DNA from: an uncultured Bacilli bacterium
GTDB taxonomy: Bacteria; Bacillota_I; Bacilli_A; RF39; UBA660
DNA length: 32,852 nt
NCBI GenBank assembly: GCA_944359085.1
Contig: CALVSQ010000012.1
Span: 1 to 32,852, forward strand
Direction of reading: 5' to 3'
The translations under genes were made by a program, and so were the position numbers. The number at the start of each line of letters is the position of its first letter. The first letter of the stretch is position 1. The notes under the pieces are model-generated. The model was given only the letters and a program-made list of their open reading frames with translations. It was not told where the DNA came from and ran no database searches. Shown in pieces: positions 1 through 32,852 of this stretch.

Positions 1-1647
1 ATAGTTATTTATAATTCATTTGCTATTTCAGTAATGGAAAGAAAAAAACAATTTGGTTTATTTTCAAGTATTGGTGCCACTCAAAAACAATTAAGACATA
101 CTGTATTTTTTGAAGCGTTTATAGTAGGAATTATTGGTATACCATTAGGAGTTTTATCAGCTTATTTAGGAATCGGAATAGTTTTAATGATAGTTAATAA
201 ATTATTACCTAATTGGTTTGATTTCCCACTCGCTTTAGCCACTTATCCATTATTCATTATTATTCCAATTATTTTTATGATAATAACTATATTAGTATCA
301 GCTTTTTTACCTGCTAGAAGCGCTAGTAAAGTAAGTCCTATTGAAGCTATTAGATTAAATGATGATATTAAAATTAAATCTAAAAAATTAAAAACACCTA
401 AAATAATAAAATTATTTGGTGTTGAAGGTGAAATAGCTTATAAAAATATGAAAAGAAATAAGAAAAAATATAGAATAACTATTATTTCATTATTTATAAG
501 TATTGTATTATTTGTATCATTTAGTAGTTTATTAAAATATGGTTTAACAAGTGCTTATGACTTTACTGAATTACCTAAATATGAATACGCTGCAAGTTTT
601 TCTAGTGATAAACAAGAAAGCATAGATTCAATTATTAATCAAGTTTTAAAAATAGATGGTATTAAAAAATATAGTGTATATAATCAAGCTAATTTTTTAA
701 CAGATAATAATAATTATTTTACTAAAGAAGTATTAGATATGGAAAATACAGATAATGATAGAATAAGTGTTAATGTGTTAAGTTTAGATAATAAATCATA
801 TGAAGAATACAAAAAACAAATTGGATTAACATCTAATCAACCTATATTACTTAATACATATAGTTACATTAAATATAGTAATAATTCAAGAAAACAGATA
901 ACAGTTACTCCTTATAATAAAATATCATCATTAGAAATAAGAACATTTGATGAAAAAAATAGTTTTAAATTAGACAATATATATTCTACTTCAATATTAC
1001 CATTTGGAATAGAAGAAACTTATTTAGGAATTATGACAATAATAGTAAATGAAGAAACATATAATCAATTAAAAGTTGATAATAACTATTATTCATCTAT
1101 GTATGTTTTAGCTGACAATTATGATGAATTTGATAAATTATTAGATAGTGAAAGTAAAGAAAATATATTAACTGATGATGTTTCAGTTTATACTACAAAT
1201 ATTAAAAAAGAATTACAATTATTATCTAATATAGTATTTGTTATTAAATTATTATTATATGGTTTTATTAGTTTAGTTACATTAATAGGTGTTACTAGTG
1301 TAATAAATACTATTAATACTAGTATTGCTTTAAGAAAAAAAGAATTTGCAGTACTAAGAAGTATTGGTTTAACACCAAAAGGATTTAATAAAATGATGTT
1401 ATTTGAATGCTTATTCTTTGGATTAAAATCATTACTATATGGTCTACCAGTCTCATTTATAGTTATATATTTATTCCATTTATCATTTAATGGTATTGTG
1501 TCATTTGATAGTATGTTAATACCTTATGAAAGTATATTAATAGCTATATTTGGTGTATTTATTATAGTTTTAATAAGTATGTGGTATGCTACTATAAAAA
1601 TTAAAAAAGATAATATTTTAGATGCAATAAGAGAAGAAAATATTTAA
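1..1647 (+). CDS. FtsX-type ABC transporter permease, C-terminal part (5' truncated by window)
   Basis: The reading frame is open from the first base, and the residues before the first ATG (NSFAISV, then MERKKQFGLFSSIGAT) already look like the core of an FtsX domain, so the gene starts outside the window. What remains holds the end of a first FtsX domain (residues about 1-130 with three membrane segments), a new membrane segment near residue 160, an extracellular region of about 200 residues, and a second C-terminal FtsX domain (LRKKEFAVLRSIGLTPKGF). This two-domain plan is typical of permeases of about 800 residues that work with a separate ATPase in peptide or antibiotic response, or in lipid-associated export. 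The substrate cannot be told. The ATPase gene is probably just upstream, outside the window. Confidence 0.85.
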   Translation: MVIYNSFAISVMERKKQFGLFSSIGATQKQLRHTVFFEAFIVGIIGIPLGVLSAYLGIGIVLMIVNKLLPNWFDFPLALATYPLFIIIPIIFMIITILVSAFLPARSASKVSPIEAIRLNDDIKIKSKKLKTPKIIKLFGVEGEIAYKNMKRNKKKYRITIISLFISIVLFVSFSSLLKYGLTSAYDFTELPKYEYAASFSSDKQESIDSIINQVLKIDGIKKYSVYNQANFLTDNNNYFTKEVLDMENTDNDRISVNVLSLDNKSYEEYKKQIGLTSNQPILLNTYSYIKYSNNSRKQITVTPYNKISSLEIRTFDEKNSFKLDNIYSTSILPFGIEETYLGIMTIIVNEETYNQLKVDNNYYSSMYVLADNYDEFDKLLDSESKENILTDDVSVYTTNIKKELQLLSNIVFVIKLLLYGFISLVTLIGVTSVINTINTSIALRKKEFAVLRSIGLTPKGFNKMMLFECLFFGLKSLLYGLPVSFIVIYLFHLSFNGIVSFDSMLIPYESILIAIFGVFIIVLISMWYATIKIKKDNILDAIREENI

Positions 1648-1665
1648 AAATTTCTTCTCTTTTTT
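1631..1665 (+). terminator. Rho-independent terminator after the permease
   Basis: GAGAAGAAA (1631-1639) pairs with TTTCTTCTC (1651-1659) and is followed by six T. The stem overlaps the last codons of the permease gene. Confidence 0.8.
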
Positions 1666-1708
1666 GTAAAGTTTTTTGATAAATTTCCGCGCGTACGTAA
1701 TTTAGGTA

Positions 1709-1737
1709 TTGAAATTAATAAAAAAATATAATATAAT
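1709..1737 (+). promoter_or_regulatory. Sigma-A-type promoter of the first prepilin-like gene
   Basis: TTGAAA (1709-1714) lies 17 bases from a perfect TATAAT (1732-1737), 25 bases before the start codon. Just upstream, at 1688-1698, is the GC-rich stretch CGCGCGTACGT, which stands out in this AT-rich DNA and might bind a regulator. Confidence 0.75.
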
Positions 1738-1761
1738 TTATTTATAATAGGAGAGATGATT

Positions 1762-3474
1762 ATGGGAAATTTAAAAAATTACAAAACCTTTGGTTTTACA
1801 CTTATTGAGTTATTAGCAGTAATTATAATTTTAGCTATAGTAGCATTAATCGCAACACCAATCGTATTAGATATAATAGATGATGCAAGAATATCAGCAG
1901 GCAAGTCAGAAGCAAATATGATATTGAGTGGAATAAATAATTATTGTGCTAGTGAAGATATGAAATATCAATTAGATAATAATTATGAAAGAATATGTAT
2001 ATCAAGTATGGATAAAGATGATGTACCAACAATGGTAAATTTAGGAAATGCGACAATAGATAAAATTACATATAATGGATCTAAATTAACTGAATTAGTA
2101 ATAACAAGTAATAATCATAAATTTACATTATGTCCAAGTGGCACATTTGCAATGGATGATGAAAAATGCGATGATGAAGTAGCACAATCAGGAAATTTAA
2201 TATCAACATTATTAGAACAATATCAAGAAGGAGAAACAACAGGATTAGTAAAAGATACAACAAATCCAAATTTGTATTATTACACAGGAACAAATGAAGA
2301 AGTAGCAAATAATTTCTTATGGTATGGAGGCCATCAATGGCGAGTATTAGAATTTGATACTGCAGAAAAAACATTAACTTTGATTACTCAACAGCCATTA
2401 ACAGCAATCCGACCAGCTAGTGCAGCATGGACAACAAAAGATGCATATGAATCAAGTTATATCAATACATGGTTAAAAGATTATTTTTTGAACAGATTAG
2501 ATAATAGTATTCAAAGCAATATTTTGTATAGTACATTTAATGTAGGAATATATACAGATGTTGATGAAATTACAACAAATCAAAAAGTAGGATTATTGGA
2601 TAATGGTCAATATATAAGAGCAGGAGAGGCTGGTTCATATTTAGATATAAAAGATAATTTTTGGTTAGGAAATAGGTATAGTTCATCTGACATTAGTTAT
2701 GTTAGTGAAAATGGTGTTAGTTACATTGGTCCTTGGAGGGCTCATGGAGTTCGTCCAGTTATAAAAATTTCTGATATAACCATCATAGGTGATGGTACTC
2801 TTACTAATAGTTATCATACTGAAAACAAAGCAAGCAATACAAATGAAGTCCAAGTAGGAGAATATATTAATGTGCCATATAGTGGAAGTGATAGTGCTTG
2901 TGGAAGTGATAATATGTGTACGTTTAGAGTGATAAATAAAGACGGTGATAGTATCAAAGTAGTACTAAATGGCTTGCTTTCAACAACAAGTCAATGGGCA
3001 GATAATGTAAGTGATAACATAACAACAGGTGATTTGATATATACGAATGTATTAGATAACTTTATTGAAAATATTGATAGTAAATATATAACAACAGGAA
3101 CATATGGAGTGGGAATTTATGATGGCACAAATAGTTATACAGTACCACAAAGTACAACGATAACTGCTAATATAGGATTACCAACAGTTGGTGAGATGTT
3201 CAGTGGAAATGATATAGATTTAAGTACATCAAATTCAAAAACATTTGTAGATGTAAACACAATAGAAAATCCAATTGACACAGGTGGCTATTGGACAATG
3301 AATAGATTAGGTTCATCTTATGTTCGCTATGTATACGGCTTTGGCATTCTTGGTGACATTAGGCATTCAGATATGATTGGCGTTCGCACAGTAATATATT
3401 TGAAGTCAGGGGTTTCAGCCATAAATTTCTCATCTGGAGAAGGAACTGCGCAATCACCATATGTGTTAGAATAA
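1762..3474 (+). CDS. Prepilin-like surface protein with two repeated GVRPVI-ending domains
   Basis: The N-terminus is a type IV prepilin signal: short basic leader, then G11 before F12 of FTLIELLAVIIILAIV, with Glu at +5. A prepilin peptidase should cut there and leave an N-methylated Phe on a membrane helix. The start at 1762 is preferred because AGGAG (1749-1753) is 8 bases away; the ATG at 1756 is too close. At 570 residues it is far longer than a major pilin. After the stalk come two related domains, each ending in G-V-R-P/T-V-I-K/Y-I/L (about residues 332-338 and 540-546). Both contain a short segment (residues 305-328 and 516-539) where similarity to the paralogue at 21918 collapses. 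The rest of the two proteins aligns closely (NNFLWYGGHQWRV, TLTLITQQPL, CGSDN, TFVD.NTIENP). The likely role is a minor pilin or adhesin exposed on the wall; the ligand is unknown. No pilus assembly genes are in the window. Confidence 0.8.
   Translation: MGNLKNYKTFGFTLIELLAVIIILAIVALIATPIVLDIIDDARISAGKSEANMILSGINNYCASEDMKYQLDNNYERICISSMDKDDVPTMVNLGNATIDKITYNGSKLTELVITSNNHKFTLCPSGTFAMDDEKCDDEVAQSGNLISTLLEQYQEGETTGLVKDTTNPNLYYYTGTNEEVANNFLWYGGHQWRVLEFDTAEKTLTLITQQPLTAIRPASAAWTTKDAYESSYINTWLKDYFLNRLDNSIQSNILYSTFNVGIYTDVDEITTNQKVGLLDNGQYIRAGEAGSYLDIKDNFWLGNRYSSSDISYVSENGVSYIGPWRAHGVRPVIKISDITIIGDGTLTNSYHTENKASNTNEVQVGEYINVPYSGSDSACGSDNMCTFRVINKDGDSIKVVLNGLLSTTSQWADNVSDNITTGDLIYTNVLDNFIENIDSKYITTGTYGVGIYDGTNSYTVPQSTTITANIGLPTVGEMFSGNDIDLSTSNSKTFVDVNTIENPIDTGGYWTMNRLGSSYVRYVYGFGILGDIRHSDMIGVRTVIYLKSGVSAINFSSGEGTAQSPYVLE
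2674..2745 (+). other. Divergent segment 1 of the first prepilin-like gene
   Basis: This segment lies between the conserved FWLGN and GVRPVI codons. Most codons here end in T or C, and it reads richer in G and C than the flanking A-ending codons. The matching segment in the paralogue (22836-22910) differs at most positions and is one codon longer. Confidence 0.6.
3307..3378 (+). other. Divergent segment 2 of the first prepilin-like gene
   Basis: This segment lies between W-T-M-N-R and G-V-R-T-V-I. Codons such as CGC, GGC, TAC, GAC and CAT are common here though rare around it. The matching paralogue segment is 23487-23576 and is six codons longer. Confidence 0.6.
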
Positions 3475-3516
3475 GTAAATAATTAGATAATGGAAAAAAT
3501 TTTAATAGAATTAAAG

Positions 3517-3548
3517 TCACACTTCGTCGATAATTTGGTAAGGTGTGA
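3517..3548 (+). other. Hairpin in the 3' region of the prepilin transcript
   Basis: TCACACTT (3517-3524) can pair with AAGGTGTGA (3540-3548) with one bulged G. No T-run follows, so it is not a standard terminator; it may stabilise the 3' end. Confidence 0.35.
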
Positions 3549-3606
3549 TTAATGTTGATATGATAATATAAAATTTAATAATAAAATATTTTAAAGTACA
3601 AAAATA

Positions 3607-3631
3607 CTAATGGGTTTCCATTAGTTTTTTT
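3607..3631 (+). terminator. Bidirectional terminator
   Basis: CTAATGG (3607-3613) and CCATTAG (3618-3624) form a stem with a 4-base loop. Seven T follow on the plus strand (3625-3631), and TATTTTTG follows on the minus strand. It can end the prepilin transcript and also the short minus-strand transcript starting near 3754; the minus ORF's stop codon sits in the stem. Confidence 0.75.
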
Positions 3632-3735
3632 GTGCATAATCTTAATAATATTAAAAGTATAATAATAGGTGATAAAACAAGAAATAAAACAGTTGAAATA
3701 GTTAAACCAATTGCAACAATACTTAAATTTTTGAT
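3607..3735 (-). CDS. Small hydrophobic one-helix peptide (about 42 aa), non-AUG start
   Basis: A strong minus-strand promoter (TATAAT at 3766-3761) should start RNA near 3754. The RNA then carries GAGGCGAT, close to the window's usual GGTGAT-type ribosome site, and three bases later the codon ATC (3735-3733), with ATT just before it. From there an open frame reads IKNLSIVAIGLTISTVLFLV and continues as a long hydrophobic helix with a basic tail (RLCTKKL) and a stop inside a terminator stem. No ATG, GTG or TTG starts this frame; an in-frame TGA lies upstream at 3747-3745. The size, single membrane helix and compact promoter-terminator unit recall small toxic or signalling membrane peptides, but I recognise no family. 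It could instead be a non-coding RNA. A longer frame in this region (3575-3772) would start upstream of the promoter and is unlikely. Confidence 0.4.
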   Translation of the reverse strand: MKNLSIVAIGLTISTVLFLVLSPIIILLILLRLCTKKLMETH

Positions 3736-3760
3736 AATATCGCCTCATTTCTAATACAAA

Positions 3761-3789
3761 ATTATAGCACACATTTCTAGTATTGACAA
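3761..3789 (-). promoter_or_regulatory. Minus-strand promoter of the small hydrophobic ORF
   Basis: Read on the minus strand: TTGTCA (3789-3784), 17 bases, TATAAT (3766-3761). Its -35 box overlaps the plus-strand -35 box of aspS (3783-3788) on five bases. Confidence 0.65.
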
Positions 3790-3810
3790 GTTTTAAAAAT
3801 ATGATACAAT
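3783..3810 (+). promoter_or_regulatory. Promoter of the aspS T-box transcript
   Basis: TTGACA (3783-3788), 16 bases, TACAAT (3805-3810). RNA would start near 3817, ahead of the T-box leader. Confidence 0.65.
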
Positions 3811-3849
3811 ATATTTAATATTTGTTTGAAAGAGTATATATATTTGTTA

Positions 3850-4014
3850 TTTAGAGAGCTGATGTTGGGTGAAAATCAGTTAAGAAATATATAGAAAGAC
3901 ATCAAACGATAAAATAATCGGTTAATCCCGTTAAAGATTTAAGAGCATAGAATTCTATGAAATAAGGTGGCACCGCGAAATAATTCGTCCTTATATTTAT
4001 AGGATTTTTTTAAT
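3850..4014 (+). promoter_or_regulatory. T-box riboswitch (tRNA-Asp) leader of aspS
   Basis: The leader has the stem I start AGAGAGCTGATG (3853-3864), a purine-rich stretch with the candidate specifier codon GAC (3898-3900, Asp), the T-box sequence GGTGGCACCGCG (3966-3977), and a terminator-like hairpin (TCCTTAT with ATAGGA, then seven T, ending about 4012). Uncharged tRNA-Asp should pair with GAC and with the T-box bulge and allow read-through into aspS. This is established for the T-box family; the specifier choice is my reading and agrees with the downstream gene. Confidence 0.9.
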
Positions 4015-4027
4015 TATAGGAGGATTT

Positions 4028-5761
4028 ATGAAAGTAAATAATAATACAAATTTTAATATTAAAAATGTAGGTGAAGTAGTAACATTATATGGTTGGGTAG
4101 CTAAAAAAAGAAATTTAGGTGGTTTAATTTTTATTGATTTAAGAGATAGAAGTGGAATTATTCAATTAGCTGTTAAACCTGATAATAAATATTACGATTT
4201 AGCTGAATCTTTAAAAAATGAGTATGTTATTAAAGTAGAAGGTATTATAACTGAAAGGGAAAGTAAAAATAAAAATTTATTAACTGGCGATATTGAAGTT
4301 ATCATTAATGAATTAGAAGTATTAAATACTAGTATTGATTTACCTTTTAATTTAAATGATACTACTGCTTTAGAAGATACAAGATTAAAATATCGTTATT
4401 TAGATTTAAGAAGAAGTGAAATAAAAGAAAAGTTAGAAGCTAGACATAAAATTACTTTTGCTATAAGAGAATATTTAAATAAATTAAATTTCTTAGAAAT
4501 TGAAACACCAATTTTATGTAAAAGTACACCTGAAGGAGCAAGAGATTATTTAGTTCCATCTCGTATATTTAATGGTAGATTTTATGCTTTACCTCAATCA
4601 CCACAAATATTTAAACAATTATTAATGGTTGGTGGTATGGAAAGATATTTTCAAATTGCTAAATGTTTTAGAGATGAAGATTTAAGAGCTGATAGGCAAC
4701 CAGAATTTACGCAAGTTGATATGGAAATGAGTTTTGTAACTGAAGATGATGTTATGAATTTAACAGAAGGATTAATAGCTTATATATTTAAACAAGTTAA
4801 AAATATTGATATTAAATTACCTTTAAGAAGAATGAAATATGATGATGCTATAAATTATTATGGCTCTGATAAACCTGATTTAAGATTTGATATGAAAATT
4901 AATGATATAACTGATATTTTTAAAGATACTGAATTTACTATTTTTAAAGATGTATTAAATAATAATGGTATAATCAATTGTTTAGTTGTTAAAAATAGTG
5001 CGGATAAATTTTCAAGAAAAGATATTGATAAATTAACTGAATTTGTTAAAACATATAAAGCAAAAGGTTTAGCTTATATTAAAATAGATAATGAAGTAAC
5101 AGGAAGTATTGCTAAAGTTATAACTAATGTAGAATTAAGTAATTTAAAATCTAAATTAAATTTAGAAAATAATGATTTAGTTTTAATTATATCTGATAAA
5201 AAACAAATAGTTAAACAAGCATTAGGGGCTTTAAGATTACATTTAGGTAAACAATTAAATTTAATAAGTAATAATTATGAATTATTATGGGTTGTTGATT
5301 TTCCTTCATTTGAATATAGTGAAGAAGAAAATAGATATGTAGCTTGTCACCATCCTTTTACTGCTCCAAAAGATAGTGATATCGATAAATTATTAACTGA
5401 TAAAGCTAACTGTTATTCTAAAGCTTACGACATTGTAATTAATGGTTATGAAGCAGGTGGAGGAAGTATTAGAATTCATGACCAAGAAGTTCAAAAGAAA
5501 ATGTTTGAAGCATTAGAATTAACTGATGAACAAATTAAAGAAAAATTTGGTTTCTTTGTTGATGCATTAAAATATGGAACACCTCCACATGGTGGCTTAG
5601 CGTTAGGTTTAGATAGATTAACGATGTTACTTACTAATACTGAAAATATAAGAGATGTTATAGCATTTCCTAAAACAGCTAGTGCATCTGATTTAATGAG
5701 TGAATGTCCGAATATTGTCGACGAAAAACAACTAAAAGAGTTAGGTATAAAAACAAATTAG
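4028..5761 (+). CDS. aspS: Aspartyl-tRNA synthetase
   Basis: This class II enzyme charges tRNA-Asp with aspartate in the cytoplasm. At 577 residues it is the usual bacterial length. An N-terminal OB fold (about 1-105, GWVAKKRNLGGLIFIDLRDR) binds the anticodon. The catalytic core has motif 1 (IETPIL), motif 2 (FRDEDLRADRQPEFTQVDME) and motif 3 (GLALGLDRLTMLL). A bacterial GAD insert lies between motifs 2 and 3 (about 290-420). TAGGAGGAT precedes the ATG closely. The upstream T-box matches an aspartate-responsive gene. No Asp-tRNA amidotransferase (gatCAB) genes are nearby, so I cannot tell whether the enzyme is discriminating. Confidence 0.97.
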   Translation: MKVNNNTNFNIKNVGEVVTLYGWVAKKRNLGGLIFIDLRDRSGIIQLAVKPDNKYYDLAESLKNEYVIKVEGIITERESKNKNLLTGDIEVIINELEVLNTSIDLPFNLNDTTALEDTRLKYRYLDLRRSEIKEKLEARHKITFAIREYLNKLNFLEIETPILCKSTPEGARDYLVPSRIFNGRFYALPQSPQIFKQLLMVGGMERYFQIAKCFRDEDLRADRQPEFTQVDMEMSFVTEDDVMNLTEGLIAYIFKQVKNIDIKLPLRRMKYDDAINYYGSDKPDLRFDMKINDITDIFKDTEFTIFKDVLNNNGIINCLVVKNSADKFSRKDIDKLTEFVKTYKAKGLAYIKIDNEVTGSIAKVITNVELSNLKSKLNLENNDLVLIISDKKQIVKQALGALRLHLGKQLNLISNNYELLWVVDFPSFEYSEEENRYVACHHPFTAPKDSDIDKLLTDKANCYSKAYDIVINGYEAGGGSIRIHDQEVQKKMFEALELTDEQIKEKFGFFVDALKYGTPPHGGLALGLDRLTMLLTNTENIRDVIAFPKTASASDLMSECPNIVDEKQLKELGIKTN

Positions 5762-5770
5762 TTGTTTTTT
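5724..5770 (+). terminator. Terminator overlapping the end of aspS
   Basis: AAAAACAACTAA (5724-5735) is complementary to TTAGTTGTTTTT (5758-5769) around a 22-base loop, ending in a T-run. The stem is inside the last aspS codons and its stop. Confidence 0.6.
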
Positions 5771-5784
5771 AATAATTTATTTTA

Positions 5785-5793
5785 TGATATAAT
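5785..5793 (+). promoter_or_regulatory. Extended -10 promoter (TGATATAAT)
   Basis: TGA plus TATAAT (5788-5793), 20 bases before the GTG start at 5814, with no convincing -35 box. The same nine bases precede genes at 7291, 9379 and 13333 and recur at 32774. Confidence 0.5.
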
Positions 5794-5813
5794 TAATAAT
5801 GGAGAGTGATTAC

Positions 5814-6527
5814 GTGAATAAAACAGCGAAAATAATTCTTAACGTATTAATATTAATTTTAATTAGTATAATAATATTTTTAGTTCTTAGAAATTTTTTA
5901 TTAGATAAAAAATTAAAAGATGAAATAAATAAAACATATAATTTAATTATTATGGATGATTATAATTATAAAGATGTTTATGAAAAAATTGATAATATAG
6001 TAACAAAAGAAGGTTACGCAATAGTAGAAGATTCAGCTAAAGATTATTTATTAGATTATTTTTTAGAAGTATTAAATTTAGATGAAACTTATGAAAAAGC
6101 TAATATTGAAAATATAATATCAATCGAAAATATTAAAAAAGATGGTAAAAAATTTAAAAATTCTAAAGAAACTTTATCTAGTTTAAAAGAAAGTATAGAA
6201 AATATTGAAGAAGAAATTTTAAATAATTTAAACAAAGAAAAAATGATAAGTTATATAAATGATAAAAATTTAGCTGATAGTTATATTAAATTATATGAAT
6301 CATTAGATTTTATGAAAGATAAAAATATTGAAAAAAGAAAAAGTCAAATTGAAGATAAAGTTAATTCATATTTATCTAAAATAAATAAAATAGAAGAAGT
6401 AATTGATTTTTTAATTAAAAATAATAATTGGAAAGTAGAAAATGAACAAGTAAAATATGAAGATGAACAATTATCTATTGAATATAATGAGATGATTAAT
6501 TCAATATATGAAGAAACCAATAATTAA
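5814..6527 (+). CDS. Membrane-anchored helical protein of unknown function
   Basis: The start is taken at GTG 5814 because GGAGAGTGAT (5801-5810) is then a correctly placed ribosome site; the ATG at 5799 overlaps that site. The 237-residue product has one N-terminal membrane helix (about residues 5-28, IILNVLILILISIIIFLVL), then a charged, strongly helical outer or cytoplasmic part rich in Lys, Glu, Asn and Ile with coiled-coil tendency. I see no catalytic motif. Its end overlaps the pentapeptide gene by 20 bases, so the two are probably cotranscribed and translationally coupled. Topology is probably N-in with most of the chain outside, given few positive charges before the helix; this is weak. 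I do not recognise the family. Confidence 0.65.
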   Translation: MNKTAKIILNVLILILISIIIFLVLRNFLLDKKLKDEINKTYNLIIMDDYNYKDVYEKIDNIVTKEGYAIVEDSAKDYLLDYFLEVLNLDETYEKANIENIISIENIKKDGKKFKNSKETLSSLKESIENIEEEILNNLNKEKMISYINDKNLADSYIKLYESLDFMKDKNIEKRKSQIEDKVNSYLSKINKIEEVIDFLIKNNNWKVENEQVKYEDEQLSIEYNEMINSIYEETNN

Positions 6528-7125
6528 AATTGTAGATGAAATTGGTATAGTTAGTTCATTAACCAATTGTATTTTTAACAATGTTAAAATAACAAATCAA
6601 GAGGGAAGCGTTACTTGTAAAGAAGTATTATTTGATAGTTGTGAAATAGAAAAAGTGGATTTTACTAAGCATAAAATAAAAAAATTAGAATTTATTGATT
6701 GTAAAATAGTAAATTGTGATTTATCAAATTTTGAATTTGAGCAAATATCTATTACAAGAAGTGAATTTATTAATTGTAAAATGATGGGAACTAATTTTAT
6801 TGAATCTTCACTTTTTGATTGTTTATTTGATAATTGTGTATGTAGATATATTAATTTTTCTAATGTGAAAATTAAAAATAGCATATTTAAAAAAAGTATT
6901 TTTATAGAATCTAATTTTTTAGAAGTTATAAGTAATAATTTAATCATTGATGATTGTAATTTTACTAATAGCCAATTTTATAATAATGACTTTAAAAATA
7001 TTGATTTTTCAACATCTATAATAACTAATATAACTACTGATTTAAAAAGTATAAAAAAAATAACTGTTAATAGTAATCAAGCTATTGATTTAGCTGTTCT
7101 TTTAGATATAAATGTTAAACTGTAA
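6508..7125 (+). CDS. Pentapeptide-repeat protein
   Basis: The 205 residues show the repeating A/C-x-[F/I]-x-x pattern of right-handed quadrilateral beta helices: NCIFNNVKI, DSCEIEKVDF, FIDCKIVNCDLSNF, FINCKMMGTNF, SLFDCLFDNC, SIFKKSIF, FTNSQFYNNDF. Cys is unusually common at the inward-facing positions. There is no signal peptide or membrane segment, so it is probably cytoplasmic. Family members include the DNA-mimic gyrase protectors (Qnr, MfpA), but most have no known role and nothing here points to gyrase. The gene starts inside the end of the upstream membrane-protein gene and ends in a strong terminator, making a two-gene unit behind the promoter at 5785. Confidence 0.8.
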   Translation: MKKPIIKIVDEIGIVSSLTNCIFNNVKITNQEGSVTCKEVLFDSCEIEKVDFTKHKIKKLEFIDCKIVNCDLSNFEFEQISITRSEFINCKMMGTNFIESSLFDCLFDNCVCRYINFSNVKIKNSIFKKSIFIESNFLEVISNNLIIDDCNFTNSQFYNNDFKNIDFSTSIITNITTDLKSIKKITVNSNQAIDLAVLLDINVKL

Positions 7126-7144
7126 TAATTTTTTACAGTTTTTT
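7117..7144 (+). terminator. Terminator after the pentapeptide gene
   Basis: AAACTGTAA (7117-7125) pairs with TTACAGTTT (7133-7141), then T. The stem includes the stop codon. Confidence 0.8.
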
Positions 7145-7157
7145 AATATAATTAATT

Positions 7158-7274
7158 ATGAGAACTATATTTTATTTAATTTTAGGATTTATTTTAAATG
7201 TGATTTTTCTTATAATACTATTACCAATTTTAACAATAAATAAAATATATCAAATTATAAATAATATGATATAA
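7158..7274 (+). CDS. Possible 38-residue membrane peptide, perhaps leaderless
   Basis: ATG 7158 opens a frame MRTIFYLILGFILNVIFLII followed by LLPILTINKIYQIINNMI and a stop at 7274: one hydrophobic helix with a polar tail. TATAAT lies at 7147-7152, only six bases before the ATG, so any transcript from it would begin at or near the start codon; there is no ribosome site and no clear -35. The frame fills the gap between the terminator at 7144 and the PAP2 promoter. AT-rich DNA easily yields short hydrophobic frames, so this may be chance. Confidence 0.3.
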   Translation: MRTIFYLILGFILNVIFLIILLPILTINKIYQIINNMI

Positions 7275-7275
7275 T
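7267..7275 (+). promoter_or_regulatory. Extended -10 promoter (TGATATAAT) of the PAP2 gene
   Basis: TGA plus TATAAT (7270-7275) stands 15 bases before ATG 7291, with GGTGAT (7282-7287) in between. No good -35 box is seen. The 5' untranslated region would be very short. Confidence 0.5.
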
Positions 7276-7290
7276 TGATGTGGTGATAGT

Positions 7291-7872
7291 ATGAAAACTA
7301 TTTTAAGTATTTTTTTGTTTATTGTTTTTTTGTTAGGTGTTTATTTTAACAAATATTTAATTTGGATAGATGATTTTGGTTACTCAATTATTTCATTATT
7401 TATTTCTGATACTATGACTAACATAATGAAATTTATTACTTTTTTTGCAGATCCTATTTGGTGTATATTATTTAGTTGTTTAGTCATTGTATTATGGAAA
7501 AAAATAAGAAAAGTTTTTTTAATTAATTTATTATCCGTTTTTACATTGAACTATATTTTAAAATTAATTTTTTCAAGAGAAAGGCCAATTGATATAAATA
7601 TAATTACTGAAACAGGTTATAGTTTTCCTAGTGGACATGCTATGATAAGTTTAGCTATTTATGGATTTCTAGCTTATTTATTATGGAAAAGTGATTATAA
7701 ATATAAAAAAATTTGTATTTCATTATTGATATTGTTAATAATTTTGATAGGTATTAGTAGAATATATTTAGGTGTTCATTATACATCAGATGTAATTGCG
7801 GGATTTATTATATCACTTAGTTATTTGTTATTTTTTATTGATTTTATTTATCCAAAAATAAAAGAGAAGTGA
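7291..7872 (+). CDS. PAP2-family membrane phosphatase
   Basis: A 193-residue integral membrane protein with about six helices and the full three-part phosphatase signature: K-x6-R-P (KLIFSRERP, about residues 90-98), PSGH (about 111-114), and S-R-x5-H-x3-D (SRIYLGVHYTSD, about 157-168). The two His are the expected nucleophile and acid/base. Such enzymes remove phosphate from lipid phosphates, including undecaprenyl pyrophosphate (BcrC/PgpB type), which would suit the many wall genes in this window; phosphatidic acid or phosphatidylglycerol phosphate are also possible. It appears to be a single-gene unit, with its own promoter and a terminator shared with the convergent gene downstream. Confidence 0.88.
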   Translation: MKTILSIFLFIVFLLGVYFNKYLIWIDDFGYSIISLFISDTMTNIMKFITFFADPIWCILFSCLVIVLWKKIRKVFLINLLSVFTLNYILKLIFSRERPIDINIITETGYSFPSGHAMISLAIYGFLAYLLWKSDYKYKKICISLLILLIILIGISRIYLGVHYTSDVIAGFIISLSYLLFFIDFIYPKIKEK

Positions 7873-7883
7873 TTTTCTTTTAT
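7858..7883. terminator. Convergent terminator between the PAP2 gene and the minus-strand gene
   Basis: ATAAAAGAGAA (7858-7868) pairs with TTTTCTTTTAT (7873-7883) around GTGA, 11 pairs including one G-T. The minus strand continues into TTTTT, so it should work well for the minus-strand gene and also close the PAP2 transcript. Confidence 0.6.
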
Positions 7884-7884
7884 A

Positions 7885-8451
7885 TTATAGCAGTTTGCTT
7901 GTAATTTCGTATTTGCAAGCATCAGTTCCTATCATAAAGGTCATATTGTAAGCTTGACTAAAATCAAAATCAGCAGGAATACTTAATACGTTATCTACAA
8001 ATGTTATACCTTTTGGTAGGATAGATGTTGAAGTTACAGTTACTTTTGGATCAGTTTCAAAAATAATATCAGTAGCTAATTTTGTACCTGTAAATAAATA
8101 TGTATTATTTTCTTCTTCAACAATTTTTCCAGCTTCTGGATTAGATAAAGTTAAATTTAAAATAGAAGTAACACAAGGACATGTATCGCATATACAATTA
8201 TTGAATAGTTCAAGTTTTCCTTGTAAAACAGTTTCTAGACGAGTGATTGAATTAACCATGGATTTTACGGAATCATTAACTTTTAATAATTCATCAGTTG
8301 TCTTAGCTGTTTTTAAAGCGGCTTGAATTTTTTCGCCTTCAGCATTTAAAATGTGTGATAAACCAGTTTGTTGTAGGGCAACAGATTCAATTATATCGGT
8401 TACAGATTCACATCTTTTAACACCACTAGGCTTAATTATTGGCATTGACAT
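7885..8451 (-). CDS. Protein with shared ILN helical domain and a beta-rich C-terminus
   Basis: The start is at 8451 because GGTGGTGAT lies just upstream; an in-frame ATG at 8469 would place the ribosome site inside the gene. The 188 residues contain a helical domain (about 24-85) with LSHILNAEGEKIQAAL, LLKVNDSV and LETVLQGKLELFN, then a Cys cluster (CICDTCPC, about 87-94), then a beta-rich domain ending DACKYEITSKLL. I recall similar ILNAEGEKIQ segments in clostridial proteins, some linked to spores, but I cannot name a family. There is no signal peptide. The divergent neighbour at 8556 ends in the same helical domain, so the two products may assemble together. Base composition is less AT-extreme than the neighbour. 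Confidence 0.7.
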   Translation of the reverse strand: MSMPIIKPSGVKRCESVTDIIESVALQQTGLSHILNAEGEKIQAALKTAKTTDELLKVNDSVKSMVNSITRLETVLQGKLELFNNCICDTCPCVTSILNLTLSNPEAGKIVEEENNTYLFTGTKLATDIIFETDPKVTVTSTSILPKGITFVDNVLSIPADFDFSQAYNMTFMIGTDACKYEITSKLL

Positions 8452-8555
8452 TTTATCACCACCTTTCAATTTATGTTATGTTAAAAAAAATTTTTTGAAA
8501 GGGTATTTATAACAAAATATTTTTAATTACATATAGTAATTAATAGGTGGGTAAA

Positions 8556-9320
8556 ATGTTTAAATTAATAAAAAAAATACCTTTAGAATATGATGGTATT
8601 TGTTATTATAAAGAAAATTATTTATTATTAAAAGATAATGTAATTGATTTTTATGATAATGATTTTAACAAAATAAAAAAAATAAAATTAGATAATAAAT
8701 TTAATTATATAACATGTAATAATGAATATATATTTTTAGCTAACGATAAAGAAATTTATAAATATGGCTTTGATAATTTAATTAAATTAGATATAAATTT
8801 AGATATTATAAATATAAGTTATATTGATAGTTTAATCATTATAACTAAAGATAAGATATATTCATATAATGATAAATTAAATGAATATTTGGATATTAAA
8901 TGTTCAAATATATTTAATATAAATGATAAAATATATTATATAAAAGAAAATGAATTATATGAAAAAAATAAAATACAATGTTTTGATTTTAAAATAAAAG
9001 ATTGTTGTTATAATAATTGCTTAGTTTTATTATCAAATTGTATATACATATATAATATTGATTGTTATGATAAAATATCAAAATTGTTAAAATGTTTGTG
9101 TAAAAATGAAAGCATTCCTAATTCAATAGCTTGTATTGAAAAAGCATTAGCGAACATTTTAAATGAAGAAGCTAATAAAATAAAAAAAGCAATTTGTTTA
9201 TCTAATAATATTTGTGATTTAATTAAAATTAATGAATCGGTTAATCAGACAATTAAAAATATTATTTTATTAGAACAGGTTTTATGTTCAAAATTAGATA
9301 TATACAATAGTAAAAAATAA
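8556..9320 (+). CDS. Propeller-like repeat protein ending in the shared ILN helical domain
   Basis: The start is ATG 8556, five bases after AGGTGG (8545-8550); a GTG at 8547 is inside that site. The first 185 residues are a chain of short beta units with recurring Tyr, Asp, Asn and Ile (for example YIFLANDKEIYKYG, KIYSYNDKLNEYLDI, KIYYIKENELYEKN), which looks like a small beta-propeller. The last 65 residues repeat the helical domain of the divergent gene: LANILNEEANKIKKAI, LIKINESV, LEQVLCSKLDIYN. Six or more Cys lie between about residues 148 and 188 (CCYNNC, CLC). There is no signal peptide. Function is unknown; a structural or surface-layer partner of the product of 7885-8451 is a reasonable guess. 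Confidence 0.7.
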   Translation: MFKLIKKIPLEYDGICYYKENYLLLKDNVIDFYDNDFNKIKKIKLDNKFNYITCNNEYIFLANDKEIYKYGFDNLIKLDINLDIINISYIDSLIIITKDKIYSYNDKLNEYLDIKCSNIFNINDKIYYIKENELYEKNKIQCFDFKIKDCCYNNCLVLLSNCIYIYNIDCYDKISKLLKCLCKNESIPNSIACIEKALANILNEEANKIKKAICLSNNICDLIKINESVNQTIKNIILLEQVLCSKLDIYNSKK

Positions 9321-9346
9321 TATAGAAAAAAATCTATATTTTTTTT
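9319..9346 (+). terminator. Terminator
   Basis: AATATAGA (9319-9326) pairs with TCTATATT (9333-9340), followed by six T. Confidence 0.75.
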
Positions 9347-9354
9347 AAAATAAA

Positions 9355-9363
9355 TGATATAAT
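9355..9363 (+). promoter_or_regulatory. Extended -10 promoter (TGATATAAT) of the CDF operon
   Basis: TGA plus TATAAT (9358-9363), 15 bases before ATG 9379, with AGGTGGAGT between them. There is no clear -35 box. Confidence 0.5.
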
Positions 9364-9378
9364 TTAAATAGGTGGAGT

Positions 9379-10236
9379 ATGAAAACAGATAGAAACATAT
9401 TAATAGCATTTATTTTAAATATAAGTTTTTCATTATTAGAAATAATAGGCGGTTTTATAACTAATAGTATTTCTATTTTATCGGGAGCAGTTCATGATTT
9501 AGCAGATGCTGCAAGTATTGGAATATCCTATTTTTTAGAAAAAAAGAGCAAACATAGACCTAATTATAAATATACTTATGGTTATGTTAGATATTCTATT
9601 TTAGCTGCTTTTATAACTACTATAATTTTACTTTGTGGTTCATTATTAGTAATATATAATGCTACAAATAGATTGTTTAATCCCATTGATATTGATTATG
9701 ATGGCATGATTATAATAGCTTTAATTGGTATTTTATTTAACATTATAGCTGTACATAAAACTAAAGGCGGACATTCTTTAAATCAAGAAGCCGTGAATTT
9801 ACACTTATTACAAGATGTTTTAAGTTGGATAGTTGTTTTGATAGGTTCAATATTAATTAAATTTACTAAGATAAATTATATTGATTCTATAATGAGTTTT
9901 ATTATTTCAATTTACATAATAATTCATGCTTTAAAGCATTTAAAAATAGTATTAGATTTATTTTTAGAAAAAACACCAGATAATATAAATATCAGAAAAA
10001 TAAAAAAAGAATTATTAGAAAATAAAAATATAGTAAGTATTAATCATATTCATATTTGGAGTATGGATGGATATAATAATTATGCTACTTTACATGCTAT
10101 TATTAATAATGATGAAGTAGAAAAGATAGAAGAATATATTAAAGAATATTTAAAAAAAGAAAATATTAGTCATACGACTATTGAAATAGAAAGGAAAAAA
10201 TATGGAAAAAGTTTATTTTACAAAAGAAATAAGTAG
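9379..10236 (+). CDS. Cation diffusion facilitator (metal efflux) transporter
   Basis: A 285-residue inner membrane antiporter of the CDF family, exporting a divalent metal in exchange for protons. Six helices are visible. The metal site is HDLAD in helix 2 (H39, D40, D43) and HLLQD in helix 5, an HD/HD arrangement typical of zinc-type members. The cytoplasmic C-terminal domain (about 205-275) carries INHIHIWSMDGYNNYATLHA, the usual dimer and metal-sensing fold. The last 35 bases overlap the next gene (10202), so the DUF362 gene is probably translationally coupled. Metal preference is inferred from the motif only. Confidence 0.9.
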   Translation: MKTDRNILIAFILNISFSLLEIIGGFITNSISILSGAVHDLADAASIGISYFLEKKSKHRPNYKYTYGYVRYSILAAFITTIILLCGSLLVIYNATNRLFNPIDIDYDGMIIIALIGILFNIIAVHKTKGGHSLNQEAVNLHLLQDVLSWIVVLIGSILIKFTKINYIDSIMSFIISIYIIIHALKHLKIVLDLFLEKTPDNINIRKIKKELLENKNIVSINHIHIWSMDGYNNYATLHAIINNDEVEKIEEYIKEYLKKENISHTTIEIERKKYGKSLFYKRNK

Positions 10237-10576
10237 TGAAAGTTTAATTAAAATATATGAAAAGTTAGATTGTAAATTAGGAGGAAGGGTAGCTGTTAAA
10301 ATTTCAACAGGTGAAGCAGGAAATAATCATTATTTAAAACCTAGTTTGATTAATGATTTGATAAATAAATTAAATGGTACAATTGTTGAATGTAATACAG
10401 CTTACGAAGGAAAAAGAAATACAACTAAAGATCATTTGCAAACCATTAAAGAACATGGATTTATTAATGTTGATTTATTGGATATTGATGGAGATAAATC
10501 GATTCCGGTTGTAGGTGGTAGACATTTAAAAGAAAACTATGTAGGAAAAAAATTGATAACTATGATTCAATGTTGA
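10202..10576 (+). CDS. DUF362-type protein, N-terminal half (split gene)
   Basis: This is the first part of a DUF362 (PF04015-like) protein: VYFTKEISSE, GGRVAVKISTGE, LVG-type strand IVECNTAYEGKRNTT, and VVGGRHLKENYVGK. It stops at TGA 10574 just after an A7 run. The second half continues in the -1 frame, and the junction reads smoothly as ENYVGKKIDNYDSMLMLSHF if the frame shifts at the run, so both halves were one gene of about 282 codons. The function of the family is poorly known; members often accompany iron-sulfur enzymes. The gene begins inside the end of the CDF gene. It is either a recent frameshift, a sequencing slip in a homopolymer, or programmed -1 frameshifting. Confidence 0.75.
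   Translation: MEKVYFTKEISSESLIKIYEKLDCKLGGRVAVKISTGEAGNNHYLKPSLINDLINKLNGTIVECNTAYEGKRNTTKDHLQTIKEHGFINVDLLDIDGDKSIPVVGGRHLKENYVGKKLITMIQC
10546..10552 (+). other. A7 run at the DUF362 frame change; fits a -1 slippery heptamer
   Basis: In the zero frame the codons are GGA AAA AAA TTG, so A_AAA_AAA fits the X_XXY_YYZ rule. Slipping back one base makes the next codons ATT GAT AAC TAT GAT TCA and then ATG 10570, which is the frame of the second half. Confidence 0.7.
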
Positions 10577-11052
10577 TGTTATCACATTTTAAAGGACATC
10601 CAATGGGTGGCTTTGGTGGAGCATTAAAAAATATGTCAATCGGTTTAGCTTCATCTAGAGGCAAAGCTTGGATTCATAGCGGTGGAGTAGAAAGAGATAA
10701 TATTTGGGCAACACCACAAGTTGATTTTATTGAATCAATGGCTGAAGCTGACAAGTCAGTAGTAGATTATTTTAAAAATATAGTTTATATTAATGTTGTT
10801 AATAATATATCAGTTGATTGTGATTGTGTAGCTGATCCAGAAGCGCCTTGTATGAAAGATATTGGAATACTTGCTTCATTAGATCCTGTCGCATTAGATC
10901 AAGCATGTTTAGATTTAATTTACAACTCTGATGATCCAGGGAAAGAACACTTTATTGAAAGAGTAGAATCAAGAAAAGGAAAAATCATTTTAGACCATGC
11001 TGAAGAATTGGGTATTGGTAGTAAAAAATATCAATTAATTAATATAGATTAA
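10570..11052 (+). CDS. DUF362-type protein, C-terminal half (split gene)
   Basis: This frame holds the conserved middle and end of the family: LSHFKGHPMGGFGGALKN, SIGLASSRGK, and the Cys-containing region DCDCVADPEAPCMKDIG followed by LASLDPVALDQACLDLI. In full-length relatives the segment after VGK leads straight into a strand like NYDSMLMLSHFKGH, as it does here once the frame is corrected at 10552. No ribosome site precedes the first ATG at 10570, which argues against independent translation. The clean reading frame of 160 codons, with normal codon use and no further damage, suggests either very recent inactivation or real frameshift expression. Confidence 0.75.
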   Translation: MLMLSHFKGHPMGGFGGALKNMSIGLASSRGKAWIHSGGVERDNIWATPQVDFIESMAEADKSVVDYFKNIVYINVVNNISVDCDCVADPEAPCMKDIGILASLDPVALDQACLDLIYNSDDPGKEHFIERVESRKGKIILDHAEELGIGSKKYQLINID

Positions 11053-11091
11053 CAAAATTATATAATATAAAAAATAAATAATAAAAAAAGC

Positions 11092-11119
11092 TTGACAAAC
11101 ATATAATAAATGGTATAAT
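11092..11119 (+). promoter_or_regulatory. infC: Promoter of infC-rpmI-rplT
   Basis: TTGACA (11092-11097), 16 bases, TATAAT (11114-11119): both boxes are perfect. Transcription should begin near 11126. Confidence 0.85.
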
Positions 11120-11125
11120 TATATA

Positions 11126-11250
11126 CGAAATGAAGAAGGAAAGCGAGTATTCTCCACCTGATAGCACATTAGCTATGGGTTATAAGCCAAAATTTTTAAT
11201 TGCGTTTATAAGAGGTGGATACTATATTTGTGTCTACTTTTTTATTGTTG
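11126..11250 (+). promoter_or_regulatory. L20-type autoregulatory leader
   Basis: AGTAT and CCACCT (11146-11150 and 11154-11159) can pair with AGGTGG and ATACT (11213-11218 and 11219-11223). The same 3' bases also form a competing terminator with 11230-11237. Such a mutually exclusive pair upstream of infC, rpmI and rplT is how ribosomal protein L20 represses its own operon in Bacilli (Rfam L20 leader). The match rests on pairing and context only. Confidence 0.75.
11215..11246 (+). terminator. Attenuator terminator in the infC leader
   Basis: GTGGATAC (11215-11222) pairs with GTGTCTAC (11230-11237), with two G-T pairs, followed by TTTTTTATT. It overlaps the 3' arm of the long leader helix. 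Confidence 0.7.
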
Positions 11251-11259
11251 GAGGTGTCA

Positions 11260-11793
11260 ATTATCGCAAATAAATCAAAAGATTCATTAATTAATGAACA
11301 AATTAGAGCTAAAGAAGTTATGGTAATCGGTCCTAAAGGAGAACAATTAGGTACTAAAAATATTAAAGATGCATTAACTTTAGCTAATTATGCAGGATTC
11401 GACTTAGTTTTAATTAATCCAAATGGTAATCCGCCAGTTTGTAAAATAATGGATTACAACAAATTTAAATATGAAAACAAAAAGAGAACTAAAGAGAATT
11501 TAAAAAAACAAAGAGAAGCAAATTTAGAAATGAAAGAATATCGTTTATCAGTAACTATCGATGTTCATGATTTTAATACTCGTGTTAAAAATAGTGCGAA
11601 GTATTTAGAAAAAGGACATAAAGTTAAAGCAACGATAAGATTTAAAGGAAGAGAAATGGCTCATCCAGAATTAGGAAAAGATGTTTTAATGCGCTTTGCT
11701 ACTGCACAAGAAAGTGTAGCGATTATTGAACAACAACCTAAAATTGAAGGTCGTATCATGTCTATGATATTAGGGCCAAAGAAAGAAAAATAG
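11260..11793 (+). CDS. infC: Translation initiation factor IF-3
   Basis: IF-3 binds the 30S subunit and rejects wrong start codons and initiator mismatches. The start is placed at ATT 11260 (or ATC 11263): a strong ribosome site, GGAGGTG (11250-11256), lies just before, and the mature sequence SLINEQIRAKEVMVIGPKGEQLG begins soon after. A GTG at 11215 would put the leader terminator inside the gene. AUU or AUC starts are a known feature of infC, letting IF-3 limit its own synthesis. The N-domain (to about residue 75), basic linker (NKKRTKENLKKQ) and C-domain (IRFKGREMAHPELG) are all present; length is 177 residues, normal for the family. Confidence 0.95.
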   Translation: MIANKSKDSLINEQIRAKEVMVIGPKGEQLGTKNIKDALTLANYAGFDLVLINPNGNPPVCKIMDYNKFKYENKKRTKENLKKQREANLEMKEYRLSVTIDVHDFNTRVKNSAKYLEKGHKVKATIRFKGREMAHPELGKDVLMRFATAQESVAIIEQQPKIEGRIMSMILGPKKEK

Positions 11794-11805
11794 GAGGAAT
11801 TTTAT

Positions 11806-11994
11806 ATGCCAAAAATGAAAACACATAAAGGTACTAGTAAAGTATGTAAAGTAAGACCAGGTGGAACAGTTAAAATTGGTCATCCTGGAACAAGACATAA
11901 CACAGGAAAGAAAAATGCTGCAAGCAACAGAGTAGGTAGAACAGCTTCTACTTTAAGTAAGAGTGATTACAAAAGAATTAAGGATTTAATATAA
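11806..11994 (+). CDS. rpmI: 50S ribosomal protein L35
   Basis: A small basic protein of 62 residues with the L35 start PKMKTHKGTSK and the end LSKSDYKRIKDLI. AGGAGG precedes the ATG by 8 bases. It lies between infC and rplT as in most Firmicutes, so it shares the L20-controlled transcript. Confidence 0.97.
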   Translation: MPKMKTHKGTSKVCKVRPGGTVKIGHPGTRHNTGKKNAASNRVGRTASTLSKSDYKRIKDLI

Positions 11995-12005
11995 GGAGGT
12001 AAATT

Positions 12006-12524
12006 ATGGCAAGAGTTAAAGGTGGAACTATTAGTCGTGCAAGACATAAAAAAGTAATGAAACAAGCTAAAGGTTACTTTGGTAGCAAACATAGATTATA
12101 TCGTACTGCTAATGAACAAGTAATGCATTCTGGTAAATACGCTTACCGTGATAGAAAACAAAAGAAAAGAGATTTCCGTAAATTATGGATTACAAGAATT
12201 AATGCAGCTTGTAGACAAAATGATATTAGTTATTCTAAATTTATCAATGGTTTAACTAAAGCTGAAATTGATATTAATCGTAAAATGTTAAGTGAAATAG
12301 CTATCGATAATCCAGCTGCATTTACAGAATTAGTTAATACTGCTAAAAATGCTTTAGAAGGTAAAGTAGAAAAAACTACTAAAACTGTAAAAAAAGAAAC
12401 TAAAGAATTAAAAAATGATTTATCTAGTAAAACAGTTGCTGAATTAAGAGAATTAGCTAAAGAAAAAAACGTTGAAGGATATTCAACAATGAAAAAAGCT
12501 GAATTATTAGAAGTTTTAAAATAA
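12006..12524 (+). CDS. rplT: 50S ribosomal protein L20 with C-terminal SAP/Rho-N-like extension
   Basis: The first 118 residues are a normal L20 ([53 protein letters not shown]), a 23S-binding assembly protein and the likely repressor of this operon. A tail of about 54 residues follows: a Lys/Thr/Glu-rich linker ([16 protein letters not shown]), then [18 protein letters not shown] and [11 protein letters not shown], the helix-turn-helix pattern of SAP or Rho N-terminal nucleic-acid-binding modules. L20 is usually about 118 residues, so the tail is an addition. GGAGGT lies 5 bases before the ATG. Confidence 0.95.
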
Positions 12525-12552
12525 TTGTTAATTAATTTTAACAATTTTTTTC
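12524..12552 (+). terminator. Terminator of the infC operon
   Basis: ATTGTTAA (12524-12531) pairs with TTAACAAT (12538-12545), followed by seven T. Confidence 0.85.
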
Positions 12553-12581
12553 TTGTCTTATTATAGTATTTATTATATAAT
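12553..12581 (+). promoter_or_regulatory. Promoter of the CPBP protease gene
   Basis: TTGTCT (12553-12558), 17 bases, TATAAT (12576-12581). It starts directly after the T-run of the previous terminator. Confidence 0.65.
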
Positions 12582-12596
12582 TATAATGGTGATACT

Positions 12597-13310
12597 ATGA
12601 AAATAATAAAGTGGCCATTAATTTATTTCTTATTTCAATTTGTTTTAATTTTTTTATTAGCTTATACTTATATTTCTTCAGGTAATGATGTTAATTTATT
12701 TAATGAATATTTAAGTAGCAAACAAATTTATTTGGCTTTTATTTTAGCCTTTATATTTATACCATTATTAATAAAAGATTATAAAAAAATTAATTTTGAT
12801 AAAAAGAATAAAATTAATTACTTACAATTGATTTTAATTGGAATAATTTTAAGTTTAATTTATAATGTTTTTGCTTATTATTTTAATTTTCTATTAAAAA
12901 CTTCATTATTTGATAATAATCATAATTTAATAGTTACTTTAATTTCAACTGGTCTAATAGGACCTATTATTGAAGAATTAATGTTTCGAGGTATTATTTA
13001 TAATGAATTAAAAAATAAATATTCAAATATGAAAGCTATATTAATAACAACTATCTTTTTTGCTGTAATTCATATGAATATTATTCAGATTTTATATGCT
13101 TTTGCTCTAGGATTTATATTAATATATGTATATGAAAAATATAAAAATATTAAAGCTCCAATTATATTACATATGGCTAGTAATATGACAACCACTTTAT
13201 TTTTACCAATATTAATTCAAAATAATTTAATAATTAATTATAGTGTATTTTTAATTTGCTTAATTTTGTTAATAATAATAAAGAAATATACGAAAATATT
13301 TAAGATGTGA
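12597..13310 (+). CDS. CPBP-family intramembrane metalloprotease
   Basis: A 237-residue membrane protein with about seven helices and the three family motifs: EELMFR (EExxxR, about residues 125-130), FFAVIH (FxxxH, about 155-160) and HMASN (HxxxN, about 195-199). These Glu, His and Asn residues form the metal-dependent active site inside the membrane, as in Rce1. Bacterial members process prenylated or other hydrophobic substrates, and some give immunity to bacteriocins. This window has a bacteriocin locus, but it is 18 kb away, so a link is only a possibility. GGTGAT lies 3 bases before the ATG. Confidence 0.85.
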   Translation: MKIIKWPLIYFLFQFVLIFLLAYTYISSGNDVNLFNEYLSSKQIYLAFILAFIFIPLLIKDYKKINFDKKNKINYLQLILIGIILSLIYNVFAYYFNFLLKTSLFDNNHNLIVTLISTGLIGPIIEELMFRGIIYNELKNKYSNMKAILITTIFFAVIHMNIIQILYAFALGFILIYVYEKYKNIKAPIILHMASNMTTTLFLPILIQNNLIINYSVFLICLILLIIIKKYTKIFKM

Positions 13311-13316
13311 TATAAT
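13308..13316 (+). promoter_or_regulatory. Extended -10 promoter (TGATATAAT) of the nucleotidase-MurF unit
   Basis: TGA (also the stop codon of the CPBP gene) plus TATAAT (13311-13316), 16 bases before ATG 13333. No -35 box is evident. Confidence 0.45.
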
Positions 13317-13332
13317 TGATATAGGTGAGGTT

Positions 13333-13830
13333 ATGAAAAATTTATATATAGATTTTGATGGAGTAATAATGGATACAATAAGCGTTACTTATGATATGCT
13401 AGATAGATTAGAAGTTGATAGAAAAGATCCAGATAAGATGAAAGAATTTTTTTCAAATTTAAATTGGAAACAACTACTTACTTTGACACCTATTATTAAT
13501 GATGCATTTAATTGTTTAAAAAAAATATTCGCTTCTAATAAATTTAATGTTGCAATACTTACGCATGTTAATTCATTAGATGAAGCAGTAGCTAAAATAA
13601 ATTATATTAGGAAATATTTTAAAGATGTAACAATTATTCCTGTTCCAAGAGAAATATCAAAAACAAAAATATGTTTAAGTAAAGATGCTATTTTAATTGA
13701 TGATTATTCAGGTAATTTAAAAGAATGGGCATCTGAAGGAGGAATTGGAATCCAATTTTCAAGAGATTTAACTAAAGATAAAGGTTTTCCTGTTATTGAT
13801 AAATTAGATAAAGTAATAGATATGTTTTAG
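13333..13830 (+). CDS. HAD-superfamily 5'-nucleotidase-like phosphatase
   Basis: A 165-residue single-domain protein with the HAD motifs: DFDGVIMD (motif I, D8 nucleophile and D10 acid/base), ILTHVNS (motif II), a Lys in PREISKTKICL (motif III), and ILIDDYSGN (motif IV acids). The short cap and the DDYSGNLKEW segment match deoxyribonucleotidase-type (NT5C-like) members, which remove phosphate from nucleoside monophosphates. It is followed after 11 bases by the MurF-like gene, so the two are likely cotranscribed; a metabolic link is not obvious. The substrate is inferred. Confidence 0.75.
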   Translation: MKNLYIDFDGVIMDTISVTYDMLDRLEVDRKDPDKMKEFFSNLNWKQLLTLTPIINDAFNCLKKIFASNKFNVAILTHVNSLDEAVAKINYIRKYFKDVTIIPVPREISKTKICLSKDAILIDDYSGNLKEWASEGGIGIQFSRDLTKDKGFPVIDKLDKVIDMF

Positions 13831-13841
13831 GAGGAATAATT

Positions 13842-15434
13842 ATGGGACTATTTATATTATCTTTATTAAGTATGTTTTTATATGTATGTTTAGATTTAAA
13901 AAAATCTTTTCATATGTTACAACAAAATTGGTATAATGATGGCAATAGATATTTAAAATGGATCAATAACAATAGTAGATTTATATTTTTATGGTTTGAT
14001 TATTTATACATATTTATTGTATTATTAGGTATGTTTATAAATAATAATATTTTAAGTATCATTGTAACAATTTATTATTTAATTATATCTGTTATTTTAT
14101 ATAATCGATATAAACATGAACAAGTAAAAAAACCACTTGCTTTTACTAGTAGAATTAAAAGAATGTGTGTTACTATTTTAATTATTTATAGTATACCAAT
14201 TGTGACAATTTTATTAACATTCTATTCTAAAAATTTATATTTATATTATTTTATAATAGGAAGTTTAATTTATTTTAATTATTATATAGTTTATTTAGCT
14301 AATATAATAAATAAACCAATTGAAAAATTAGTTTACTTATATTATAAAAGAAAAGCAAATAAAAAATTAAAATCATTATCGCACATGAAGGTTGTAGCTG
14401 TAACAGGAAGTTATGGAAAAACTAGTACTAAAAATATTATAAGTGATATTTTAAATGTTAGATATATGGCTTTCCCAACCCCTCAAAACTTTAATACTAA
14501 CTATGGATTAATTAGAACAATTAATGAATATATTGATAAATATAATGATTATTTTATAGCTGAATTAGGTGCATTTAGAAGAGGAGACATTAAGTCACGT
14601 GCTAGTATTGTTAAACCTAAATATGGCGTATTAACTAAAATTGGTACTGCTCATTTAGACACATTTGGTTCAATTGAAAATACAACAAAAGCTAAGTTTG
14701 AATTAATAGAATATTTACCTAAAGATGGGGTAGGATTCTTAAATATTGATGATGAATTACAAGTAAATTATAAATTAAAAAATAACATTAAAATAGTTTG
14801 GTATGGATTATCTGATAAAGCAGATGTTTATGCTACAGATATTAAATATTCAAACAAAGGAATGAGCTTTAATGTTCATTTTAAAGGTGATGAAAAATCT
14901 TATGAATTTACAACAAAACTATTAGGTGAAGCTAATGTTTATAATATTTTAGCTGGTATTGCAGTTAGTAAGGAATTAGGATTAAATATTGAAGAATTAC
15001 AAAAAGGTGTATTACAAATTAAAACAATTGAACATAGATTAGAAATGAAAAAATATGGTAATATCACTTATATTGATGATGCTTATAATTCTAATCCAGT
15101 TGGATCTAAAATGGCTTTAGATGTTTTGAAACTAATGCCAGGTAAAAAAATAATTATTACCCCAGGTATGATTGAAATGGGTGATAAACAATACGAAGTA
15201 AATTATAATTTTGGTAAATTTATAGCTGATAGTGTTGATTTAGCGATTCTAGTAGGTACTAATCAAACTAAACCAATTCAAGATGGTATTAAAGATTCTA
15301 AATTTGATGATGATAAATTAATTATTGTTAATGATGTAAAAGAAGCTATCAATATTGCTCAAAATTATTATAAAGGTAAAGAAGTATATATTTTATTAGA
15401 AAATGATTTACCAGATTTATTTAATGAAAAATAA
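13842..15434 (+). CDS. murF: MurF-like Mur ligase with an N-terminal membrane domain
   Basis: MurF adds D-Ala-D-Ala to the UDP-MurNAc tripeptide, the last cytoplasmic step of peptidoglycan precursor synthesis. The ligase core starts near residue 180: AVTGSYGKTSTKN is the ATP loop, PQNFNTNYG and AELGAFRRGDI follow as in MurF, with HLDTFGS in the central domain and EHRLEM, YIDDAYNSNP and TPGMIEMG in the C-terminal domain. The normal MurF N-domain, which binds the uracil end of the substrate, is absent; about 170 residues with five or so membrane helices replace it. The ligase may therefore sit at the membrane, or act on another substrate, so the symbol is tentative. AGGAGG precedes the ATG. Confidence 0.8.
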   Translation: MGLFILSLLSMFLYVCLDLKKSFHMLQQNWYNDGNRYLKWINNNSRFIFLWFDYLYIFIVLLGMFINNNILSIIVTIYYLIISVILYNRYKHEQVKKPLAFTSRIKRMCVTILIIYSIPIVTILLTFYSKNLYLYYFIIGSLIYFNYYIVYLANIINKPIEKLVYLYYKRKANKKLKSLSHMKVVAVTGSYGKTSTKNIISDILNVRYMAFPTPQNFNTNYGLIRTINEYIDKYNDYFIAELGAFRRGDIKSRASIVKPKYGVLTKIGTAHLDTFGSIENTTKAKFELIEYLPKDGVGFLNIDDELQVNYKLKNNIKIVWYGLSDKADVYATDIKYSNKGMSFNVHFKGDEKSYEFTTKLLGEANVYNILAGIAVSKELGLNIEELQKGVLQIKTIEHRLEMKKYGNITYIDDAYNSNPVGSKMALDVLKLMPGKKIIITPGMIEMGDKQYEVNYNFGKFIADSVDLAILVGTNQTKPIQDGIKDSKFDDDKLIIVNDVKEAINIAQNYYKGKEVYILLENDLPDLFNEK

Positions 15435-15460
15435 GACATATTAAGATTTATGTCTTTTTT
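15433..15460 (+). terminator. Terminator after the MurF-like gene
   Basis: AAGACATA (15433-15440) pairs with TATGTCTT (15449-15456), followed by T. Confidence 0.8.
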
Positions 15461-15469
15461 GTTTACGAT

Positions 15470-15498
15470 TTGACAATTAAAAAAAATAATATTATAAT
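15470..15498 (+). promoter_or_regulatory. Strong promoter of the Fic gene
   Basis: TTGACA (15470-15475), 17 bases, TATAAT (15493-15498), both perfect. The ribosome site AGGGGGAA (about 15511-15518) stands before ATG 15524. Confidence 0.85.
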
Positions 15499-15523
15499 AA
15501 TCACTCAAAAAGGGGGAACCTTT

Positions 15524-16327
15524 ATGGAAAATAGTTTACGTGATTTAATAGTTTTAATATTTGAAGGATATTTAAAAAGAAAAAGTGAACATCGTTTATA
15601 TCAAAAAGATAGTTTAATTCCTGAACAAATAATATCTATGTATTATCAATCTAATAGTGATCCACAATTTAATACTATTTATTATAATTTTAAAAGAAAT
15701 TATTTATATAATGAAAGTCGAATTGATGAAACAATTACAGAAGAAGAAAGAAAAGGCTTATCTAAGGTATATGATTATATAAGAGATTATGACTTTAGTA
15801 AGCAAAAATTTGATATATTTGTTGAAGCAATGAAAATACATATGCTTTTATATTCAGAATGTCCACATCCTGAATTTGGTGGTCAATTAAGAAATGATAG
15901 TGTCATTTTAAATAATGAAATAATTGAAGTACCATCAGCAGATGAAGCAAAAAGATATTTTCAATCATTCATAGGTAAAACATTACCTGAAGTTGACTTT
16001 AAAAATTCTGTTTCAATTTTTGATTATATTAATTCGTGTATTTATATTACTACCGAATTAATTAAAGCTCAACCATTTATTGATGGTAATAAACGTACAT
16101 TTAGAGCATTATTAAATTTAATGTTTAAACAATATAATTTACCACCGGTTTATGTTAAAACAAAAGAAAGAACTGAATATAAAGATGCTTTAATGAAAGC
16201 AATGAAAAAAAAAGATTATACTTCATTAAATCAATTTTATTATTATAAGATATGTGATTCAATTTATGATTTAGATATTTCTGAAGAATTAAAACCAGAT
16301 CAACCCAAAAATTTAGTAAAAAAATAA
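15524..16327 (+). CDS. Fic-domain protein with Gln in place of the catalytic His
   Basis: The start is ATG 15524 after a strong purine-rich ribosome site; a frame opening at 15470 would begin inside the promoter. The 267 residues show the Fic fold: the flap strand GGQLRNDSVILNN with VPSADE after it, and the core motif QPFIDGNKRTFRA (about residues 183-195). Fic enzymes transfer AMP or other phosphate groups to proteins and need H-P-F-x-D/E-G-N-x-R; here Gln183 stands where His should be while the phosphate-binding part is intact. An N-terminal stretch YNESRIDET resembles the self-inhibition helix (S-x-x-x-E). The gene is a single unit with a strong promoter. Loss of classical activity, or a changed chemistry, is inference. 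Confidence 0.85.
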   Translation: MENSLRDLIVLIFEGYLKRKSEHRLYQKDSLIPEQIISMYYQSNSDPQFNTIYYNFKRNYLYNESRIDETITEEERKGLSKVYDYIRDYDFSKQKFDIFVEAMKIHMLLYSECPHPEFGGQLRNDSVILNNEIIEVPSADEAKRYFQSFIGKTLPEVDFKNSVSIFDYINSCIYITTELIKAQPFIDGNKRTFRALLNLMFKQYNLPPVYVKTKERTEYKDALMKAMKKKDYTSLNQFYYYKICDSIYDLDISEELKPDQPKNLVKK

Positions 16328-16351
16328 AAACTCTATTTAAGTAGAGTTTTT
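16326..16351. terminator. Bidirectional terminator between the Fic gene and the minus-strand MurE-like gene
   Basis: AAAAACTCTA (16326-16335) and TAGAGTTTTT (16342-16351) form a perfect 10-base stem. Both strands end in T-runs, and it contains the stop region of both convergent genes. Confidence 0.85.
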
Positions 16352-17739
16352 AAGTGCTTTTTAACTTCATCAATATCACAAAATTCAATTATTTTATCTT
16401 TTAATATTTGATAGTTTTCACTGCCTTTACCAATAATTAAGACAATATCATCTTTATGAGCAATATTAATTGCTTTTTTTATTGCTTCACTTCTATCTAA
16501 AATGATTTCATAGTTTTTATAATCTTTAACATTACTAACTAAATCATTAGCTATATCCATAGGATCTTCTCCTCTTGGATCTTGACTAGTTACAATTGCA
16601 TAATCACAATTAGTTATAACGTTATATCCTTTACTAGGTCTTTTAGATCTATCTCTTTCTCCTGGTTCAGAAAAGACAACAATTAATTTATTAAATACTA
16701 AACTATTAATAAATTCTAATAATTTACTTATACCATTTGGAGTATGAGCATAATCAACAATAACTTTGAAATTTTGTCCCATATCAATACTTTCTAATCG
16801 GCCACTTATTTTAATATTTTTAACTTTAGCTATTAATTCATTTAAATCATAACCTAAACTAACTAAAGCAAGTAGGGCAGCACATAAATTGTAAACATTA
16901 AACATAGCTATTAAAGGACTTATTATTTTATATTCTTTATTTTGATAAACAATTGTAAATGTAGTTTTATCAATATCTAGTTTAACATCTTTAAAATATA
17001 AATCATTATCAATATCTTTACCATAAGTATATATTTTTTTACAGTGTTTAGCTACCTCATTAAAATGTTCATCATCTTTATTTAAAATACAAGGACCTAT
17101 AGTATTATCAAATAATTTACATTTACAGTTAATATAATTTTCTAAAGTTTTGTGAGTATTTAAATGTTCTTTAGTAATATTAGTAATAATACTACAATTA
17201 AATTCAATTCCATCAATTCTATTATAATGTATTGCTTCACTAGATACTTCCATACTAACATTTTTAATCCCATTTTTAGCCATATCATAAAATAATGGTA
17301 TGGTTTTATCTAATCCTGGGGTTGTATTAAGTGTTTTTTCTTTATAATTATTATAGTTAATTCCATTTGTTCCTATATAAGCACAATTAGATAATAATTC
17401 ATAAATAATTGTCGCAACAGTTGTTTTACCATCAGTGCCGGTTACTCCTATCATATTTAATTTTTTAGTAGGATAATCATAAAATTTATTTATTATTTCA
17501 ACATAAGTTTCATTCGGATTATCAGCTTTAATAATAGGAACTTGTTTATTTCCAACATCTTTTTTAACTATAACTGCACTAGCGCCTTTATTAATGGCAT
17601 CATCAATAAATAGGTGTCTATCCATCGTTTTAGTATCAGTACAAATAAATAAATCGCCTTTTTTAATATTTACTGAACTTGTTTTAATACCAGTTATATC
17701 TATATCATAATCACAATTTATTAATTCTTTTAATTTCAT
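16333..17739 (-). CDS. Second MurE-type Mur ligase (paralogue)
   Basis: A 468-residue ligase with the MurE layout: N-domain (SSVNIKKGDLFICTDT), ATP loop GVTGTDGKTT, NTTPGLDKT, MEVSSEAIHYNRIDG, ITKEHLNTH, and C-domain SGRLESI, VDYAHTPNG. MurE adds the third amino acid to UDP-MurNAc-L-Ala-D-Glu. At the amino-acid selecting loop it has SQDPRGEDP where the other copy in this window (19525) has NDNPRYENP, so the Arg that binds diaminopimelate is kept but the preceding Asn is changed. It starts within the last codon of the secreted amidase gene (ATGA overlap), so they form one operon. It may use a different amino acid or a different acceptor; that is inference. Confidence 0.85.
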   Translation of the reverse strand: MKLKELINCDYDIDITGIKTSSVNIKKGDLFICTDTKTMDRHLFIDDAINKGASAVIVKKDVGNKQVPIIKADNPNETYVEIINKFYDYPTKKLNMIGVTGTDGKTTVATIIYELLSNCAYIGTNGINYNNYKEKTLNTTPGLDKTIPLFYDMAKNGIKNVSMEVSSEAIHYNRIDGIEFNCSIITNITKEHLNTHKTLENYINCKCKLFDNTIGPCILNKDDEHFNEVAKHCKKIYTYGKDIDNDLYFKDVKLDIDKTTFTIVYQNKEYKIISPLIAMFNVYNLCAALLALVSLGYDLNELIAKVKNIKISGRLESIDMGQNFKVIVDYAHTPNGISKLLEFINSLVFNKLIVVFSEPGERDRSKRPSKGYNVITNCDYAIVTSQDPRGEDPMDIANDLVSNVKDYKNYEIILDRSEAIKKAINIAHKDDIVLIIGKGSENYQILKDKIIEFCDIDEVKKHLKTLLK

Positions 17740-19457
17740 TTTTTCACCTTCTTAATTATTATTATAGCACATACTCCTGCAAGAAAAATAATTATATAAT
17801 TATTATTTGTATTTGTTTTTTCTTCTTCTACTATAAAATTTTCATATTCATTAATTAAATTATTTATGTTTTCTACATTTCCATCAAAGTTAATAAAATA
17901 ATTTTTAACTTTATTATTAATATTATCATAATTTTTATTATCTTTATATTTATTATAAACATCAATTAAGTTATTTATTTCATCAGGTATTTCATATAAA
18001 GATGGGGCAATATCAGGTGTTTTGTAATAATTAGTTGCATTTTCATAAGCACTAGCTATTTGGTATAAAGTTGTTTCATTTTGACTCATTATTTCTAATC
18101 CATATGGTAAATCATTGTAATATCCCATTGGAACACTGATAGCAGGATAACCGATTAAAGGAGTTGTACTAGAACTAGCTGTATATATTTGACTATATTT
18201 AGCTTCTTCGTTAGTAAATATTTTTCTTTTTAAAGTGGGGTAGATAATAGCGTCATAATTTTCAAATCTATTATTTGCAATTTTAATATTATTATTACGA
18301 ATACTTATATAATTTTTATAACTATCAGTTAGTTTATAATCATTATTACAATAATATCCATTATATCCTTCAATATACTGAGTATAACCACCATTTTTAA
18401 TTAAATCATCTAAACTTTTTATTTTACTTGATGTTCCTTTTAAATATTCATTAAAGTTATAACACATTGTAGTAGCATCAAATTTATAAGTTAATGAAAA
18501 GCTATCTATATAAGTTATTTCAGCTCCTAATTCTTTTAATTTATCAATTACCTCATTCATCATATCATAAATAAATTTATCAGTTTTACCATAAGTAATA
18601 CTAGTACTATTAGTATTCGGATTCATAAATCCAGATACGACAGCAATTTTAATACCTTTTAAATCTTTATTTAAATAATCTTCATATTTAATGTCTTTAT
18701 CATCTAAAATATCTAATACTATAGCGTTATCACTTACATATTTAGTTATAACACCAACAACATCTCTTGTTTCTTCAAATTTAATTACACCACTGGTATT
18801 TATTAAATCAAATGATGGTCTTAAGCCTACAACTCCATTAGCACTACTAGGAACTCTAATTGAACTACCAGTATCAGTACCTAGAGCATAGACAGCTAAA
18901 TTAGCAGCAACTGAAACAGCACTTCCACCTGACGAACCATATGATGAATAATCGGTATTAAATGCATTATAAGTATAACCAAAACTACTATGAGTATATG
19001 ATGCATTAAAAGCAAATTCATCCATATTAGCCTTACCAATTATAATAGCACCATTATCTATTAATTTTTGAACAGCATAACTATTTTCATAAGGATAAGA
19101 ATCTAATAAAGCTTTAGTACCATTAGTTGTAGGAAGTCCTCTAACATCAATATTATCTTTAACAATAACAGGTAATCCAAATATTAAACTTCTTCTTCCT
19201 TTTTCTTGATATTCTATATCTAATTTTTTAGCTTCTTCTATAGCGTTTTCATTAATTGTAATTAAAGCATTATATTGTTCATTATATTCATTGATTCTAT
19301 CTAAATATAATTTAACTATTTTTTCATAAGTTAAATAACCTTGATCAACATATTCTTGTATTTCATATATATTTAATTCATTAATGTCTACTATTGCTTG
19401 TTCTAATGCATTAATTTTAAAAGGAATTAATAATAAAAGTAATAAAAGCTTTTTCAT
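17736..19457 (-). CDS. Secreted, membrane-anchored amidase-signature enzyme
   Basis: This 573-residue protein has a signal peptide (MKKLLLLLLLIPFKINA), an amidase-signature domain and a C-terminal helix (IIIFLAGVCAIIIIKKVKK-like, last 25 residues), so the enzyme is probably displayed outside the membrane. The catalytic triad is visible: Lys in VIVKDNID (about 98), the Gly/Ser loop YGSSGGSAVS with cis-Ser (about 172), and the nucleophile Ser in GTDTGSSIRVP (about 196). GatA-type relatives are cytoplasmic, so export is notable. A likely target is an amide in the wall or in peptides. Upstream, the minus strand reads GGTGGTGA ATG TAA ATG: a start-stop pair just before the real ATG. It overlaps the MurE paralogue by 4 bases. 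Confidence 0.85.
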   Translation of the reverse strand: MKKLLLLLLLIPFKINALEQAIVDINELNIYEIQEYVDQGYLTYEKIVKLYLDRINEYNEQYNALITINENAIEEAKKLDIEYQEKGRRSLIFGLPVIVKDNIDVRGLPTTNGTKALLDSYPYENSYAVQKLIDNGAIIIGKANMDEFAFNASYTHSSFGYTYNAFNTDYSSYGSSGGSAVSVAANLAVYALGTDTGSSIRVPSSANGVVGLRPSFDLINTSGVIKFEETRDVVGVITKYVSDNAIVLDILDDKDIKYEDYLNKDLKGIKIAVVSGFMNPNTNSTSITYGKTDKFIYDMMNEVIDKLKELGAEITYIDSFSLTYKFDATTMCYNFNEYLKGTSSKIKSLDDLIKNGGYTQYIEGYNGYYCNNDYKLTDSYKNYISIRNNNIKIANNRFENYDAIIYPTLKRKIFTNEEAKYSQIYTASSSTTPLIGYPAISVPMGYYNDLPYGLEIMSQNETTLYQIASAYENATNYYKTPDIAPSLYEIPDEINNLIDVYNKYKDNKNYDNINNKVKNYFINFDGNVENINNLINEYENFIVEEEKTNTNNNYIIIFLAGVCAIIIIKKVKK

Positions 19458-19524
19458 TTACATTCACCACCTATATTTTACCACATTTTTCCTTTAATTG
19501 AATAGAATAAAATAGGTGATTATA

Positions 19525-20829
19525 ATGAATATTAAAGATGATTCAAGAAAAGTAAATAAAGGTGACATATTTGTTGCTTTAAAAAAATTTCATGATGGTC
19601 ATGAATATGTTCTAGAGGCTATAAAAAATGGGGCCAGTAAAGTAGTGGTGGAAGATGGTGATTACGAAGCTGAAACAATAAAAGTAAAAGATACACATGA
19701 ATATTTAGTAAATTATTTATATGATAATTATTATGATAAAATTAAAAAATTAAAATTAATTGGTATGACAGGAACTAATGGTAAAACAACAACTTGTTTT
19801 TTGATATATCAAGCTTTAAATAAATTAGGTATAAAATGTGCTTATATAGGAACTATTGGCTTTTATTTAAATAAAAAAATTAAAGTATTAAATAATACAA
19901 CTCCTGATATATTAGAAATATATGAACTATTATTAGAATGTGTAGATAAAAATTATGAGTATGTAGTAATGGAATGTAGTAGTCACGCTTTAGATATGCA
20001 TAGATTGGATGGATTACAATTTCAATATGGTATATTTTCTAACTTAACACAAGATCATTTAGATTATCATAAAAATTTAGAAAACTATATAAAAGCTAAA
20101 CAAAAATTATTTGATAAAGTAACTATTAAAACTTTAGTTAATAGTGATGATAAATATAAAGATTATTTTATTAGAGATAACACTATAACATATGGATTAA
20201 ATGGTGATTATAAATTAAGTGATATAAATCTTAAAGAAAGAACTTTTAAAGTTAATAATATAACTTATAAAACTAATTTAATTGGGAAACATAATATATA
20301 TAACTTATTAGTTGTAATTGCTTTATTAACTGAATTAAAACTAGATACTAAAGTAATAGAAGACTTAACATGTCCTCCAGGTAGAATGGATATCGTAAAT
20401 TTTAATAATAATATGATTGTAATAGATTATGCTCATACACCAGATGCAGTTAGTAAAATATTAGATTCAGTTAAAGAATTAGAATTTAATAAAATAATTA
20501 CTATAATCGGTTGCGGTGGAGATAGGGATAGTTTTAAAAGACCAATTATGAGTAAAATTGCCTGTGATAATAGTAATTATGTCATTTTTACAAATGATAA
20601 TCCTAGATATGAAAATCCTAATAATATTATTAGTGACATGTTACATAATCTTGACAAATTTAATTATGAAATTATCTTAAATCGTGAAAAAGCAATAATA
20701 AAGGGTATACAAATGTTAGAAAAAAATGATATACTATTAGTGCTTGGAAAAGGGCATGAAAATTATCAAATTATAAATGGAGTAAAACATCATTTTGATG
20801 ATAAAGAAATTGTACTAAAAAATATATAA
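19525..20829 (+). CDS. murE: UDP-N-acetylmuramoyl-tripeptide synthetase, diaminopimelate type
   Basis: The ATG at 19525 follows GGTGAT by 4 bases; a GTG at 19516 lies in that site. The 434 residues show the short N-domain (DDSRKVNKGDIFVAL), ATP loop GMTGTNGKTT, NNTTPD, VMECSSHALDMHRLDG, LTQDHLDYH, PGRMDIV, IDYAHTPDAV, and the selecting loop TNDNPRYENP. D-N-P-R is the classic signature for meso-diaminopimelate. It is the first gene of the wall and division cluster and is divergent from the amidase and MurE paralogue operon; the shared upstream gap is only 67 bases, so the two operons could be co-regulated. Confidence 0.95.
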   Translation: MNIKDDSRKVNKGDIFVALKKFHDGHEYVLEAIKNGASKVVVEDGDYEAETIKVKDTHEYLVNYLYDNYYDKIKKLKLIGMTGTNGKTTTCFLIYQALNKLGIKCAYIGTIGFYLNKKIKVLNNTTPDILEIYELLLECVDKNYEYVVMECSSHALDMHRLDGLQFQYGIFSNLTQDHLDYHKNLENYIKAKQKLFDKVTIKTLVNSDDKYKDYFIRDNTITYGLNGDYKLSDINLKERTFKVNNITYKTNLIGKHNIYNLLVVIALLTELKLDTKVIEDLTCPPGRMDIVNFNNNMIVIDYAHTPDAVSKILDSVKELEFNKIITIIGCGGDRDSFKRPIMSKIACDNSNYVIFTNDNPRYENPNNIISDMLHNLDKFNYEIILNREKAIIKGIQMLEKNDILLVLGKGHENYQIINGVKHHFDDKEIVLKNI

Positions 20830-20843
20830 GTGGAGATGATTAT

Positions 20844-21833
20844 GTGTTAATTTTAGCAAAAGCTGTACTAGCATTCATGATAGGGTTTATATTATCAATT
20901 GTATTTGGAGTAATTTTAATACCATTGTTAAGAAAAATGAATATTAAACAAACTGTAAGTATATTTTTATCTAAACATAAAGATAAAGAAGGGACACCTA
21001 CTATGGGAGGCTTAATATTTATAATTCCAACTGTTTTATCAGTTATTATATTACTTTTGACTAATAAATTAGAGATGACTTATAATTTAGGAATTATTTT
21101 ATTTGTTTTCCTAGCTTATGGCCTATTAGGGTTTATTGATGATTATTTAATTATTAAAAGACATAATAATTTTGGTTTAACAGAATTACAAAAACTAATA
21201 GGTCAAATTTTAATAGCTGTTGTATTTTTTATTTTGTTTAGAGCAGGTGGTAGAGAACCAGTATTAGAAATATATACATTTAATTTAACTATTCCTTTAG
21301 GTTGGTTTTATTGGTTACTTATATTGTTAATGTTGGTAGCAACTACTAATGCGGTTAATATAACTGATGGATTAGATGGATTAGCAGGTGGACTATCAGC
21401 AATTGCATTTTTAGCTTTTGGTATGATAGCTTGGGCGTCTTTAGGTATTGAAGGTAGTGAAGATATTGGTGTATTTTGTTTCATATTAGTAGGAGCATTA
21501 ATAGCATTCTGTTTCTTTAATACATATCCTGCTAAAGTCTTTATGGGTGATACTGGATCTTTAGCATTAGGTGGTACACTAGCTGCTGTATCAATTGTAT
21601 CAAGTCATGAATTAACATTAATAGTTGTAGCTGGTGTATTTGTAATTGAAACTTTGGTATGTATTATTCAAAGAGCATCAGTTAGATTTACAGGAAAAAG
21701 AATATTTTTAATGACACCTTTACATCATCATTTTGAAAAATTAGGTTGGCATGAATTAGATATAGTTAAAATGTTTTGGTTTTTTGGAATTGTGTTAGCT
21801 GCTATTGCAATACTATGGGGTGTATGGATATAA
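20844..21833 (+). CDS. mraY: Phospho-N-acetylmuramoyl-pentapeptide transferase
   Basis: MraY joins the UDP-MurNAc-pentapeptide to undecaprenyl phosphate, forming lipid I at the membrane. At 329 residues with about ten helices it has the family's marks: KEGTPTMGG, FIDDYLIIK (paired Asp), NAVNITDGLDGLAGG, FMGDTGSLALGG and the periplasm-side MTPLHHHFE. The start is GTG 20844, since the ATG two bases earlier meets a stop at once; TGGAGATGAT precedes it. It follows murE by 14 bases. A terminator closes the unit straight afterwards. Confidence 0.97.
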   Translation: MLILAKAVLAFMIGFILSIVFGVILIPLLRKMNIKQTVSIFLSKHKDKEGTPTMGGLIFIIPTVLSVIILLLTNKLEMTYNLGIILFVFLAYGLLGFIDDYLIIKRHNNFGLTELQKLIGQILIAVVFFILFRAGGREPVLEIYTFNLTIPLGWFYWLLILLMLVATTNAVNITDGLDGLAGGLSAIAFLAFGMIAWASLGIEGSEDIGVFCFILVGALIAFCFFNTYPAKVFMGDTGSLALGGTLAAVSIVSSHELTLIVVAGVFVIETLVCIIQRASVRFTGKRIFLMTPLHHHFEKLGWHELDIVKMFWFFGIVLAAIAILWGVWI

Positions 21834-21834
21834 G

Positions 21835-21859
21835 ATTAGATGAAAATCTAATTTTTTTT
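21835..21859 (+). terminator. Terminator after mraY
   Basis: ATTAGAT (21835-21841), loop GAAA, ATCTAAT (21846-21852), then T. It separates murE-mraY from the embedded prepilin gene. Confidence 0.85.
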
Positions 21860-21860
21860 A

Positions 21861-21889
21861 TTGACTGATATAATAAAAAATTGTATAAT
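21861..21889 (+). promoter_or_regulatory. Promoter of the second prepilin-like gene
   Basis: TTGACT (21861-21866), 17 bases, TATAAT (21884-21889). RNA would start near 21896; AGGAGTT (21904-21910) is the ribosome site for ATG 21918. Confidence 0.8.
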
Positions 21890-21917
21890 TTAAGTATAAG
21901 AATAGGAGTTAGATAGT

Positions 21918-23663
21918 ATGAATAAAATAGCAAATAGCAAAAATGGGGGGGGGTATTTACAAAATAATGCTTTTACCTTAACGGAATTAATTGGTGTAGT
22001 AATTATATTAGGTATAATATCTTTACTAGCATTCCCACCAATATTAAATGCGATAAGAAGTACCAAAGGTAAAATAAGTGATGCTAGTAAAGAAATACTT
22101 TATAATGCAGTAGGACTTTATGTTAGTGACAACATCAATAATTATCCCAAATATAATGGAAATAAATATTGTGTAACTGTAAATGAATTAATTAAAGGAG
22201 AATACTTACCAACAACAGTATATGATTCAGTAACAGGAAATGAAATACCACAAGATAGTAAAATTGAAATAAATATAGAGAATGATATTTATAGTTACAA
22301 TTTAAATAATGAATGTAAAGAATATTATAAATATGGCCCATTAATAAAGGTTTTATTAGGGCAATATAATGAATCAAATACAAATGGATTAGTAAAAGAC
22401 ACAACAAGTGAAAATATATATTATTATAAAGGAACTAATGGAGAAGTAAGTAATAACTTTTTATGGTATGGAGGACATCAATGGCGAGTAATAGAATTTG
22501 ATATAGAGAAAAATACATTGACATTGATAACACAGCAACCTTTAGTTTTGATTCAACCAGCAAGTAGTGTATGGACTACAGAAAAAGAATATAATGAAAG
22601 TTATTTAAATCAATGGTTAAATGAATATTTTTGGAATAGTTTAGATAATAGTATACAAAATAACATAGTGGATAATACATTTAATGTTGGTATATATGGT
22701 GAAACAATATCAGAACAAAATGTTGAAAAAATAAAAACAGTAAAAAAAGTAGGATTATTGGATACAAAACAATATTTAAGAGCAGGAGAACTAGATTCAT
22801 TTTTAGATATTAAAGATGAGTTTTGGTTAGGAAATTTGTATAATTCTTCTCAAATTCGTCGTGTTGGCAGTGGAGGAACTATATATATGGGTGATTTAAC
22901 TTTTTTTGCTGGAATTCGCCCAGTTATAAAAATATCAGATATAATTGTTAATAATGGAGATGGAAATCTAACTTCAAGCTATAATAATAGTGATAAAGCA
23001 AATGATACTAGTGAAATACAAGTTGGTGAATATATAAGTGTTCCATATAATGGTAATGATAATGCCTGTGGTAGTGATAATAAGTGTTTATTTAGGGTAG
23101 TAAGTAAAGACAATGACAGTATAAAAGTAATATTAAATGGTTTATTACCAAATCCAAGTTTTTATGGTGAGACACCAAAAATAACAACAAATCATACTAT
23201 ATATACTCCTCTTAATAATTTTGCTAACAATATAAGTAATAATTATAGATATACGGGTAATAAAAATTTTTATATCTGGTATTATCCTTATTCAACAAGT
23301 GAAAGTGGAAATTACAAAGATGTTCAAAAAGAAATTTTATCTGCCAATGTCGGATTACCAACTATGGGAGAAATGTTTACGTGTAACGATATTGATATAA
23401 CTAATGATGGGGTAAATAAAACCTTTGTTGATATTAACACTATAGAAAATCCTGAAGCCTATAATGGATTATGGGTTATGAATAGATATGTATCTACTAG
23501 TGTTAGTGTTGGAGTAATTCATTCAGCAGGAGCTTTAGGAAGTTATCCAGTTTCACCTTCGCATAATTACAAAGCCGGTGTTCGCCCAGTAATATTTCTA
23601 AAAAATAATTTAAAAATTATAGCGGGAGATGGAACAGCTCAAAATCCTTATACATTAAAATAA
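21918..23663 (+). CDS. Prepilin-like surface protein with a G9 tract near the start codon
   Basis: A 581-residue paralogue of the product of 1762-3474. The prepilin signal is leader SKNGGGYLQNNA (cut after A18), then FTLTELIGVVIILGIISLL with Glu at +5. The leader contains nine G in a row (GGG GGG GGG, residues 10-12). One extra G gives a stop after 16 codons, one fewer gives a stop after 20 codons, both before the membrane helix, so expression should depend on tract length. Two repeated domains follow, each ending G-I/V-R-P-V-I; the divergent segments are about residues 307-331 and 524-553. The gene has its own promoter and terminator and sits between mraY and murG. The role is probably a pilus-like adhesin; no ligand can be assigned. 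Confidence 0.8.
   Translation: MNKIANSKNGGGYLQNNAFTLTELIGVVIILGIISLLAFPPILNAIRSTKGKISDASKEILYNAVGLYVSDNINNYPKYNGNKYCVTVNELIKGEYLPTTVYDSVTGNEIPQDSKIEINIENDIYSYNLNNECKEYYKYGPLIKVLLGQYNESNTNGLVKDTTSENIYYYKGTNGEVSNNFLWYGGHQWRVIEFDIEKNTLTLITQQPLVLIQPASSVWTTEKEYNESYLNQWLNEYFWNSLDNSIQNNIVDNTFNVGIYGETISEQNVEKIKTVKKVGLLDTKQYLRAGELDSFLDIKDEFWLGNLYNSSQIRRVGSGGTIYMGDLTFFAGIRPVIKISDIIVNNGDGNLTSSYNNSDKANDTSEIQVGEYISVPYNGNDNACGSDNKCLFRVVSKDNDSIKVILNGLLPNPSFYGETPKITTNHTIYTPLNNFANNISNNYRYTGNKNFYIWYYPYSTSESGNYKDVQKEILSANVGLPTMGEMFTCNDIDITNDGVNKTFVDINTIENPEAYNGLWVMNRYVSTSVSVGVIHSAGALGSYPVSPSHNYKAGVRPVIFLKNNLKIIAGDGTAQNPYTLK
21945..21953 (+). repeat. Poly-G tract (G9), candidate phase-variation switch
   Basis: Nine consecutive G in codons 10-12 of the prepilin-like gene; no other run of this kind is seen in this AT-rich window. 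Replication slippage in such tracts causes reversible on/off switching in many surface-antigen genes. Confidence 0.85.
22836..22910 (+). other. Divergent segment 1 of the second prepilin-like gene
   Basis: It lies between FWLGN and G-I-R-P-V-I. Arg codons CGT CGT, plus GGC and repeated TTT, appear here, and most codons end in T or C. It differs from 2674-2745 at most positions. Confidence 0.6.
23487..23576 (+). other. Divergent segment 2 of the second prepilin-like gene
   Basis: It lies between W-V-M-N-R and G-V-R-P-V-I. It is six codons longer than the matching segment in the first gene, with no clear alignment between them. Confidence 0.6.
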
Positions 23664-23695
23664 AACTGATAATAAGTAAATTTATCAGTTTTTTT
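23663..23695 (+). terminator. Terminator after the second prepilin-like gene
   Basis: AAACTGATAA (23663-23672) pairs with TTATCAGTTT (23682-23691), followed by four more T. Confidence 0.85.
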
Positions 23696-23739
23696 GTCTA
23701 TTAATGTAACATTTTAATATTTTAAAAATCATATAATTA

Positions 23740-23748
23740 TGGTATAAT
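23740..23748 (+). promoter_or_regulatory. Extended -10 promoter of murG and the division genes
   Basis: TGG plus TATAAT (23743-23748), 20 bases before ATG 23769. The -35 region is poor, as expected for an extended -10 promoter. Confidence 0.55.
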
Positions 23749-23768
23749 TGAAAATAAGGAAGTGAAAT

Positions 23769-24851
23769 ATGAAAGTTATTGTAAGTGCAGGAGGAACAGG
23801 TGGCCATATTTACCCTGCTTTAGCTATCATAAATAAAATAAAGAAAAGTGAACCTAATAGTGAATTTTTATATATAGGTACTCACAATAGAATGGAAAAG
23901 GATATAATACCTAAATATAATATTCCTTTTAAACAAATTGAAATATATGGATTTAATAGAAAAAATTTATTAAAAAATATAAAAACAGTAAAATGTTTAT
24001 TGAAAGCAAATAAAGATTGTAAAAAAATAATTAAAGATTTTGATCCTGATATAGTAATTGGTGTTGGAGGATATGTAACAGTACCAGTCATTAAAACGGC
24101 TAAAAAATTAGGATATAAAACATTTATTCATGAACAAAATAGTATTCCAGGGAAAGCTAATTTATATTTAAGTAATTACGCTGATTTAATAGGTATATCA
24201 TTTAAATCAAGTAAAGAATATTTTCCTAAAGGCAAAACTATTTTAACAGGTAATCCTTGTAGTGAAGATGCTAAAAATGTAAAAGCATGTGATAAAAAAG
24301 AATTTAATTTAAGTGAAAATAAAAAATTAGTATTGTTTGTTATGGGATCATTAGGTGCTTCAACAGTAAATGATTTTCTAATAAAAACAATGTCATTATT
24401 TAATAATAAGGAATATGAAATATTATTTGTTACTGGTAAGGACGATTATGAAAAAATAAAAAAAATAAATTTCCCTAGAAATATAAAAGTAGTTCCTTAT
24501 ATTGAAAATATGAAAAGAGTAATGAAAAAAACTGATATTATGGTTACAAGAGCGGGAGCTAGTACATTAAGTGAGATAATAGCTTTAAAAATACCTAGTA
24601 TAATTATTCCAAGCCCTTATGTACCAAATAATCATCAATATAAAAATGCTTTAGATTTAGTAAATAATGACTCTGCTATTATGATTGAAGAAAAGGATTT
24701 AAAGGGAGATATAATCGTTAGAACTATTGATAATTTAATAAATGATGAAAATAAACTATTAAAAATGAAACATAATTTAGAAAAATTGCAAGTTAACAAT
24801 AGTGCAACTATTATATATAAAAATTTAAAAAAAATAATAGATAGGAAGTAA
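23769..24851 (+). CDS. murG: UDP-GlcNAc:lipid I N-acetylglucosaminyltransferase
   Basis: MurG adds GlcNAc to lipid I to make lipid II on the inner face of the membrane. It is 360 residues, the usual length, with the GT-B fold: glycine loop SAGGTGGHIYPALAI at the start, GVGGYVTVPV, the HEQNSIPGKAN segment, VMGSLGAS in the C-domain, and the UDP-binding run TRAGASTLSEIIALKIPSII. The next gene starts 4 bases after its stop, so it begins the murG-murB-divIB unit. Ribosome site AAGGAAGTG precedes the ATG. Confidence 0.97.
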   Translation: MKVIVSAGGTGGHIYPALAIINKIKKSEPNSEFLYIGTHNRMEKDIIPKYNIPFKQIEIYGFNRKNLLKNIKTVKCLLKANKDCKKIIKDFDPDIVIGVGGYVTVPVIKTAKKLGYKTFIHEQNSIPGKANLYLSNYADLIGISFKSSKEYFPKGKTILTGNPCSEDAKNVKACDKKEFNLSENKKLVLFVMGSLGASTVNDFLIKTMSLFNNKEYEILFVTGKDDYEKIKKINFPRNIKVVPYIENMKRVMKKTDIMVTRAGASTLSEIIALKIPSIIIPSPYVPNNHQYKNALDLVNNDSAIMIEEKDLKGDIIVRTIDNLINDENKLLKMKHNLEKLQVNNSATIIYKNLKKIIDRK

Positions 24852-24855
24852 AATA

Positions 24856-25746
24856 ATGATTGAAAAATTAAAAAAATTGAAAGTAGGTAAAGTTATATTT
24901 GATCCTAAAATGAGTAATTATACCACTTATAAAGTTGGAGGTAACGCTTTAGCAATTGTTTATCCTGACAACTTAAATGATTTGATTAAGTTATTGAGGT
25001 TTTTAAAAGAAAATAATATTAAACATAAAGTATTAGGAAATGGTTCTAATTTGATTTTTTCTGATGAAACTTATGAAGGAGTATTAATTAAACTAACTGA
25101 GTTTGATAATTTAGAAATAGATGATACAGTAATTACAGTAGGAGCAGGATACAATTTACCTAAATTATGTATGAAAGTAGCTAAACTAGGATTAGCTGGA
25201 TTAGAATTTGCAGCAGGCATTCCTGGTACTGTTGGTGGAGCTGTTTTTATGAATGCTGGAGCTTATAAATCTGACATGGGTTATATTATAAGTGAAATTA
25301 AAGTATTAAATGAAAATTTAAATGTTAAAACACTATACAATAAAGATTTAGATTTTCACTATCGTAGTAGTTATTTACAAAGACATAAAGATTTAATTTG
25401 TATTGAGGCAAAAATAGTTTTACGAAAAGGTGATGCTAAAGCAATAATGGATGTTATTGCTGATAGAAAGCAAAGAAGATTACTAACACAACCTTTAGAA
25501 TATCCTTCAGCAGGAAGTGTATTTAGAAATCCTGAAAATGATTATGCTGGAAGATTAATTGAGGAATTAGGATATAAAGGTAAAAATATTGGTGGAGCAT
25601 ATGTTTCAGAAAAACATGCAAATTTTATTATTAATAAAGGTAATGCTAAAGCAAGTGATGTAAGAAATTTAATTAATGAAATAAAAGAAAAAGTAAAAGA
25701 AAAATATAATATAGATTTAATAGTAGAACAAGAATTTGTAGATTAG
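24856..25746 (+). CDS. murB: UDP-N-acetylenolpyruvoylglucosamine reductase
   Basis: MurB uses FAD and NADPH to reduce the enolpyruvyl group and form UDP-MurNAc. The 296 residues match the short (type II) form common in Firmicutes: TTYKVGG, the FAD segment LGNGSNLIFSDE, AAGIPGTVGGAVFMNAGAY, the active-site YRSSYLQ, and PSAGSVFRNP with the catalytic Ser. It is tightly packed between murG and divIB, with 4- and 8-base gaps. Confidence 0.97.
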   Translation: MIEKLKKLKVGKVIFDPKMSNYTTYKVGGNALAIVYPDNLNDLIKLLRFLKENNIKHKVLGNGSNLIFSDETYEGVLIKLTEFDNLEIDDTVITVGAGYNLPKLCMKVAKLGLAGLEFAAGIPGTVGGAVFMNAGAYKSDMGYIISEIKVLNENLNVKTLYNKDLDFHYRSSYLQRHKDLICIEAKIVLRKGDAKAIMDVIADRKQRRLLTQPLEYPSAGSVFRNPENDYAGRLIEELGYKGKNIGGAYVSEKHANFIINKGNAKASDVRNLINEIKEKVKEKYNIDLIVEQEFVD

Positions 25747-25754
25747 AGGTAATT

Positions 25755-26426
25755 ATGAAAAGTAAAAAGAAAAAAAGAAAAATTAGATATGATCGAATTT
25801 TAATATTTTTAGTTATTGTAATTTTTATAGTAATTTCTTTTACTTTTCTTTTTAATTTAAAAATATCAAATATATATATATTAAATAATAGTTTTTTAAC
25901 CGATCAAGAAATAATTGAAATGGCAGGTATTAGTGATTATCCTGAAACTCTAAAAAATTTAAGTGTTCAAATTGAAGATAGATTAAAAAATAATATTTAT
26001 ATAAAAGAAGCAAAAGTTTATAAAAAAGGATTAACTAAAGTTTATATTGATGTAGTTGAGAATAAACCTTTATTTTATTATGAATCATCTAAAAAAACTA
26101 TTTTAACTGATGGTAGGGAAACTGATGAAAAATTTGTTGTTCCAACGGTTATAAATTATATTACAGATAATTATTATGATGCTTTTATAAATGAAATGGC
26201 TAATATAGATGAAAATATTTTAAAAAGAATATCTGAGATTCAATTTTCACCTAATGATGTTGATGATAATCGTTTTTTACTTACAATGACAGATGGAAAT
26301 TATGTTTATGTTAATATTAGTACTTTTAATAAATTAAATAAATATATATCAATTATTGAAGAATTACCAAATAAAAATGGTATATTATATTTAGATTATG
26401 GCAATAATTTTGAAATTATTGAATAA
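25755..26426 (+). CDS. divIB: Cell division protein DivIB/FtsQ
   Basis: A 223-residue single-pass membrane protein. A very basic cytoplasmic start (KSKKKKRKIRYDR) is followed by a membrane helix (about 15-35), a POTRA-like domain (ISNIYILNNSFLTDQEIIEM, with KEAKVYKKGLTKVYIDVVENKP) and a beta domain. FtsQ/DivIB bridges early and late division proteins and regulates septal wall synthesis. The place between murB and ftsA is the normal one in Firmicutes. Sequence conservation in this family is low, so the call leans on layout and context. Confidence 0.9.
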   Translation: MKSKKKKRKIRYDRILIFLVIVIFIVISFTFLFNLKISNIYILNNSFLTDQEIIEMAGISDYPETLKNLSVQIEDRLKNNIYIKEAKVYKKGLTKVYIDVVENKPLFYYESSKKTILTDGRETDEKFVVPTVINYITDNYYDAFINEMANIDENILKRISEIQFSPNDVDDNRFLLTMTDGNYVYVNISTFNKLNKYISIIEELPNKNGILYLDYGNNFEIIE

Positions 26427-26480
26427 TAATCTTTTCTTTTTGAAAAAAATATTGTATAATTAATGATAGTAGGTGAGTGC

Positions 26481-27701
26481 ATGCGACATATATATACTTG
26501 TATTGATATTGGATCAGATAGTATTAAGATTATTGTATGTGAATTATATCAAAATAGATATAATCTTTTAGCGACTTCTACTATAAAATCAAAAGGAATA
26601 AAAAAGGGATTAATTACAGATATAAATGAAGCTAAAAGTTGTATAAAAAAAGGCTTTGATGAATTAGAAACAATGCTAGGCTTCAAAATAAAAAAAGTAA
26701 TTGCAATTATTCCAAGTTATTTTGCTGAATTTAATATGATAAAAGGTGAAATTAAAGTTAATGAAGTTGTTAAAGGAAATGATATCATAAAAGTACTACA
26801 AACTGCTATGAAAGAAAATGATCCTACAAAAGAAATGGTAACAATTATTCCAATTGACTTTGCTATAGATAATGAAGTAACTAATTTTCCTTTAGGAAAA
26901 TCTTGCCAAGATTTAAAATCAAGAGCAATTATGGTTACAACTCCTAAAAAAAATATTTATTCAGTTATTAATTTATTAAATAGTATTGGAATTGAAGTTA
27001 TTGATATTTCTTTAGGTTGTATTGGAGATATTAATACTTTTATGGATGAAAGATTAGAAAAATGTGTAAGTGCAGTTATAAATATTGGAGCTGAAAAAAC
27101 TGAAGTTTCATTATATAATAAAGGCATTATTGTAAAACATAGTATTATAAATATGGGAAGTAAAAGTGTTGATCATGATATCTCATATATGTATAAAGTT
27201 GATTTAGAAACAGCTAAAATGTTAAAAGAAAAATTTTCATCAGCTACTCGTACTAGTGCATCTTTAAATGAAACAAAAGAAGTAAAATGTAAAGATGGAC
27301 AAGTTATAAATATAAATCAATATGAGTTAAGTGAAATTGTAATTTCAAGATTAGATGAAATATTAACTTTAGCTAATCAAGAAATAAATAAATTAACTTC
27401 ACATAAACCTGAGATTATATATATTACAGGCGGTATTACTAATATGAATAATTTTCAACAATTTTGTAGAGAAAAATTAGGAAAATGTGCTATAATAGGA
27501 AGTGTTAATTTAATTGGTTTAAGAAACAATAAATTTTCATCAGCTATTGGTAATATTATATATTTTGTAAATAAACTTAAATTAAAAGGAAAAGATTATT
27601 CAATGATAACAAATGATGAAATGGAAATTTTATCAACACCTAGAAAGAATACAAACGATTCTATGTTAGGTAAAATATTTGGATATTTCTTTGGCGAATA
27701 A
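26481..27701 (+). CDS. ftsA: Cell division protein FtsA
   Basis: FtsA is the actin-like protein that tethers FtsZ to the membrane. The start is placed at ATG 26481, after AGGTGAG (26471-26477); an upstream start at 26463 would place this site inside the gene. The 406 residues carry phosphate loop 1 (CIDIGSDSIKI), the SHS2/1C insert (about 80-160), phosphate 2 (SAVINIGAEKTEVSLY), the adenosine motif (IYITGGITNMNNF) and an amphipathic end (MLGKIFGYFFGE) for membrane binding. TATAAT at 26455-26460 may give a local promoter in addition to read-through from murG. Confidence 0.95.
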   Translation: MRHIYTCIDIGSDSIKIIVCELYQNRYNLLATSTIKSKGIKKGLITDINEAKSCIKKGFDELETMLGFKIKKVIAIIPSYFAEFNMIKGEIKVNEVVKGNDIIKVLQTAMKENDPTKEMVTIIPIDFAIDNEVTNFPLGKSCQDLKSRAIMVTTPKKNIYSVINLLNSIGIEVIDISLGCIGDINTFMDERLEKCVSAVINIGAEKTEVSLYNKGIIVKHSIINMGSKSVDHDISYMYKVDLETAKMLKEKFSSATRTSASLNETKEVKCKDGQVININQYELSEIVISRLDEILTLANQEINKLTSHKPEIIYITGGITNMNNFQQFCREKLGKCAIIGSVNLIGLRNNKFSSAIGNIIYFVNKLKLKGKDYSMITNDEMEILSTPRKNTNDSMLGKIFGYFFGE

Positions 27702-27713
27702 GGGAGGATATAC

Positions 27714-28766
27714 ATGTTTGGATTAGAAATGGATCAATTAGCTAATATAAAAGTAATCGGTGTTGGTGGTGGTGGTAATAACGCTGTAAACCGTATGATA
27801 GAATCAGGAGTACAAGGTGTTGACTTTATTGTCGCTAATACAGACTTACAAGTTTTAAATAAATCAAAAGCACCTGTTAAAATACAAATTGGTACAGATT
27901 TGACTAATGGATTAGGTGCAGGTGCAAATCCACAAATAGGAAAAGAAGCTGCTTTAGAAAGCAAAAATGATATAGAAGAAGCTTTAAAAGGAGCAGATAT
28001 GGTATTTGTTACTTGCGGTATGGGTGGAGGAACTGGTACTGGTGCCGCACCTGTTATTGCTGATATTGCTCAAAGTTTAGGAGCATTGACTGTAGGTATA
28101 GTTACTAAACCATTTAGTTTTGAAGGTAGAAAAAGAATGCAACAAGCTATTTCAGGCTTAGAAGAATTAAAGAAACATGTTGATACTTTGATTGTTATAC
28201 CTAACGATAGATTAAGAGAAATAATAGATAAAACTACACCTTTGTTAGATTCATTTAAAGAAGTTGATAATGTATTAAGAAGAGGTGTTCAATCAATAAG
28301 TGACTTAATCGCTGTAGCAGGGTTAATCAACTTGGATTTTGCCGATGTTAAAGCAGTTATGGAAAAAAGAGGAAATGCCTTAATTGGTATTGGTATGGGT
28401 GTAGGTGAAGATAGAGCTAAAGAAGCTGCTTTACAAGCTGTATCTAGTCCATTATTGGAAACAGGTATAAGTGGAGCTACTGATGCAATTATAAATGTAA
28501 CAGGTGGTGCTAATTTAACTTTATTTGAAGTAGAAGAAGCAGCTGAAGTTATAAGACAAAATGCTAATACTGATATTAATACAATATTTGGGGCAGTTAT
28601 CAATGAAAATTTAAATGATGAATTAATTGTAACTGTTATTGCAACTGGTTTTGAAGAAGATAAACCTGCTCTTCATTCTTATCAAACAACAGCTTATAAT
28701 AATAACGATGATGATGATTCAGATGATGCTGACGTTCCATCATTCTTAAGAAATAGAGGATTTTAA
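27714..28766 (+). CDS. ftsZ: Cell division protein FtsZ
   Basis: FtsZ is the tubulin-like GTPase of the division ring. The 350 residues have the nucleotide motifs [14 protein letters not shown], the tubulin signature [17 protein letters not shown] and the T7 loop ([13 protein letters not shown]). A short Asp/Asn-rich linker leads to the C-terminal peptide [11 protein letters not shown], which binds FtsA and other partners. GGGAGGA precedes the ATG. The codons are less AT-biased than in neighbours, as expected for a highly expressed gene. It ends the division cluster at a strong terminator. Confidence 0.98.
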
Positions 28767-28794
28767 AAATTGCTGAAAAAGGCAATTTTTTTTA
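28766..28794 (+). terminator. Terminator after ftsZ
   Basis: AAAATTGC (28766-28773) pairs with GCAATTTT (28782-28789), then T. Confidence 0.85.
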
Positions 28795-28801
28795 AAATCA
28801 T

Positions 28802-28829
28802 GCAGGAAATCACCACACTTTTGGCTAAT
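28802..28829 (+). promoter_or_regulatory. Sigma-H-like promoter, copy A (Rpn gene)
   Basis: GCAGGAAAT (28802-28810), 12 bases, GGCTAAT (28823-28829). This fits the Spo0H consensus RnAGGAwWW and RnnGAAT with one mismatch (T for G). Copy B at 29749 shares both boxes, the spacing and the following ACTARTAGG, while the spacer is unlike. Confidence 0.55.
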
Positions 28830-28852
28830 AAAACTAATAGGAGGTGATTTAA

Positions 28853-29692
28853 ATAAAAAAATTTTATACTGCAAGACATGAACCTGTTTTCATGTATGCA
28901 GCTGTTAAAAAAGAATTCTTAATAGCTATTTTAGAACCAATTATAGATAAAAAAATTGAAGATTTACAAATACTAAATCCTAATTTAATTCAAGAGTATT
29001 ATAAAATACGTGGTCAAAGATTAGATTTGTTAGTAAAAACTAAAAATGAGATAATCAATGTTGAATTAAATAATAATTATAGTGAAGAAATAAAAATAAG
29101 AAATCTTCATTACATTTTTAAGTTAGCAAGTGAAAATACGGAAAGAGGAAATAAATACAAAGTAGGTCATTCGATAATTCAAGTAAATTTAAATTTTTAT
29201 AATAGTAAATATGAAAAAAGTATATATACATTATATGATAAAATAAATAAAATAGAGTTAACTGATTATATAAAAATATATAATGTAGGTATAGACAAAT
29301 ACATAAAAAACTATTATAATAATGATAAGAAGTTTATCAAAGGTGAAGAAGCATTAATTATGTTAGATTTGGGTAAACAAGGATTAGAAGAATTATCAGA
29401 AAAGAGTGAGATAGTGAGTAATTTTAAAGAAGAAGTAATAAAAGCTAATAATGACGAGTTTGTAGTAGATTGGATAAGTCGTGAAGAAGAACAAAAACAA
29501 TATGAAGAAGTAATGTATGAAAAAGGACTAATTCAAGGAAAAGAACAGGGATTATCTCAAGGCAAACAAGAAGGAATCAGACAAAATAAAATAGATGTAG
29601 CAAAAGAAATGTTAGAATTAAATATGGATTTAGAAACAATAAGTAAAGTAACTAAATTGGCTAAAGAACAAATTGAAAGTTTAAAAAATTAA
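28853..29692 (+). CDS. PD-(D/E)XK nuclease of the Rpn/transposase-like family, apparent AUA start
   Basis: The core motif is RLDLLVKTKNEIINVELN (Asp, then Glu-x-Asn), and the C-terminal tail GLIQGKEQGLSQGKQEGI with AKEMLELNMDLETISKV is the hallmark of recombination-promoting nuclease (Rpn) and related PF12784-type proteins. Family members begin with K-x-F-Y-T-x-R-H-x-x-V-F; here that segment, KKFYTARHEPVF, is present upstream of the first ATG (28892). The frame opens right after TAA at 28850 with ATA AAA AAA TTT, and AGGAGGTGAT (28840-28849) is correctly placed for a start at ATA 28853. So the gene probably starts at AUA, or had an ATG changed to ATA. It has about 279 residues. It lies between sigma-H-like copies A and B. 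Confidence 0.75.
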   Translation: MKKFYTARHEPVFMYAAVKKEFLIAILEPIIDKKIEDLQILNPNLIQEYYKIRGQRLDLLVKTKNEIINVELNNNYSEEIKIRNLHYIFKLASENTERGNKYKVGHSIIQVNLNFYNSKYEKSIYTLYDKINKIELTDYIKIYNVGIDKYIKNYYNNDKKFIKGEEALIMLDLGKQGLEELSEKSEIVSNFKEEVIKANNDEFVVDWISREEEQKQYEEVMYEKGLIQGKEQGLSQGKQEGIRQNKIDVAKEMLELNMDLETISKVTKLAKEQIESLKN

Positions 29693-29710
29693 CAAAAAAT
29701 TAAAAAAACA

Positions 29711-29740
29711 AAAAAATTGCATTTTATTGCAATTTTTTTT
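29711..29740 (+). terminator. Terminator after the Rpn gene
   Basis: AAAAAATTGCA (29711-29721) pairs with TGCAATTTTTT (29728-29738), then T. Confidence 0.85.
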
Positions 29741-29748
29741 AATTTCTT

Positions 29749-29776
29749 GCAGGAATTCGATATAGTTTTGGCTAAT
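29749..29776 (+). promoter_or_regulatory. Sigma-H-like promoter, copy B (bacteriocin operon)
   Basis: GCAGGAATT (29749-29757), 12 bases, GGCTAAT (29770-29776). The sequence then runs ATAACTAGTAGGGAGGT into the ribosome site of the transporter gene. Compare copy A at 28802. Confidence 0.55.
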
Positions 29777-29799
29777 ATAACTAGTAGGGAGGTAAAAAA

Positions 29800-31836
29800 G
29801 TGTTTAAAAGAATTAAGCAAGAAGGTTTTAAGGATTGTGGTCCAAGCTGTTTACTTAATATAATTAAATATTATAAAGGTTATGTTGATATAAATGATTT
29901 AAAAGAAATGTGTAAAACTGATAAATCTGGAACGACTGCTTATCATTTAATTGAAGCAAGTAAAAAACTAGGATTTGAAAGTTATGGTATTAGATGTAAT
30001 TTAAATGATTTGAAAAAAGAAGATGTAATACTTCCATGTATTGCTCATGTAATTATAAATAACTCCTACAATCATTATGTTGTAATTGAAAAAATAGATT
30101 TTAAAAAGAAAAAATTATTAATTAACGATCCAATTGGAAAACATAAATATTGTTCATATGAAGAATTTAATAAAATATTCAATAATATTCTCATTTATTT
30201 ATACCCTATAAAAAAAATAATAAATACCCCTAATAACTCATGTATAAAATTTTTTCAAGAAATGATAAAATCCTCAACAAATCAATTGGTTCAAGTTGTT
30301 ATTATATCTATTTTCATTACAATATTTTCTATTATCTCATCGTTTTATATGCAATATATGATTGATAATATTATGTTTTCTAAACAAAAAATTATACTTA
30401 TTTTTATAATATTTATGATTATTTACATTTTTAAAATAATATCAGATTTTTTTAGAAATAAAATATTAATTTTAATTAATCAAAAAGTTGGTTTCAATCT
30501 TACTTTTAATACTTTTAAACAAATTATAAGCCTTCCTTATCGTTACTATAAAAATAATACAACTGGTGAAATAATATCAAAAATAAATGATTTAGAAGCA
30601 GTAAGAGAAGTTATTTCTAAAGTTGCTTTAAGTTTATTTATTGATTTGCCTTTAACTATTTTATCTTTAATAATTATGTATATGTTAAGTGATACTTTAT
30701 TTTTTGTAAGTTTAATTATTATGTTTTTATATTTATTTATAATTGTTATATTTAGAAATAAATTTAATGATTTAATTGATGATGCAACATTGAATAAAGC
30801 ATCTGTTACTTCATATATGGTTGAATCTATTAATGGTTATGAGACAATTAAAGGATGTAATATAGAAAATAAAATTATTCATAATTTTGAAGATAAATAT
30901 GCTACTTATTCTAATAAAATAAAAGAATTAGATAATTGTTATAATTATCAATACTTACTAAAAGAATTAATAAATAATATAGGTTTTATTGTAATTATAT
31001 TAATTGGAATATTTTTAGTTATAGATAAGACTATAACTTTAGGTTCATTACTATCATTTAATTCTTTGCTTATTTATTTTTTAAGCCCAATTAGAAACAT
31101 TATTGATTTAGATAATAATTTAAGACAAGCTAAAATATCTATTAAAAAAATATTATATTTATATTATAAAAAAAATAATTATCAAATTAACTCTATTGTG
31201 GGAGACATTGAATTTAAAAATTTAAGTTATAGTTTTGATGATGTAAACAATGTTTTATCTAATATTAACTTAAAAATTAAAAATAAAAGTAAGGTTATGA
31301 TATTAGGAAGTAGTGGTAGTGGTAAAAGTACTTTATTTAAAATATTAAAACAAAATTATGAAGTTAAAAGAGATAAAGTATATATTAATGGTATTGATAT
31401 TAACGATTATAAACTAAATAATATTGTTTATGTATCACAAAATGAAATTTTATTTTCTGATACTATAGAAAATAATATTGGTAACGATATTTATAAAGTA
31501 TCTAAAATATGTTTGGTTGATGAAATCGTAAAAAAAACAAAATTAGGTTATAAAACTTTAATTGAAGAAAATGGTTTTAATTTATCGGGTGGTGAGAAAC
31601 AAAGAATTATTTTAAGTCGTGCTTTAGCTAATCCTTTTGATATTTTAATAATTGATGAGGGATTAAGTCAAGTTGATACAAATATGGAAAGAATAATTAT
31701 AAAAAATATATTAAAAGAATATCAAGATAAAACAATAGTTTTTATATCACATAGGTTAGATAATATTGATTTGTTTAATCAAGTTATAAAAATAGAGAAA
31801 GGAAAAATAATTGATGATTTATCCAAAAATATATAA
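29800..31836 (+). CDS. Peptidase-containing ABC transporter (C39) for double-glycine peptides
   Basis: A 678-residue PCAT-type exporter that cuts the leader of bacteriocins after Gly-Gly and exports the mature peptide. The N-terminal C39 peptidase has Cys in QEGFKDCGPSCL (about 13), His in NHYVVIEK and Asp in INDPIG. Six membrane helices follow (about 155-420). The ATPase domain has Walker A LGSSGSGKSTL, Q-loop VSQNEILFSD, signature LSGGEKQR, Walker B ILIIDEG and switch His in ISHR. The start is GTG 29800 after GGGAGGT. The two peptide genes downstream (32257, 32402) are its likely cargo. Transcription is probably from the sigma-H-like promoter at 29749. Confidence 0.95.
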   Translation: MFKRIKQEGFKDCGPSCLLNIIKYYKGYVDINDLKEMCKTDKSGTTAYHLIEASKKLGFESYGIRCNLNDLKKEDVILPCIAHVIINNSYNHYVVIEKIDFKKKKLLINDPIGKHKYCSYEEFNKIFNNILIYLYPIKKIINTPNNSCIKFFQEMIKSSTNQLVQVVIISIFITIFSIISSFYMQYMIDNIMFSKQKIILIFIIFMIIYIFKIISDFFRNKILILINQKVGFNLTFNTFKQIISLPYRYYKNNTTGEIISKINDLEAVREVISKVALSLFIDLPLTILSLIIMYMLSDTLFFVSLIIMFLYLFIIVIFRNKFNDLIDDATLNKASVTSYMVESINGYETIKGCNIENKIIHNFEDKYATYSNKIKELDNCYNYQYLLKELINNIGFIVIILIGIFLVIDKTITLGSLLSFNSLLIYFLSPIRNIIDLDNNLRQAKISIKKILYLYYKKNNYQINSIVGDIEFKNLSYSFDDVNNVLSNINLKIKNKSKVMILGSSGSGKSTLFKILKQNYEVKRDKVYINGIDINDYKLNNIVYVSQNEILFSDTIENNIGNDIYKVSKICLVDEIVKKTKLGYKTLIEENGFNLSGGEKQRIILSRALANPFDILIIDEGLSQVDTNMERIIIKNILKEYQDKTIVFISHRLDNIDLFNQVIKIEKGKIIDDLSKNI

Positions 31837-32269
31837 TAACTTCTCTTATATTATAAATAAAAAAACATCACTATCAATCTTTTTATGGATAATATTATTA
31901 ATTATAAGTTTTGTTATATTTATAATTATTTCTTTAAAATATGAGTATTATTTATATCAATCATATTTTGGATATGTAAAAAAAATAGATGATTCATTTT
32001 ATACAATTATTTATGTTCCGGAAGATAAAGTAAATGAATTATCTAAAAGTAATTTATTAGTTGATAATAATGATTATAGTTTTGAAATTGTTTCAATAAG
32101 TGAAGAGTATTTTATTATAGATAATAAAACATGTTATCAAGTAATATTAGATTTTGATTTGAAAGATGAATATAAGATTGAAAATAATATTATTAACATA
32201 GTTTTAAAAAATAATAAAACAACGCTTTATCAAGAATTAAAGAAAGGAATAAAAAAATGGAAAAGTTAG
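31814..32269 (+). CDS. Short membrane-anchored accessory protein of the exporter (HlyD-like remnant)
   Basis: A 151-residue protein starting at ATG 31814 (TTG 31811 is also possible), inside the last codons of the transporter gene, so translation is coupled. It has a basic start, one membrane helix (about 20-42), then a beta-rich outer part (FGYVKKIDDSFYTIIYVPED, KTCYQVILDFDL). Position and shape match the accessory (membrane-fusion-like) partners of bacteriocin exporters, but those usually have about 450 residues with a long coiled coil, which is missing here. The end overlaps the first peptide gene by 13 bases. Confidence 0.65.
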   Translation: MIYPKIYNNFSYIINKKTSLSIFLWIILLIISFVIFIIISLKYEYYLYQSYFGYVKKIDDSFYTIIYVPEDKVNELSKSNLLVDNNDYSFEIVSISEEYFIIDNKTCYQVILDFDLKDEYKIENNIINIVLKNNKTTLYQELKKGIKKWKS

Positions 32270-32391
32270 AAACTAAAGAATTACAAAAAATATCCGGTGG
32301 TGGATTAGGATTAGGTTTATTAATAGGAGCTGGTGTTATATTTTTAATCGGTGTTATTGATGGTTATATAAGACCACTTAAATGTAACTAG
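32257..32391 (+). CDS. Bacteriocin precursor peptide 1 (double-glycine leader)
   Basis: A 44-residue peptide. The leader MEKLETKELQKISGG has the conserved L/I spacing and Gly-Gly cut site of C39 substrates. The mature part (29 residues) starts GLGLGLLIGAGVIFLIG and ends DGYIRPLKCN: a Gly-rich membrane helix with a GxxxG pattern and one Cys two from the end. Its start overlaps the accessory gene and its stop overlaps the next ribosome site (TAGGAGGTG). It is probably one half of a two-peptide class II bacteriocin with peptide 2; it could also act as a signal peptide. Confidence 0.8.
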   Translation: MEKLETKELQKISGGGLGLGLLIGAGVIFLIGVIDGYIRPLKCN

Positions 32392-32401
32392 GAGGTGAAA
32401 T

Positions 32402-32563
32402 ATGTTAGAAAAAGAAGAATTATTACAAATAGTAGGTGGAATTAGTATTACAGGTAGTTTATTAAGTTCAATTTATAGAGGCATTAATTCCATAATGGAC
32501 GTTGGAAGAAGTTTAGGAAGTGCTATTAGAAGAGCAATATCAGGTTCAATGTGTCCAGTATAA
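32402..32563 (+). CDS. Bacteriocin precursor peptide 2 (double-glycine leader)
   Basis: A 53-residue peptide: leader MLEKEELLQIVGG, then a mature 40-mer beginning ISITGSLLSSIYRGINSI and ending GRSLGSAIRRAISGSMCPV. It is amphipathic and basic, with a GxxxG pattern (GRSLG) and a single Cys near the end. GGAGGTGAAAT precedes the ATG. The last motif, G-x-x-x-G-S-x-I-R-x-x-x-S-x-x-C-P-V, is partly shared with the next small ORF. Together with peptide 1 it forms a plausible two-peptide bacteriocin; the lone Cys in each could allow a disulfide link. Confidence 0.8.
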   Translation: MLEKEELLQIVGGISITGSLLSSIYRGINSIMDVGRSLGSAIRRAISGSMCPV

Positions 32564-32706
32564 TAAGAAGTCATTATAAACAAATTCTATTAGCTGTTAT
32601 TGTAATTTGTTTGTTACCTTTATTTCCTATATGTGTAGAAATAATATTTAAGTTTGGTAATTTAATAGGTTCTTCTATTAGATGTTTGACTTCTTGTCCG
32701 GTATAA
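32551..32706 (+). CDS. Small membrane peptide sharing the bacteriocin C-terminal motif; possible immunity protein
   Basis: The frame opens at GTG 32551 inside the end of peptide 2 (13-base overlap) and encodes 51 residues: MSSIIRSHYKQILLAVIVIC, a hydrophobic helix, then CVEIIFKFGNLIGSSIRCL and the end TSCPV. It has no Gly-Gly leader. The tail G-N-L-I-G-S-S-I-R-x-x-x-S-C-P-V mirrors the end of peptide 2. A strong terminator follows its stop, which supports its being the last gene of the operon. Immunity is the usual job of a small membrane protein in this place, but it could be a third bacteriocin component. The start codon is uncertain because no good ribosome site is seen. Confidence 0.55.
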   Translation: MSSIIRSHYKQILLAVIVICLLPLFPICVEIIFKFGNLIGSSIRCLTSCPV

Positions 32707-32738
32707 AAGAATGGTGAAAATCATTCTTTTTCTTTATT
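32705..32738 (+). terminator. Terminator of the bacteriocin operon
   Basis: AAAAGAATG (32705-32713) pairs with CATTCTTTT (32722-32730), followed by a T-rich tail. Confidence 0.8.
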
Positions 32739-32753
32739 TTTAATAAAAAACTA

Positions 32754-32782
32754 TTGTAAAATAAAGAAAAAAGTGATATAAT
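32754..32782 (+). promoter_or_regulatory. Promoter at the right edge
   Basis: TTGTAA (32754-32759), 17 bases, TATAAT (32777-32782) with TGA in front of the -10. It points to the right, toward the hairpin at 32810-32852. Confidence 0.6.
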
Positions 32783-32788
32783 CCTGAC

Positions 32789-32852
32789 TTTGACAGTTTT
32801 AAAAAAGCAAAAACTCCCTATGCCTTATTTTATAAAGAATTAGAGAGTTTTT
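32789..32852 (+). ncRNA. Possible short RNA or leader with terminator-like hairpin (cut by window edge)
   Basis: Downstream of the promoter at 32754, AAAACTCCCTA (32810-32820) pairs with TAGAGAGTTTT (32841-32851), with one mismatch and a 20-base loop, and the DNA ends in T. It may be a small RNA, an attenuator of the next gene, or the end of an insertion element. The window ends too soon to decide. Confidence 0.3.

Follow-up and report, generated by a model that had tools for sequence, protein, structure and literature searches.

Can a run of nine guanines in the leader of a surface-protein gene act as an on/off switch, and does such a switch concern one gene or many? The question is raised by a gene at 21918..23663 (+ strand) of a 32,852-nucleotide stretch of DNA from an uncultured Bacilli bacterium, referred to here as the window. 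The gene encodes a prepilin-like surface protein of 581 residues (an open reading frame call with a Pfam DUF6273 match), and the G9 tract at 21945..21953 (+), a proposed slippage element, occupies codons 10–12 of this frame and keeps it open at its present length (ON). Our best explanation, in which we have considerable confidence, is that the tract acts as a phase-variable poly-G switch and belongs to an exchangeable leader module, which is borne by lectin-like pilins and also by other anchored surface proteins. When the tract of a module gene happens to gain or lose a G, that gene is probably turned on or off, which would give one population mixed surfaces.

The tract lies exactly where the original prediction had placed it, in codons 10–12 of a prepilin-like gene, and the DNA described there as about three quarters A+T has a computed A+T content of 76.4% (G+C 23.6%). 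It is the single run of nine Gs in the window; the second-longest G run has five (one such), and no C run exceeds four. Runs of at least seven Gs are confined to the tract site (three overlapping matches), a count equalled in none of 100 dinucleotide shuffles. One criterion for a switch of this type, at least 7–8 Gs in the 5' part of an open reading frame at a length above chance, is met, as is a second, that a one-unit change toggles the gene between full length and an early stop. When the tract length was altered in silico, G6, G9 and G12 left an open frame of 580–582 residues, G7, G10 and G13 led to a stop at 15–17 residues, and G8, G11 and G14 to a stop at 20–22, each of these stops falling ahead of the membrane helix. 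The simulation reproduces the earlier translation by hand, in which G10 stops after 16 codons and G8 after 20, both before the helix, and agrees that one length class in three is ON, with G6, G9 and G12 alone open among G6–G14.

The N-terminus of the encoded protein, MNKIANSKNGGGYLQNNA|FTLTELIGVVIILGIISLLAF, reads as a leader of the class III type with a pilin helix after it. The leader MNKIANSKNGGGYLQNNA extends over 21918..21971 (+), as far as the point where prepilin peptidase is predicted to cut (A|FTLTE), as read from the translation and an alignment with relatives, the cleavage itself being inferred from the motif; the FTLTE motif and the hydrophobic pilin helix follow at 21972..22049 (+; from sequence and alignment, with an approximate 3' limit). 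The class III criteria are met (NNA|FTLTELIGVVIILGIISLLAF, with G/A at −1, F at +1, E at +5 and a hydrophobic helix). The match to the pseudopilin GspG is weak and below cut-off, and a curated N-terminal methylation (prepilin) model places the window protein below and a paralogue at 1756–3474 above its cut-off; we call the window protein 'prepilin-like' because this curated model is not over cut-off. The Pfam and NCBIfam matches listed for the protein include no PilC/PilY1 family. Its DUF6273 match covers residues 217–278 (22566..22751, +; Pfam), and DUF6273-like domains have been modelled in other proteins as a C-type lectin fold (PMC10743442). An AlphaFold model of the window protein was too poor for use (mean pLDDT 46). 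Judged by homology, a prepilin peptidase and a PilC homologue, the latter encoded by a nearby PilC/T2SSF gene, are present in the same genome, and both were found in all 18 of the 18 genus genomes examined.

The gene is flanked by mraY-like and murG-like open reading frames, named from their translations alone. An A+T-rich stem-loop followed by T8 (21835..21859, +), read from the sequence, is a possible terminator of the mraY-like gene and was missed by a terminator scan, which requires G+C. The promoter-like TTGACT-17-TATAAT at 21861..21889 (+) agrees with consensus at 11 of 12 positions and is suggestive only, the total of promoter-like sites in the region not being above that of shuffles. 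A Shine-Dalgarno AGGAG (21904..21908, +), seen in the sequence, is common to the module copies described below. Elsewhere in the window, the overlapping frames 10202–10576 and 10570–11052 (10202–11052 together) look like a single protein of iron-sulphur type interrupted by a frameshift, with no homopolymer seen at the break, and the neighbouring frames 7885–8469 (−) and 8547–9320 (+) have a common motif, LNAEGEKIQAALKTA / LNEEANKIKKAI, and no Pfam match.

The idea of two prepilin genes, one of them with the tract, proved too narrow. The tract-less paralogue reported at 1762 does exist (open reading frame 1756..3474, +; 49% identical, from the frame call, Pfam and alignment), but to call the window gene the 'second' of a pair is incorrect: 27 places in the genome proved related to the window protein in a protein search, and the poly-G module is present in four genes. 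For a 1.1-Mb genome, 27 prepilin-like places are unusually many, and several have variable stretches in their DUF6273-like parts. Tracts of at least eight Gs number exactly four in the 1.13-Mb genome, with about 0.2 expected from base composition, and all four lie within a common 5' module, AGGAG...ATGAATAAAATAGCAAATAGCAAAAAT-Gn-[T/C]ATTTACAAAATAA. Reckoned from the first ATG, the window gene (9) is ON, two other prepilin-like genes (10 and 13) are OFF, and so is a fourth copy (G10), which is found on a different anchored protein (KGFAISGIIYSILILFLLLVF...). In the three prepilin copies, the 40-nt upstream flanks are 100% identical and the 200-nt downstream flanks are 95–97% identical and gap-free; despite these near-identical flanks, their tracts measure 9, 10 and 13. 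The G13 copy stays at 95–97% to the others over ~330 nt and then drops to ~50%, an abrupt loss of similarity which suggests that the 5' module has been exchanged by recombination; in this comparison the row of a relative, G008, stood in the wrong orientation and was left out of account. Each of the genome's only two G7 runs (L021 1501–1507 and L033 1501–1507) lies a short way ahead of the start of another gene, close to the expected position of a ribosome site.

Counting states from the first ATG would be misleading if a second ATG, which abuts the tract (21943..21945, +) and is in the pilin frame only if n = 1 mod 3, could also start translation. The module would then have two productive frames, one opened at the first ATG when n = 0 mod 3 and the other at the tract-abutting ATG when n = 1 mod 3 (M-GGG-HLQNNA|FTLTE), and G10 and G13 would be weakly ON. 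This reading gains from the presence of the abutting ATG in all four genome copies and from the lengths of the three non-G9 copies, all n = 1 mod 3. However, the second ATG is without a Shine-Dalgarno and is not conserved, many copies in the genus having CTG in its place, and G11 copies would be served by neither start; we regard a second productive frame as unlikely.

Related sequences supply the length variation that a switch would require. Within the genus, the leader pattern matches ~30 places in 8 of 18 genomes (reversed control, 0), with tract lengths of 9–14, bar one interrupted tract; every length is an assembly consensus, and the ON/OFF states of 36 loci were tabulated by hand. Of these loci, 11 are in frame from the module start codon (11/36; p = 0.86 against one third), and long downstream frames are kept in most OFF copies with enough contig. 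Between the OFF orthologues L041 (genome G003) and L002 (window genome), 97% identical in protein, 21 changes are synonymous and 17 non-synonymous (dN/dS 0.22, p = 5e-6); by this measure the gene, which is OFF in both assemblies, is under purifying selection. The signal is not universal, as dN/dS is near 1 in pairs with more divergent C-terminal parts (L002/L010).

One module gene (L049/L128 and L125) occurs in two independent metagenome assemblies from different members of the genus, JAGHHZ010000015.1 (G003) and CALVSM010000070.1 (G007). Over 738 bp, the two copies are separated by a pair of upstream substitutions and a single indel, the tract length itself, G10 (OFF) versus G9 (ON), with 639 nt of the open reading frame identical. 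Their surroundings, named from translations, comprise ribosomal protein, rpoA and transposase-like genes in one and serS-, murI- and mutM-like genes in the other, so the gene appears to have moved between genomes; these differing contexts, with a transposase-like neighbour in one genome, suggest recent horizontal transfer. At the window gene's own site, beside the mraY-like gene, the prepilin of two relatives (G015 and G008) lacks a G tract altogether, while most relatives show no prepilin, implying that the switch there was gained or lost recently. A further criterion, that lengths differ across near-identical copies or strains, is met by relatives and paralogues, not by the window locus across strains. 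The claim that tract length switches the frame is supported by these related sequences (9/10/13 in paralogues, 11/36 ON, G10 versus G9), and the proposed count of lengths in related assemblies did return differing lengths, including the G10 versus G9 of one shared gene, at the level of assembly consensus.

Beyond the genus, a generic pattern (G8 then FTLxE) had matching genomes among 291 of the family (14) and among 385 of an order draw (14), with reversed controls at 0; a class draw of 395 genomes, with 24 other families represented, contained none. Being exact, the pattern overlooks variants, the FTLTE of the window gene among them, and these counts are therefore lower bounds. Leaders across the family are often of the form (T/A)NSKx-GGG, and the tract keeps its place in the leaders across genera despite leader divergence. 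Viral contigs gave no match to the genus module and two matches to the generic pattern. Tracts of at least eight Gs number 49 in one family genome (G151) and 53 in another (G185); many of those read belong to the leaders of further anchored surface proteins and others lie elsewhere, and some of the anchored proteins have weak DUF6273 or Ig-like matches. In both genomes the anchored proteins whose leaders bear these tracts, mostly G9 and out of frame in a single register, are paralogous (L141–L143, L250–L259, L270–L289; L153–L155, L260–L269, L290–L309). What was predicted as a switch at one gene is supported by the relatives, but that gene is only a fragment of what is found, a module repeated within the genome and, across the family, on several protein families.

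A length fixed at nine, named in the original prediction as the refuting case, is absent in the genus (9–14); in G151 and G185, however, G9 is close to fixation, with the copies OFF. Almost all readable module copies of G151 are G9 and OFF, its few 'ON' calls being contig-end fragments, and G185 has 32 G9-OFF copies, four G8-ON and one G9-ON. This near-uniform out-of-frame G9 counts against our explanation and is not predicted by simple random switching alone. The excess may reflect a mutational equilibrium, selection for rare expression or RNA-level rescue, and is undecided among the three. Campylobacter tracts peak at 9 and 10 (PMC6321876).

Rescue of this kind could go further and replace switching altogether. 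Were RNA polymerase or the ribosome to slip on the tract, OFF copies would make some full-length protein, and the tract would be a constant low-level device for programmed correction, with no heritable switch. The uniformity just described, nearly all readable copies in G151 and 32 in G185 at G9 in one out-of-frame register with long downstream frames, fits such a device, and out-of-frame genes of Buchnera are rescued by transcriptional slippage at homopolymers (PMC2831843). A fixed programmed site, however, has no need of the genus lengths of 9–14 in all three frames, and a G9 mode arises from mutation alone in Campylobacter (53% G9, 26% G10; PMC6321876); we consider constant correction quite improbable. 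The tract could also be neutral and hypermutable, drifting in length without a switching role while out-of-frame copies decay, as the ON fraction of a random one third and the short downstream frames of some copies would allow. Purifying selection in OFF orthologues, the leader position held across genera despite leader divergence and the location of all four long tracts of the genome in the module speak against neutrality, which was already disfavoured and which we find very hard to sustain. Least credible is that the lengths are assembly or sequencing errors: the assemblies are consensus only, many at ~7x coverage, and annotated G-tract lengths can be wrong (PMC9187656), but copies within one genome lie up to four Gs apart between clean, indel-free flanks and the tract recurs across many independent assemblies. 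Loss of MutS was considered separately as a cause of slippage and rejected: a MutS_V domain was found in the window genome and in 15 of 18 genus genomes, so lost mismatch repair is not the explanation.

Under the phase-variable leader module that we favor, the poly-G run would gain or lose Gs during replication, in keeping with tracts of at least eight Gs that switch Campylobacter genes (PMC6321876). When n is a multiple of three, the leader would be in frame and the prepilin-like protein with its C-lectin-like domains would be made; at any other n, translation would yield a peptide of 15–22 residues that ends ahead of the membrane helix. The module, comprising the ribosome site, the leader, the tract and often the pilin N-terminal region, would be placed on different surface genes by recombination and horizontal transfer, so that each cell would carry several independent switches. 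The tract, its frame logic, the sharing of the module, length variation on conserved flanks, intact OFF copies under selection and the genes for a prepilin peptidase and a PilC homologue can be read, as far as assembled DNA allows, from the sequences compared here; slippage within a clone and ON/OFF expression are inferred only, as are display on the cell surface, adhesion and any selection for diverse surfaces.

Poly-G switching itself is already known, from Neisseria pilC, Campylobacter and the sortase pili of Bifidobacterium, and the proposed module switch on Bacilli prepilin leaders would be a new form of it. Neisseria pilC1/pilC2 encode a type IV pilus tip adhesin with a coding poly-G (G9–20 in a phasome survey), and a one-base change truncates the protein, giving ON/OFF states as proposed here (PMC5231331, PMC5953494). 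PilC is, however, another protein of a proteobacterium, encoded by one or two genes that have no module in common with other surface genes, whereas the present tract is in class III prepilin-like leaders of Bacilli. In the Gram-positive gut commensal Bifidobacterium breve, a G tract separates two frames of the pilin genes bbr_0113 and bbr_1889; replication slippage was demonstrated there by deep sequencing, and enrichment of the ON length was measured in mice (PMC9187656). Those few loci encode Sec/LPXTG sortase pilins with the tract between the signal and LPXTG parts, whereas here a common leader stands on type IV-like prepilins and also on other anchored proteins. The Campylobacter phasome is similar in its many poly-G tracts per genome, with a mode of 9–10 and mostly surface genes (PMC6321876), but its tracts occupy unrelated gene positions, whereas the window system reuses one 5' leader module. 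Tentaclins and other DUF6273 proteins have the same DUF6273 region, modelled there as a C-type lectin fold, but tentaclins are phage receptor-binding proteins varied by diversity-generating retroelements (PMC10743442). Our view of the literature is partial and limited to open-licence papers, among which we found no poly-G in class III prepilin leaders of Bacilli, no poly-G leader reused across surface protein families and no link of RF39 with phase variation.

Taken further, these observations could describe a portable leader/poly-G module that has spread by recombination and horizontal transfer to unrelated anchored, partly lectin-like genes, giving small-genome Bacilli a combinatorial repertoire of four to about fifty switches, with some genera parking nearly all copies one G out of frame for rare-cell expression or RNA-level rescue; this wider proposal is tentative, and we do not hold it as the probable outcome. 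If our best explanation is right, a large uncultured family of small-genome Bacilli would have a poly-G phasome comparable to the one in Campylobacter, with a single leader reused for several families of surface proteins. Automatic annotation may, as a warning, call many intact surface genes of these bacteria truncated or mis-started. The module would also allow surface diversity to be read from sequence in bacteria known here from metagenomes only.

Follow-up and report, generated by a model that had tools for sequence, protein, structure and literature searches.

The closest described counterparts of the cassette reported here are the class IIb bacteriocins of the lactobin A/cerein 7B and lactococcin G types, with which it shares two adjacent double-glycine peptides carrying GxxxG motifs, a C39 ABC exporter, an accessory protein and a small membrane gene 3' of the peptides; some relatives of its first peptide (A) also pass the class IIb model TIGR03949. 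It differs from these systems in being an order-wide core set whose mature peptides are more conserved than the exporter, and in possessing one C-terminal Cys per peptide, an accessory protein cut down to a predicted transmembrane helix and beta-barrel, and a third gene that appears to mimic the second peptide (B). For ABP-118, the single class IIb locus checked, no likeness to either peptide was seen in the ORF at the immunity position. Another point of comparison is provided by the Sdp and Skf cannibalism toxins of Bacillus subtilis, which comprise peptides and export machinery other than those of the cassette. Possible transition-state control and self-protection are common to both (available excerpt of PMC6963621), whereas the Spo0A-box core TGNCGAA occurs in just 3 of 72 upstream regions of cassette exporters. 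According to the same excerpt (PMC6963621), the CibAB/CibC system of Streptococcus pneumoniae likewise comprises a bacteriocin of two peptides and a membrane immunity protein transcribed together with it, under an alternative sigma factor, although the promoter found here looks SigH-like and not of the ComX type; the likeness is drawn at the level of description. The CdzC/CdzD/CdzI system of Caulobacter also has two glycine-zipper peptides, a type I exporter and a small membrane immunity protein, yet it is Gram-negative, involves proteins of 84-86 aa and divergently transcribed operons, and the accessible part of its description mentions no mimicry (PMC5380434). The small immunity genes of two-peptide systems encode 42-55 aa, and the available portion of one account describes immunity to such bacteriocins as a mystery (PMC6957408). 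Literature on RF39 and bacteriocins, on mimic or dominant-negative immunity, on double-glycine peptides in Tenericutes and on core-genome two-peptide systems yielded no description of the cassette, and the word bacteriocin is absent from the RF39-related papers PMC7301438 and PMC10868615.

Layout and transport genes

The window, i.e. the whole stretch of 32,852 nucleotides analysed here, derives from an uncultured Bacilli bacterium of the RF39 lineage and ends with its contig at position 32852. ORF calling placed the exporter, accessory protein, peptide A, peptide B and ORF3 in this order, all on the plus strand, between a candidate promoter and a probable terminator:

29749..29778, plus strand: SigH-like promoter by consensus match; -35 GCAGGAATT (29749-29757), 12-nt spacer, -10 GGCTAATAT (29770-29778)
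29800..31836, plus strand: C39 peptidase-ABC exporter, 678 aa, GTG start (Pfam PF03412, PF00664, PF00005)
31811..32269, plus strand: accessory protein, 152 aa, predicted transmembrane helix and beta-barrel (AlphaFold2, VIA-align)
32257..32391, plus strand: peptide A precursor, 44 aa; leader of 15 aa (32257-32301), mature part of 29 aa (32302-32388) (ORF call, TIGR01847)
32402..32563, plus strand: peptide B precursor, 53 aa; leader of 13 aa (32402-32440), mature part of 40 aa (32441-32560) (ORF call)
32551..32706, plus strand: ORF3, membrane protein of 51 aa, GTG start, no double-glycine leader; proposed immunity protein (profile comparison)
32705..32742, plus strand: probable intrinsic terminator, an 11-bp hairpin followed by a T-rich run (-10.1 kcal/mol, z -3.98)

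A preliminary description of this DNA had reported a compact locus of overlapping or nearly touching genes, and this was borne out by overlaps of 26 nt (exporter/accessory), 13 nt (accessory/A) and 13 nt (B/ORF3) and by a gap of 10 nt between the two peptide genes; the exporter, accessory protein and two double-glycine peptides, with mature parts of 29 and 40 aa, were recovered in the order that it gave. Its term "three-peptide" locus did not hold, as the third gene lacks a double-glycine leader and encodes a membrane protein, and a third secreted peptide was rejected for ORF3 on this ground; the features of this small third gene had not been described before. Gene order and motifs are alike in dozens of genera, so the cassette is not a chance arrangement. 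The terminator was missed by a simple scan requiring at least three G-C pairs. A larger operon reaching past the window was rejected: the contig stops at 32852, yet the hairpin sits 3' of ORF3. Upstream of the cassette, the window also carries a transposase-like PDDEXK_2 gene (Pfam).

The exporter matches Peptidase_C39 (PF03412, 2.8e-30), ABC_membrane (PF00664) and ABC_tran (PF00005), scores 411.5 bits against TIGR01193, under the cut-off of 523.85, and is the sole full-length match within the assembly; as in class IIb systems, it shares an operon with the peptide genes. The accessory protein has no NCBIfam family at E<=1. Its AlphaFold2 model (pLDDT 86.4) places a beta-barrel domain after an N-terminal transmembrane helix, as in membrane-fusion proteins, with strands occupying residues 45-138 except for one 9-residue helix at 71-79, and contains neither a coiled-coil hairpin nor a lipoyl domain. 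VIA-align gave Z-scores of 9.2 (BesA), 8.7 (MacA) and 8.5 (Spr0693); Foldseek returned no PDB match for the model at E <= 0.001 (best E 0.048), and the fold is accordingly assigned from the VIA-align Z-scores of 8-9. As modelled, the protein is a minimal membrane-fusion protein consisting of a transmembrane helix and a beta-barrel without a coiled coil. The lack of a long coiled coil had been anticipated from the sequence, and no helix pair is present in the 152-residue model. The protein is indeed small, albeit of 152 and not 151 residues as first given, and it is not unusually so, since 132-172 aa is the range of all 55 relatives tabulated and hence the usual size for the family.

The peptide pair and its B-like neighbour

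The two adjacent peptide genes have the double-glycine leaders, and their mature parts the GxxxG motifs (GVIDG in A; GRSLG, within GRSLGSAIRR, in B), that mark class IIb pairs. Peptide A exceeds the cut-off of the bacteriocin leader model TIGR01847 (17.7 against 15.7 bits), and the window's own A stays under that of TIGR03949 (15.7 against 21.5 bits), a model passed with 32.8 and 22.3 bits by two of the four A sequences scanned singly, the window's being one of the four. For the window's peptide B, Pfam and NCBIfam searches gave no family match, and in the PDB the B profile found nothing beyond chance matches. Each peptide has a single Cys near its C-terminus; the GxxxG motifs and C-terminal cysteines noted earlier are not only present in the window but conserved among relatives of both peptides, with exactly one Cys in 78 of 79 mature B from named loci and in 73 of 77 mature A, and with a GxxxG..P pattern in 75 of 77 A. 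As this single C-terminal Cys is conserved in both peptides, a disulfide between A and B is possible.

The C-terminus of ORF3 (GNLIGSSIR...SCPV) resembles peptide B. Comparison of the B and ORF3 profiles by hhalign gave a probability of 93 percent (E 3.2e-7), and that of A with ORF3 gave nothing. Among 6,838 ORFs, ORF3 accounted for each of the 29 best non-B matches of the mature-B profile, and B for each of the 50 best non-ORF3 matches of the ORF3 profile; the mean z of ORF3 was 4.46 against its own B and 0.26 against its own A (n=52). ORF3 has the place and size of an immunity gene, together with a transmembrane stretch, and 39 of 53 copies carry a C-terminal Cys. It was found in 53 of the 79 named loci, being undetected in 26, and in 64 of 145 genomes, with no match in the 10 genomes without B; because it is absent from part of the clade, it cannot be the sole solution to immunity. 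No known domain was detected in ORF3 at the Pfam gathering score. Its likeness to B suggests a putative self-protection decoy.

Distribution, conservation and promoter

Among the 145 genomes of the family, B is present in 135 and A in 133; the two occur together in 133, B alone in 2 (one of them a contig-edge fragment), A alone in none and neither in 10. The pattern that had been named beforehand as telling against a two-peptide system, i.e. conservation of one peptide without the other, was thus not seen, and this near-perfect pairing supports the two-peptide reading. Within the named loci A adjoins B in 78 of 79; the remaining locus is interrupted upstream by an apparent recombinase gene. 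Of the 10 genomes that lack both peptides, seven give no C39 peptidase match at E<=1e-5; in the other three the exporter frame is just 380-458 aa, probably truncated by contig ends.

The cassette is near-universal and mostly single-copy in the family and is often located between rsmD and rpsU-yqeY. Pairwise identities of the exporter, A and B correlate with those of rsmD and yqeY (Spearman 0.34-0.58; 0 of 300 permutations as high). A phage or plasmid origin was rejected, as no relatives of B were found in plasmids, phages or viral contigs, and in a class-wide search B appeared outside the family only as two leader-half matches (genomes G296 and G560). As the distribution shows, the cassette belongs to the vertically inherited core of its order and is not a mobile weapon. 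Mature A and B are under purifying selection, with pN/pS values of 0.10 and 0.16, respectively, against 0.21 for the exporter, 0.26 for ORF3 and 0.42 for the accessory protein. They are about as conserved as the housekeeping neighbours and more so than their own exporter, a comparison in which B identity is inflated because the 79 named loci were chosen by the exact motif GRSLG[ST]AIRR, A being unselected. Such core status and strong conservation are unusual for a bacteriocin. Of the two-peptide class II-like pair proposed at the outset, the pairing is supported, and the bacteriocin role is a putative one, a pheromone role being the less likely alternative.

SigH promoters follow the consensus RNAGGAWWW-N11-14-RNNGAATWW, to which the window's exporter promoter has one mismatch. 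At most one mismatch was found in 22 of 72 exporter upstream regions versus 9 of 392 other genes, and the genus-type element occurs three times in the window's genome at <=3 mismatches. A SigH-like sigma factor, scoring under the curated SigH cut-off, is encoded in 13 of 14 genomes, the window's among them. In one relative (G048), which has Spo0A over its cut-off and a SigG-like factor near its cut-off, the same element precedes a SpoIIAA-like/SigF-like operon. This was the only one of 21 genomes with the element before the STAS-SigF operon (a TGTCGAA box stands there in 16 of 21), and autoregulation by the SigF-like sigma as a general rule was dropped. A sigma-70 scan was uninformative. The promoter appears to be of the alternative-sigma type, which suggests that the cassette is used at the transition state, as are cannibalism and fratricide toxins, and it is possibly tied to the transition to sporulation.

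Possible functions of the cassette

Peptides less variable than their transport genes, the opposite of usual bacteriocins, would also fit a signal or another physiological role. A and B could accordingly act as a conserved signal outside the cell, for instance as a two-component pheromone, and ORF3 could be the membrane protein that senses or docks them; receptor matching would account for strong conservation of core, mostly single-copy peptides, and the SigH-like promoter is in keeping with this, as phr pheromone genes in Bacillus are also SigH-driven. We nevertheless regard a signal as unlikely, given that no histidine kinase or response regulator is prominent among the frequent neighbours (rpsU-like, yqeY and rsmD genes, named by eye), that A and B are long, membrane-type and GxxxG-bearing, with A resembling class IIb models, and that ORF3 shows no known domain at the gathering score. 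Less probable still is that ORF3 serves not immunity but as a third pore subunit, or as a membrane anchor that keeps the A-B complex at the surface of the producer, which would then kill on contact as with CdzC/CdzD: its B-type helix motif and frequent Cys could allow entry into the complex, and the Cdz excerpt offers a precedent (PMC5380434), but ORF3 has no leader for C39 export, and its position and size fit the small immunity genes described in PMC6957408. An envelope- or spore-related role of A and B in the producer, neither killing nor signalling, is slightly more doubtful again; order-wide conservation and the sporulation regulators and promoter element of G048 speak for it, whereas a dedicated C39 exporter with double-glycine leaders typifies secreted bacteriocins or pheromones and the proposed B mimic is more easily explained as protection. 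An ordinary sporadic bacteriocin island acquired horizontally, as the general gene content and the PDDEXK_2 gene might suggest, was rejected as very improbable in the light of its presence in 135 of 145 genomes, identities that track those of housekeeping genes and the lack of mobile relatives of B.

We therefore favour, with moderate confidence, a core, vertically inherited, class IIb-like and putatively membrane-active pair accompanied by a putative mimic immunity protein. In this scheme, A and B would be secreted by their one dedicated C39 exporter, helped by the minimal membrane-fusion protein, and would be cleaved after GG, as leader and C39 domain imply. They would then meet extracellularly and pair in the target membrane through their GxxxG faces, perhaps locked together by their cysteines, and by analogy with class IIb bacteriocins would permeabilise that membrane. 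ORF3, predicted to start translation inside the end of gene B and to copy the GxxxG[ST]xIR segment of B in its outer part, most likely shields the producer as a decoy that, within the producer's membrane, engages A or an A-B pair arriving from outside. A more far-reaching proposal, which we advance tentatively and consider rather less than probable, is an order-wide cannibalism-like system, i.e. a SigH-type, sporulation-linked two-peptide toxin of uncultivated genome-reduced Bacilli whose immunity protein derives from B and protects by offering A a decoy tethered to the membrane, perhaps with formation of a disulfide.

Imitation of one peptide's pairing motif by a small protein would constitute a direct and testable mechanism of immunity to two-peptide bacteriocins. 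The fixation of a bacteriocin-type pair in nearly a whole bacterial order is unusual and suggests a role in the life cycle of these uncultured, gut-type bacteria, while the connection with a programme of the sporulation type, made through the promoter, could provide a first function tied to the predicted sporulation regulators of the group.

Layout of the cassette and its accessory protein

The window is the whole of contig C12 (32,852 bp) from a draft genome of 1.13 Mb, which we take, together with its relatives, to belong to the GTDB order RF39, family UBA660; those relatives that bear names are MAGs of uncultured Bacilli, 'Mollicutes' and 'Tenericutes', among them Candidatus Faecisoma merdavium, Pelethosoma merdigallinarum and Onthousia faecavium. 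Near the contig end lies a five-gene cassette, with a transposase-like PDDEXK_2 gene and ftsZ (named by eye) on its 5' side and a hairpin with a T-rich tail directly behind it:

29800-31836, C39 peptidase-ABC exporter
31811-32269, accessory protein of 152 aa
32257-32391, double-glycine peptide A
32402-32563, double-glycine peptide B
32551-32706, ORF3, a 51-aa membrane protein

Every main point of the preliminary description of this locus, namely a C39 exporter, an accessory protein and the two peptides, was borne out. The accessory protein, which had been called unusually small, is indeed small, but this is not peculiar to the window genome (132-172 aa in 55 relatives). The long coiled coil said to be missing is likewise absent from an AlphaFold2 model (50 sequences, pLDDT 86.4), as is a lipoyl domain, and the model consists of a single transmembrane helix and a beta-barrel, the latter aligning with the membrane-fusion proteins BesA (Z 9.2, rmsd 3.2 over 86 residues), MacA (8.7) and Spr0693 (8.5). 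The predicted fold would be membrane-fusion protein-like, a match graded as moderate because Foldseek with this model reached no E below 0.048. Among 74 loci with the exporter or accessory gene in view, the accessory protein and ORF3 were both present in 47 and both missing from 17, while eight held the accessory protein only and two ORF3 only, an association that may reflect only kinship.

Elsewhere, the window carries a T-box leader (3818-3995; Rfam RF00230, 121.5 bits) 5' of an aspartyl-tRNA synthetase-like gene at 4028 (named by eye), and a paralogous pair of secreted-looking proteins (1756-3474 and 21918-23663) whose N-termini resemble, by eye, those of type IV pilins and whose DNA is 76-78 percent identical across 300 and 146 nt.

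Distribution and inheritance of the peptide pair

Profile searches detected A in 133 of 145 family genomes (105 of 112 high-quality) and B in 135 (107 of 112). No genome held A without B, and the two with B alone have either a contig-edge fragment (G002) or a weak match (G007); the pairing in related genomes that had been proposed as a check is thus conserved. Ten family genomes lacked both peptides, seven of them having no C39 peptidase and three only an exporter frame of 380-458 aa, which contig ends have probably truncated. In a larger set drawn from the order, every listed member of which was labelled as this same family, B was present in 227 of 241 genomes (205 of 216 high-quality). A class-wide set of 395 yielded 51 family members matching B and, among the matches listed, only two from outside the family (presumably about 341 genomes), both to the leader-bearing half. 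No relatives of B were found in plasmids, phages or viral contigs.

In 79 named loci, chosen by the exact motif GRSLG[ST]AIRR, A adjoins B in all but L066, where the A gene is truncated (about 1500-1955) and sequence on its 5' side, resembling by eye the C-terminus of a large serine recombinase, continues into the final codons, suggestive of an element inserted in A. Several other loci depart from the common layout. The A frames of L138 (about 5850-5975) and L135 (about 5830-5999) show no ATG, GTG or TTG before the leader, perhaps reflecting a rare start codon; an insert of ~0.7-1.2 kb separates A and B in L032 (6011-6694, turned to the cassette strand; holding a 227-aa ORF) and L065 (4782-6001); and L091 (3402-3524) has an additional double-glycine peptide, with a different mature part, between B and ORF3.

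Exactly one Cys occurs in 78 of 79 mature B and 73 of 77 mature A sequences (A of L138 could not be cut by script). Across 700 random locus pairs, each median covering only pairs with the gene visible in both loci and B being favoured by the motif-based choice, mature A and mature B had median identities of 0.53 and 0.50, RsmD and YqeY of 0.57 and 0.60, and the exporter, ORF3 and the accessory protein of 0.39, 0.32 and 0.27. For 10 sequences from the window's genus, pN/pS was 0.10 for mature A, 0.16 for mature B, 0.21 for the exporter, 0.26 for ORF3 and 0.42 for the accessory protein. Identities correlated with those of RsmD and YqeY (0.34-0.58; as high in 0 of 300 permutations), and neighbours recurred among the 79 loci (rpsU-like in 51, YqeY in 44, RsmD in 29; named by eye; many of the loci end before these genes could appear). 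Given this correlation, the recurrent neighbours and the conservation, the cassette is inherited with the chromosome.

Likeness of ORF3 to peptide B

Profile comparison matched B with ORF3 (93 percent, E 3.2e-7, 33 columns), with GxxxG and an Arg in register, while A and ORF3 gave no match and A and B only their shared leader. When the 6,838 ORFs of the 79 loci were searched with the mature-B profile, the top 29 non-B ORFs were all ORF3, so that 29 of 53 ORF3 outscored the best other ORF; with an ORF3 profile, the top 50 non-ORF3 ORFs were all B (50 of 79). Against its own mature B, ORF3 reached a mean z of 4.46 (above 2 in 87 percent, n=52), compared with 0.26 against its own A. The B-ORF3 gene overlap covers only the start of ORF3 and is therefore not the source of the likeness. 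A Cys lies within the last 8 residues of 39 of 53 ORF3, and in the ABP-118 locus, used as a control, the ORF at the immunity position resembles neither peptide.

At the level of sequence, ORF3 is a mimic of peptide B, and because of this resemblance the simplest reading is that it would serve as a decoy immunity protein. Its first 15 residues have a mean net charge of +2.6, which under the positive-inside rule would place the mimic part on the outside, where the peptides arrive. ORF3 matches came from 64 of 145 genomes and from none of the ten that lack B; a handful of the lowest-scoring ones, in long frames far from B, are chance-like. Loci devoid of ORF3 would need other protection, or none.

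Promoter elements, sigma factors and mode of action

Upstream of many exporters lies AGGA(A/T)(A/T) followed, after 11-12 nt, by an (A/G)NNGAAT-like box. Scored against what we take to be the SigH consensus, 22 of 72 exporters had at most one mismatch, compared with 9 of 392 other genes with free upstream regions (Fisher p 5e-13), and at two mismatches the counts were 45 of 72 compared with 99 of 392; the window's exporter has one. A SigH-like sigma factor, full length with a score below the curated cut-off, is encoded in 13 of 14 genomes, including the window's.

All 10 contigs (1,042,656 bp) of a relative, G048, were searched with a matrix built from the exporter elements of 12 training sequences. 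Five sites scored 35.9-44.3, the next 14.1 and none in the control above 14. They precede the cassette (the one site within the training set), a UvrD-like helicase, an ORF6N protein, an MvaI/BcnI-type nuclease and an operon that encodes a SpoIIAA-like STAS protein together with a SigF-like sigma factor. In the window's genome, a genus-type element precedes the cassette and two PDDEXK_2 genes.

Of these PDDEXK_2 genes, the one at 28892-29692 stands under a cassette-type promoter element, as does the second copy, at another place in the genome (G000:C41:531-564). A direct repeat of 77 nt (28765-28841 and 29712-29788, 77 percent identical), comprising a hairpin with a T run and a SigH-like element, lies behind ftsZ before the PDDEXK_2 gene and again before the exporter.

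The sigma loci comprise L236, from G048, and 22 more (L237-L258). In a set of 21 genomes, G048 alone has the exporter-type element before its STAS-SigF operon, and 16 have a TGTCGAA box there, presumably the core of a Spo0A site. G048 encodes Spo0A above the cut-off (268.6 vs 200) and a SigG-like sigma factor just below it (362.8 vs 372). In L236 the STAS gene lies directly 5' of the sigma gene, and no anti-sigma gene separates the two. This arrangement fits the published prediction that RF39 bacteria are spore-forming with spoIIAB reduced or absent (PMC10868615).

Evident from the sequences are the pairing of A and B, their GxxxG motifs and the export route; such components, conserved as they are, agree with a pair of class IIb-like peptides that would act on membranes and might kill cells and form a disulfide. 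A serious rival is that the peptides are a signal rather than a toxin, which the very high conservation of A and B favours. For the class IIb-like pair, the peptide class itself is known, while its order-wide core distribution, its apparently B-mimicking membrane partner and its SigH-type promoter did not turn up in the literature searched.
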